Part shown: in pieces, positions 1 to 64,000 of the stretch | Numbering within the stretch: position 1 is the stretch's first letter | Layout: each line of letters starts with the position of its first letter | Assembly: GCF_000340215.1 (NCBI RefSeq) | Contig: NW_006921536.1 | Location: 3,653,918 to 3,717,917 of the forward strand | Length of the DNA stretch: 64,000 bases | Source: Pseudocercospora fijiensis CIRAD86 | Lineage: Eukaryota; Ascomycota; Dothideomycetes; Mycosphaerellales; Mycosphaerellaceae | Direction: 5' to 3' | The notes under the pieces: generated by a model | Told to the model about the DNA's origin: nothing | The model's database searches: none | What the model saw: the letters and a program-made list of their open reading frames with translations, nothing else | Program-made: the position numbers and the translations under genes

Positions 1-2487
1 CCTCTCTGCCTTTTAGTAGCCTTTAAAGATCTTAAGCCCGACGCCCCTACTCTATTCGAAGTTGCTAGTCGTAAGATCGTTCTAATCTTCCGTATCCGCC
101 GCAACGTAGACGGCCGAGATAACTAGCGTAAGTAATTTCCGCTTATAGTCTCTTATACGTTAACTGTTTACAAGGCGCAGGGTATTACTCTTAATAAAGT
201 AGTTATCAAACTTAGCCTAAAGGACTTCTCTACCGGTCTAACCTATATTGCTTTCTCTCGAGTTAAGTCCTATATAGGCTTAATAATCGAGGACGCTTTC
301 GACTTCTAGAGAATCCGCGACCTAGGAAAGACGAACGTCGCACGTATAAGGATTGCTAATAAGCGTCGGCGATAGGGACAGTTTCTTCTAGAACCTCCTA
401 TATCTCCGGTGCTATTATCTCGCGGCTTTAACTTTAGCGGACTATTGTCTACCTTCTTAGATAGCCTTCTCGGCGCACTTAGATAGCGTAATAAGCACCG
501 GGACGATAGCAATAACTAATAGCCCGAAGACGACGATTTCTAGCGTATTCTATCTAAAGTGCTATTGCTAGAGCAGGAATAAGATTAGGAACAAGATTAG
601 GGACAAGATTAGGGACAACCTCGTAGTTCGCCGGAGGCAGAGAGTAAAGGTTTCCCTCTACACTCTAGTTATATATATCGTCTAGCATATTATCTCGAGC
701 CTTAGCGCAATCACAATCTGCGACAGCCTTACTAAGGTCCCGACCCTGCTATTAAGCGCAACCTCTTTATTCGCTAGATCTAGGAGGCTAAACGCGAACA
801 ATAGCAGATTCTTCGATAGTAAGCCGTTAGAGAGGGGGCGGCTAGTAAGCGTCTACGCGCTCCCTCTATTACGTTAACGGTTTTATCGTTGAATATACAA
901 TAGGGGCAACAAAATAGTTAGCAATTAAGCGTACGCCCCTCTAATAAGGATTTAGAGCGTCTATTTATGCTCTATGTTCGAGTAGAGATAGGTATAGCTC
1001 TCGTCGGGAAATTTAGTAGGCGTAAGGTTAGGTATATCGATACTGCTCGTCCTCTATAGATATTATGCTAGTTACGCTTCTTAAAGGATCTAGATAGTAA
1101 GAAGATCTTCTAGTAGGTTTACCGTAAGATGTATCTTAACTACTAATAGCTCTAAGCTACGAAGAGCCGTATCTAGTAGGCGAAGAAGCGGCAAGACTAT
1201 TAGACTCGAAACCCTCGCCCTAAGATAGTACGTCTTATCGACCTCGCTTTCGATTATACCTAGATTACGTAGAGATAGGGTCGCTATACCTTTAACAATC
1301 TAGGTAGTATTAAATTGCCTACGGGCGGCGGCTTCCGATCTCTCGACTTCTTTAATATAGTCGCCTATATCCCCTAGGATCCTTATAACCCTAATAATCT
1401 TGTTAGCGCTTAGTATAGCGATTAAGTTCTTACCGACCTTCTCCGACTACGAGAGCATGCTTTTAACTACGATCGTGTACAGTTGATTACACCTACTAAC
1501 GCTTTCGGCGTCCTCTTTCTATCTAGCTTAGACGAACGTCTTGCTTGTAATATAGTTAATATTGCTCGTAAGATTATTCGAGAGTTTAGTTAGCCGACTG
1601 CCGCTACTGCTTAACCTATTAATCCTTACTAGTAGGCATCTGCTACGACTAAGTATTGCTATTAGTACTAGAATAATACAAACGACATTCTCGAAGCCTT
1701 GCGTACTCTCGCCTTTACCCCCGATTCTCGACTAGTCTATATAATCTACTCTTCGAATAGCTACTTAGTTACGGCAAGAATCGACCCTCGTACTACAGTT
1801 ATACAAACATAGAACTCGTAGCCTAACGTCCGTATAGATAGTACTCGTGCTATCGGTAGCAACGGTGTCCGCCTTATCCTTGCTTTTACTAGCCTTTTAT
1901 TACTCGTTCCTAGCGCTAAAGAGGCCGGTTAGCCCGCTAAACACGCTTAGATACACTAAGAGGTCGATAAAACTACTCGATAGACTAATGCTTCCGCTTA
2001 TAGCCCTATTGCTCTCGAGAACCTCTATATTCTAATAGAGGATTAGTTGCCTCTTCGCATTATAGGTTCTAAATCTAATCTTGCTAATTAGGCTGCTTAG
2101 ACTCGCTTAAACTACCTAGCGACTTTGTGTGCCGATGTCGACTACGACTATCGACCTACCGCTCCTACTAGCGAAGTTTAGCTTCCTCGTATACTAGTAT
2201 ATACCGTAGAGGAGGTAGTATAGCGTTACTAGGAGCTAGTCGATAAGTAGCGTACTAGGGAGCGGGTCGAATCGATAGACACGGTAGACGATCTGTTAAG
2301 CGGTACGGCGGAGGGTATAGCGGAGGATATAGCGGAGGGTATAGCGGAGGATATAGCGGAGGATATAGCGGAGGGTACGGCGGGAAATCTAGTAGAAGTG
2401 CTATCTTCGGCGTTCTTGTTTAGTAGCAGTTAGGATACAGAGATGTCGGATATATAGGTGTTATATTAGATAGACGAGCGCTGTTAA
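1..2487 (+). pseudogene. Pif1-like (Helitron-type) DNA helicase, C-terminal part with long extension; 5' end outside window
   Basis: Frame 1 stays open from base 1 to a TAA at 2485 except for RIP-type TAG/TAA codons. Codons about 45-90 carry the last helicase motifs of Pif1/RecD-type enzymes: a segment reading TLTVYKAQGITL (family form: AxTVHKxQG) followed by GLTYIAFSRVKS (family form GLTYVAxSRV) and a phenylalanine-rich end near 300. This is the C-terminal end of a superfamily 1 helicase that unwinds DNA 5' to 3'; in fungal repeats such domains usually belong to Helitrons. The same frame continues for about 700 further codons with a Gln/Asp-rich stretch (codons about 190-215) and a 12-bp tandem repeat near the end, which I do not recognise. 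The real stop could be the TAG at 373 if it is original. No Rep HUH motif is in view, so Helitron membership is inferred. Confidence 0.7.
2308..2384 (+). repeat. 12-bp coding tandem repeat
   Basis: About six copies of GCGGAGGRTATA in register with the helicase frame, giving alternating Ala-Glu-Gly/Asp-Ile units. Because the unit is a multiple of three the frame is kept. Confidence 0.8.
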
Positions 2488-2508
2488 AGGCCTGCCTTTA
2501 ATAGCGCT
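2477..2508. repeat. 15-bp hairpin at the end of the helicase frame
   Basis: Arms AGCGCTGTTAAAGGC (2477-2491) and GCCTTTAATAGCGCT (2494-2508) pair with a 2-base loop and one mismatch, which is itself a CpA to TpA change. The ORF stop lies inside the left arm. CTAG follows 6 bases later (2514-2517), reminiscent of a Helitron 3' end, but the next base is not T. Confidence 0.6.
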
Positions 2509-2599
2509 TACGTCTAGCCTGTCGCCTATCGCCCTTAATTAGCCTGTTTAGCATTGTCCGGGTTCTAAGGCTACTAACAAACTAGCTATATCGTTTAAA

Positions 2600-4800
2600 A
2601 CACTACTATTTGCTATATCTTTTAAAAGTGATTAATGCGATAACGACCGTAGCTTCTAATTAGCTTACTATAAGGCGGGAGCTTCGCTCGCACTTCTAGG
2701 TACGCGTAGCCGCCTAGGAGTACATTTTTATAAGAGCGTTAGATAGGCCGTCTATTATATAGGTAGGCACTACTATTTAAGTAGACTTATATAGATTACT
2801 TAGCTTATCCGCTTATTAGTACTAACTTATAGTAGCTAATAGGCGTAGCGGTAATAAAGGACTCGAAGCAATTAATACTAGTAGTAAGCACGTCGTTTTT
2901 AAGCTCTTATTACTACGCTATTATATCTGTTAAATATCCTATAGCTTCTATAGCAGTAGTAGCTATAGAAGTAGACTCTTTAGAAGTAGGCTTATAGCGT
3001 ACTTAATATTCATTCTATAGGGCTCTTAATCTTACTAGACCGCTAATAAGCTACTAGTCCTTCTTCTTACTACTAGACTAACGCTTACGAAGCTAAACCT
3101 TACGGCGAGTTAGATATAATAGTATTATAGTAATATAGATACCGCTATTATCGATAAGACGATAGTACTTATTAAATAGGTACTAAGAAACGTAAATAGC
3201 CTTTATTATAGCCCCTCGCTTAGTATACTACTTCTTAGTACGCTCGAAATAGGTAAGCAACTATTCTATAGTCTCTTAGAAGTAGTTGAAGGTAACGTTA
3301 TAGCTTTATAAACGTTAAGTCGCTTTCTTAAATAGCATAAGGGATAGGCGTATCTCTTTAAGAATAAGCTAGTCTGCCTCGGTAAGCCGGTATTTACTAA
3401 TCTATAGTATACTAATAAATAAGGCGTTAAGAATAGGCCTTATTTAAAGGGCCTCCTTAATTATTAGTAACTAGCTATTCTAGCGAGTCTTACCTAGCGG
3501 CTTCGGATAGGTAGAGGGCAGCTTCGTCTATGCCTTAGCTTATTATTTAATAGCGTTATAGAAGTTGTTCTCTTACTATAGGGCCTTATTTAGCTAGTAG
3601 AGACGCTATAGTAGTAATTGCTTAGTAAGGCACTCCGTATTAAGATCTAACTACCTAGATATAGAGACCTTGTCGTTATCGCCCTCGGCTTAGTTATTAA
3701 ATAGCACTTGTCTTACTTAGAGCGCTCTTTAATCGGCTAATTCTACTACTTCTATAGACTTAGCAAACATAAAGGCTTATATAATAAGGTTAATAATATA
3801 GCCGAAGTAGCGTAGACGACAGCTCTACTTAGTTTAGTATATATAGCCCTTCTTATATATATAGAGCTTAATCGACCCGTAGAGGGCACTACTATTAGCG
3901 GCATTGCTAGCAGTTATCTAGCTAAGCTTATAAGCTATTAAGACGGTCTTAAAGCACGAGATTAATAGCTAAGCAATAAAGGCACTAGTATAAGAGCCTC
4001 GTTATAGCGGCGGTAGGTTAGAAAGGACCTAAGTAAGCTTGCCGTACTTATTAATATACTAATAGCTAATTGCTTAGAAGTGCTTATAGCCGTATTGCGC
4101 CTTCTATATATTAGTACTAATATAGAGGCAACTAATAGCCTTAAGAAGCGCTATTTTGACCCTTTCTCGCTAGTCCTTAAAGTTATACTATACTAGTACT
4201 ATTATTAAAACACTCGTACTACTACTAAAGTATATAAGTTTAAAAGAGCCTTATCTATATATAGATTAACTACTAATATTATCTCTTTAAAGGCCTTAGA
4301 AACAAGGAAAGAATAGGAGACACTATATACTATAGTATAGCGAGCTATTAACTACCTAAATTTGTCTATATTAGCTTCCGCTATGCTCCTTAGAATAGTA
4401 GCTATACGCCTTACCTCGCTACCCTCGCTTGCTACCTATATTTTATCGATATTAGTATGCTCTTATAGCGGATCTTTTTCTAGATAGACAATAATACTAT
4501 ATATCTTAAGAAAGTAGTCTACTACGTTACTAGATACTAATTTCTATGCCTTAGGATTGTCTACTAGATTGTGCTTATAGCAGATATATTTATAACTATC
4601 TATTACGAGTAGGCTCGCTATCCTACGGATCTCGAGTATAAGACTATAATACTAGATCTATCTTATTCTTAATAAAGTATAGCTTCTTCTACTAACCGAG
4701 TATTAGTAATATAGGCCTTAGTACTAGTATTAGAGTTAGAAGGAAGGCTAAATAAGGTATCGATTACTAGGTATCTTAAAGCTCGTTTAGAGTCGGATTT
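2600..4800 (-). pseudogene. hAT-family transposase, RIP-degraded
   Basis: Read on the minus strand from about 4800. The N-terminal part has a BED-like context with an aromatic/Cys/His run (YKYICYKHN, codons around 4590) and a conserved hAT stretch near 4330-4300 (RYTIVYSVSYSFLVSKAF). The central part has the family hallmark of a DNA-binding Asn-Ser region followed by LRYFGYIINLII (family form RCxGHxxNLxxQ) near 3820-3780. A basic region and a hATC-like end lie at about 2760-2600, where an apparent frame change occurs. hAT enzymes cut and paste elements flanked by 8-bp duplications using an RNase H-fold DDE site. Length fits a 650-750 residue transposase. I could not identify its terminal inverted repeats. 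Confidence 0.72.
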
Positions 4801-5984
4801 AGTACTAGTTCGTCTACGCTATCCGTACGCTTACGTTTCCGTAGTTTCTAGCTTTCCTATCTAGATTCTTAGGTATTTAGGAAACTTTCGAGCGCTCGTT
4901 AGGTCGGTATACGGTTTTCTTATATCTTTATTATAAGGAAGAAGGTAGTTAGATTATAATTAGAAGAGATAGATTTAGAAATTTAACTTTAGAGGCTAAG
5001 TGCGGCCCCCTTTCGGTTAAGCTATCCGAAAGCTAAGAATATAGGTTAGCGAGTCTAATTAGGCTTAGCGTAACCCTTATAACGCAAACTCGAGGCAGAT
5101 ATAGAAACTAGAATACTAAAGACCTTCGACTAACTATTTACCTAATTAATAATAATATCCTTACTACCGCCGCTAGCGGCCTCCCTATTAATTAATTAGT
5201 ATAGTACCCTATCGGTTCGACGCCTAAAGTATATCTACCGCTACGAGCACTTCGATTTTAGCCTCTAATTGTACTCGAATAAGCAGAAGTATAGTTTCTT
5301 ACTAAATTCGAAGTAACGAAGAGAACCGAGTAGAAGAATATGCCTTCCTTTACGCTATATGCCCCTATTAACCTTTTAAAGACTATTAGCGATACGCTCT
5401 TAATAGATAGTAGCCCTTTTAATAATCTCCGCTACGTAGACAAGGCTCTTTATTATCCCAACACTTCCTCGTAATACTTCGAAAGAGTAACTATAAGCCC
5501 TCTCTTTCCGCCTCCCTAATATACTACTTAAAGTCCGCCTATTCTACGTACTTAATAAACGAAATATCGTCTAAATTAGCCTAGTAATTGTTTACCTAAT
5601 TAGTATTAATAAGAGGTATATAGACCGAGCGGATATTCTTTAGCTATTATTAAAGCCTCTAGTCCTATAGAGCGAGAAAGGCTTATCTCTCGGATAGAAA
5701 GCGGTAGATTAAAGAAGGTAGTAATAATATAATAACCTCGTATTAAGAGGCTATTAGCAACTCGGCAACCTACTAGAATTAGCGACCTTCATATATCTTA
5801 GTTCTATCTACCGACCTTAAAGCGGTCTATCCTCTAAGCCTATAGAAAGAGCTTAGTTTTTAGTAAGAAATAGGCGACAAACAACCTAATTTCGTATAAT
5901 TAAAGAGATCTACGTACGCTGTAGTATAACCGTCGAATTGCTAACTAAATCTACTAAATATTAGAATATTTAGTAACCTCGTAC
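4801..5984. other. No recognisable gene; RIP-mutated DNA
   Basis: TpA-rich and stop-dense on both strands. Short frames (for example around 5300-5500 plus) could be decayed coding sequence but match no family I know. It may hold the right end of the hAT element to its left. Confidence 0.4.
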
Positions 5985-6018
5985 TTAGATTTAGATTTAA
6001 TATTAAATCTAAATCTAA
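5985..6018. repeat. Perfect 34-bp palindrome
   Basis: The sequence is exactly self-complementary around 6001/6002, arms built from TTAGATTTAGATTTAA. It lies in an AT-rich stretch just left of the histone-like fragment. Confidence 0.9.
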
Positions 6019-6119
6019 ATTAAATCGGATTTAATATTTAATAGCTATAGCTATAGAGCCGTAGTAGGCTAATCGATATCTATTATAAGTAATAGCGGAG
6101 AGTAGAGTAGGAAGGAAAA

Positions 6120-6508
6120 GAGTCTACCTTCTTTCCTTACTCTAACGTTACTATAATATAGGCTTGCGCGACGCTTACTCTATAACCTAGCGATATCGCG
6201 ATACTACCTCTCTCGCTATATATAACCTTCGTATCGATACCTATACCGCTACGCTCTATATCTACTACCTCCGCTATACCCTCGCTCTACGCGCGCCTTC
6301 GTATACCTTCGTAACGTACTCTTTTATTAATTCGACGACTTTTATAATACCGAGTCTACTTAACTAAGTTACGACGTCTTATAAGAAGGGACCTAGTACT
6401 TCTACCGGTCGTAATAAGACCGGGCCTACTAGAAAGAGTATAGTATATCTACGTAAGAAGGCTACTACTACTGCCGCTAGCTCTAGTACTAGAAAGCGCG
6501 TCTAGAAT
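6120..6508 (+). pseudogene. Fragment of histone H3-like gene (5' flank and N-terminal tail)
   Basis: This stretch matches, in reverse orientation, 38.55-38.94 kb inside the 9.9-kb hAT element, including the upstream flank and the first part of the lysine/arginine-rich tail (a segment reading KKGPSTSTGRNK here and KKGPTTSTGRNK there). Homology stops at about 6508, where the sequence switches to Gypsy integrase C-terminus. The histone fold itself is missing. No GCCGGC arrays are seen on this side, so it is either a remnant of another hAT copy or of an independent H3-like gene; I cannot tell which. The tail alone would not be diagnostic without the copy at 38 kb. Confidence 0.65.
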
Positions 6509-7281
6509 ATAGTTACTCCTATAAGCTAGCCTTTAAATAGAAAGGGCCTTATAGAGTATAAGAGGTCCTTTACGACGGTTCTACGTACTGTCTTTAGGAA
6601 CTTAATAGTACTACCTTAAAGTACTCGTACTCTTAGGCTAACCTAAAGAAGATCGTCGAATTAAGAGAACCTACCCGCCCTCCCCTAACTAAAGAGGAAG
6701 TTAGTGCCTCTATAGACCCTCTACCGGCCTTAGATACCTATCGAGAGGAGGGTCCTACCGCGATTATAGATCCTATTCTACCTAATAACTATACGTATCC
6801 CTAGATACGTCTTAGTAAGCTATTAGGAATAACTTATAAATAAAGGGAGGGTTATATACATATTAATTGCGTATAAAGCATTTCCGATATTAATTCCGAT
6901 AGTAAACTAGACTTCTAGCTATCTAACTCTAACTCCGAGGAGGAACTCGACTAGTCTAGCGACAAAGACCGCCTAGAATTATAGATATTAGACGACCCTA
7001 AGACTAAATAATTGCTAGTTCTTCCTTACCTCTATCTATCTCTACTACGTTACTTCCTTACTCTTATTAATCGTTCTCCGCGCTGTTAATATAGTGCCGC
7101 CCTATACCTTTAGTCCTTACCTACTATCTATTCCTACTAATGTTTATACTCTTATTTATTGTTTGTTGTTTTTAGCTTATCTTATTATTGCCTTTTACTT
7201 TTGCCTTTACCTTCGATAGATATTGCTATAACTTTATTCCTTTACTCTTATTTCCTTAGATAGAACTATACGAGGCATGTT

Positions 7282-7314
7282 TTCCTAATAATACCCCGAG
7301 GGTAGTATTAGGAA
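7282..7314. repeat. Punctuating palindrome, copy 1 (element B, after pol)
   Basis: Arms TTCCTAATAATACCCC and GGGTAGTATTAGGAA. Lies in the spacer between the pol stop (7009) and the ORF X region. Confidence 0.9.
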
Positions 7315-7358
7315 GATAGCCGAACCTAACCTCTCTACCCTTCTAGGATTACTTCTCT

Positions 7359-7362
7359 CTAG
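7359..7362. repeat. Target-site duplication of element A (left), CTAG
   Basis: CTAG immediately precedes the LTR at 7363 and recurs right after the other LTR at 19659-19662. Removing A rejoins B into a sequence matching the corresponding uninterrupted stretch inside A (11395-11410). Confidence 0.85.
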
Positions 7363-7642
7363 TAAAGGACGGAAACCAACACTACTACCACTACTAGCAG
7401 TAATGGTATAGGCCACCGAGGGTAACATAACCTATAGCAATATAGGCAGCTATGTTTAGTATAATAGGATAACAAGACGGTTGCTTAGGCTAATAACTAG
7501 AGCCCTATAATATAGGCATTATAGAAGTGTAACGTAAACAATGTACTATACGAGGTTAGTGCTCTATCTACTATATAGAAGGAGGCCTCTTATATAGGCT
7601 CAAAACTTAGCCTAGGTGTGTAGGGCCGGTTACTAGCTAATA
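7363..7642 (-). repeat. 3' LTR of element A
   Basis: In sense orientation it starts TATTAGCTAGTAACC and ends GTCCTTTA, consistent with TG...CA ends after RIP. Matches 19379-19658 over 280 bp with about 17 differences by eye, every one a C/T or G/A change at CpA/TpG versus TpA. Confidence 0.93.
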
Positions 7643-7657
7643 TCCCTCCCTTTCTTC
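7643..7657 (-). promoter_or_regulatory. Polypurine tract of element A
   Basis: On the minus strand reads GAAGAAAGGGAGGGA directly before the 3' LTR. This is the expected plus-strand primer for reverse transcription and fixes the LTR edge. The same tract is at 23406-23420 in element B. Confidence 0.9.
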
Positions 7658-7752
7658 GTATCTAACTAGATACGCTTTACATTGTGCGCTCAAAACAAAC
7701 AGTTATATAGTAACCTTAGGCATCTTAGCTAAGGCTATCTTTTAGAGACTCC

Positions 7753-7779
7753 GTAATAATACCCCCGGGGTAGCATTAC
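7753..7779. repeat. Punctuating palindrome, copy 2 (element A, after ORF X)
   Basis: Arms GTAATAATACCCC and GGGGTAGCATTAC. Begins about 60 bases past the ORF X stop on the sense strand. Confidence 0.9.
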
Positions 7780-7841
7780 TCCTAGATTCTATTAATATGC
7801 AAAAACAACTTCCTAAGTATCTAATCTACTACGCTAACTTA

Positions 7842-10592
7842 CTACTGCTTTAATGCACCGTAATCCTTACTAGCAATAACCTTATTAGCTAGTCGACTAT
7901 CCTAAACTCCTCCGCAGGTATTGAAGCTATTAGCACTAAAGTACTCTGCCTTAAAGTAAGCTTAATTAACGAGGAGGTTAGTAGCCTTGTCCTATATAGC
8001 CTTCTCCTATTCGCGTAGATAGTCCTTAAGCTCCTCCTTATTAAACTAGAGGACTTATTTAACTTCGTTCTAAATAACGTAACTTAACTAAGGAATTCTA
8101 CCGACTAGGGCATCGGAAATACAACCGAGGCCTTCGACTAAGATAGCGGCAAGGAAGGCGAACGGCACGAAGGTATTAGAACCTAGAAGGGCGGTTAGAT
8201 TGCGGTACGCCTTAGCAACCTTAGCGACGGTTAAGTTGTCGTAGCCCTTAATCTTAGTGCCGTCGATAATACGAGAGTAGCCTAGGTCGATTAATATACG
8301 GTCGCTCTCGGGCTTTAGGTTACTATACAGAAGGTATAGTATCTAAATAGAGACTTCGCATTCCTTTAGAGGGTTAAGGATCTACTAAGCTGCCTCGCCT
8401 TCGTTAGGCTATCTATCGAATATATAACCGAGGTCGTCGTTAGTAAGGTGCTTGTTAGTAAGCTTGCTAATCTTGTTTAGTAGAACTAGGCTACGGGTAT
8501 TAAGCTTCTTAACCTAGTTCTCGAAGACCTCTAGTTCGTATATGCCCTCGATAATAGTTAAATAGGCGGTCTTATCTTTAGACATAAGAGAAACCTTAAT
8601 GCGCAGATAGCTAGCACCCTTACTAGCTGCGAGCTTAACTATATCTTGTCCGAGACGAGAAGTCTCCTTAGTAGGGCAGTTCTTATAACCGCTATTACCT
8701 ACCTTAAAGTACTTAGTAGGCTTAGGGACGGAGATAAGCTCGTATACGTAATTAGGTCGAAGGGCAACGGCTAAGAGCTACAAGGCGGGATATTAACGGA
8801 CGATTTAGTTGCTTACTCTATAGGTTTAAAGGGCATTGCGGCCTTTCTACTTAGACTTAGGCAGTTTACGTATATGCTAAAAGAATATACGAAACTCCTC
8901 CTATATTAGGTCGATAATAAGAGGAAGGTGCGCTCTACGAGGCGACTATATCTAACCGAAGACGCGAGGGAAGATAGCATTACTAGTCTAACGAAAGCGG
9001 TCGAAGGAGGTACCTTGTCCGAGAATGCTAGTAATTAACTTATAGCGACGCTTAGTTAGCGTAAGATCGCGAGTAATAGTACTAGTAGGGTTGAATGCGT
9101 AGAGTCCTAGGGAGGTCGGGGCGGCAGTAGGACGTCTAGGAAACCAGTTAGCATAACTAGTCTTAAGGGTAGTAAAGGCATCCTAATTAGCAACCTCGCG
9201 ACCAATCTTTAATAGGCGACCGACGAGGACACTCGCCTTAGCACTAGCATAGAGACTACAGACCTTAGCAGCCTTCTTAATATAGTTAGCATATATAGTA
9301 AACCGCTCCTTACCTAGCTTACTAAGGTCGTCGAGCTATTAATAGATAGATAGGGCGGTAGGAGCTTTACCTATATCGGCTTTAGGAACTATATCGATGT
9401 TAGTAATAAGGTACGCAATAGAGTCGCCCTTACAAGAACTATAGATGTTCTTAGTTAATAGGATCGGCGAGAGGCCTCTATCTCTACGCTTACTAAAGGA
9501 GCCTTCGGAGGAGACATCTTCTAGTAATATATCTAGTATATTAATATCCGAGTTACTATAGTTAGTACTATAGTTAGTACTATAGTCGGTACTAGAAGGA
9601 GTACTATACTTCTTAGTAGCCTTACGGAGGGCCTAGCGAGTATGTAATACCTTCTTACGCGCTGCTTCGGCCTTAGCGCGCTCGTCTTAAACTTCTTAAG
9701 GGACCTTACGGTTACGGGTCGAGCGACGATCTTTAGCCTACATTTCTATAGCGAGCGTAAGACTAGTAGCCGTATCGGCCTCGGTTTCTAGGCGAAGAGC
9801 CTTACGTTTAAGGATATTAACGATAGGAGCCTCTTAATCCTTAACAATAAAGCCTATACTATTAATACGATAGCCCTTCTCTTTTAGTAGATCCTTAGTT
9901 ATCTATACGTTAAGATCGACCTAGACAATCGCATCGTAGTGCTTCTTCTAGTAGGCTGTCGTAAAATCGTTAAGCGCAAAGGACAAGTTAAGTAACTACT
10001 TGCCTACCTTCTTACTAGCGGTAGATATACGATAGATTATAGTACGGGAAAGATGCTCGGCGCCTTAACGACGGACCTTATACTTATTAACGAACGAAGA
10101 GACCTACTTAGTACGCTCTTATCTACCGTAGGCGAAGTTAATAAGGCTCTTAGGAAGACTACTTAGTCCTCCCTAATATTCGAAGGCCTAGTCGAGGGTC
10201 TTAAAGCGCAAACGAATCTAGGTGCCGGCTATCTCGAGGCTATAGACGATAGGAAAGGCTTGTTCGATATCTATATCGTTAAGAACCTCGCGCTTAAAGA
10301 TACGCTTACCGATAGACTAGCGCAAGTTATTTATACCGTACGCAACTAAGATAGTAGCCTTCTTAATGTTCCTATTAATAACGCGTAGCAGGGTACGAGC
10401 GTTCTAGATCTTCTCTTAAGAGTCTTTAAGGGCGGTAACGATCTAGAAGTAGTGCTCGAGGCTAGTTGTAGCAGCTAAGGCGCTGTCGGATAGGGCTTCG
10501 ATCGGAACTAGGGCGGCTAGGCTTAGGTTAATAGGGGCAGGTAGGTCGTTGCTACTACTAGCGCCTAGCGGATTCGGGGCGCCGGAAGACAT
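7842..10592 (-). pseudogene. ORF X of element A: about 916-codon protein of unknown function, downstream of integrase
   Basis: Starts at an intact ATG (10592), beginning MSSGAPNPLGASSS; an in-frame upstream ATG at 10652 is possible. It stops at 7842. Only RIP-type stops interrupt it, and the copy in element B (20494-23225) has nearly the same length and sequence, so it was a real gene. Visible features are a Ser/Pro/Ala-rich N-terminus, a charged helical stretch around residues 280-340, and a short repeated Asp/Asn-Tyr-Ser-Thr tract (DNA 9555-9600). No zinc finger, protease, transmembrane pattern or envelope hallmark is seen. It is not gag or pol. A segment near the C-terminal third resembles the third ORF of the Gypsy at 50.5-56 kb (RPNY...LIS and IYxLEVF in the same order). 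Extra ORFs after pol are known in some fungal Gypsy elements; function unknown. Confidence 0.82.
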
Positions 10593-10652
10593 AGTCGACC
10601 GAAGCGGAGGTAGGTTGTAAACGAGTTTGCAAGTATATTCGTTGCTTAACAA

Positions 10653-11455
10653 TAATAATTAAAGGGTTTAGATAGAAGGGGGGGGGGGGTAGTTAGACGG
10701 TAGCGAGTTAGTTAGTAATCGAGTAGAAGAAGGAGCTTAGGAAGCTCGCTTTAAATATAGTGCAAAGGTAACGTAGTCCGTATGTTCCGCGCTAGTAAAG
10801 CAAACGGATAACGGCTATACGTAAAAGTAAAGCTATATACGAGACCTCTTTATTATTAGGGTAGGCTAAAGTTTAACAATCGATTTAGCTAATTGCTAGT
10901 AGCGACTACGCGCCTTTTATTAAACTTTAGCTATCGTAGACTCTCGCGTACTCGAAATGTAACTAGTCAGTTCGAGTCCCTAGTAGAAATCTCTAGTAGT
11001 AAGGCTAGTGGGACTAATAACACCCCCGGGATAGCATTAGCTTTTCTCTAGAGATGCTCGGTAACGAGGAGCAAGTCGCCCTAGGCCTAGCGTAGCTAAT
11101 TCGTTAGTGCGTTAGCCTATAGCACTACCGTTATAGATATAGCATTACCTTTTATATTAGCAAGCACGTAAAGGTAGTCTGTACGTTTACCTTCTTCCTT
11201 CTTCTAAACGCTAAGCTTAATAGCCTAAGGTCCCTATTCTTAGAGGCTATCGGCCTAGGTTGCTGTGTCTATCTAAGAGCTAGGAAGGGAGAGGGATCCT
11301 CCCTTTCTTAGCGTCCTACGTAACTAGTGCTAATTATAGTAGGAACATCCTCTAGTAGAGTATCTTGTTATCGTTGTTACTTAAGGGTAGTCGCTAGAGT
11401 CTAGAAATCTAGAGGGAAGTAGTCCTAGAAGGGTAGAGGGTTAGGTTCGGCTATT
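10653..11455 (-). other. ORF X leader/spacer of element A
   Basis: No coding sequence seen. Contains a poly-G run (10679-10689), palindrome copy 3, and ends at the region that corresponds to the A/B insertion point (about 11405). Conserved in element B (19659-20493), with a matching poly-C/G run near 20396-20406 in inverse orientation, suggesting a functional leader rather than random spacer. Confidence 0.6.
11014..11040. repeat. Punctuating palindrome, copy 3 (element A, before ORF X)
   Basis: Arms CTAATAACACCCC and GGGATAGCATTAG, 422 bases upstream of the ORF X start on the sense strand. Confidence 0.88.
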
Positions 11456-11488
11456 TTCCTAATACTACCCCTAGGGTATTATTAGGAA
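11456..11488. repeat. Punctuating palindrome, copy 4 (element A, after pol)
   Basis: Arms TTCCTAATACTACCCC and GGGTATTATTAGGAA, about 240 bases after the pol stop. Confidence 0.9.
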
Positions 11489-11724
11489 AACACGCCTCGT
11501 ATAGTTCTATCTAAGGAAACAAGAGCAAAGGAATGAAGTTATAGCAACATCTCGAAGGACAAAGAGCAAAACAATAGACAAAGTAAAAGCAAAAGAGGGC
11601 AATAACTATAAGCATTAATACCGTAGGAACAAGCAGTAAGGACTAAAGCTATAGGGCGGTACTATATTAATAGCGCGGAGAAGGTAAGGAAAGTAACGTA
11701 GTAGAGGTAGGGAAAGATAAGCAA

Positions 11725-14700
11725 TTATTTAGTCTCGGGATCTAGCTATAATTCTAGGCGGTCTTCGTCGCTAGACTAGTCGAGTTCCTCCTCGGAGTTA
11801 GAGTTAGATAGCTAGAAGTCTAGTTTACTATCGGAATCAATATCGGAAATGCTCTACGCGCAATTAATACGTATATAACCCTCCCTTTATTTATAAGTTA
11901 TTCCTAATAGCTTACTAAGACGTATCTAGGGATACGTATAGTTGTTAGGTAGAACAGGATCTATAATCGCGGTAGGATCCTCCTCTCGATAGGCATCTAA
12001 GGCGGGTAGAGGGTCTATAGAGGTATTAACTTCCTCCTTAGTCGGGGGAGGGCGGGTAGGCTCTCTTAATTCGACGACCTTCTTTAGGTTAGCCCGGGGG
12101 TGCGAGTGCTTTAAGGTAGTACTATCAAGTTCCTAAAGACGGTACGCGGAACTATCGTAAAGGACCTCCTATACTCTATAAGGCCCTTTCTGTTTAAAGG
12201 CTAGCTTATAGGAGTAACTATATTCTAACTCGGACCGGTATAGGAGAACTATATCGCTAACCTTTAGAGGCTCCCAATTAATAGCATTATAGTTATTAAA
12301 ATACTGCTTAGCCTCTTTACGAAGGCGCCGTTGTCGAGCAAGACCCTCCTAAGAAGTCGTAGTTATATCCTTAAGAGCCTTAGCCCGTAGGGCAAGGAGA
12401 TCTGCCCTTATACGAACAGACCCCTAATCGTAAACGCTATACGTGCGATAGGACAACTTAATAGGAAGAACGGCGTCCCTCCTAATTATAAGCTCTACTA
12501 GCGTAAGTCTAGTCGTATCGACAATAGTAGTTCGATCCGCCTAGAGAAGGGCTAGAACGCGGGTAGAGATAGGAACGGACCTGTCCCCTCTATTAGTTAT
12601 CTTAGATAGGGCATTAATCAAAGACCGATAGCTACGCTTAATAATAGTATTCGACTAGGGATAGTACGGGGAGATACGAACGTTTTTCGCCCTATACGAA
12701 ACAAGTAGCGCTTGAACTTCTTTAGCTATATTGTTCGTAGCGTTGTCTAAGATAATCTCGTAAGGTGTTCCCTAGCGGCAAAACAGATCCTTAAACAGGA
12801 AGGTAGCTATATTACGAGCATTAATAGCGCCGTAGCCCTTATAGAAATAATAGGCCTCCGGCTATCGAGAAAGACCTTCCCGAATAATATAGAGGCTATT
12901 ATTGCGACTAAGATAGACCCTATCGCTATACTATCGCTCTCCGACTAATTAGGTAGCAGGAATACGTAGCTCTCCTAGACGTCGGTAGCTATTCCTAAAA
13001 TTGCACTTAGGACAGCTCTTATAGTAGCGGGAGACATTAGCCTATACGCCGTCCTACTAGTAGCGCCGACGAAGGACATCGAAGGTGCCCTCCGCCGCCC
13101 GGTAGCCGAGCTTATCGTAAACGGAACGAAGGATCTTTTGTCGGGCCGCTAGGTCGTTAATAATACGCTAGAGAGATGTATTAACTATCGCTTACCGCTA
13201 AAGGATTCGATCTTTAACTAGGAATCGTCGAGAATAGCGAATAACCCGACGGTATTAACTCTTTAATAGGCTAGGCGCTTTCTTCGTATAGGTTAGGAAG
13301 TAGGCGATATAATAGGAGTCGTCGGAGTAGACCCTATTAAGGATATTATCCCTCTCTAGTTTATCCGCCTTAGCTTTAGCCTAGTCGTTATCGTTAGCAG
13401 TAGGGCTCTCGTCGGGCTAGTTACTAGGTTAGTCGCTAGGTTAGTCGTTAGTAGCAGGCCTAGTAATCGCTAGTATAGTATTAATATAGAAGGTAGCGAA
13501 GAAGGTACGGTTAATTACCGTATCGATATCCTCTTCTTCTATTATCTCGGCGATGTCCTCTTCTATAGCGGGCCTTCTAGAAAGGCTATCCGGTCTAGTA
13601 TGCTTCTTACTAGGAACGTAGAAGACATCGAAATCAAACAAATAGATCTAGGCAACCTACCGAGCTATCGTAGAGTTTGGCAGGTCGGAGGCTATACGGT
13701 TAAGTTAATAGACTAGCGTCTAAGCATCGATTTCTAAGCGAAAGAATACACTAAAGAGCTATAGTCGGAACTTCTTTAGAGCCTTATAGACTCTAAGGCA
13801 TTCTCGCTTGCTAGTATCGTACCGGGCCTCGATCGGTTTCTATAGCCCTAAGTCGTACCGGATAGGGTATCGCAAAGATAGTTCTTTACGATTATACTAT
13901 ATTAGTATCTCGCTATAGCCTTCCCCGCTCGAGTTAATAGCAACAATTATTAAACCCGCACCCTCTAAGTAGTTAATAGATGTTAGTATAGGTGTACTAA
14001 CGAGTGCCTTAGTTACCGTGTCCTTAGCCGCTTAGTAAACGGAGGTCTATTCGAATTTAGCATCCTTTTTAAGCAAGGCGTATAAGGGCTTATATACTAA
14101 TACAAAGTTCTCGACCTAGATACGGAAGTAGGAGACTACTCTAAGCTAGGTTCGGACATCCTTCTAATAGGTAGGATCCGGCTAGGATACTATCTTTAGG
14201 ACCCGTGTATTATTAGGATAGCGGCCGTTCTTATTAGTTACAAACCCGACAATGTTTATTCGTTTGTATAGGAGCTAAAGCTTCTCCCTATATACCGTTA
14301 GGTTAGCTCGCTCTAGGTCGCAGAGGACACTATCGAGGTTCTAAATATGTTCGAGAAAGAACCTACGGATGCTAGGCTCTACTTCTTTATTATCGTACCT
14401 AGTTTTAGGGCCCTTAATACCGATGTCGTCGAGGAAAGGCATCGCTATATAGGAGATATAGGCCGCGAGGACTTAGTTTATAATACGAACGAACTAGGCT
14501 ACGGAGTTAGTTGCCCCTTAGGGAAGGGTAGTTTGTCTATATAGCCTAAGAGGTGTCTCGAAACTAGTAAGGTCCCGGCTATTAGGGTAGAGAGGAATTT
14601 AGTCGTAGCCCGAGAAAACGTTAACTAGTAAGGCTATAACATAGTTAGCAAAGGCTTCTAAGAACCTATTAGTCTCCGGAGGAAGGTTAGTATCTCTAAT

Positions 14701-15430
14701 CGTAACTGCATTAAACTTTTATATAGCGTTAATTAGGCGGTACTTCTTTAGTTCCCTAGGAGCTGTCTTCTTCTAAACTAGGAAGTATAGATTGCGATAC
14801 GAGGCATAGGAAGGTTCTAAGGTACTAGCCTTTACACGCTATCGTATTATATCCTTAACTATATCTCGCAGGCTTAGGTTTAGCTTAAAACCTAGGTAGG
14901 CCTAAGGCTTATATTCGATCGTTCGGATCCTCTACGGAGGGGCAACCTCCGGATTTATCCTACCTAGGTAAGTAAAGTTATATACTAACACGGCCTCGCG
15001 ATTGTATAGAAGCTCGTATAGCAAATCTAGTTCACGATCCGAAAGCTCGATACTAGGTTTGATTTTCGTAAGCCTCTCTTCTATTAGCCTTAACCCCCTA
15101 GGGATAGTAGAGAACTTTTTAGTAATGTATTTCTAATCGTACGGACTATCCCTAGGTAGTAGTATCGCCTCCTAATTAAGGCACTTCTGTCGCTAGTTAG
15201 GATTTCCGCTAGGATTAGACCTATCGGTAATGTACACGCTACCCTTTACGGGCTTAATCTTGTCGGCTACCCTTTTGTATAGGGTATATATACTAATCGA
15301 TTGTCGAACCCGAGCTCTCTCTCTTTGTCGCTAGGCCTAGAGATTAGCGTAACAAAACAGCGCGTAGACTTCTTTAGAAGTCTCCTTAAGTCGATAGGTA
15401 TATAGCTAGTAGTCCTAATTTATAACGCCG
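11725..15430 (-). pseudogene. pol: pol of element A: reverse transcriptase, RNase H, integrase
   Basis: Reads on the minus strand as a Ty3/Gypsy pol. The catalytic RT box appears as MPFLDDIGIKGPK near 14440-14400 (LDD in place of the more usual YxDD, as in several fungal Gypsy groups), followed by the RT connection. The RNase H end is at about 13650-13560 with FDVFYVPSKKHTRPDSLSRR, one of the few RIP-free stretches. Integrase follows at about 13100-12200, then an acidic C-terminal tail rich in Asp/Glu/Ser (11850-11740) and a stop at 11725-11727. It makes cDNA from the element RNA and inserts it. pol is separated from gag-protease by a spacer with a palindrome instead of a simple frameshift junction. 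Confidence 0.88.
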
Positions 15431-15448
15431 GCGAAAACGTTAGATTCG

Positions 15449-15473
15449 TAATAATACCCCCGGGGTAGTATTA
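15449..15473. repeat. Punctuating palindrome, copy 5 (element A, between gag-protease and pol)
   Basis: Arms TAATAATACCCC and GGGGTAGTATTA around a central C. Lies between the end of the gag-protease frame (about 15640) and the first pol codons (about 15430). Confidence 0.92.
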
Positions 15474-15639
15474 GACTCGCGTTCTAATTAGTTAGTTCGG
15501 GTAGACCCGCCTCCGGTAATAATACTTGCGACAATATTATTACCTTAACCTACGTAGTAGGTATAGGTAGTCGTTGTATTATGCTCGCTATCGCTTCGAG
15601 CACTCGTCTTCTTAGTATAGAGCCTAGAAACTTACCTTA

Positions 15640-18569
15640 ACGTACGGAGCGGCGCACTTCTAGAAATAACCTATTTAAGCTATACTAACTTATAGCGCAG
15701 ATTGCCGGTCTTACAACCGCGCCGTAGCGTTTCCCGAAGACCGTCTAGAAGTAGCAAGGATATCCTCGTAGGACTTGTAGCTAGTGTTACCGATATAACT
15801 AGTAAATACGACTCGGTTGCCCTTCTAGTTAGCGATAGTTCCCTCCTAGGAACTATCGTCGCAGTTACTCTAGACACTACGAGTTATACGAGACTATAGC
15901 CGACCTAGAATGATTAGCGTATTTAAGTCGGCGGCAATCTAGAAGGTAAAGGAAAAGCATATGCCGAAGGCGTCTACTATAACATTGTAGTAAGCACCTA
16001 CTAGCGTAACCTCTCTATTTACTCCCTATATACCTAGGGAAATGTCTCTGTTTATTAGCAGCCTAAGTTGTTTAGCCTAACGCTTACTTATAATAAGTAA
16101 CTCCGAACTATTATTAAGCATTGCTAGCATCTATTAACTATAGCTCCCGATAGTAACTTAAATATAGATAGCAGGAACGACGGCGAAGGAACGGGTAACT
16201 GCGGAAAGGTCTATATTATTAGGGATAGAATAAAGTTCCTTAGGTCGAGGAGGTCCTACTCGACCGATTTGTTAGCTAGTAAACCGGATAGCCTTAATAG
16301 AGACTAAAACTAGAGCAGGGTCGGGATTATTACTATCCCCTCGGCCTATCTCCTTAACTCCCTCTTCGTTAGCATTATCGATAGTCTCTTAGTTCTCGTA
16401 GGTTACCGATTCGCCTTCTACTAACTCTTAGGCGCCTAAAAATTTAGGAAGGAACTATAGGGAAGAGACGTCGATATAGTCCTCTCGCCCCTATTTACGT
16501 CGGAGGGCTATAAGGTCTTTTATAAAGATAGTATCGTTAGGGATTCGGCTCTAGAATAGGTTAGTAGGCAAACCGTATACTAGCAGCTCTCCTATAGACA
16601 CATTAGACTTAAGGTCTAGGAACTATAAAGCCTAGAAGAGAGCGTTTGCCTTTGTGTCTAAGGAGTTAGCTAGGCTAGTACTATACTTTTTTATGTACCT
16701 ATTAAAGCGAAAGCTCTTTAGATCGGATGACTTTCGCTTGTAGGCCGGTAGGTTAGCTAGACCTAGGGTACTACTAATGTTAGTAGTAACATCCTCTATA
16801 TCGACCTCTAGAGTCTCTAGGACGACTAGGCTTTCTATAGGTAGGGTGCTAGGTACGGTACTAGGTACGGTACTAGATCGGGTAGCACGGTCTATAGCTG
16901 TCTAGAGAGTCTTAGTTTTAGCGGTTAACTCTCGCTATTGCTTAGCCTTGTCGGCTGCCTTGTTCTTTAGTACCCTAGTAGGGGCTACCGCACTAGGGCG
17001 AGTAGGGTTCTAAGGGCTCTTGCCCTTGCTTTAGGACTAGGTCTAAGACCGTATAGTAGCGTAGACATCTATACTGTTCTTAGTAACCGCGTAAACATTA
17101 GTAACTGCGTCCGGGTCCTAAGAAACAAAGTTAACCTTAATAGGCTTAGTAGTACTATTACTACTCCGCTCCTTAACCTACTTTGCCCTAACCTTCTAAG
17201 TTTTACGTTTAGCAATAGCGGCGAGGGTACTGTTCCTAGTATCCTTAAACTCGATCTTACCGCTATACTTCTTTTCTAGAAGGGTCTTTAGCTAAGGCAG
17301 CTTCGGGGCTCTCCGATCCTATTCGAAATCAATCTTGTCGCCGGTATCTATATAGTAGAATCGGCTATTTACTTACATAATAAGCTTCCTTTTAAGAAGC
17401 TCTTTCTAGATAGAGTAGGACGATTAGATATATTTGAACCCGCTATATATCTAGCACTTACTATCTAAGTTAGAATAGATCTTCCGTATAGCGTAGATAT
17501 CTACTAAAGGGGCTTTAGGGTAGTTAGGATCTAAAACCTAGTAGACTAGTAGTATATCGCCTAGTATAGTAGTATTAATAACCTCCCTAACTCGCTATAA
17601 TGCTTTCGCATTTAGGTTTAGCTAGGCTAGGGATTTAGCTAAGTCCGCGACATCCTAAGAGTGCTTAGTAATAGTAGGAGTTACGGTCTTAGGACTACTT
17701 TGCGATTTAGGAAGGAACTTAGGTCCCTTGCTTCCTAAGGCTTCTTTCCTAACCTGCGCTAGGTTATTCCGGTCTTCGCCGTAGATAAACTTCCTCGTAT
17801 CGGCTATACTATTAATGTCGGCCTTAATACATACTAGGACCTCTTTGTATTTCCTAAAGCTCTTAGGATCGGCCTCGCTAAGCTTGTAGCGACGGAAGAT
17901 ACGCTAAGCTATAGGCTACGGCAATCCCTAGAGGAGTAGCCTCGTTCTCTAAGAGTTCTCGAGGTTACTTTACTCGATGCCGTCCGCTAACTCGACAAAT
18001 TCGCGGACATACCCCTTTAGGTCGTTATCCTTAGTGCGCCTTACTAAGTAGAGGGTCTCGAGCTACGCGCGACTGCCTTTAATACGACGGCTATCGCGCT
18101 CCCGATACTCCCTTAGAAAGGCTAACTTAAAGACCTCCTAGTTAGTATTAGACTTATCGTCCTTTTCTAGGTAGCTAACTAGGGTTCTAAGGGTTCGGTA
18201 AAGCTTAGTACTAGTAGTCCTCGTAAGGGACCGGATCTTGTACTAGTCGGACTCTCTATCGAGCTCGTACTTAATTAGGCCTTCCTTAAAACGCTCTATA
18301 TATACTATAGCGTTCTACCCTTCGAATAAGGGGTTTATAGTGCTCCCTAGTTCTAGCGGGCGACGCTTGTTTTAACGGAGAAGTTTAGTTTGCTTCTCTA
18401 TTATCTTTATAATAACATTATAGAGCGCCTCTAGCGTAGAGGGCGTAGGAGGCTTACTTATATTAACTAGTCGCCGCCTAATTTCTTCGTTAATAGGATT
18501 AGGGGCGGTTTCGGATTTAGAGGATTCCGCTAATTCTTAATGCTCGTTTTCGCTAGAGCTAGAGCTTAT
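15640..18569 (-). pseudogene. gag: gag-protease of element A
   Basis: The likely start is an ATA (RIP of ATG) at 18569, then a serine-rich N-terminus. About 18450-17900 reads as a retrotransposon gag core: aromatic/charged helices and a repeated Arg/Glu pattern (FLREYRERDSRRIKGSRA). The middle is Lys/Arg/Thr-rich with a 12-bp direct repeat (16848-16880). The C-terminal third is compatible with an aspartic protease: a hydrophobic strand then ILGR and downstream Arg-rich end near 15900. An intact DSG/DTG active site could not be picked out with confidence. Gag forms the particle; the protease matures it. Confidence 0.75.
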
Positions 18570-18704
18570 TCGATTGTTGTAAAATAGTTGAAATAAAATA
18601 CTATATTAAAATGAAATGCTATATAAAAGTGTTTTTAGTACCTTTAGTTTGTTTAGTTTGTTATAATGTTGCTACGCGAGAGAATAGTATATTAGGCTGT
18701 TTCT

Positions 18705-18733
18705 CCTAGTATTACCCCTAGGGTAGTATTAGG
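18705..18733. repeat. Punctuating palindrome, copy 6 (element A, before gag)
   Basis: Arms CCTAGTATTACCCC and GGGTAGTATTAGG, 136 bases upstream of the gag start. Confidence 0.88.
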
Positions 18734-19378
18734 ATTTAGCCTCCTAGGGGTCGCCTAACTACCTCTAGGAGCTTAGTTTAGTATTAGACGAAAGCCGCTC
18801 GGAGGGAGAGACTGCAATCTCTATTTACACCTAGATTCTAGAAACTAGCTCGTATCTCCTTTAGCTAGGCGGGGGGGGCGGTAGCCTTCTTTTTCTAGTA
18901 GAAGGCTAAGCACTATCTAAGCGAGGCTACGAATCTAGGATCGCCCTATCCGATTAATAGGGGACTCCCCGGCTATCCGACCTACAAGCCGTATTTGCTA
19001 TTAATTAATAGTCTTAGTAAACTAAGCAAGGCCGATAGGTAATTAGTCTATCTCCTCCTTAGGCGGGGCTTATCTCGAGCAAGCGGTACTAAATAGGTCT
19101 TCGACCCGGAGCTAAGTCCTTAGAAGCTAGCTATAGCTATAGACTAGGCCCTAAGCTATAACAGTCCTAAGGGTTTGTAGCTTTTCGGGGTTAAAGCGAT
19201 GCCCTCGTTAAGAGGTTTCTCTACTTGTCGTAATAGCCCCTTAAGATACTTCGGTATCGTCCGTATCGTAGGCTCTTATCGTGCCCTCGCTTCGGTTATA
19301 GCTATTCGTGCCTAGAGACCACCTTCAATATACCCGAACCTATTAGATATAAAAAGATAGCCCTACCTTCGGCTCTAA
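18734..19378 (-). promoter_or_regulatory. 5' leader of element A, with candidate primer-binding site
   Basis: About 645 bases with no coding sequence. Immediately inside the 5' LTR the sense strand reads TTAGAGCCGAAGGTAGGGC (19378-19360); with RIP of TGG to TAG this fits a tRNA primer site (TGGAGCCGAAGG...). The primer tRNA cannot be named from the window. A G-run is present at about 18871-18879. Confidence 0.55.
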
Positions 19379-19658
19379 TAAAGGACGGAAACTAACACTA
19401 CTACTACTACTAGCAGTAATAGTATAGGCTACCGAGGGTAATATAACCTATAGCAATATAGGCAGCTATGTTTAGTATAATAGGATAACAAGACGGTTGC
19501 TTAGGCTAATAACTAGAGCCCTACAACATAGGCATTATAGAAGTGTAACGTAAACAATATGCTATACGAGGTTGGTACTCTATCTACTATGCAGAAGGAG
19601 GCCTCTTATATAGGCTTAAAACTCAGCCTAGGTATATAGGGCCGGTTACTAGCTAATA
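19379..19658 (-). repeat. 5' LTR of element A
   Basis: 280 bp, direct repeat of 7363-7642. Outer edge meets CTAG (19659-19662). Differences from the partner are all RIP-type. Confidence 0.93.
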
Positions 19659-19662
19659 CTAG
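19659..19662. repeat. Target-site duplication of element A (right), CTAG
   Basis: Partner of 7359-7362; the downstream sequence continues element B. Confidence 0.85.
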
Positions 19663-20037
19663 TTTCCTAGACTCTAGTAACTACCCTTAGGTATTAACTA
19701 TAATAAGATACTTTGCTAGAGGAGACTATTCCTGCCCTAATTAGTACTAGTTACGTAGGATACTAAGAAAGGGAGGTTCCCTATCCCTCTCCCTTCCTAC
19801 TGCTTAGATAGATATAGTAACCTAGGCCTATAGCCTCTAAGAATAGGGACCTTAGGCTATTAAGCTTAGTATTTAGAAGAAGGAAGAAGGTAAACGTACG
19901 GACTACCTTTACGTACTTACTAATATAAAAGGTAATGCTATATCTATAACGGTAGTGCTATAGGCTAATATACCGACGAATTAGTTATACTAGGCCTAGG
20001 CGACTTGCTCCTCGTTACCGAGTATCTCTAGGAAGAG

Positions 20038-20064
20038 CTAATACTACCCCGGGGGTATTATTAG
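20038..20064. repeat. Punctuating palindrome, copy 7 (element B, before ORF X)
   Basis: Arms CTAATACTACCCC and GGGGTATTATTAG; same relative site as 11014-11040 in A. Confidence 0.9.
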
Positions 20065-20493
20065 TCTCGCTAGCCTTACTACTAGAGATTCCTACTAGGT
20101 ACTCGAATTAACTAGTTATATTTCGAGTACGCGAGAATCTATAATAGCTAAAGGTTAGTAAAGGCGCGTAGTCGCTACTAGTAATTAGCTAGATCGATTG
20201 TTAAACTTTAGCCTACTCTAATAATAAAGAAGTCTCGTATATTGCTTTACTTTTATATATAGCCGTTATCTGTTTGCTTTACTAGCGCGGAATATACGGA
20301 CTACGTTACCTTCGTACCCTATTTAAAGCAAGCTTTCTAAGCTCTTTCTTCTACTCGATTACTAACTAACTCGCTACCGCCTTAGGCCTAACTACCCCCC
20401 CCCCCTTCTATCTAAACAGCTTTATTATTATTATTAAGTAACAAACACGTTGTACAAACTCGTTTCTAACCTACTTCCGCTTCGGTCGACTAG

Positions 20494-23225
20494 ATATCTT
20501 CTAGCGCCTCGAATCCGCTAGGCGCTAGTAGTAGCGGCGACCTACCTACCCCTATTAACCTAAGCCTAGCCGCTCTAGTCCCGATCGAAGCCCTATCCGA
20601 TAGCGCCTTAGCTACTATAACTAGTCTCGAGTACTGCTTTTAGATCGTTACCGCCCTTAAAGATCCTTAAAAGAAGATCGAGAACGCTTATACCCTACTA
20701 CGCGTTATTAATAAGAATATTAAGAAGGCTACTATCTTAGTTGCGTACGGTATAAACAACTTGCGTTAGTCTATCGGTAAGCGCATCTTTAAGCGCGACG
20801 TTCTTAACGATATAGATATTTAATAAGCCTTTCCTATCGTCTATAGCCTCGAGATAGCTAGTACCTAGATTCGTTTACGCTTTAAGACCCTCGATTAGGC
20901 CTTCGAATATTAGGGAGGACTAAGTAGTCTTCCTAAGAGCCTTGTTAACTTCGCCTATAGTAGATAAGAGCGTACTAAGCAGGTCTCTTTGTTCGTTAAT
21001 AAGTATAAAGTCTGTCGCTAAAGCGCCGAGTACCTTTCCTATACTATAATCTATCGTATATCTACCGCTAGTAAGAAGGTAGGCAAGCAGTTACTTAACT
21101 TGTCCTTTACGCTTAACGACTTTACGATAGCCTACTAGAAGCGGTATAACGATGTAATTGTCTAGGTCGATCTTAATATATAGACTATTAAAGATCTACT
21201 AAAAGAGAAGGGCTATCGTATTAATAGTATAGGTTTTATTATTAAAGGTTAAGAGGCTCCTATCGTTAATATTCTTAAACGTAAGGCTATTCGCCTAGAA
21301 ATAGAGGCCGATACGGCTACTAGTCTTACGCTCGCTATAGAAATATAGGCTAAAGATCGTCGCTCGACCCGTAACTATAAGGTCCCTTAAGAAGTTAAAG
21401 ACGAGCGCGCTAAGGCCGAAGCAGCGCGTAATAAGGCATTACACGCTCGCTAGGCCCTCTATAAGGCTACTAAGAAGTATAATACTCCCTCTAGTACTAG
21501 TACTAACTATAGTAACTCGGATATTAATATACTAGATACGCCGCTAGAAGATGTCTTCTCCGAAGGCTCCTTTAGCGAGCGTAGGGATAGAGGCCTCTCG
21601 CTAATTCTATTAACTAAGAATATCTATAGTTCTTATAAGGGCGACTCTATCGCGTATCTTATTACTAAGATCGATATAGTTCCTAAAGCCGCTATAGATA
21701 AAGCTCCTACTACCCTATCTATCTATTAATAGCTCGACGACCTTAGTAAGCTAGGTAAAGAGCAGTTTACTATATATACTAACTATATTAAGAAGGCCGC
21801 TAAGGTCTATAGTCTCTATACTAGTACTAAGGCGAGTGTCCTCGTCGGTCGCTTATTAAAGATTAGTCGCAAGGTTGCTAATTAGAATGCCTTCGCTACC
21901 CTTAAGACTAGTTATACTAACTAGTTTCCTAGACGTCCTACTGCCGCCCCGACCTCCTTAGGACTCTACGTATTTAACCTTACTAGTACTATTACTCGCG
22001 ATCTTACGCTAACTAATTGTTAGAGCAAGTTAGTCGCTAGTATTCTCGGCTAAGGCACCTCCTTCGACCGCTTTCGTTAGACTAGCAATACTATCTTCCC
22101 TCGAGTCTTCGGTTAGATATAATCGCCTCGTAGAGGGTACCGTTCTCTTATCGTCGACCTAATATAGAAGGAGTTTTATATATACTTTTATTATATACGC
22201 AAGCTGCCTAAGTCTAAGTAGGAAGGCCGTAATGCCCTTTAAATCTATAGAGTAAGCAACTAAATCGTCCGTTAGTATCCTGCCTTATAGCTCTTAGCCG
22301 TTACCCTTCGACCTAATTACGTATATAAGCTTATCTCCGTCTATAAGCCTAGTAAGTACTTTAAGGTAGGTAAAGGCAGTTATAAGAACTATCCTACTAA
22401 GGAGACCTCTCGTCTCGGACAAGATATAGTTAAGCTCGTAGCTAGTAAGGGTACTAGCTATCTACGTATTAAGGTTTCTCTTGTATCTAAAAATAAGACT
22501 ACCTATTTGGCTATTATCGAGGGTATATACGAACTAGAGGTCTTCGAGAACTAGGTTAAGAAGCTTAAGGGCCGTAGCCTAGTTCTGCTACATAGATTAG
22601 TAAGCTTACTAATAAGTACCTTACTATCGACGACCTCGACTATATGTTCGATAGTTAGCCTAACGAAGGCGAGGTAGCTTAGTAGATCCTTAACCCTCTA
22701 AAGGAATACGAAGTCTCTATTTAGATGCTATACCTTCTGTGTAGTAATCTGAAGGCTAAGAGCGACCGTATATTAATCGACCTAGGCTACTCTTGCGTTA
22801 TTAATAGTACTAAGATTAAGGGCTACGAGAACTTAACCGTCTCTAAGGTTGCTAAGGTATACCGCAATCTAACCGCCCTTCTAGGCTTAAATACCTTCGT
22901 ACTATTCGCTTTCCCTATAGCTATCTTAGTCGAAGGCCTTAGTTATATTTCCGATGCCCTAGTTAGTAGAATTCCTTAGTTAAGTTACGTTATTTAGAAC
23001 GAAGTTAAACAAATCCTCTAGTTTAGTAAGGAGGAGCTTAAGGAATATCTACGCGAGTAGGAGAAGGCTATATAGGACACGGCTGCTAACCTCCTCGTTA
23101 ATTAAGCTTACTACGAGGCCGAGTACTTTAGTACTAATAGCTTCTATACCTACGGAGGAGTTTAGGAGAACCGCCTAGCTAATAAGGTTATTACTAGTAA
23201 GGATTACGGTATATTAAAGCAATAG
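20494..23225 (+). pseudogene. ORF X of element B
   Basis: Second copy of the unknown third ORF. The start ATG has become ATA at 20494 (then SSSASNPLGASSS), and the frame runs to TAG at 23223. Stops inside are CAG/CAA/TGG-derived. A RIP-free stretch of 84 codons survives at 22725-22979 (C-terminal part, beginning MLYLLCSNLKAKS). Comparison with copy A shows conserved length and sequence, mainly CpA/TpG transitions apart. The C-terminal half holds the segment that resembles the third ORF of the fourth Gypsy (RPNYVYKLIS at about 22310, IYELEVFEN at about 22530). No known domain recognised. Confidence 0.82.
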
Positions 23226-23287
23226 TAAGTCGGCGTAGTAGATTCGTTGCTTAGGAAGTTGTTTTATATATTAATAGAATCTAGGAA

Positions 23288-23313
23288 CAATGCTACCCCG
23301 GGGGTATTATTAC
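23288..23313. repeat. Punctuating palindrome, copy 8 (element B, after ORF X)
   Basis: Arms AATGCTACCCC and GGGGTATTATT; starts about 62 bases after the ORF X stop, as in A. Confidence 0.9.
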
Positions 23314-23405
23314 GGAGTTTCTAAAAAATAGCCTTAGCTAAGATGCCTAAGGCTATATAACTATTTGTTTTTAGCGCGCAATGTAAAGCGTATCTAGTTA
23401 GATAC

Positions 23406-23420
23406 GAAGAAAGGGAGGGA
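23406..23420 (+). promoter_or_regulatory. Polypurine tract of element B
   Basis: GAAGAAAGGGAGGGA directly before the 3' LTR at 23421. Confidence 0.88.
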
Positions 23421-23694
23421 TATTAGCTAGTAACCGGCCCTATATATATAGGCTGAGTTTTAAGCCTATATAAGAGGCCTCCTTCTATACTATAGACAGA
23501 GCACTAACCTCGTATAGTATATTATTTATATTACACTTCTATAATGCCTACATTGTAGGGCTCTAGTTATTAGCCTAAGCAACGGTCTTATTATCCTATT
23601 ATACTAAACATAGCTGCCTATATTGTTATAGGTTATATTACCCTCGGTTGTTTATACTATTACTGCTAGTAGTAGTATTAGTTTCCGTCCTTTA
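23421..23694 (+). repeat. 3' LTR of element B
   Basis: Starts TATTAGCTAGTAACC and ends GTCCTTTA; inverted relative to the LTRs of A because B is plus-sense. Confidence 0.9.
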
Positions 23695-24600
23695 CTAGCT
23701 TCTGCGATTTCCTTCGTAAAATTAACTATTCTAGATAGCTCGTCGAATCTACTATATTAGCTACTATAACTCTAGCGAGGATTGCGCTAATTAATCTATA
23801 AGGTATCCGCCTCGTTTATCGTAGAATTCGCTAACTTTCTTAAAGCCTATAGGCTTAAAGGCTTATACTAATTACTCTCGTAAGAGAATCGCTTACGTCC
23901 TACTATAAGTTTTTCTCATTCCTATACTAAAACCCTCGCTAAGTATTTAGTCCTTAAATAGCCTACGTAGCCTACGCTAGCTATACCCGCGCGGCCCGTA
24001 GCAATGTCGCCGCTAAGTATACCAATCTCCTTAAGGTTCTTAAGGTATAGAAGGCTTTAAAGCCTCTTTAGCCGTAGGGTCTATTATCTCGGTAAGTTTT
24101 CTTCGTTTTTTATAATAAAACTCTCGCTAATCTTTTCTTTTAGCGCTATAGCCTCGGAGGTAACGAATACCGTCGCTAATAGCGTAGCTTAATAGACCTA
24201 GACGTAAGTATTATATAGCTATCCGTCCGTTTTCTCGCGCTAACCTCTTCTTTTTAGAGGGCTTCCTACCGCTCTTAGGCTCGGAACTAATTGTAATAGT
24301 CCGGACTTATAAGAAGCTACTAATTAAGGGTTGCTATAGGTTTTCTAGTAGGCTCTAGGTAGTTTTAGATATGTTATTATTTTTCTTTTTCTATCCTAAG
24401 AGGACCTCTTAATTTTAGGTAGAGACCCGATACTTACTTATAAATATCTAAATAAAATCTTTATCTACTCCCGAATTATATCCCCCTTTCTAAATCCCTT
24501 AAGTAAACGAAAACAATCCTTAAACAAAACTAATAAGTTAGTAAAACTCGAAAGGTTAGTAAAATCCGTAAAATCTATAAATGAATAATCGTTACTCTAT
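23695..24600. other. Unassigned DNA between element B and the second Gypsy; one good intron-like signal
   Basis: No family recognised. On the plus strand 24092-24143 has the form of a fungal intron: GTAAGT start, CGCTAAT branch-like motif and TTTTCTTTTAG end. Flanking frames are stop-rich, so a gene here is only a possibility. Confidence 0.35.
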
Positions 24601-24639
24601 AGGAAAACTTTAGGTTACTACCTCGTAGATCGACTAGAT

Positions 24640-27600
24640 AATCTTCGTATATAATATATCCTACTAGAGCTCTTTAGTTCCTATATCCTTATACTCGGCC
24701 TCTATCGTAGCTAGGGCTCTTAGAACCTAGAGTTTGCCGCGGTAGCGTAGGAACCCCTAGGCCCTTAGAGTCTATCGTATAGTCTCCGATCTAAGTCTTC
24801 GCCTTAATTTCTAGCTATAATATCCTAGATTCCTCCTAGACTTTCCGTAGTTCTATCTAGTATACTATATCCTTCTCGACTATACCTTTTTATAGGTCGT
24901 TTATTTCTAGGTCCTAGAATATTTTAGCGCCTTCTAGCGGGGATTACGCGGGCTCTATCTTATTCGCGAGTAGGGATAATAGGCTCGCCTTAGGTACGCG
25001 TAGGAAGTTTCGAATCGTAGCGCTAGAGATTTGTAGGTTTTCTAGCTACCTTAGAGAGAGATCTAGTTCTAGAAATCTTTAGAACCTCGAAAGCTTATCG
25101 TCTTAGCCTAACGTATCCTATTCTCTTCTCGATAAGGTATTTAGTAGAATAGCCTCGACTCCCGGCCGGTAGACTAGGGTAAACTAGTATTTAGCTAGTT
25201 CTTCCTACTATCGAATCTGCCTCTCGGATAGTTAGCGCTTTACTATAAAGTGTTCTAGGTTCTTATAGTCCGTCTAAATCGTAAAGGGGCTATATAACTT
25301 TAGCTCGGAATCCTAAAACTTAATACTAGATATAACTACGAGTATCTCCTTATAGTAGATATCGTACTTAATCTCCGCCTTATTTAGTTTCTTTAAAAAG
25401 AAGCCTACTAGCTATCGGATCCCGGCCTTTTCTTAGATAAGGGCGCCTCTAATCGCGAACCTACTATAATCTATTTCGAGGAAGGTTAGAAGGGACGAGT
25501 CCTACTAGGCAAGTACTAGGGTACGGTAGAATTTGTCCTTTAGCGTTTCGAACGCTTTATCCTACTCCTTTCCCTAGGAGAACGGGGTTCCTTTACTAGT
25601 AAGCGCGGTTAATAGTACGGAAATCTTAGAGTAGTTCGGTACGAATATATAGTAGTAGTTTATAAATCCTAAGAATCGACGAACCTCCTTTTAGGTCTTA
25701 GGTACTATCTACTTTTATACGGCTTCTATGTTTTTAGGGTTAGCTAATATCCCTCCTCTATTAGCGTAGCCGATAAACCCTAGATACTTAATCTTTCTCT
25801 AGGCGAACTCGCTATTCTTTAAATCTAGGTAAAGGCCTCTGTCCTAAAGCTTCTTAAGAACAGTCCTTACCTTACGGAAGTAATCGTCTCTCGTACCGCT
25901 TAAGTAGATTACTACGTCGTCTATATACGCCGACGCGAAATCGTCTAGATACTCCTATAGGAGAGTATTAATATACTATTAAAACTTTACTAAGGCTCCG
26001 GATAAACTAAAAAGACATACTAACTACTCGAAAAAACTAAGCCTAGTACGGAAGGCTAATTTATACTCGTATCCTTTTACTATCCTTATCTTATAAAAGG
26101 TCGAGACTACGTTAACCTTAGTTAAATATCGGGCTTCCGTTAGGTTCCTTATAGTATCCGGGATTAGTAGAAAGGGATACCTATCGTATTTTATAAGAGC
26201 GTTAAGCGCCCTATAGTCGTAGTAGAACCGAGGTCCTTCTTCGGGTTTCTTAACAAATCGTATAGGCGCCGCTGCCTCGGAGTTCGAAGGTCTTATAAAC
26301 CCCTTCTCTAAGAGCTCGTTAAGTAACTTTCGTAAGACTAGGAGCTCTTATTTCGATATACTATAGAGCGGACCCTAGGGGAGCTATAGCTAGGATCCGT
26401 CTAGTTTTTTATAGAGATCTATCGTATAATCGATACTAGGACGGTAGGGCGCTAACTTATCGGCTTCTCTTTAATAAAGTAGCGCGGCTATATCGCGAAC
26501 CTCTAGGGGTAGTTTCCTTTTTAGCTCCTTAATCGTCGGATATGCCTTCGTCTTTAGGGCTTTCTTAATATCCTCGGCAATTATCGTAATAGGTAGACTC
26601 CTTATAGCGTCGATTCTAGCGATATTCCTATATACGTCGAATTTACGGTAATAGCGCCCGGCTTTAACCTAATACCGAGCTCTCTTATAATAGTACTATC
26701 GCTCCTCGGGCGTAGTCCTAACCTTATTATATACCTTCTATAAGTTCCCTAAGATAAGTAGGAAAGCTAATCCTAGTACGACGTAAGCGTATACTATCTA
26801 TCGGAACCTATTAATTTCTATCTAGAAAGCGACGACTCTAACAATTTTCGCGTCCTATATTATAGACGACGCTCCTTTTAGCTCTCGGGATTTACGGCTA
26901 ATATAGCTAAGCCCGAGGCCTTTAGCTAGGCTAGCGTTAATTATAGCGAAGTACTAGTATCCTTCGTTAATAAGAGTAGAAGTTCCGACGTTACTTTCGA
27001 GGACTATATCGGTATATATAAGATTCCCGTTTATATCCTTTTTAACTTCTTTCTATTTCCTTACTTATACTTTATCTACTCTCGACTCCTAACTATAAGC
27101 GAGAGTTACTCTTTTCCCGACTTAGAACTACTTAAGTCTAACTATTCTTCCGCGTCCTCTAGTATAGGGTATATAGAAGCGACGCTAATCTTAGTAGGCT
27201 AAACCGCTAGTATATATAGGCAATCGCGAATTTAGTATCTACTCGCTTTATAGCGGAAGTAGAGCCTTTTCTCCTTACGTTTCTCTCTCTCTCTATAGAG
27301 TCGACCTATTTAGCTCTAGGCTTCCCTACTATTCCTTATTAGCCTCCGCGGTTCTTTCTATAGAAAGCGTTCGTTTAGGTAGGGTTTATAACTACGTCCC
27401 TATCGGAGTCGACCTTCGAGTTCGCCGCGGGAGCCGTATAGGGTAGAATAACGACTATAGGGCTCGTAGCGTCTTTTTTCCTTTCTTACTAGCGTTTAGC
27501 GGCCTACTTAAACTAGTCCGTCGTCTCGAGGTTTGTTATAGTTCGCTCGACTTCCTTTACGTAGAAGTAGTAATTCTTAATCTTTAGTATAGCGGCGGTA

Positions 27601-28570
27601 TAAATCTTAGCTACGTTCGAGAAAGTATTCTTTAAGTACTCGATTTTCGTATTATCGGTCTAACGGTCTCTACCTATACTTAGTAGGAGACCGTCGAATT
27701 CTAGCTAGTAGTCGTACTAAGGTTATCCTTAAGAATGCCTTAAGGCTTAGAGTTACTCTAGCGCCTTCGTAGCTTTATTGCTATCTATAAAGACGTTCTC
27801 GAGTTACTAGAAGAAAGCTTTAGGATCCTTTCCTTTTATAAGGCTTCCTCTTTCCTAGTACGTTCCTTTACCGGTAGGGTATCGTAAATAGTATCCTAGT
27901 AGTAATCTTCGGAAAGCTTCGGTTTTAGCCCGGAACGAACTTAGTACGAGCTTCTTAGTCGTAGTAAGTAGTCCCGGAACGACTTAGCCTTTCCGTTCTA
28001 TAAAGGTAGCTTCTATTCGCGTAACGCCGTTACGTTTTAGCCGGTAGCCGAGAGGGTTTCTAAGAGTCCTTTTAGGATCTCGTTCGTAGACTTATCTTAC
28101 GTTATATTAGCTTCGATAGACCTAGCCTAGCGAGATACTTCTACGTATTAGAGCGCGGAGCGCGTAGCTTATAGCTAGGCTTCTATCGTTTATTATCTAG
28201 TATAGAGACTCTCGAAGGCGCGATAAATCTTATCCCTAGTTATCTCTAGCGTAGTAGGGATAGCGTTCCCCTAGCTATCTTACTTAGGTTCCTAACGAAC
28301 CTTAGGGTTTTCTATAATAAAGATCGAACCTAATATTATAGGTAAGTAACGCGTACGTAGATACTAGATATAAGACTTAATAGGTTCGATAAAGAGCTAA
28401 GTCTATCTACGTAAATCCGAATAGTTTTATATAGTACGCTAAGCGCTAAGTAGTAGGTTAGAATCGCGTAGGCCGAATACCTAAGGCTAGTGCTTTCTAC
28501 CTAGGGCGTAGCCCTTTATAGTATCTATTAGCGTAATATTAGTAGGGACTACACTTACGCGAGGGCAGAC
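24640..28570 (-). pseudogene. pol: Second Ty3/Gypsy: gag, RT and RNase H, truncated towards integrase
   Basis: Minus-strand reading gives a gag with a conserved helix (PKAFF then LENVF) near 27820, and a CX2CX4HX4C-like knuckle near 27250-27210 with two RIP-altered residues (YFRY...SRY...C). The RT active site is intact as YIDDVVIYLSG near 25930-25900, followed by KYLGF and a typical RRFLGFINYY segment near 25690. RNase H follows at about 25350-25200 and a spacer resembling the start of integrase near 24700. A full integrase is not seen, so the 3' end is lost or replaced by the region left of 24600. The 5' side continues beyond the LINE inserted at 28586-33519. Confidence 0.8.
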
Positions 28571-28585
28571 TAAGAGGTATATATA
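28571..28585. repeat. Target-site duplication of full-length LINE (left)
   Basis: TAAGAGGTATATATA, repeated at 33520-33534 on the other side of the LINE. Confidence 0.85.
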
Positions 28586-28899
28586 GATAGATAGATATTT
28601 CATTTGCCTATTATAGTGCCTTTCGGCCTATGTAGGTCTGTTTCTATGTATTGTTTTAGGTAGGAAACTAACTTAGTTAGTAAAAACCTCCCTCCTATCC
28701 TATTTATAAGTGTTGATCTTCCTCGTTTCCTTGTTTTCCTTCCTCTAGGGTATACTAGTGTTATAGTTGTTACCCTCTAACTACCTTGCCTACTGCCCTG
28801 CCCTTCTTTCCCCCTCTTCTTCCCTCCTTCTTATCTACTCCTCGGTTTCCCTTGCTAGTGCGAATTGTTATACAAATCCCTATTTAATGATCTACTTTA

Positions 28900-31800
28900 C
28901 TATCCTCTTTAGGTCTTCTTTACTCTAGATTAGCTTGTCGTATTCCCTTTCTATTGCTTTTAGTCTCTAATTACTTCTGCCTTCTAACTATTAAGGGCAG
29001 ACTAGTAGTATATGCTTAGGGTTCTAAGATTAGTAGCTATATTAGCAAGCTCTGCTTTCAATTCCTAGGACGTTTCTTCTAAATAGGTAAGATCTGAGTC
29101 TAATATATTTAGATCTGATTTAGATAGCTAGGCTTGCCTCGGCCCTATTTAGGTCCTTATAGAGCTAGTAGTTATATTGACTAAATTTAATTAGTGCCTT
29201 TAGGGTTCCTAGTCTAACTTATGTTTTATTCTATTCCTGCTCCTATAGGTGTCTAGTAATTGATTCTGCTAGGCTTTGTTTCTCTCCCTTTGGCTTGTCT
29301 TCCTTTAGCCTTATATTTAGTCCCTAAAGCTCTTTCTCTAGCATTTCTCTTGTTAAGACTCTATATTGCTCTAGGTCTTTGACTTTCTAGGGAGTTATTT
29401 ATAGTCTGTCTCGCCTCCTAGTCCTAACGTACTAGGCTTTTATCTTGTCTATTGCCTTTTAGATAGTCTATTAGGCTAGGTATTCTATTGTCTTTACTGT
29501 ATATTAGTGTCTTAGGCCCTTGAAGTATTGTTTAACTAATAGGATCCCTAATTCTATTTCTACTACCCTTATTAGTATAGTTTTGTATACTCCTAGGATT
29601 TTCTTTAGGCTTTAGGTTTGGGACCTGCTAACTAGTTGCTTAATCCTCTTTAGTGTTTTCTCTTAGGCTGTCTATATCTATGCTCTATATAGTATTGCTA
29701 GCTTGACAATTGCTTTGTATATAACTTTAGCTTTCTCGAATATAGCCCCCTATATAGAGGCTATAAGCCTATTAATAGATTGTATATTAGTATCCGCCCT
29801 CTGCTTTGCCTTCTTTACTTATAGTCCCTAATTTAGTTTTGGATCTAGCTAGATCCCTAGTACCCTAAGCTCTACTAATAGTTGGGTTTTAAAGCCTTAG
29901 ATAGTAATTGATTGCTTTATATTATAGGTTGATTTAGCCTTACTAAAGTGGATAAGCTAGTACTTTTCTAGGGCGAATTTTGCTCTATACCTCCTTGCCT
30001 ATTTTTTATACTCCTAGTGCTTCTCTTCTAGGATCTTATAGTTAGTTTCTATTGTCTTAGACTAGGCTAGGATGTTTATATTATCTACAAACCCTAATGC
30101 TAATATATTTTTTGATTCTAGGAGTAGGAGTAGGTCTGCTATAAAGATAAGGAAGAGGATTAGGGAGAGTATTAATCCTTAGGGGATCCCCTTTTTAGTT
30201 AGCATTAGGTCTGATTTGAATTTGCCTAGAATAAGCTATATTAATCTTTCCTACAGAAAGGACTAGATGAATTGGACTATCTAGTTTAGTATAGCTTTCT
30301 GTTTAAGTATATATAGGAGCCTTTTATAGGAGATATTGTCGAAGGCTTCTAAGATGTCGAGGGAGAGGAGGGTTGCTACCTAGTTTTAACTATAGTACTA
30401 GATATACTTGATCTGTTCTATAATTAGTTCTATAGCTGTTAGTATTAACCTCTTCTTTCTTCCTCCTATCTAGCCTTTAGGAAGGATATTCCTTTCCTCG
30501 GCAAAGGTTGTTAGCCTTTTAGCGACAATTTTTTCTAGTACCTTGCCTATTATATTAAGTAGGGCTATTAGTCTATAGGCCTTGAGCTATGTATAGTCTT
30601 CCTTCTAGGGCTTCCTTAGCACTACTATTAGGGACTTCCTAAATAGTCTTAGGTAGTGTCCTAGTGCTAGGCTTTATAAAAAGATATTAGCTAGTGCTAG
30701 GGCTAGCCCCTTCCTATATACTTTTAGAAGTTTGTTATAGATCTTGTCTTCTCCTAGTGCCTTATTACCTAGAATTTTCTTTAGGATCCTTTTAATAGTT
30801 TCGGGTTTGACCTAGGTGTCTCTTAGTATACCTAGTAGTAGAGTCTCTTGTTCTTTCTCCTTTATATCTAATAGGTCTGCTTATACTTTTCTATAGAAGA
30901 AGTGATAGCCTAGGGCTCTTGCTTTCCCTTCTATTATAGTCTACATTTGTCCTTATTAGTCTATAATATCCGGGAATTGTAGTAGTATATCCTTATCCTA
31001 TTTAGGTCTCCTTGCCTATTTAGCTATCCTCTATATCTCCTCTAGTTTCTTTGTAATTATTCCTATTATAGATCTCTATTCTTATATCTTGTCTTTCTTG
31101 ATCTAGATCTTCTTTTCCTAGTAGGCTTTGTTGTAGTTGTCCTATACTTCCTAGGTATAGGTTTGTATCTACTGCCTCCTAGCCTTCCTTGCTACTTTAA
31201 CCTTCCTTATATACTTACTAGTCTAGTATAGCTACTAGTATAGTGAATATTTCTTTGCTAGGGTATGCTTTCTAGCTACCTATTTTAGGATTCCTATTAG
31301 TTCTTCTACTGCCTTATTAATATCCTCTAGCCTTAGTAGGTGCTTTGTTAAGAGTTCCTCTAGTTTTAGGTCCCTTTCTAGTTCCTCCCTAATCCTGCCC
31401 TATTAGGCACCTTTCTAGTTAAGCTTCTCCTCTAGTTCCCTTTCCTAATTAGCTTAGACATTTAGCTTAATCTATACCGGGAAGTAGTCTAATAATTCTT
31501 CTAGTTCCTAGTTAACCCTATATCTTGTAATCCTGTTCCTAATCTAATATAATATAAAGTATAGGTCTAGTATACTACTGCTTCCTCTTGCCTCCTAAGT
31601 AATTAGTCCCTTTAGGGTAACAATTTCTATTCCTTCCCTCTCTAATATATCAATCAGTCTTCCTACTAGAAAGTAGTAAGCTAGGGTAAAGTCTAAGCCC
31701 TAGAGGGGGTAGTAGAGGTTGAAATCCCTAAGTAGGATTTAGTAGGTGTTCCCCTAAATAACTCTAGGTAGTCTTTCTAGGGTTTTTAGTTAGGTACTGC

Positions 31801-32190
31801 TTCTTGAGTCTAGTAGTAGGTTATATATACAGTAGACTTAGAGTGTACCTTGGGATATCTCTACTTAAACTAATGTTAGGTCCCTATCCTCCTATAGTAT
31901 AGCCTACTAGGTTTCTGTATCTATCTCCTTGCTAATATAGATGTATGTCCTTAGGGCTCCCTAGTTGTAGATAATTAGGTAGTATCTTAGGTCTTTAACT
32001 ATTGCTAGTCTCTTTGTATATAGGTTGAGCTAGGGCTCTTAGATTATAATAATATAGTGTTCTTTTAGGTTTAGTGCTTAAAGGAAGCTCCTCTATACCT
32101 TGTCTTTGCTCTTATTGATATTGTACTATATAATGTTTAGTAATATTGCAATGTTTATTAGGTTTCATCTATTTTATTTCCCTATAAGTT
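28900..32190 (-). pseudogene. LINE ORF2: AP endonuclease and reverse transcriptase
   Basis: The N-terminal part (about 32150-31500) reads as an exonuclease-endonuclease-phosphatase domain: QYNINKSK start, an EP*LN motif from EPWLN, a RIP-altered GDFN motif (RDFNLYYPL), and an SSILDLYF end. The RT core at about 30420-29900 has SGAFDN-like, GIPQGSPLSP-like and active-site segments; the active site is GFVDN here, from FxDD by a TpG to TpA change. A Trp-to-stop (CLA*SKT) just after it is shared with the second copy. The endonuclease nicks the target and RT primes on it. Many TAG codons from TGG and CAG make it dead. Confidence 0.88.
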
Positions 32191-32379
32191 TTCCTTTAGT
32201 CTTCCTTTACTTTAGACTAATATTTGACTAAGCTTTGTCTGCCCTACTTCCTTTCCTATAATATTAAGGTATCTTAGTCTCCCTAGTTGCTAGTAGCTCT
32301 CTTGTGCTAGTGAGGCCCTAAATGTGAACCTATTATCTTGCCTAGACCTCTTTTATAGTACTTAGCTAGGTTGCTTCTG

Positions 32380-33450
32380 TACCTAGTTACCCTAGCTTGT
32401 TATATATCTTTTTAGTATATTAATTCTAGCTTCCTTTGCCTTCCTAGCTGCCTATATTCTTATAGGGCATTCCTTTGCCTAAGAGGGGTGTCTTTTAGTA
32501 TAGTATGTATATCTTGCTTCTCCCTTATATACTTTGTATTCTTTAACCTAGTAATCCCCTATATAATAGGAGTAGGTGTCGGTTGTCTTTGTATACTTAG
32601 CTGCTAAGTGTTTATAGTGTTGACATTTAAAGCACTGTATTATCCTATAGTTGCTTCTATATATCTCTGTTTCTAATCTTTTAAAGTCCTAGAACAACCC
32701 CTAGTCTAGCACTATATTAGCTTATTCTGTACTCCCTACCTAGATAATTAGGGAAGACTGCTTCTTAGTCTCTTCGATTTTCCTTTTAATCTATACCACT
32801 TTTGTAATCTTTAGGCCTAGGTATATAGCTTGGTTTTGTCTCTATAGGCTCTTAATATCCTGTTCTTCCTTAAAGCTTCTTGTTATACTATAGGCTATAA
32901 TTATAAATTGCTGTTAGGAGACCTTTGCTATTCTCCCTATCTTAGTTGTCTATTCTTTTTGTGTTTCTAGCTTCTTTTTATCCTGCTCTTATACTATAAA
33001 TAGCTTGATTACCCCTTTACCTTCGTTCCTAGCCCTAATTACCTCTTTAACTACAATTCTTTCTATAATCTCTTTTCCTATAAGTCCTTAGATTTCCTTT
33101 TGCTCCTATAGGTCCGTAATGTAGACTCTAACTACTGTCCTCGGGGGTTTTAGCGCCTCCTAACTAGCTACTACTGCCTAGGTGCGGTAGTTTAGGCTTA
33201 TCTCCTATTGTTTCTTCGTAATCTTTGCTACGACTGTATTAGCTACCTTTGTAATTACGTAGCTTGCCTAGTTGTAGATTGCTTTCAGTCCTCTAAGGAG
33301 TTCTAAGATTATTATCCTATATGCCCTCTTAGGGGTTCTTCTATCTTCCGCCTTTAGTACCTCCTCTGCCCTCGCATATAGTGCTTTCTATTCGTCCTCC
33401 CTTCCTTCTTAACTGTCTTCCCTTCGTCTCTAATTGTTCGCTGCTATTGT
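32380..33450 (-). pseudogene. LINE ORF1: gag-like RNA-binding protein
   Basis: Upstream of ORF2 on the same strand. Near 32620-32500 it carries three CCHC-type knuckles: CFKCQHYKHLAAK then two more in the same spacing, with several Cys changed to Tyr (TGT/TGC to TAT/TAC) by RIP. This matches ORF1 of Tad1-type and other LINEs, which coats the RNA. The N-terminal half is charged and unremarkable. Confidence 0.8.
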
Positions 33451-33519
33451 TGCGAGTTGTGATCGGCAATATAATATATCGGATAGTCGACGGGATACTT
33501 CTATATAGTCTAAAGACTA

Positions 33520-33534
33520 TAAGAGGTATATATA
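33520..33534. repeat. Target-site duplication of full-length LINE (right)
   Basis: TAAGAGGTATATATA, partner of 28571-28585. Confidence 0.85.
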
Positions 33535-35115
33535 AGCGACTAATATAGCGAGAGACTTTCTAGATATTATAAAAGAAAAAGATCTAATTATTAGGCTTCT
33601 TACTATTATTAGGATTATTAAATCTAGTAATACTAATTCTAGCGAAGCGAAGGGCACCTAGAGCAACTTAAGAAGCTTGCGACGAAAGTTATAGAAGGTA
33701 TCCGGAGCGTAGTATATAGAATTATAAGAAGGGTTATATTAGTAGGTAGATAGGGTAGTAGTAGGTTAGTATAGTATTCGATAGAGATCTAGGAGGAGAA
33801 GGAGGAAGGTAGGCTAGTTAGCCTAACGCTAAGCGCCAAGCCCTGCCTAAGGCACTAAGACCCTAGCTTTACTCGAGCTAGTTACATACTAATTACGTAT
33901 AGCCTCTAATATACGCTTCCCTTCTAAAGGCCGCGCCCTCGTAGCCTGTCTATATTCTAATCTTAACCTCTATTACTACTAACTTAGCACATTAACTAAG
34001 CTGTTTAGCCGCGCTAAATTAAACGCTTAACTACCTAATTATATAACTATGTCAAACCTTACCTCCTAATACAATATAATATTTAACTCTAACTACGCTA
34101 TCCTTATATATAATAAAGTAATATATATCTATAAGAATTAAGGGCTATTAACTAATTACAATACGAGCGCGTCTTCCCTACTATAATAGGTAGGCAGACG
34201 AGGTATTATAGCACTGCCTCCGTTCTAAGTAATATTGTTTCGAGTTCTTTGCGTCTACTCTAAAAGACCTAGAAATGTCTACTTCCGAGGGTTTGTTCTT
34301 ATTATTACGAGGGCTATTATTGTTCGTAGTTTCGCTAGCCCTAATTAGTTAGGTTTAGTAGCCTTCAATTGTTAATTAATTAATCTTATCTTTTTAAAAA
34401 CGCAGTTCGTCTAGTTTCTATAGGTAAAGGCTATTATAAGTGTAATAGTTAAGCTTCGCCTCGCTTAAAGGGTCGGAAAGATCGAGGAGTAACCTATTAT
34501 CTATAAGATCGACCCCGGCTAGCTTAGCTCTATATTTTTGCCCTTAGTTAGTCTATTAATCGCTTAACCTTTTAGTCTCTAAGCCCTTCGAACGGCTTAG
34601 CCCTTTTAACCTAGTTAGTATAGCGTACTACGGCCTTAGGCCGTAGTATAGGTAAGGTTGTCTTCGTAGATATAGCGACGATAACAAGTAAGGTTAGTAA
34701 TAGTAGCGAGTAGGTAACGTTGATAATAGCGGCGCTAGCCGCCTTAGCTCTAACTTTACCTTATTCTTCCTTTCCTTTTTTAACTAGTAATATACTTAGC
34801 AATACCGTTACTAACATAGCCGCGCCGGCTGTACCGCCCTTTAGTATAAGCGCGACGCCGTTATTATTATTATTATTACTATTTACGTACGCGCGCGCCG
34901 TCCTCGCCGACCGCCTAGGCCTCGAGGTCTCGATAGAATAAAGGAATAAAAGAGGGCGCTAAGAGAAGGGTCTTATAGGTTACGCTAGTAAAGAGGTAGA
35001 TTCCCTTAAAGAGTAGGCGATTGCTCGACGCTTGTTAATAACTAGTACGCGTTTACTATAGTAGTATAGTCTCGTTGTCTCTTACTAACAATTGCTTACC
35101 TCTAATTAGTTAGCT
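33535..35115. other. 5' remainder of second Gypsy (to about 33870) and 3' non-coding region of the chromodomain Gypsy
   Basis: 33535-33870 is gag-side sequence of the second Gypsy beyond the LINE. From about 33870 to 35115 no gene is recognised; the left LTR of the chromodomain Gypsy is probably here but I could not pair it. Contains a hairpin (34626-34635 with 34639-34648, TACTACGGCC arms) and a short TTA run (34859-34877). Confidence 0.4.
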
Positions 35116-35140
35116 TAATAGCACCCTAGGGGTAGTATTA
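35116..35140. repeat. Punctuating palindrome, copy 9 (chromodomain Gypsy, after pol)
   Basis: Arms TAATAGCACCC and GGGTAGTATTA. It starts 13 bases after the pol stop codon on the sense strand, and is the same palindrome family as in elements A and B although this is a different Gypsy clade. Confidence 0.88.
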
Positions 35141-35153
35141 TTCCTAGGCGATA

Positions 35154-36747
35154 TTATAAGCCCTTAGCCTTCTTCTTATTCCTTATACTAGTCTAATACT
35201 CGTCTAACAACTTAGCTATATCCTTAAAGGAGTCTTTAGCCTCCTACGAGTCCTATTTAGGTAAATAGCCTTGCTATCTTAATAGGTATTCCTTTTTGCC
35301 TTACCTAGTCCGATGCTTTAGGATGCGTTCTACCGACTATAGCTCTTTACTATTAGCTAAGACTTCTTCTAATTTAGTAGGCGCTTTATCGCCTTCGCGC
35401 TAGTAATATAGTTTAAGGAGGGATACGTAGAAGGTATTATAGATAGTATAATAAGGAGTAAGCTATAACTAGTAGGCCTATATACCCTTAGCCTCTCGAA
35501 TACGGAATAGGCTAATGTATCTTAGTACGAGCTTAGGCCTTGTTTTGCTATTAAGTAATAGGTGTTTGCGGATGCGGAGGTTCTTCGTACTAAGTATAAC
35601 TATATCGCCTTATTTAAAGGTTATCGGTATATAGCGCTTATCGTAGTAGGTCTTTTTATACTCTTAAGCCTTTGTTAGCTTCTTAGCTATCTTAGTATAG
35701 ATTTCTCGTATCTTCTAGATACGTTCTATTACCGCTAGTGTCTCTAGTACTTAACGCGCTTTCCTTTCCTTACGCTCGGCCTCGAGCGAGGTAAATAGAT
35801 CTTATAGTAAGGCAGCGTTTTAGCCTATTATAGCTATATATAGCGAAACCTTAGTTAATAAGTATACACTGTTATTATATACGAATTCTATAGGTTATAG
35901 GAGGTTAACCTAATCCTCGGGGTTCTTATTAATATAACTGCGTAGGTACTACTATAGGGTAGCATTCTACCTCTCTATTTAACCGTCGGTCTATAGATAG
36001 AAGGCTATTAATAGCCGATGCTTTAGTCTTAGCTATAGGTATATTTCGCTCTAATAGTGCGATATTAGTATCGATCTACGATTAGATACTATCCCCTTAG
36101 GGGTTCCCTAATAGGTATAGAAGATATTGTTCTATAGCGCTTCTACTATATTAATAGCAGTCTAATCTTTCCGCGCCGGGATATATCGAGCGCCTTTAGT
36201 AAATCGATCTACTATAACAAGGATAGTATTATATATATCCTTGCTACCCCTACGCTTAGTAGGAGGAAGGCCTATAATAAAATCTATTATAAGTTCTACG
36301 AATAGCTTCCTAGGAATAGGAAGTAAAGACAACTCGCTAAATAGTAGGTGCTTTAGTGCTTTAATACGCTAGTATACTGCATAGGTCTATACGTATTCTT
36401 TTATATACCGCTTACTATTTAGCTAGTAGTATATACGCGATAGCAGCTCGTACGACCTCTCTATACTATAGTAACTAGCGAGCTTACTATTATAGTGCCT
36501 TTTTAAAAGCTCTTATCTAATCGATTGTGTAGCGGGGATATAGTATCTGCCCTTAAACTTTAAGTAACTCTTATCGTCGATCGACTAACTTTTACTCTTA
36601 CTAGATCGAGTCGCTCGCCTACTTACAAGCCTATTAATACGTTTAATAGCAAAGGCGTCCCTCTGCTAAGTACGTAACAGCTTATCTATAAACGATTAAC
36701 TATCCCTATTTGCAAGGTTATTTAATAGCACCCTTGCTATTAAACGA
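35154..36747 (-). pseudogene. pol: Chromodomain Gypsy pol, 3' part: integrase core and chromodomain
   Basis: Integrase DDE segment reads VIVDRFTKGARYIPA near 36200, then SNR(G)S...LKHR and FY..TDG, the standard Gypsy integrase motifs (second Asp changed to Asn by RIP). The C-terminus at about 35370-35200 is a chromodomain: VERILKHR, then KKEYLLR*QGY (from KKEYLVRWKGY), which in chromoviruses directs insertion to methylated-H3 heterochromatin. Stop TAA at 35156-35154. The gene is interrupted at 36747/36748 by the 9.9-kb hAT and continues at 46660. Confidence 0.9.
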
Positions 36748-36755
36748 GGTACGTA
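36748..36755. repeat. 8-bp target-site duplication of giant hAT (left)
   Basis: GGTACGTA, identical to 46660-46667. Confidence 0.95.
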
Positions 36756-36775
36756 TAGACCCCGCAGTGGTTCGG
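36756..36775 (+). repeat. Left terminal inverted repeat of giant hAT
   Basis: TAGACCCCGCAGTGGTTCGG; pairs exactly with 46640-46659. Confidence 0.95.
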
Positions 36776-36935
36776 GTTGGTTTGGTTTGGTTTGCTAAGC
36801 CGAAACTCTAGTTTGGTTTGGGTTAGTTTGCTAAGCAACTATATAAGTAGCTAGTTCGAACCATATAATTTATCGGTTTTTAAGAAGTATACGAATGTAT
36901 ACGTAGCTTTAAGCAAGCCCTTTGTAAGACTTAGC

Positions 36936-36962
36936 AGTGTAGCCGGCAGCGTAGCCGGCATT
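36936..36962. repeat. GCCGGC array 1
   Basis: Two units of the form GTAGCCGGCAGC, followed by a T-rich run and a CCTTAGTACT motif that recurs after array 2. Confidence 0.8.
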
Positions 36963-37185
36963 TTTAGTCCTTAGTACTTATAGAATTTTCGAATCCTACT
37001 TAGGCTACGTAGTTGTATAAAGGTACTTATATAACCTCAAATCTATAGAAAATTAGCTAAGGGCACTAACTAATTAAAAGCATACACACATATACAAGGC
37101 ATTATAGTTTAGTTCGGAAACTGCACTCCTTAGGTATAAATTTCATCCTTTCGTTTACGGTTCAATTCCCTAACTGCTTAGTAGA

Positions 37186-37570
37186 ATGTCTTTATCTAGA
37201 TCTAGGCAGAACTTATCGATTTCCCTAGAAGTCCTCCTCCTTAAGAAGTTTATACACTTTCCTACCGAACTATTCGATAATATTAAGTACTAGGATAGCT
37301 CCTCCCTCGGTATCGGTATAGTATATAAAAGAGCTATAAGGCAGCTCTGCAGAACGTTCTACTAGTTACTCGCTATACTAAGGCCGAATACTAGTTCGTT
37401 CCTTAGAACTCTTAGTTATTTAGGAGATATAAAGGGTAGGGCAGGTAGTAACTTCGTATTATATAAGGAGGTAGAGGCTGCTATAGAAGAGGCCTTCAAC
37501 CTATAGAAGATAGTAAAAGATATAGAGGCAGCTGTAGGTCTAGGTACCTAGTTGAATTTCTAGTAGGTAG
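37186..37570 (+). pseudogene. Unknown ORF in giant hAT, possible F-box-like start
   Basis: An intact ATG at 37186 opens a frame of about 125 codons with only RIP-type stops. It begins MSLSRSRQNLSIS and has HFPTELFDNI near residue 25-35, which resembles the LPxELxxxI start of an F-box, then basic, leucine-rich sequence (RAIRQLC, LLAILRPNTSSFL). The short length and single motif make the F-box call weak. It is the only clear plus-strand gene in this hAT; the others are minus. Confidence 0.45.
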
Positions 37571-37788
37571 AGTATAAGGATATTTAGAGGGAGTATTAGG
37601 TAGAGTTGCGAAGGCAGGTGTATAATATACTCTAGAAAACAGGGATAGTGCCTATAACTATAACTATTAGGCTCTTCAACCTTCCTTATTTTTCCCTGTT
37701 TTCTTTTTATAAAAATCTAAACTAATACAAATCAACCGGAATGTCTATCTTCTTTTAGTTCTTTAAAAAACCTAGCAGCGTAGCTAGT

Positions 37789-37823
37789 AGCGTAGCCGGC
37801 AGCGTAGCCGGCAGCGTAGCCGG
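37789..37823. repeat. GCCGGC array 2
   Basis: Three units of GCGTAGCCGGCA then a T-run and TACTAAC-like branch motif with a later TTTTAG, compatible with an intron on the plus strand; strand not certain. Confidence 0.75.
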
Positions 37824-38049
37824 CCTTTTTACTCCTTAGTACTAACGGGATTTTAGGAGACTTCTATTCCGTACGGCCAATAAAGCATACTGTACTATAT
37901 ATATATGCTTAGAGAGTATTTAGAGCGCGGTATATAGCGCCGTATAACAGCGGCTCATTTCGTGTATAGAAAAGCTTATAGACGATACTACGAACATCCT
38001 TCCTACTAGTATATCTATCCTACCTAGCACTATCTCGAATGTAGATATT

Positions 38050-38703
38050 CTAGCCTTTTAGGATCTAATCGAGTGCTTTAAAATCCTTGTCTATAATCGT
38101 TATACGCTTCGCGTAGATAGCTATAAGGTTGACCGCTAAAATAGTATTAGTATAGTCCGAAAAGAGGTAGAAGAGAAACATATATTCGAAGATACGAACT
38201 AAGTAGGCTTCTATAGCCTCTTAAAGGGCGCCTATCGCGGAGGCTTAGAAGCGAAGGTCCGTTCTATAATCCTAGGTAATTTCGCGAATAAGTCGTTAGA
38301 AAGGAGCTTTACGGATTAGGAGCTTAGAACTCTTCTAATACTGCCGAATCTTACGGAGGGCTACGGCTAAAGAAGGATTAGTAAAAAGACAGTAAGAATG
38401 CCGGCTACGCTACCGGCTACGCTACCGGCTACGCTACCGGCTACAAATAGGACTTACTTCCTAGGCGCTATCGACGCTTCGTACGATTGCTACTAGTAGT
38501 AGAAGCGCTAGTTGTCGTCTTACGTAGAGCCTTACCCGCCGTTGTCTTGCGCGGAGCCTTACTCGCGACGCCCTTTCTAGTACCGGAGCTAGCGGCAGTA
38601 GTAGCAGCTATCTTGCGTTAATGTACTATACTCGTTCCTTTATTTCCGATCTTGTTACGACCCGTAGAAGTAGTAGGTCCCTTCTTACGAGGCGTCGTAA
38701 CTT
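38050..38703 (-). pseudogene. Histone H3-like gene 1 (H3L1), two exons or more
   Basis: Exon 1 (about 38703-38458) is a long basic tail with H3-tail-like motifs (SKAPRKTTAGKALRKT) ending KRR*RLG. An intron at 38457-38367 (GTAAGT start, TTACTAAT branch, CCTTCTTTAG end) holds GCCGGC array 3. Joining the exons restores codon for codon LG-TVALRKIRQY, the H3 sequence PGTVALREIRRY. Exon 2 then reads KSSKLLIRKAPF*RLIREI, DLRF*ASAIGAL*EA, EAYLV and, after a probable second intron near 38170, IYAKRITI, matching the alphaN, alpha1, alpha2 and alpha3 of H3. The stops are CAG-derived. The tail is longer and diverged from canonical H3; the alpha1/alpha2 region is nearer canonical H3 than CENP-A. The exact start is unclear because no ATG remains. 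Relatives: fragment at 6120-6508 and H3L2. Confidence 0.87.
38367..38457 (-). other. Intron of H3L1 containing GCCGGC array 3
   Basis: 91 bp with GTAAGT donor and CTTTAG acceptor; contains four units of GTAGCCGGTAGC type (38403-38444). Its removal rejoins the conserved H3 motif GTVALR in phase. Confidence 0.88.
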
Positions 38704-38989
38704 AGTTAAGTAGATTCGCTATTATAAAAGTCGTCGAATTGAGGAAAAAAGTGCGTTACGAAGGTATGCAAAGGCGCGCGCGGAGCGAGGGTATTGCGGA
38801 GGTAGTAGATATAGAGCGTAGAGGTATAGGTATCGATGCAAAGGTTAAATATAGCGAGAGAGGTAGTATCGCGGTATCGCTAGGTAACAGAGTAAGCTTC
38901 GCGTAAGCCTATATTATAGTAACGTTAGAGCAAGGAAAGAAGGCAGGCACGGCTAAAAAAGGCAGGTACGGCAGACTTTGAAATATAGC

Positions 38990-39230
38990 CGGCATATATA
39001 GCCGGCATAGTAATAGGCGAAAGCCTCCTTTTAATAAATAGCCGGCGTGATAATAGTATCCTACTATAGTATTTCTTTAGTAATGCCTTTACTAGCTATA
39101 GTAATCTTATAAGTAACCTAGGCCTATTGCTAGTAAATATAAGAAATATTAGGTAGGCTATACTAAACAAGCTAGTTATTTAGTAGAAAAAGGCCTACTA
39201 CCGTCTCTATATGCCGGCTACGGGTGCCGA
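38990..39230. repeat. GCCGGC arrays 4 and 5 and spacer
   Basis: Paired units ATAGCCGGCATA at 38993-39012, a single unit near 39048 and another pair at 39212-39230. Lies upstream of H3L1 and downstream of the gene at 39.2-40.3 kb; no coding seen. Confidence 0.7.
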
Positions 39231-39245
39231 CTATCGCTCTAAATT

Positions 39246-39967
39246 CAACTCCGCCCTATCTCGGAGGCTAAGGTACCGAGCGGAAACCCTATAGCTTATA
39301 TTTACTCGGTTGTCGCGGAGCGCTTATAGGTAAGGTATTAGAAAAGAGTATAAAAAGTACGAGAAGAGTATCCTAGGATATAGGTCGTAAGTGAATAAGA
39401 GTAGTACGCCTAGTTATTTATATAGTACGTTACTCTATACGACTAAGAGCCTATATTATCTTATACTTCGCTTATAAGACCTCGACTCTACTAGTGTACT
39501 ATCGATCTCCTCCTCGGTCGCTAATACGCTGTCTTAATTCTTCTTCGAGTTGCCGGACTTAGTGCGCATCTATAGCTATGTAATAGCGCTACGTATTATA
39601 GAGAATCAACTCCGCCGTATCTCGAAGGCTAAGGTACCGAGCGGAAACCCGATAGCTTATATTCACTCGGTTATCGCGGAGCGCTTATAGGTAAGGTATT
39701 AGAAAAGAGTATAAAAAGTACGAGAAGAGCATCCTAGGATATAGGTCGTAAGTGAATAAGAGTAGCACGCCTAGTTATTTATATAGTACGTTACTCTATA
39801 CGACTAAGAGCCTATATTATCTTATGCTTCGCTTGTAAGACCTCGACTCTACTAGTATACTATCGATCTCCTCCTCGGTCGCTAATACGCTATCTTAATT
39901 CTTCTTCGAGTTGCCGGACTTAGTGCGCATTTATAGCTATACAATAGCGCTACGTATTATAGAGAAT
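39246..39967. repeat. Tandem duplication, 2 x 361 bp
   Basis: 39246-39606 and 39607-39967 are near-identical direct copies differing mostly by C/T and G/A changes. Confidence 0.93.
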
Positions 39968-40260
39968 TTCTCGTTAAAGTTTCTCTCTCGTAGGCTTACT
40001 ATCTACCTCGTAGTGTAGAGGATTAAAGTGCTAATACTAAAGAATCTCCTTATAGTTAGGATGCTAGGGCTCCTTAGGACCTTTGTATTTTAGGTCTAAA
40101 TAGAGACGTATTATAAACGTTCTATCGCCCTTTCGCTTACTACCCGCTAGGTCGCGATATGCGAAGAAACTAATCTAAATGTAGCTCGTCTCTATAATAG
40201 CCGGGTAAATATAGAGCGCTAGGTTTCTACTTCGTACCTTAGATTTAGGGACGGCGCGGA
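39246..40260 (-). pseudogene. Unknown gene in giant hAT with internal 361-bp duplication
   Basis: Minus-strand frame from about 40260 (basic start, then LALYIYPAIIETSY, FFAYRDLAGSKRKGD, FIIRLYLDLKYKG) stays open apart from RIP-type stops for over 150 codons and runs into two tandem 361-bp copies (39607-39967 then 39246-39606). The duplicated unit includes a repeated segment of Glu-rich and hydrophobic sequence. I recognise no family. It lies between the two H3-like genes on the same strand. Confidence 0.5.
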
Positions 40261-40274
40261 GATAAAATCAGAAA

Positions 40275-40299
40275 TGTAGCCGGCACCTATAGCCGGCAA
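40275..40299. repeat. GCCGGC array 6
   Basis: Two units (GTAGCCGGCACC, TAGCCGGC) in the gap between H3L2 and the preceding gene. Confidence 0.8.
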
Positions 40300-40357
40300 A
40301 ACGATGCGAAAATAGGCCTCCTCCTAGGTTAATCTAACGACTAAATACAATTTCTAA

Positions 40358-40965
40358 CTAATCCGCTGTAAACCGACGCCGAATTTTAGCTAGAAGCTAT
40401 ATATCTTTATTTTAAAGAGTAACCCGCTTCGTATAGATAGTAAGGAGGTTTAAAAGCTTAAGCTCGGTTATAAGAAATGCCTCCGTAGCTTCCTAAAGAG
40501 CACTAATCGCCTTAGCCGTAAATCGCATACTAGACCGAAAATCTAATGTAATTTCTCGGACGAGTCGCTAGAAGGGAGTCTTAGGGATTAAAAGCTCGGT
40601 CCCTCTTTTATTTTAGAAAAGCCGGATCTAGCGAAGGGTAATAGTACCTAGTTTAAAGCGCCGCTTCTTTATCGTCGAGTCCTGCCTTGTTCCCTTTCTT
40701 TTAATAGAAAGATAACTTTTCTTCGCGATAGTCTTTGTCCGCCTACTCTTTTTAGCCTTCTCCTATCTACCTATAGCCTTCTTGTTTTTCGGTACTATTT
40801 TCCGAGGAACCCCCTTCCTTCGTATATACTACGGAGAGCCTTGCTCTTCCGATATCTCGTTCTCGCTACGGTCTCCCTATACTTAGCTTGCTTTACCCTT
40901 ACCCTTTAGCCTCTAAAGATATTTATCTACGCGTTTAGGCGACGAGGGTATATCGGTAGGACCTA
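40358..40965 (-). pseudogene. Histone H3-like gene 2 (H3L2)
   Basis: Minus-strand frame ending in TAG at 40358. Roughly 110 residues of Lys/Arg-rich tail (KKSRRTKTIAKK, RQDSTIKKRRF) lead straight into LGTITLR*IRLF, then TELLIPKTPF*RLVREI (H3: TELLIRKLPFQRLVREI), FRSSMRFTAKAISAL*EATEAFL (broken by a CAG-derived stop), and TIYTKRVTL*NKDI*LLAKIRR (H3: [21 protein letters not shown]). All helices of the H3 fold are recognisable in order. It lacks the intron found in H3L1 at GTVALR. It is more diverged in alpha2 and alpha3 than H3L1, and the tail is longer than canonical. Start uncertain (about 40965). Neighbour downstream of the transposase on the same strand. Confidence 0.88.
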
Positions 40966-41097
40966 GAAATTAATAAGTATATAATCGTAAGGAGACATTA
41001 ATGCTTCTTACCTTCTAGAACAAATAGTCTTCTATTAAACCGCCTTATTAGGTTATCGTTAGATTCGAATAAAGGATAGTAGCTTAAGGAAGGGGAG

Positions 41098-41310
41098 GTA
41101 GCCGGCTTAGGAAGGCCCGAAGAGCCGAATCCTTAAGGTATATTTGTCTTTAAGAATATAGGGAAAGGGAAGAAGGAGAGGAAGAGCGAATAGAGAATTA
41201 GAAATAGTCCGTAGGTAAGCGGGGTCGGTTGCTATAGCAACTAGTCTGTTTGGGTCCTAGGAATTCGAAACACATTTCGGACATATACCGGCTATATACG
41301 CCGGCTATAT
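41098..41310. repeat. GCCGGC array 7
   Basis: Single unit near 41100 and a pair at 41287-41309 (TACCGGCTATATACGCCGGC), between the transposase stop (41355) and H3L2. Confidence 0.7.
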
Positions 41311-41354
41311 TACCTTATACGTAAACGCTTCGTCTCCTTAAAGCTACTCTAAGC

Positions 41355-43690
41355 CTATATACGTTTCCGCTTCTCGACCCGGTATTGCCTTCTACCTCCG
41401 CCCTCCTCCTCTTCGTTATCGCTAATTAGGGTTTCGCTTAGACTAAATTTCGCATTCTCTTCGCGCTCCTAGGTTTCTTCGATCTTAAGGTTTTCTAATT
41501 CCTCGATTAACTCCTTTAGTATAATCTTTAGTAACCTACCTTAGCGATTCTAGTAAAGGAGATAGTATCGGAATACTATAATAGATTCGAAGGTAGTAGG
41601 CGAGTATATTCGATTAAAGCGGCCCTAGTAACGAGCGATACTAAAAGACCTCTTATAGCCTATACCTGCGCTCGGGATAGCGAGGACGTCCCGAGCGACC
41701 GACGCTATCGTTAGAAACTTAGGCTCTAACCGCTGCTATATAGCGAGAATATCGTCTCCGAATTCGTCTAGAAGACCGGTAAGATCTAGAGATTATTAGC
41801 CCTCTTTCCGAGCCTATAGGTTTATACTTACTCGCGCGCCGATAGAGATCGAACTCTTCTTTATTTACTTTAGTAGTTGCTTCCTCTTCTGCCTCTACTT
41901 CCTACCTACGAAACAGGTATAATATCGGAGCCTTCTAAACCTTCTTTTTCTTTATAAGAGCTGTATTTAGACTAGTTTCTTTCCGACGCTCGTAGAACAT
42001 CTTTTCTAGAATAGTCTAGTAATGCTTCGGCTATACCTCGTCCGCCTTCTATTCCGGCCTCTACTAGTATATATCCTTTTCTACCGGGTTAAGCAAGTAC
42101 GCAACGCTATAGATATCCCCGAACGAGTTAAAGGTAGTACTATAATATTTATGCAACTTAGTATAGGAGGTGTCTATAGCTTTCGTTATAGCTACTTTCT
42201 AGGGAACGCTCTTCTTAGCTAGCTTAGCTACGGTTTCCTCGAGCTCGTTAAAGAGCTAGTTATAGTACGTAAAGACAAGGTAGATCGTCGGTCCTCGGGT
42301 TCTTCTAATCGTAGTAGTAACCTTCGCGTAATACTTACTAATATCGACGAGATACTCTACTTAGCGCTATTCGGCGGCGGTAAGGCCGAGCTACTTAATA
42401 CCCTCGGAACTCTAATAGATCTCGAGAGCGGTACGTAAAGTATATCCCCTCGTAACTATATAGAAAGTCGAATCGAACCGGGTCTTAACGTCTTAGGTAA
42501 AACGGAGTAGGCGCTAAGGAGGCCGCTTTTGCTATCGCTTATTCTATGCGATATTCTAGGCATCGGTTTTAGGGCGCTCGATTAGGTTCTTTTAAATAGC
42601 CTCGAATCGGTTATATCTCTATAAGCTCGAGTTCGTATATATTGCTAGACGACGAAGCTAGAGAAAAAGAGTTAGAACTATACTAGGTTACCGGCTATAG
42701 GTGCCGGCTACGGATAAAAGTTATACCTTATACAAAACGAGAGCGAGGCTCTCTACCTTATCCCGTCTTATTACTATAATAAGTTTCTCGACTTTCGACT
42801 TTGCTTTATCCTTATCTAGGATCTTCTATTAGTCGTCGTTTAATAGTGCAATTTTAAGCGTCTTAAAGAGGGCTCGGATCGCGATTTAAACTATATAAGC
42901 GAGGTAGGGAAACTTCTATAGGGATGTAACTAGCAACGACGTCGGCTCCGATTCAATAGGGCTAGGGCTATTAATAGGCTCCTCTTCATCGTTATTATCG
43001 TACGTATTATCGTACGTATCCGGAATCGTAGCGAGTTTAATATTCGGAAGATTAAGCTAGATTATAGACCTTGTAATCTCCTCTACGTACTCGACCCTAT
43101 CGATACAATTAGTGATTTTAAAGATATATACGAGTGAATTGTATATATAACGCCTTATACAATGTTCGATTATTACTAGCGTTGTCCGTAGTAATCGAGA
43201 TTAGTTTCGTTGTTACGCTAACCCTATCTATTGCCGTATAGACAAGCTTCGCTATATCCTTACTAGTATAGGAACCTAGAATTTTAGGGAATCCGATTAT
43301 AAGTTCCTAGAGTTTCTAATCCGAATTGATAAAGTATAGCATAATCGAGAGGAAGGAGGCTCTTATAGTCCGGCTTAACTAGCTATCGATAGCAATAGCT
43401 ACTCGGCGAGTATTACGGAGGATCTCCCGAATATCGTCTAACGCAGCCTCTTTGTTCTTTTCGAATATAATACGCTAGGTTATCGCGCCGAGAAATAGGG
43501 GAGGGTAGTTTATAAGATATAGGTATATCTTCTATATAGACTCCCTTTCGTAGAAGTCTTCCGGAAGACCGTTTATAGCTAGCATTTTGTTTGCTAGTTA
43601 CTTAAAGTCTTCGGGGGAGAAATCGGTAGCCTTCAATCCTAGAGCTTCCTTAAGCGTAGCCTATAATAATTAGCTAGATCTCTACGGTTA
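41355..43690 (-). pseudogene. hAT transposase of the giant element
   Basis: Central part near 43400-43170 shows hAT hallmarks: AIDS*LSRTIRASFLSIML (from AxDxWTS...), the II/LIGFPKILGS turn, and ISITTDNASNN with the conserved DNASNN. Splicing out 42733-42658 joins ...SLALVL to LRRLAIYTNSSL*RYNRF, the RKxxxYxNSSPQR motif of the family. Then DVKTRFDSTF (from DVKTRWNST), ELEETV, YLLNPVEKD and finally a hATC dimerisation domain (ASVARDVLAIPSAGI...RSFSIAR at about 41680-41620) and an acidic, then basic C-terminus, stop at 41357-41355. An N-terminal extension or separate exon may reach 44420. It would mobilise the whole element. Confidence 0.92.
42658..42733 (-). other. Intron of giant-hAT transposase containing GCCGGC array 8
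   Basis: 76 bp, GTATAAGG donor, TTCTAAC branch site, TTTTTCTCTAG acceptor; GCCGGC units at 42683-42709. The phase-0 junction restores a conserved hAT motif. Confidence 0.88.
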
Positions 43691-43696
43691 ATTCAG

Positions 43697-43747
43697 GTAG
43701 CCGGAATCTATAGCCGGTAGCTATAGCCGGTAGCTGTAGCCGGCATT
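43697..43747. repeat. GCCGGC array 9
   Basis: Four units (GTAGCCGG spaced by AATCTA, TAGCTA, TAGCTG), just 5' of the transposase core; likely in a leader or another intron. Confidence 0.8.
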
Positions 43748-43839
43748 TTAGAAGATATACCTCTTTCTAGAACGCTGTATCTATATCAACTCTCCTCTCT
43801 CTTTAAGATTCCCGATACCGTTTAGAATAGAGATAGTTC

Positions 43840-44420
43840 GTAGGCGATAAGTTCCTATCCTATAGTTTCGGGTATTTTAAGATTGAACCGTAGAAGTTAT
43901 AGACAATTACTAGTTAACCTTTAAGTCGAGAAGTCGTATAACGGTATAATGCCCCCTCTATAAAGAACTTCTAGAATGTATCCGTTCGCTCCTTACTCCC
44001 CTATCGCATCGAGTACTTCCGGAGTTTATACTCCTTTAAACGTAAGTATAAAGGGAACTATATCTTATAGACCTATTGATTGAACTGCTCTATATACTCG
44101 GGTTTCTAAAGATACGCCTAGCTAGCCTTTTCGAAGATTTCCGGGTTAATACTCGATATTCTTATATCTCCGAACAACCTTCTACTTAGACTCCGTAAAG
44201 GTAAGGACTAGGTAGTAGTACCCTATAATAAATTCCTACTACTAGGATTCGGAGAGGATAAATCTAGCCCTAATCGTAGTCTAGGACTCGATAGGCTCGA
44301 AGGTAAGTATACGACCTCCTCTCGACGTTGTCGTAATCTCGCTCGTATACTAGACTGTTTCGACTGTCGTCTCGTTGTTACCCTTCCTAGTATAGCGCCT
44401 AGTATATATACAATATCGGT
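43840..44420 (-). pseudogene. Possible N-terminal exon of giant-hAT transposase
   Basis: Minus-strand frame with RIP-type stops, reading through a segment of Thr/Val-rich then FEPIES, RARFILSES and YKNIEY, and later YPEIFEKAS and SKERTDTF. It fits an N-terminal region of the transposase separated by array 9, but I see no clear BED zinc finger, so it could be a separate gene. Confidence 0.4.
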
Positions 44421-44557
44421 CGGTATGTTTTAAGGTTTCGTACGGTAAGGTAAGGACTTAGGAGTAGTAGATATATACTAGTAGCTATAGAGAAATACCC
44501 TTTCTTTTATAGCATCGTATCGTTAGGAACAGCTAGGTAGTAAATAGCTAGCTACCT

Positions 44558-44660
44558 TTTTTTTTATTTCCTAGCTACCTAACTACTAGATTTTTTTTCC
44601 TAGCTACCCTAGCTAGCCTAACTACTAGAATTTCTTTCCTAGCTACCCTAACTACCTAAA
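44558..44660. repeat. Imperfect T-rich/CTAGCTACC tandem repeats
   Basis: Three units of about 35 bases: T-run, TTCCTAGCTACC, then CTAACTACTAGA. Lies between the transposase region and the next gene. Confidence 0.75.
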
Positions 44661-45089
44661 TTTTGCCTTCTATACGGCGGCTCTCTCCTACTAACGGAAC
44701 CGAGCTACTATACCTAACGAATCTAAGCTCGTTTTTAGTCTCAATCTATCCTCTTTCGGTATAAGATACTCGATAAGCAAATGCTTAGGCCGAGTCTAAC
44801 TACGAAACCTAAGACTAACTAATAGCTCTATTAACCAATCCTAATCCTCGAACTCCTTCCGCTTCTTAGTAAAGACCTTAAAGAGCGCTCGAGCTTCTTC
44901 GGGTGCCTACGGAGTAGTCGAGATAAAGCCGTATCGCTAAAATAGGTAATCCTTCGGAGGCTTATATAGAGATTTAGAGAATTCCAACGCTAACCTATCC
45001 TACTAGTAGCTTAGATTCCGGATATAAGCCCTCTTTACCTTAGTAAAGATTTTATATAGTAGTAGTACTCTACCTTCGAGAAACGCTTT

Positions 45090-45137
45090 CTATTTAACTG
45101 TTAGTATCTGCCGGCTACGAACGCCGGCTATATATAC
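45090..45137 (-). other. Predicted intron with GCCGGC array 10
   Basis: 48 bp: GTATAT donor, TACTAAC branch motif, AAATAG acceptor; two GCCGGC units inside. Confidence 0.7.
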
Positions 45138-45643
45138 CGAGCATAGAATAATTACCTATACCCCTTCCTCCTATAGTAATACTTCTACCGTCCCTAGATA
45201 CCTAGCCCCGATCGTATTAATCGCAAGCCACTTTGCCTTTATAGACGCAAAGGCTTCGCTCTAATACTAATAAAGAAACTTCTACTCTATATCGAGGATA
45301 TAAAGACAACTAGTCTCGATTCTAATCCTTACTAGCTTTTCGTAGTAGCTTTAACTATGATTTTCTAGATTAATAGGACTTATGCCTTAGCCCTTTACTA
45401 GTATCTCGTCTCTTTAACTATGCTCGATCTACTCCTAGCGCTTATCGTCTATAGCGTTAGGCCCTAAGACTGCACCTGTTACTAGATCGACGTATAGTAT
45501 CTCCTCGCTTTTTTTAGTTCCTTTATTCGTAGTATTAAGCTCTATCGCGGTATCCTAAACTCTAGTATTATTGTTCTCGGCTATCTAAACATCTCCGTTA
45601 CTATCGGTCGTATCGATAGAGGTAGCGGCTATAGGTCTAAATG

Positions 45644-45743
45644 CTATTAGTTAACGTATTAAAGAAAAATATACCAGCTATAGCTGCCGGCTACGGCTGC
45701 CGGCTATAGCTACTAGCTACGGCCGCTAGCTAGATTGACTTAC
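45644..45743 (-). other. Predicted intron with GCCGGC array 11
   Basis: 100 bp: GTAAGT donor, GTTAACTAATAG branch/acceptor; GCCGGC units and degenerate TAGCTA copies inside. Confidence 0.75.
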
Positions 45744-46199
45744 GCTACTAGAACTTTACGCTCGAAAACTAGCCGTAATTCTTTCCTCCTCTTAGCCTTC
45801 TCTTAGGTTGTCTTCTTATTCTAACCTTTACTTTTTTCTATAGGCGCTAGCTATCGATAGAATGCCTTATTCCGCGCCTTTCTTCTCTTATCCTTAGCTC
45901 TTTTATCCTTATCTATCTTGTCCTTTCTCTCGCGGTCTCGTACGGAATTCTTCTTCGTAGAGTACTCCTCTTTAGTCTTACGCTTTTTAGTTAGACGCTT
46001 AGGCAAAACAAACTCGCGGTCTTTAGTTCTATCTTCTATTTAGCGCGCGGCGCGCTTCTCTCTTGCTATTATAAGGGAAAGGGGCGGGGGCGTAGCGTAT
46101 AGCAGTTATTGTCGGTATAGGTATAGAGGAAGAAGTTGAAAGTATAAGAATATCGCGAAGCCCTAATTGTTACCGCCTACGTAACGTTATATAGGTAAG

Positions 46200-46530
46200 C
46201 TTTCGCAACTACGGCAACTACGCCCCGGCAATAGTAACTACGCCCTAGCAACGGCAACTACGCCCTAGTAACGGCAACCACGCCCTAGCAACGGTAATAA
46301 AGCGTAGTAAATACAACCTAGTAACTATTATAGCCGGCAATCGTAGCCGGCAGTCGAATAAGAGTATCCTTATAGCAAAACTACGCCCTAGCAACGGCAA
46401 CTACGCCCTAGCAACGGCAACTACGCCCTAGCAACGGCAAAAGAGCGTAGCAAATGTAACAGAGTTACTATTATAGCCGGCAATCGTAGCCGGCAGTCGA
46501 ATAAGAGTGTCCTTATAGTAAAACTAATAC
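46200..46530. repeat. 20-bp minisatellite and array 12 near right end of giant hAT
   Basis: Units GCAACTACGCCCTAGCAACG repeat at about 46208-46290 and again at 46378-46436. Each block is followed by GCCGGC pairs (46324-46350; 46475-46495), so the whole block is duplicated with a period of about 147 bp. Confidence 0.88.
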
Positions 46531-46627
46531 AGTCTCTAGTTCAAACTAGGAATCTATATAGTTCGAAAAAACTAAACTGGAACTAGGGAGCTAGTTCGCC
46601 GCTAAGAAACCAAACCATATACGTTTA

Positions 46628-46648
46628 GTGGTTCGGAAACCGAACCAC
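46628..46648. repeat. Terminal hairpin of giant hAT
   Basis: GTGGTTCGG AAA CCGAACCAC overlaps the right inverted repeat. Confidence 0.85.
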
Positions 46649-46659
46649 TGCGGGGTCTA
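46640..46659 (-). repeat. Right terminal inverted repeat of giant hAT
   Basis: Exact complement of 36756-36775. Confidence 0.95.
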
Positions 46660-46667
46660 GGTACGTA
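46660..46667. repeat. 8-bp target-site duplication of giant hAT (right)
   Basis: GGTACGTA, identical to 36748-36755. Confidence 0.95.
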
Positions 46668-48990
46668 TTATATGTATCTAATAGTACTAGTAGCCGGAAC
46701 TACTATAACCTCTTCTATAGTACTATCGCTATATAGGCTATTACTATAGATAGCAATGTCTTTAATCGAGTTATTATAGCTCGAGCGATCTACGTCCTTT
46801 CTAACGTATACTAGAAGAACGACAACTCCGCTATAGTATTTATTGCCGCCGCGGGGTCCGGAAGTCCGCTTATCCTACGCTTACTTATTAACAATACGGG
46901 CTATGGCAATCTTATACTATAGGGTTAGAAACAATAAATTAATATACTAAGTCTCGCTATTATAATTAGGTCGCCTCGATAGGCTATTAGTAGGGTTGCT
47001 TACGCCTAGCCGATATAATATATTAAAATCGAACCTAGCGAGATAGACGGCCTATCTAGCCTATCGACCTATAACCCTTATAACCTTAGTAATACTACGC
47101 AGGTTGTTATAGTCCGTATAGACCTAAATTGTATACTAAGCACTATCGAGATAGTAGTGCTAATACTTAAAGGCTTCTACGATTGCTAAGAGCTCTTACT
47201 TATAGGTCTCGTAATAACGCTCTATATCGATTATCTTTCGTAAAAAGAAGGCAATTGGGTGCTAATAGGTGTTATTAGCCTGTTGTAATATAATAGCTAA
47301 TATAGCGAACTGTAAAGCGTTAGTCTTAATACGGATCTGCTTGCTTAGTATAAAATAGTATAATAGGGGGACTTTAGTAAAGCGTTGCTTTAGACCGTTA
47401 AAAGCGGCTTGTGTTTTGTTAGTCTATTTAAACTCTCTAGAAGGGTTTGCCTTAGTCTTAGTAAGCTTAGTTAATAGCATTATATGCCTCGAATAGCCCT
47501 TAATAAAGCGGCGGTAGAAGTTAGTAAAACCTAGGAATAATTGAAGCTCCTTAATACTAGTAGGGGTTAGCTATTTAGTAATTGTTTTAATCCGATTAGG
47601 ATTAGCCTTAATACTATTAGTTAATACGAAGAAGCTAAGGAAGGCTACCTCCTTAGTAGCAAAGGTGCATTTAGAAGGCTTGCAATATAAGCTATAGGTT
47701 CTTAGGCGATTAAGTACCTTACGGACTATAGCCTAGTGCTCCGTAATATTAGGTAAGTATATATAAACTAGGATGTTATCTAGGTAAACTATATAGAGAT
47801 AGTCTAATAGGCCTAATAGGGCCTAATTAATATAGGACTAGAATGTTATAGGGGCGTTAGCTAGCCTAAATAGTATAACTAAGTACTTAAAATAGCTATA
47901 ACGAGTATAGAAGGCTATCTTCTATTCGTCGCCCTTACGAATGCAGATGCGGTAGTAGGCATCCTTAATGTCTAGTATAGTATAGAAATAGGCACTAGAT
48001 AGGCGATCGAGGGTCTTATTAATAAGCGGAAGTAGATAGCGGTCCTTAATAGTAATAGCATTAAGCCTACGATAATCGATATATAGGCGTAGGCTACTAT
48101 CCTTCTTTAGTACGAATAGGATAGGTATACTAGTAGGGCTGTTGCTATACTAAATTCGACTATTAGATAGGTTCTTATCTAGGTACTTACGCAATATAGC
48201 AAGCTCTCGTTTACTAAGGTTATAGAGTAGCCTAAAAGGGACCTCTTTGCCCTCTATAATATTAATCTTATAATCTGTCTCTTTAAATATAGGCAATATC
48301 GATGCTAGGTAGTGTTCGAATATATTAATATAGGTTTCTCGAATAGGCTATAGTATACGAGCAAGCTAATTAGGATCTATGCTAGTAGGGGGTATAGGTT
48401 TATCGTTATCTCTACCGAGAAGATTAGCCGTCGGATTAGCGAAGGCAGGTATTAGGTTGCCGATAAATAGGACCCGAATATCGTTAGGATACTCGCTAAT
48501 ATTAATGTATTTAATGTCCTCTCTCCTAGCGATTCTAAATCGCTACTATTAACTGCCTAAGTCTATAACTATAGCGTAGTGCTTAAGAATAGGGTTGCCG
48601 ATAACAATATCGGATAGAAGGTTGTCTATGTCTACTACGTAGGTAGTAAAATCTAGTAAGCGCTCGTTACCGAGGTCGTCTCTTAGAACTATAGGAATAT
48701 AGTAAGCCCTATAGGTTAAGTGCCGAGCGTTATTAAACTAAGCAAGGGTTAGTATATTAGTTCTAGGCAATTGTCGAAGGTCTAATTGCTTAGCTAGGCG
48801 GTAGTTAATAAGGGTACTAACTAAATTTCCTAGATCTAGTATAACCTTAGTTTTATAGTTAGTTCTATACGTATCCTATATAAGACAGGTGCGTATAATA
48901 GCTAGCACAATATCGATAGTTTTACGCCGTATAAGGCTAATAGTTAGTACGGCGCTTATTCTTTTTTCGACTAATTAAAAGAGCCGATAG
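46660..48990 (-). pseudogene. pol: Chromodomain Gypsy pol, 5' part: reverse transcriptase and RNase H
   Basis: Reads on the minus strand with RT motifs in order: YIDYR*LNAITIKDRYLLP near 48060, LDIKDAYYRI near 47970, YLDNILVY near 47780 (from YLDDILVYS), [12 protein letters not shown] near 47520. RNase H follows with HPIAFFLRKI near 47230 and LLAIVEAFKY near 47160. An upstream protease-like region (AAILD-type) lies between 48990 and 48500. Frame continues into integrase at 36747 once the hAT is removed. Stops are mostly TAG/TAA from CAG/CAA/TGG. Confidence 0.9.
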
Positions 48991-48999
48991 GGGTAGTAT

Positions 49000-50050
49000 T
49001 AGCGGCTAAAAGATGTTTCTTATACTTAGCGAAAGTATAGTTAATTCGGGCCTAGTCCTTAGGTTTGTTATATTAGCCTAGTAGATAGCTAGTGCTATTA
49101 CAGTTAAAGCACTTCAATCCGGTTAGGGGGTTACTATAACCGTTGTTGCTGCTATTATTATTAGTCGAGCGGTTAGTATTATAGGGATACAAGCCCCTTC
49201 TACGGCCTCTATCGCAGCCTCCTCTATATAGCCGCCGGCTACGGCCTCTTCTACGGTTATTGTTACTATTCCTATTATTAGTACTGTTATTCTAGTAGGA
49301 ACCTTAGTTTCCTCCGCAGGTACTACGGTTGCTACGGTTAGTACTAGCTAGTCGGATCCTCGATTCTAGTTATTACTAGAGCTAGATAGCTCGTTTAGCT
49401 GTTTCTACCTCGACGATAAATTAAATACGTATTAGATTAGCTTATTCGAATATACGGCGACGGTCTAATTCGAGGATAAGCTCCTACCTAAGTTTTAGGC
49501 GTATCTTAGAGATCTATATAGAATTAGTCTTAGCCGGAAGGTCGTCTTTAAGGGTCTTTAAATAGGCCTCGAACGAGCGAGCCGATTAATTAGTCTTTTG
49601 CTTAGCTCGAAGGTACTAGTCCTAAGCATATTGTTGCCTTAGTATAGGGTTTCTAAGGGTGTCTAGTATAATAGTTTTACAGGTTTGCTACTAAATAGCG
49701 GTCTAATCGTCGAGGGAGTTAAAATAGTTATCCTAGGTACGTTTTAGGTCGCTATTAATATACTATATAGCGTAGACAACTAATAAATAGTCGTTTAGAA
49801 GAGCCCTCGGTACATTTCGTTTGTTAAGCTTACAATTACGTATATAATTATTATACTGCTTGCGACTAGAGCTATTAAATACAGTACAATCCTTAAGCTT
49901 AGCATCCTTCTTTTAGGATAATAGTAAGGAAGGTCCTACTATTAGTTTAGTAGTAGTTATCGGGGCTTCCTAGAGGCGACGGAGCTCGAGGAGGTTATCC
50001 TTTAGCTACTATTCTTAACGTAGGGTAGTAAGCCTGTTTTAGGTAGCTTC
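49000..50050 (-). pseudogene. gag: gag of chromodomain Gypsy
   Basis: Minus-strand frame with a CCHC-type knuckle at about 49120-49080, reading CFNCNSTSYLLG then a Cys-derived stop (family: CX2CX4HX4C, His changed to Tyr). Upstream charged helices with Leu/Trp-derived stops fit a Gypsy capsid. Directly precedes pol. Confidence 0.7.
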
Positions 50051-50059
50051 TTAAAGTCT

Positions 50060-50525
50060 CCCTACTAGTTAGGGGCTAAAGGCTAGTATAGGCGGGACGA
50101 GTAGGTCGTAGGTAGAGGTACATATATAGGGAACTGTATGCTATAGGCCTAGTACTTAGTATCTCTTAGATAACTGCGAGGGGTCGGCGTAGCATTATAT
50201 ACTTCGAAGGGAAGGCGTTATAAATATTAAAGAGAAGAGAATAGCCGTAGGGAGGGCTATATTGTAGCTAGATTAGGTACATTTCCTATATCTTTCTTGC
50301 TATATATTGCCGTAGCTGTGTCTCCTTATATATTATATATATATATATTCGGGGGTGCAAAAAAAAGGAGAGAGGGTATAGGTATATACACCTATACTAA
50401 GCCGGGTTTCCCTACTACATTTTCCCTCTTAGACTAAGAAGTCTACCCTTAGACTAACGCTTCCTTACCTCCCGGACTGAAAAACCTTAAATATGCAAAG
50501 AAACCAAACTAACTATCCTATAACG
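50060..50525. other. Non-coding junction of chromodomain Gypsy and fourth Gypsy
   Basis: Holds a TA run (50322-50345), a purine-rich tract (50353-50372), and near-palindromic CTTAGACTAAG copies (50427-50455). LTRs of both elements should lie here, but I could not match them to partners with confidence. Confidence 0.45.
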
Positions 50526-50552
50526 GTATCCTAGCTAGCTAGCTGCTATACC
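50526..50552. repeat. Family-2 palindrome, copy a (after third ORF)
   Basis: Core CTAGCTAGCTAGCT with outer GGTAT...ATACC arms; starts 8 bases beyond the third-ORF stop on the sense strand. Confidence 0.8.
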
Positions 50553-50559
50553 CTATTAC

Positions 50560-52805
50560 TTATTTCTTTCTACTACGAGTCGCTAGTCCACTATAGTTAC
50601 CTCTACGGCCCTAACCGCTATAATTGCCTCCTCGCCCCTACTAGTTAAATTAGTCGATAAGAGCCTAGGTCCGCGTCGCCTTAGCCCGTATGTCCTAGCG
50701 GGTCTATCGCTTATTCGGATTGGCTATAGGGTTCGTAGGCTACTTTAAAGAAGATAGCTAAGGAGGCTAGTTCTTAGGGGTACTAAGTTGCTAGGAGTTA
50801 ACGTTCGGGAGTACTCTACTAGGAGTAGAGACTTTCGAAGCGTAGGTAGCAGGTTTCGCTAAAGGGGCGCTAGACTGCCGCTAGTTAGTAGGAAGGTCTG
50901 CCTTACTAGGTTCCTACTAGTATATAAATCCCTAGCCTCCCTAATCAAACTCCTCCCTAGTGTTAGGTATAGGCTAATATCGGTAGAAATTATCCTAGTT
51001 TAGGCGTATATACCGATCTTCGCTATTGTTTAGGATGCAACTCTAGTGTTTTAAAGACTATATAAGAGCCTTAAAGAATGATTTCTCCCCGAAACGTTCC
51101 TACTCGAGCCGAATAACCTTACTTAATATCTTAGAGTATACCGACGCTATATTCTTACGATACTGCTTTAAATAGTTCTTAAGTATATATAAGGAGCCTT
51201 CTTAGTTAAGGTTGCGAAAGAGTCTTCGAATATATTACTATACTATAGTATCGTCCTACTTTAATCGACCGACGAGGGCTTCCGAGATTAGGTTGTTATT
51301 ATATAGGCGCACTATAGCCGGGAACGCGTACAGAGGGGCACCGTACTTGTTTACAAGACTAGAGGGCGAGGTAGGGCTAGGAAGAAGGTCTCGATAGGTA
51401 GCGGCGAGTTCCTAAAACGTACCTCTAGCTTCGCAATCGAGCTTTCTAGTTACTAAGTCGTATCGGCAGAACTAGGGGAGCATAGTTATCCTCTTAGTAT
51501 TCTTCGGTAATGCCTAAGCGCCGTATAGAAGGTAGGGAAGGGTTAGGCGTACTCTAAGGGCACCGACCGGATACTGCTCCTAGCCTATATTTCGATACTT
51601 GCCTTTTAGCTCGTTCTTAATAAAGTTATTAAGGGTATTCTCTATCTTAGTGTTTAGGCAATGTATATTATAGTTAATAGAGAGAATGTAACCCCGAGGG
51701 GCGTACGTAGGGCCCTTTTCCTAGCGAAGGATCTTAAGTTCCTTATACTATTTATTAAAGACTTCTAGTTAGTAGATCCTAGCGAAGACCTTTATAGCAG
51801 TCTCTACCGTTTTAGGAAGGAAGGATACGGAGCCTTAAACTTAGTTTGTAGTAATGCCTTCTTAGAGATCGAGAGGGTGCTAGTTAATATAGGCAAACTC
51901 GGTCGAACCGCCGTTACTAGGTTGAGTTATCTTAGCGTAGTACGGGTAGGAGATTAGGTTAAGAGCGTAGTTAGGGCGGGTAAGGCCGTAGAGGAGCTAG
52001 TAGACAGGGTCTCCTCGGCAGATCTACTAGAACCTAGAATAGAAGGCGGTTCGAAGCTAACCCTTGTTCGAGACTCCGTTAACTATACGCTAATGCTAAA
52101 GGTATATTGCAGCCTCTAGCTTAAACTAGTTAGATAGGGATATCTTTCCGAAGGGTAGAGGGGCCGCGGCGACTTCGACTTTCTTATTATTACACTAACT
52201 AAAGACGGCCGCTCTATATAGTTTAGTAGAGCCTTTGTCGCTCGTAATGCTATCTAAGGTAATAGTACTATCTCTTGCCTAGGTATCCTAGCTAGCCTTT
52301 GTTATTACTCCTATACGGGAGAAGGCCTTACGAATCTTAGTAGTAATCGCTAGGGTAACGCGTTTAATAGTTAAAGGGTTGTATGTCTTACTCTCGTAAC
52401 TATAGGCCTTAGAGAAAAAGCGATATAGTCTAAGGTAGTCGCTAGGGATAGGAGGACGGCGAGTCTTCCGAAACAGGTTAGGTCTCTTATTTCGAAGGCG
52501 GAGAAGGTCGTTCCGGTACTTATATCTAGGGCTACTTAAGGTTTCTATTATCTACTCTCGACTAACCTTTCCTCGAAACCTAACTACTATCCTAAATAGG
52601 TAGCGGGTGTAAGTATAGCAAGGCGGGTAAGGGGCAGTTACAATAAGGGCAATTGCTCTTCCCTACGTAGCGTTATTAGATTTACTATCGTACTATATTA
52701 AAGTACTACGGTCGGCTTCCGAGAATCTATTATAGCTATAGTAGGCTAGGCTGTTTCTGATTTAAGTATCCTTATCGGGGGTTAGCTCCTTATAGTATAT
52801 AGTGC
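50560..52805 (-). pseudogene. Third ORF of the fourth Gypsy, C-terminal part
   Basis: Long minus-strand frame with only RIP-type stops, continuing from 54846 across the LINE insertion, ending in TAA at 50562-50560. Features: a basic region with KTYNPLTIKRVTLAITTKIRK, a segment LLYGLTRPNYALNLISYP then SVSFLPKTVETA and RIY*LEVFNK, an internal PRGYILSINYNIHCLNTKI, and a Gly/Arg C-terminus (GRGGNYSG, RRGNYSG) that looks like an RGG RNA-binding tail. The RPNY...LIS / IYxLEVF pair matches ORF X of elements A and B in order and spacing. Function unknown. Confidence 0.75.
52796..52805. repeat. Target-site duplication of truncated LINE (left)
   Basis: TATATAGTGC, repeated at 54836-54845. Confidence 0.82.
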
Positions 52806-54835
52806 TAGCCCTAGAAGGAAGACTATACACAGCTCAAGGCCTATAGACTAATAGCCCTACTCAACACAATAGGTAAGGTGCTAGAGAAAATTGTCGCTAA
52901 AAGGCTAACAACCTTTGCCGAGGAAAGGAACATCCTTCCTAAAGGCTAGATAGGAGGAAGAAAGAAGAGGTTAATACTAATAGCTATAGAACTAATTATA
53001 GAACAGATCAAGTATATCTAGTACTATAGCTAAAACTAGGTAGCAACCCTCCTCTCCCTTAACATTTTAGGAGCCTTTAACAATATCTCCTATAAAAGAC
53101 TCCTATATATACTTAAATAGAAAGCTACACTAAACTAGATAGTCCAATTTATCTAGTCCTTCCTATAGGAAAGATCGATATAGCTTATTCTAGGCAAATT
53201 CAAATCAGACCTAATGCTAACTAAAAAGGGAATCCCCTAAGGATCAATACTCTCCCTAATCCTCTTCCTTATCTTTATAGTAGACCTACTCCTACTCCTA
53301 GAATTAAAAAACATATTAGCATTAGGGTTTATAGATAACACAAACATCCTAGCCTAGTCTAAGACAATAGAAACCAACTACAAGATCCTAGAAGAGAAGC
53401 ACTAGGAGTATAAAAAATAGGCAAAGAGGTATAGAGCAAAATTCGCCCTAGAAAAGTACTAGCTTATCTACTTTAGTAAGGCTAAATCAACCTACAATAT
53501 AAAGCAATCAATTACTATCTAAGGCTTTAAAACCCAACTATTAGTAGAGCTTAGGGTACTAGGGATCTAGCTAGATCTAAAACTGAATTAGGGACTACAA
53601 GTAAAGAAGGCAAAGTAGAGGGCAGATGCTAATATACAATCTATTAATAGACTTACAGCCTCTATATAGGGGGCTATATTCGAGAAAGCCAAAGTTATGT
53701 ATAAAGCAATTGTTAAGCTAGCAATACTATATAGAGCATAGATATAGACAGCCTAGGAGAAAACACTAAAGAGGATTAAGCAACTAGTTAGCAGGTCCTA
53801 AACCTAAAGCCTAAAGAAAATCCTAGGAGTATACAAAACTATACTAACAAGGGTAGTAGAAATAGAATTAGGGATCCTACTAGTTAAACAATACTTCAAG
53901 GGACTAAGATACTAATATACGGCAAAGACAATAGAATACCTAGTCTAATAGACTATCCAAAAGGCACTAGACAAGATAAAAGCCTAGTGCATTAGGATTA
54001 GGAGGCGAGACAGACTACAAATAACTCCTTAGAAAGTTAAAGACCTAGAGCAATATAGAGTCTTAACAAGAGAAATGCTAGAGAAAGAGCTTTAGGGACT
54101 AAATATAAGGCTAAAGGAAGACAAGCTAAAGGGAGAGAAACAAAGCCTAGTAGAGTTAATTGCTAGATACCTATAGGAGCAGGAATAGAACAAAACACAA
54201 GTCAGACTAGGAACCCTAAAGGCACTAATCAAATTTGGTCAATATAACTACTAGCTCTATAAGGACCTAAATAGGGCCGAGGCAAGCCTAGCTATCCAAA
54301 TTAGATCTAAACATTTTGACCTAGTTCTTACTTATTAGAAGAAATATCCTAGGAATTGAAAGTAGAGCGTACTAATATAGCTACCAATCTCAGAACCCTA
54401 AGTATATACTACTAGTCTACCCTTAGTAGTTAGAAGGCAGAAGTAATTAGAGACTAAAAGCAATAGAAAGGGAATACGACAAGCTAATCTAGAGCAAAGA
54501 AGACCTAAAGAGGATAGTAAAGTGGATTATTAAACAGGGATTTATACAACAATTCGCACTAGTAAGGGAAACTAAGGAGTAGATAAGAAGGAGGGAAGAA
54601 GAGGGGGAAAGAAGGGCAGGGCAGTAGGCAAGGTAGTTAGAGGGTAACAACTATAACACTAGTATACCCTAGAGGAAGGAAAACAAGGAAACGAGGAAGA
54701 TCAACACTTATAAATAGGATAGGAGGGAGGTTTTTACTAACTAAGTTAGTTTCCTACCTAAAACAATACATAGAAACAGACCTACATAGGCCGAAAGGCA
54801 CTATAATAGGCAAATGAAATATCTATCTATCTATC
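52806..54835 (+). mobile_element. 5'-truncated Tad1-like LINE (2.0 kb), RT part of ORF2
   Basis: Inverted copy of the 3' 2 kb of 28586-33519, ending in TATC units. RT motifs in order: LSLNILGAFNNIS near 53070 (from LDISGAFDNVS, both Asp to Asn by TpG to TpA), GIP*GSILS near 53230, GFIDNTNILA*SKT near 53330 (from GFVDDTN...AWSK). The truncation removes the endonuclease. A 10-bp duplication flanks it. On the sense strand CpA is frequent but TpG almost absent. Confidence 0.9.
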
Positions 54836-54845
54836 TATATAGTGC
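54836..54845. repeat. Target-site duplication of truncated LINE (right)
   Basis: TATATAGTGC, partner of 52796-52805. Confidence 0.82.
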
Positions 54846-56200
54846 CTCCCCGCTTAGGTCCTAAGGCATTAAGGTCGTTAGTTAGGTTCTCCTCGAGGGG
54901 TGCGGTAAGATCTCTACTCGGCTTATTAAGTCTATTCGATCTACGGGTCCTTCCTAGAGGGGGGATAGGCGTAGTAGTCCGAATTCGACGAGCAGGCGGA
55001 GCCCCTAGAGTAAGGCTATTATTACTACTCCTACTACTAGTCCGATTAGGCAGTAAAGTAGAGTTTTCGACTAGGAGATTAGAGCGAGTCGTATTACGTT
55101 ATAGAGGCGTATTTTAGCGAGAGCCGATAGGCTAAGTAGGGCGAGCGGGTAATAGCTACTAGTTGTCCTATCTAGCTAGAGGGTCGCTAGCCGGGTTGTA
55201 CACAACTAGTAATCTAATAGGTATACTAATTCGCTTATATATGCCTATACGGGATCGAGGGATATTAAGCCCTAGGGTCCTAGAAGTAGTACCTTTAATA
55301 TAGCTACCTAGCGGTCTCGAAAAAGGGCGCCTATCGGGAGTAATAGTAATTATAGGAGGGCCTTCGTATTAGCTAATTCGAATACCGATAGCCTTAAGCT
55401 TCGCCTTACTAGCCTCTATTCTCTAGGGGAAGAATTTATTCTTACCCTCCTTACGAGTGTCGTCCTCCTTATCTACTACGTAGTCCTTAGTAGTAATAGT
55501 AACGGTATTAGCATCTACCCGTCCCTATCTCGCCCTAAGCGTTCGGCGGTATAGGTAATTACTTAGGATACGAAGAACAAGCTAAATTTCGGAAACCTAG
55601 CTAGCGTTCTTAAAGTTTGCGTAGTTGTTAAGCTTTCTATCCTTCTATAGCCTAAAGACTCGAGCTATTTCTTTTGCGGTGTTACCTCGGATATTGTAGA
55701 GGTCTAGGTAGTTCCTAAAGAATATAGGACTGTTAGCAATATCGTTCTTACGGCGATCTTCCGTAGCCTTCTTACGAGTAGCGGCGGCTTATAGGGTAGC
55801 AAATTCGTTACCTATATACTACTCGAGGGCCTATACTATAGTAGTTCCTCGGGTACGAAGAATATCTCCTATTTCTTTCGGCAGTCCTTTAAAGAGCGCC
55901 TCCTTAAGCCGATAATAGATTAGCTCGGTGCCTTTAATAAAGTTGTTAACACTTCCTAGGTTGTCGTAGATTATATCTACTTTAGTTTAGCGGGACAGGT
56001 TAGCGGATTAAAGATATTACACCTATTCGAGTAGGGTATTATAATTGCTTAGTCGCTAGTCGGAAGGAAGGTAGGAAATACCGCTATAGGCTACGCTCGT
56101 AATAAGGTCTCGACTAGAGGCTTCTACTATTGCGCGCTTACGAGGCGGTAGAGGGGGTTTTACGTATCGGGTCGCGTAGAAGAGGTAGGGGTTTTTCGGT
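54846..56200 (-). pseudogene. Third ORF of the fourth Gypsy, N-terminal part
   Basis: Minus-strand frame from about 56200 (possible earlier in-frame or overlapping ATG at 56552, with MRYIMPNSLDLS). Reads RDLITSVAYSGISYLP, a helical stretch (FATL*AAATRKKATEDRRKN), NIRGNTAKEIARVFRL, then a low-complexity Ser/Arg/Pro/Asn-rich region (NRTSSRSSNN, RRIRTTTPIPP) up to the LINE. Together with 50560-52805 the gene would exceed 1100 codons. No known domain. Confidence 0.65.
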
Positions 56201-56644
56201 CTTTAATAGTTAATTAAGGAGGGTAGTATTTGCTATAAGCGCCTATCGCTTTGTCGAGAGAAGGGCGGTATAGGTGTATTTGTTTATAAAGAAGTTTAGG
56301 CGCGAGAAAGATCGCCTTTTTATCGTAGTAATAGTGCGAGTACGCGGGAAGGGACGGGAGGCACCTACCTTACGCGTATACGCGCGTTTGTATATAAATC
56401 CGAAAGTAAGGCACGTATCCTAAAGGAAGTAAAGGGTTAGTAGTAGGCAGCGGCGACATTTCTAGAGGCCTAGGTAATTTGCGTAGTAGCGAGATTCGAG
56501 GGCGTAGGACTAGAGTACTTAGATCTAGGGAGTTAGGCATTATATAACGCACTAACCCCTCCGCTTCAACCCCTACCGTATTAAGGCATAGTTATAAGGG
56601 CTCCTCCGGGCAGTATAGGGGTAGTAGTAGTAGTCGCAATATAT

Positions 56645-56667
56645 CCTAGCTAGCTAGCTACTATAGG
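56645..56667. repeat. Family-2 palindrome, copy b (between pol and third ORF)
   Basis: CCTAGCTAGCTAGCTA then CTATAGG; near-palindromic, same core as copies a and c. Confidence 0.8.
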
Positions 56668-56775
56668 CGGGAGCTCCCGGGATTCTTAGAAATCTCGATA
56701 TATCGGCCGGCGTAGGCTATAGAAATAATACAAAGGAAAGGTTTTTAAACAAAGGAAATCTTTAAGGTTAGGTAA

Positions 56776-59700
56776 GGTTTTCCTAGGCTTACTCCGTAGG
56801 GTAGGCTTCGGTTTTAGTAAGCTAGGCGTAACGTAGAGCTTCTAGCAGGTCCCCTTTTACTAAGTTAAAATTATTTACTCGCTCCGCGGGTAGGCTAGTA
56901 CTTAGACTACCCCGGGGAGTAGGTCTAGGGATATTATTAAGGATAGGGGCTCCTTACTAAAGCCCCTACCCTCGTCGGTAGTAGTATAAAGGAAAAGAAG
57001 CAACGATAAGGCTCTAGTAGTAGTACTCTATCCGGCTACTAATATATAAAGGGACAATCGATCCTAGTATACGTCGATAATCCGTTTAAATACGCGAATA
57101 AGGGTACTAGCGAGTGAAAAATTCGGTATAAGGCGAGTAAATAGGAGCAAAAGGGAGGCTATACGCGAGTAGTTGTAGGTTTATCGGGCCTACTAAGGTA
57201 GTAGTAGTCTATTTTCGTTGCATTCTATAGCCTACTCCGCTTCTAAGGGTTCGTTAAAAGCTCCGGGATTTAAGCCTAGGCCCTTAGAGTTAGCGGTATA
57301 GCGGAGCTCCTCTTATTCGATCTAGGTAAGCCGAAGCCTATCTCGTATTCTTATTAAGGACAGCCTATATTCGTTGTCCCCCTAGTTCGTAACGTTGTCT
57401 ATAGCCTCCTAGGCGAGAAATCTAATGCCTCGCTGCCTATATAGGTTAGTATATACTAGGGTAGTAAGGCTAGTCTCTACTAGGGCCTTAAGGAGATATA
57501 GGTTGTATTCGAACTTTAATATGTTTATCTCGTCGTAGACCTAGACTCTCTAGGTCGTCTACTAGCTAGGGTCTCGCTATAGTGCTAGTCGAAAGCTAGG
57601 GTCCTAGGTAAGCCTCGGAAGAGCGCTAACGTAGTAGGCTTGTTCGTATAGGTCCTACCTTCTATATAGAATTGCTATCTAGCCGAATCTATAGTATTAA
57701 GCTAAAGGCTAGGTTACCCCTCCCTAGGTAAATAGGGCTAGGTAATTAAAAGCTAGAAAACTATTAGGTTCGGTCGAGCTATTAAAGAAGAGATAGTTAT
57801 TCGAATAATCTTCTATAAGGGGTACGCTAAGAAGGTCTCGTATTAGGTTGTTAATCTAAGAGATAGGATTAACTTTAGGGTCGACTCGGTATATAGCTAT
57901 AGTATAGGCTTAAAAGGCTCGCCTTTGCTCCTCCCTAGGAAGGGATATAATCGTATAGACGTCTATATCCCTTTCTTTACCGGACTTAGTATTAGACTAG
58001 CTATCGTCCCTAGACTCGGAGGACTTAGACTAGCTATCTCTATCTACCTCGACTTCTTTATTAATAGGTTCGTTGTCCGTCGTAGTAGCGTTTTTACCCG
58101 AGATCCGGTTAGGTCGGAATAGAGGTACTTCCTTTAGTCGATCGCGTAGAAAGGTAATAGCTAGATTAGCCCTATTAAGTTCCGTAAAGTAGTACGAGGT
58201 CCTAGAGGTAGTAATCCCCGTAATACGAAAGGGGCCCTTCTAGCGAAAGGCAAGCTTACTAGACCTCGAGTGCTCGATTTCGCTCCTAGTAATAAGTATA
58301 AGGGATCTAATCTTAAGGGGAGCGTTAGATACTGCTCCCTTTTCGTCGTACTAGCGAGTATTCTCTTCGCGAGTCCTCTTTAGCCGAAGGGCCGCCTCTT
58401 CGTTATCGTTAGGTATATATACTAGTTACTAAGTATAGTATGTAAGTAACGAGGCAGTGTCGCGTATAGTATCCTAGTCGACTTTTTAGAAGATTCGGTA
58501 GGCATTCTCGATAGGAAGGATAACGTCGGCCCCTCTATATATAACTTCCGTAGGCGTTTTTCTAGTTGTTCGTCGGTATATCGTTCGGTCGGCCTATAGG
58601 ATAGGTAGGACGTAGTTTCTCTAACCCTTTATAGTGCCGTTCGTTAGTTTAGAAAGGGCAGCTAGGATAGGTCGGTTTCTAACTTCGATTTAACTATTTG
58701 CCTTCGGGTAGTATAGGGAAATCCGTATCCGGTACGTAGCTATTCGCTTAAGCAATTCCTTAGTGTCCTTCCGATTCTTAGATCCGTTGTCTATAACGAA
58801 TTTATCCGGATAGCTATATCGGCAATAGACCTCTTCGTATAGGAACTTAGCTATTTAGTATATACTAACCGACTTGCCCGAGTAGTTAAATATCCTCCCC
58901 TCTACCTAGCTGCTAACAACCTTACGCGTTAAGGCAATAGACCCCTTATTGTCGATATAAAGTATATCGGCAACCTAGCGACGGCTAATAACTCGAATAT
59001 AGGTAGGGTAAAGCGTCCTAGTAATCTTATATCCCTCCCGCATCCGGTATATACGATAGGACCGAACCTATATAGCGATTTAGGACTACATCCTATACTA
59101 GAAGTACCTCTTCGAGGCTAGATAGTATACTGCCTCCCGGCCTTTATAGCTATAATCCTCGTAAAGTAATTAGATAATTTCCTCCCTAGCCTTTTCGCTA
59201 TTAATTACTCGTTAAAGGGGACAATTCGGATAACGCTAGTAGAAAAGGAGCCGATCCTTAATAATGTACTTCTAGGTAGTACGTCGAACCCTTCGGGCTT
59301 CGCTTCGAGAGATGCCTTACGGAAAGCGAAGGGTCGACTTAAAGTATCCGATAAGAAGCGATTCTCGAGACTAATATTCGTCCTCGTTAAGGAAGCTAGA
59401 CTTAGCTAAGGGATCGATAGGCTTAGTCTATACTATACTATAAAAGAAGTCGTTATTGATTATATTATCGTCGTCGATTTAGTTATCTCGTTCGACGATG
59501 TCTTCTTTAGTAGGGTTACGACGGGATAGGCTATTAGCCGTAGAGTGCTTCCGCCTAGGGATATACTTAACTTCGAAGTCGAATAGTCGGATCTAGGCTA
59601 CCTAGCGAGCTATTGCCGAGTTAGGGAGGTCCGAGGCGGATTTATTAAGCTAGTAGATAAGGGTAGTAGTATCGATTTCGATCCGAAAGTACTACCTAAC

Positions 59701-61560
59701 GAGATACTTCTTAAATTTCTTTAGTAGTTTAAGTACGGCAAGGCACTCTCGTTTGCTAGCATTATATCGGGCTTTACTTTCGGTTTAAAGACCGCTTTCG
59801 TATCGAATAGGGTAACGCTTCTTTGTATTGTCTCTTTCGTACTAGTTTAGGCTACTACTATATCCGGATCTACTCGCGTCTAATAGAAGGACAATTAACC
59901 TAGTACCCTTAGTATAATCGATCGAGATAAGAGTAGGGGTAGTAGTTAGCGCAGCCTTTAAGGTATCTATAGCGACTTACTAATCCGGTCCCTATAAGAA
60001 TTCGATATCGGCCTTTAGGAGGTAGAAGAGTAGTCTTACTATTATTGCGAAGCCCTCGATCTAGATACGGTAGTAGATATAAACCCTAAGGAAGGCCCGT
60101 ACGCTAGAGTAGTTCTTAGGTACTAGCTATACGACAATCTTTGCAACTTTCTCTATATTAGGGTATCTTCCGGAAATATTAATAACGTCGCCGATATATT
60201 TTAGCTTTTTATAGAGGAACTAAGATTTCAGACCTAAAATAGTATACCTAGTACGCTTAATATCTATAAGAACACTATCTATCTATTAAATATGTTTAGT
60301 AACGAACCTTCTTAGGCTAGGTTCGACCTCTTTATTATTGTATCGGATCTTCGGGCCCTTAATACTAATATCGTCGATAAACGGCCTCGTATAGTAGGAA
60401 ATATAGTTAAAAAGGATTCTTGTTACTACTCGGACAAACTAGGTAACGGAGTTTGTCGCTCCTTGCGGAAGGGTAGTTATTCGTATAAGGCTAAGCGGGG
60501 TATTAAAGGTAGTTATATCTCGATCGGCCTCGTAAAGCGGGACTTAGTCGTACCTAGAAAAGAAATCGATTAGGGACGAGATAGTATAGTTAGCAAAATC
60601 CTCGGTAAAGCTATTAGTATTAGGAGGAAGGTTTCCGTCCCGTATTATATAACGATTTAGCTCTATAGTAGCGTTAATTAGGCGATATTTCTTAGTTCCT
60701 TTCTTCTAGACTAAGAACTATAGGTTCCGGTATACTCCTTCGCTAACTTTAAGTACCCTATTCGCAATTCGCTCTCGGATTATTTCTTCTACAATGTTTA
60801 CTAGGCTAGGCTAGAGGCGGAAGGTTAGTTTTCTCTAGAGTTTATAAGGAATCGTTCGGATCCGTTAGGGAGGTGCTATATCCGCGTCGACCCTTCTAAT
60901 TTCGGCAAAGCTCTAGGTAAGGGCTTTCTCCCTATTATAAAGCATTTCGTAGAACAGATCTAGCTCCTTAGGAAGAAGTTCTATTCTAATAAGAAGCTTT
61001 GCTTTCCTTTCCTTAGTTAGGCGCGAGCTGCGTAGTATATCTAAGAACTTCTTAATTAAGTACTTCTAGTTATATAGCCCGGTTCTAGGTAGAAGTAACG
61101 CTTCTCGAGCAAGCCGTTTCTTTTTCTAGTAAGGGTTACTACTAGTCGTTACACTCCCGGTTATCGTAGTGCTAGCTTCTATAGGTCTTACCTTGTCTGC
61201 CTTTTTCTTATATATACTATAAACTCCGACCGTGCGGCTAGTATCCGAATCTTCCTTAAGTATTTTCTTAATAGATAGTAGCTAGGTAGGGAACCTTCGA
61301 AAGCTCTAAAACCTATAGTGCCGCTTATACTAGTTATAAAACCTGTTCGCCTCCGACTACTAAAGAATTGCCGCCTAGTCGTTACGAGTCGTAGGCTCGA
61401 GAATCGCCTCCGTACGCCCGAGCCGGGTAAGGCTAATCGTCGGGCATAGCTAGGAAGGATCTTCGAGAAAGGACTAGCGCTATATAGCTAGGACCGGTAC
61501 GTCGTCGTATACCCGCTCCTAGATATAGTGCCTAGCTAGGCGGCTTTTATATAGGGTGCT
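56776..61560 (-). pseudogene. pol: pol of fourth Ty3/Gypsy: RT, RNase H, integrase
   Basis: Same pol subgroup as element A: the RT box reads RPFIDDISIKGPKI near 60385-60345 (element A: MPFLDDIGIKGPK). RNase H lies near 59750-59500 with a conserved Asp/Ser/Leu end, and integrase at about 59250-58350, followed by a long C-terminal domain down to a stop near 56776. Frames are broken by RIP-type stops. Upstream spacer with palindrome copy c separates it from gag-protease. Confidence 0.83.
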
Positions 61561-61671
61561 ACTAGAGGGCAATTGCGGGGACGCGGGAATGCCGGGACAA
61601 GCCGAGGCTAGTCTAAGCGAGGTCGGAAAAGGCAGTAGAAGCGGGGGCGGGCCGACTACCGGACTAATCAA

Positions 61672-61700
61672 TGTACCCTAGCTAGCTAGCTAGTATACCC
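61672..61700. repeat. Family-2 palindrome, copy c (between gag-protease and pol)
   Basis: GTACC, core CTAGCTAGCTAGCTAG, then TATACC; the core is a perfect 16-bp palindrome. Confidence 0.82.
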
Positions 61701-61779
61701 TAGGGTTACTATCCTTTTTGCTATATAACCCTATAACAACATTTCTTATTAAATAATAGGTCGTAACGGTACGTATAAT

Positions 61780-63315
61780 ATCCCTACCTAGCGGTTTTAA
61801 AAAAGGGGCAGACTCGACGCTAGTTTCTCGTCCGCTACCTAGTTTTTTAACTACTAAGTGTTATTGCGACTAAGGAGCTCCTTAAGTAGGATACAATTCT
61901 TAGAGCTAGCAAGGGTAGTAAAGGTAGTAGAGCGGCCCCCGCGCGTAGAAATAGTTCCTTCCTAGGAGCCGTCGTCTATATTTCGAGCGATAAGGCGGTT
62001 CTTACGAGCCTACGGGCGACTAAGAATAATAGGGAGGTCGTTATCCCCTAGGGGTATAATAAGGAAGTCGGTTTTATACTCGATATTAAAGGTAGAGACA
62101 GGAACGGAAGTGCTAATACCGATAAATTTAGCTCTTCCTCTAGCTTCTCGTATATTTAGAATAAGACCCTTTAAAAGAGTAAGGCTAGCTCGCTATAGGA
62201 ACTTCGCGTTTAGTATGTTCCCCTCGGAGCCTTTATTAATAAGAGCGCGGATCTTAAGGCACCTATTAATAGTAATAGTAATATACGGGCTAGGAATAAG
62301 GGCGAAGTTATCGTCGACTAATAAGAGGCGAATCTAGCTAGGGTCGATATAGAGCATCTCGTTAGGTAGAGCATCTACCCCGGATAAAATAACCTATACT
62401 ACGTAGTAGTTAAGTCTGTTTCTCCGGCTAATCGAATTAGGGTCCCGGATAACCTCTTCGTTAGCGGCCTCGCATTCCTCTTAGCCTTCTTCCTCGTCGA
62501 GGCTAGTAAAGAATTCCTAGGCGGAGGTAAGGACTAGAACAGGGTAATCCTTAGGCTTCCTAGGTCTAGTTCTCCTAGCAGCTAAGGAAGCTACTCTACC
62601 TACTATCTCTATAATCTAGTAGGGAATCTTATCGGTTTTATCCTTCTCTAGCTCCCGGATTCTTATAGTAAGAGCGTTATCGTTCGGCTAGCGAGCTACG
62701 AGTTTTTAATATTCCGGAATGTAGGTAAGGGCCTTAGTATTGCTAAGCTATATACTATTCCTACTAAGGAATTTCTTTACCTAAAAATCGGGGTCCTTGT
62801 AATGCTTCTAAAGATTCTTTATAAGGTTAGTCGTCTTAGGCTCCTTGCGTATAGCCCTCTGCCGGCTCGGGGGGTTTACTCCTTTCGACGGTTCCTTAGC
62901 AGTAGGCTTCGGGTTTAGCGGTAGTGCGTCGTCTATTTCTAGGTTACTATTCTTAGGTAGGCTAGCGTTACTATTTAAGGATTTAGTAGTAGGCTGCCTA
63001 TAAGTACTAGAAGGGCTAGTAGTAGGGGTTTTACGACTAACCGTTTCCTTAGACTAGGTTCTTGCTCTTAGAGGTAGTAGGCTCGGGGACCTTTAAGTAG
63101 TTCTTCGAGGCTAGGTTTGTTTACGAATTGCTTCCTCTACCTCGTAAACGCTAAGCCCTTAAACTACGTTGCGAATGCCCTTAGTCTTCGTAGTACCTTT
63201 CTACTTAGTAGTAGCTTTCCGGATCCGATTTGTATCGGCAATAGCGGTAACGGGAAGACTATTCCTAAGCGGTGCATCCTAGCTACGAGTATAGGCAAGG
63301 GTATCTACACTTGAT
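61780..63315 (-). pseudogene. gag: gag-protease of fourth Gypsy
   Basis: Minus-strand frame. The C-terminal part at about 62160-61960 reads as a retrotransposon protease end: FNIEYKTDFLIIPLGDND and LPIILSRP*ARKNR (from NDxPIILGRPWLRKHR). Gag occupies about 63300-62400 with charged helices and Ser/Lys-rich linkers; no knuckle was found. The 5' end is cut off by the Copia element beginning near 63322, so the left partner LTR and leader are missing. Confidence 0.7.
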
Positions 63316-63321
63316 ATAACT

Positions 63322-63594
63322 AATGTTGTATTTAGAAGAAGGACTATCTACGGAAAGTCTAAAGATAAAGTGTAGCAGTTGCAGCCTCAGGCATTAGGCA
63401 CGTGATGGACCCTAACACCTAGACACACACTCTAAGTTACCCCCTTAGCACGTGCATATCGCTATAGAATGAAACAAACACATTAGCTATTCAGTTAGCA
63501 AAGCAAACAGGAGGGTATTAGGTAATCAAACAAAACAGGTGAACAAGCTAGACTATTCTTATATCTATATAAAGCAAACAAAGGCCCTTTCTTC
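63322..63594 (-). repeat. Copia 3' non-coding region and probable LTR
   Basis: Starts TGTTGTATTTAG on the plus strand, i.e. ends ...AACA in Copia sense, as expected for an LTR edge. Much less RIP-mutated than the rest: CpA and TpG are frequent (for example GCAGTTGCAGCCTCAGGCAT). The inner LTR boundary is not determined. Confidence 0.55.
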
Positions 63595-64000
63595 TTAGTA
63601 TTTAGCAGCTGGCTTTGTAGCGCTCTTAATAGCGGCCTTGTAATCTACTAGGTTTAGCTGTTTAACAAAGCGGCCGTGCTTGATCTTGTTAAGCGGCTTA
63701 GTAAAGCTATCGGCTATCTAATTATATATGCTAACCTATTAGACGACAATAGTACTATTAGCAATCTTCTCTCGAATGTAGTAAATACGAGCATCTATAT
63801 ACTTTGTGCGGCCATCAATAGTAGACTTAGTAATAGCGATAGCGGACTAATTGTCCTCGTAGAGTGTTACTAGGAGAATATAGCCCTTATAGCCAATCTC
63901 CTTTAATAAGCGAGCTAAGGCAACTGCTTCCTTAGCCCCTATAGTAAGTTGAATATACTTAGCTTCAGTTAATAATAGTGTGACGAGTGTCTAGCGGCCG
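63595..64000 (-). pseudogene. pol: Ty1/Copia pol, RNase H C-terminus (runs off window)
   Basis: Minus-strand frame ending in TAA at 63597-63595. Reads TEAKYIQLTIGAKEAVALARLL, then TLYEDN*SAIAIT (family: YxDNQSAI), RTKYIDARIYYIREKI (family: RTKHIDxRYHFIRE), IADSFTKPLNKIKHGRF. These are the conserved end motifs of Copia RNase H. Only two RIP-type stops are seen in about 135 codons, so this copy is far less damaged than its neighbours. Confidence 0.92.

Follow-up and report, generated by a model that had tools for sequence, protein, structure and literature searches.

Two diverged histone H3-like genes with predicted introns in a RIP-mutated hAT element of Pseudocercospora fijiensis

Introduction

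How might a DNA transposon have come to carry two histone H3-like genes, and did these genes work before the element died? The question is raised by a hAT-type element of 9904 bp (positions 36756 to 46659) in the window, by which we mean the whole stretch of 64,000 nucleotides of Pseudocercospora fijiensis CIRAD86 DNA that was analysed, located at C5:3653918-3717917 of the genome. The original prediction for this locus held that no hAT family with H3 cargo had been described. That claim falls, because one such family has been reported from P. fijiensis itself (Dhillon et al. 2019, PMC6710886) and another from Pyrenophora (Manning et al. 2013, PMC3538342). The available part of the former paper counts 471 RIP-killed elements with 784 H3-like copies, and proposes that the capture of an H3 transcript preceded the split between Cercospora, Pseudocercospora and Sphaerulina, and that RIP killed it afterwards. 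In the latter, as far as its available part goes, a 5.6-kb hAT element of Pyrenophora tritici-repentis carries a transcribed H3-like gene that is mostly intact, and the question is raised of whether such a gene could alter chromatin. In the literature listings that we searched, hAT elements with H3 genes were found in these two papers only, and within the same scope no test of the chromatin question for an H3-bearing hAT was found. The element family itself is therefore already known; new here are the prediction of an intron, the finding that the two genes are distinct, a second subfamily and evidence of selection that is moderate in strength.

Results

The element is bounded by exact 20-bp terminal inverted repeats (TIRs) and a perfect 8-bp duplication, as had been predicted, and perfect 8-bp duplications were also found at all five further end pairs that could be read, so that both its ends and its target sites agree with those of hAT elements (Table 1). 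It has been killed by mutation and is strongly marked by RIP, the ratio (CA+TG)/(AC+GT) being 0.30 in the element versus 1.36 around the host H3 gene; this ratio, together with the stops in the listed copies, bears out the RIP-type stops of the original prediction. Read along the minus strand, the possible further ORFs come first, followed by the transposase remnants, H3-B and H3-A. The predicted transposase motifs fared unevenly: DNASNN is present in the frame 43118–43306, whereas the hATC region (Dimer_Tnp_hAT) gave E values of 0.16 and 0.012, both below the Pfam cut-off, with scores lowered by RIP damage. DUF659 was not found in Pfam scans of the element, and in six-frame scans of its whole length Histone alone rose above the cut-off. 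A composite transposase had no relatives at E≤0.001 among 7997 protein database candidates scored, and one unspliced transposase frame, searched against the PDB, gave a chance match only.

Table 1. Features of the H3-bearing hAT element and its borders (window positions)
Feature	Position	Strand	Details
Target site duplication, left	36748..36755	.	GGTACGTA; perfect 8-bp match
Left terminal inverted repeat, 20 bp	36756..36775	+	TAGACCCCGCAGTGGTTCGG
H3-A	38053..38719	-	Predicted exons 38719-38458, 38366-38184, 38135-38053; Pfam Histone
H3-A predicted introns	38457-38367 (91 nt), 38183-38136 (48 nt)	-	Alignment of copies
H3-B	40361..41141	-	Predicted exons 41141-41012, 40962-40361; Pfam Histone
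hAT transposase remnants	41568..44361	-	Clearest pieces 43669-43118, 42636-41839, 41810-41568; N-terminal limit uncertain
Possible further ORF(s), stops read through	44741..46105	-	Frames; without notable Pfam match
Right terminal inverted repeat, 20 bp	46640..46659	-	Exact reverse complement of left end
Target site duplication, right	46660..46667	.	GGTACGTA; perfect 8-bp match

Are the two frames really histones? Read with stops taken as Q or W, both matched Pfam Histone as predicted, H3-B with an E value of 1.4e-23 and H3-A with 5e-22 (78.9 bits) unspliced and 1.3e-31 (109.8 bits) without its two predicted introns. The best PDB sequence match of each is a histone H3, at E 9.7e-41 for H3-A, where the alignment starts at residue 10 of the PDB chain and an H3-like tail stretch is present, and at 8.4e-28 for H3-B, which has about 148 residues ahead of the histone fold. 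In an AlphaFold model of H3-B (mean pLDDT 65.5, pTM 0.43), the four H3 helices are present, the ten-residue blocks beyond residue 100 have mean values of 71–90, and the N-terminal half is poorly modelled; a Foldseek search with this model ranked nucleosome chains first. By sequence family and fold, both genes accordingly belong with histone H3, on Pfam and PDB matches for the two and on the model for H3-B. Most core residues of H3 are kept in both, and in H3-B the N helix is followed by two additional residues.

The folds of H3-A and H3-B are 53% identical to each other, 69% and 57% identical to that of the host H3, and 56% and 52% identical to that of the host CenH3, respectively. Protein searches returned H3s at approximately 40–64% identity (40 of 343 candidates scored for H3-A; 596 of 678 scored for H3-B, the best 120 listed), and no close relative of either gene was present among the matches listed. 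In a tree of 39 H3 rows, each gene stood on its own long branch, without a clear placement and with bootstrap values that did not settle. Given the 53% identity of the folds and the separate long branches, H3-A and H3-B are, as judged from their sequences, distinct and diverged genes and not duplicates of a single one.

Three introns are predicted, two in H3-A and one in H3-B, of which the 48-nt intron of H3-A is the best supported. First, the aligned copies share TACTAAT...TTTTAG at the end of the extra 48 nt. Second, 205 sites were found when up to one mismatch was allowed (none in the control); at 52 of them GTATGT, the donor to be expected if RIP had changed the visible one, is intact, and the displayed one-mismatch sites, 48 in number, carry the RIP-type change of G to A after T. 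Third, the Histone score of H3-A rises by the amount given above once its two predicted introns are removed. Intron 1 of H3-A reads GTAAGT ... ACTAAT ... TTTAG and is a single codon away from the host H3 gene's second intron; the predicted intron of H3-B lies in its N-terminal part, and the H3-homologous part is free of introns. In the available part of PMC6710886, one of the two H3-like copies is described as having a 16-residue insertion, with no intron proposed; this insertion would be better read as the 48-nt intron. With its two predicted H3-A introns, the window element thus departs from the intronless H3-like copies described there. This appears to correct the published description and not the family membership of the element, and it would also alter what has been published on the origin of the H3 sequence in the element.

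The family is present in the P. fijiensis genome as hundreds of copies or pieces. A 17-bp core of the TIR, searched with at most two mismatches, occurs at 737 sites (375+362, including the ends of short derivatives) in the 73.9-Mb genome of 30 contigs, and its reversed control at 6 (5+1). Among 100 TIR-core rows listed, 14 end pairs lying 9.5–10 kb apart were paired by eye, and 13 of these 14 copies hold H3-A and H3-B in the same places; in the fourteenth (C14:456475-466279), 3.2 kb at the expected place are without match to the element. A DNA search with the 3.1-kb stretch from H3-A to H3-B, a list biased by construction toward complete copies, found the stretch unbroken in 39 of 40 scored candidates (40 of 519 were scored) and split in one; 38 of the unbroken matches are whole and one reaches base 3125. 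The H3-like genes are therefore integral cargo, as originally predicted, being fixed in place both in these paired-end copies and in a second subfamily (see below). Frames that failed to score as histones and full copies without the H3 genes, either of which would have spoken against that prediction, were looked for and not encountered.

Can any copy still make these proteins? In a Histone search of the genome (150 of 772 candidates scored), 148 matches contain stops and the two stop-free ones are the host H3 and CenH3 genes; in a search with H3-A (150 of 768 scored), the sole stop-free match is the host H3 gene. Three stops of H3-B are common to all 33 rows of exon 2 examined, which represent 30 places, three places of the second subfamily occurring twice, so no listed copy is able to make H3-B now. 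Stops common to five copies affect 11 of 403 codons in the H3 genes and 27 of 531 in the transposase, and since the latter has shared stops no less often, they reflect general RIP and are not a special mark of H3.

The second subfamily (L061–L064) is 78–87% identical to the window element in its main segments and keeps both H3 genes; its spacer differs, element bases 6441–7588 and 8823–9777 finding no match there. A 373-bp MITE lies inside H3-A of L062, inside H3-B of L064 and, at C4:3394 kb, within the stretch from H3-A to H3-B.

The fixed indels that separate the two subfamilies measure 3, 3, 3, 6 and 21 nt within exons, all five being multiples of three, and 1, 1, 1, 1, 13, 17 and 151 nt outside exons, where none of the seven is (Fisher p=0.0013; 0.003 on a more cautious table). 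Left out of this count were intron 1 repeat lengths, alignment-end gaps, the insert in L062, changes confined to one copy each (of 1 nt in L065, of 2 nt in L061 and of 1 nt in the window element) and tail insertions of 15 and 30 nt in L062 and L064, which are also multiples of three.

For substitutions we counted fixed transversions, which RIP does not make. The comparison sets two against three RIP-mutated copies in frames set by the analyst, with p values uncorrected across tests; codons gapped in any of the five copies were dropped, as was L064 from the H3-B alignment. In the folds, 13 of the 39 fixed transversions are synonymous versus 19.5% expected (one-sided p=0.029), and in three pieces of the transposase 21 of 62 versus 16.5% expected (p=0.0006). 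In the H3-B fold alone, 3 of 11 are synonymous (p=0.48), and no significant constraint was seen over the whole genes (transversion ratio 0.74 for H3-A, p=0.38; 1.74 for H3-B, p=0.33) or in the N-terminal parts (1.81 for the H3-A tail, 3.17 for the H3-B extension). The H3-A introns, with changes at 1 of 90 sites in one and 0 of 48 in the other, are less changed than the exons, and sliding transversion counts against three copies of the second subfamily were too noisy to mark frames. Taken together, these comparisons offer what appears to be moderate evidence of selection on the H3 genes, and suggest that the histone fold was retained by selection and that the N-terminal parts were free to change.

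Discussion

We consider that the window element is a RIP-killed copy of the published H3-hAT family, and that its two H3-like genes were likely working before RIP; we give this reading a probability of about 0.5. According to this model, a hAT element carried two working, spliced H3-like genes, some nucleosomes would have contained their products instead of H3, and RIP would then have killed both genes. The frame-keeping indels and the lean of the fold transversions toward synonymous sites are our grounds for reading H3-A and H3-B as former working genes; these tests seem to favour such genes and are silent on what they did. Speculatively, the H3 variants might have eased transcription or movement of the element through altered chromatin. 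It is a bolder and rather doubtful extension that the hAT lineage kept two spliced, fold-selected H3 variants to build altered nucleosomes for transcription, excision or escape from silencing, in effect a chromatin of its own. If the H3 genes worked rather than rode along, a transposon would have supplied its own nucleosome parts, and such action of mobile DNA on host chromatin would become testable in fungi.

Could the genes have been carried without use? In the published interpretation, as given in the available part of PMC6710886, an old hAT element probably took up an H3 transcript by chance and bore it unused until RIP, and we regard this passive transduplication as a serious possibility somewhat short of even odds. 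In its favour, the H3-homologous part of H3-B is intronless, the transversion ratios of the whole genes do not fall significantly below neutrality, and the listed copies carry stops, the host genes excepted. However, two stretches of H3-A resemble introns, and the donor of one of them is intact at 52 sites; the genes are two distinct ones, all five exon indels keep the frame, and the fold transversions lean synonymous. It is improbable that the genes evolved chiefly to supply RNA or a decoy protein against silencing, with a loosely kept fold and no nucleosome formed: the freely changing N-terminal parts and the two extra residues after the H3-B N helix would suit such a role, but core residues are kept, and the H3 helices are predicted in H3-B along with matches to nucleosomal H3. 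That the H3-like genes are separate inserts which entered the window copy by chance can be rejected as highly improbable, for although nested inserts are known in the family (the MITE at three sites), the genes occupy the same fixed places in 13 of the 14 paired-end copies and in the second subfamily.

How do the genes and the element compare with known systems? H3-A and H3-B share the fold and most core residues with canonical H3, and H3-A also the H3-like tail stretch, and they differ from it in long, altered N-terminal parts and in their 69% and 57% fold identity. Like CENP-A/CenH3 they combine an H3-derived fold with a divergent N-terminal part; however, loop 1 is of H3 length in both and longer in the host CenH3, and both are more similar to the host H3 than to the host CenH3, on which grounds we rejected a CENP-A reading.

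The element is very likely a member of the published P. fijiensis H3-hAT family. It shares with the family, as described in the available part of PMC6710886, 20-bp TIRs (compared by length and not by letters), 8-bp duplications, a size of 9.5–9.9 kb, one or two H3-like copies and RIP; the host H3 gene, with three exons on the sixth contig, agrees with the sixth scaffold given there. The accounts differ in that the same part of that paper has one captured intronless transcript, whereas we find a predicted intron and two distinct genes; it reports DUF659 and no dimer domain, whereas we find a weak dimer match only; and it names no second subfamily. It also states that its elements have no sequence similarity to the Pyrenophora hAT. 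From what is available of PMC3538342, that H3L element resembles ours in that an H3-like gene lies between its ends together with another ORF of unknown function, and it differs in its size of approximately 5.6 kb, its single H3-like gene, the intact state of most of its copies and the transcripts reported from it.

Repeats and predicted introns within the element

Short words of the GCCGGCTA/TAGCCGGC type are concentrated in the hAT-type element, which holds 24 of the 26 found in the window, and part of their runs sits in the predicted intron 1 of H3-A, one of its two H3-like genes. Comparison of the element with subfamily 2, a second group of copies carrying both H3-like genes, gave no match for the stretch of the 300-nt direct repeat (39245-39905). 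Between the subfamilies, the predicted introns of H3-A diverge less than its exons, with fixed transversions at 0/48 positions in 38136-38183 and 1/90 in 38367-38457. Additional residues follow an FE in an H3-like protein from a Peltula sp. MAG (P0150, histone H3.1), and this is the same FE at which the predicted second intron of H3-A lies; these residues are perhaps an unspliced intron. The frame beside the element looks like a Gypsy-type integrase.

Repeats and neighbouring features of the element
Feature	Position	Strand	Remark
Frame	36162-36368	minus	adjoins left end of element
GCCGGCTA/TAGCCGGC runs	36940-46495		units of 12-13 bp
Direct repeat, 300 nt	39245-39544 and 39606-39905		96% identity; between H3-A and H3-B
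MITE, 373 bp	L068:998-1370 (C7) and L069:998-1370 (C14)		20-bp ends as in element

Element ends elsewhere in the genome

A pair of element-type ends, 9.8 kb apart, encloses a locus (C14:457800-461000) that gave no match to the element. The MITE is flanked by perfect duplications at both loci, and a genome site search with its core returned 34 sites with ≤3 mismatches. Its RIP marks are milder, with (CA+TG)/(AC+GT) ratios of 0.78 and 0.65 versus 0.30 in the element. At 373 bp the MITE falls below the length of roughly 400 bp stated for RIP in PMC6710886, so that it may largely escape the process.
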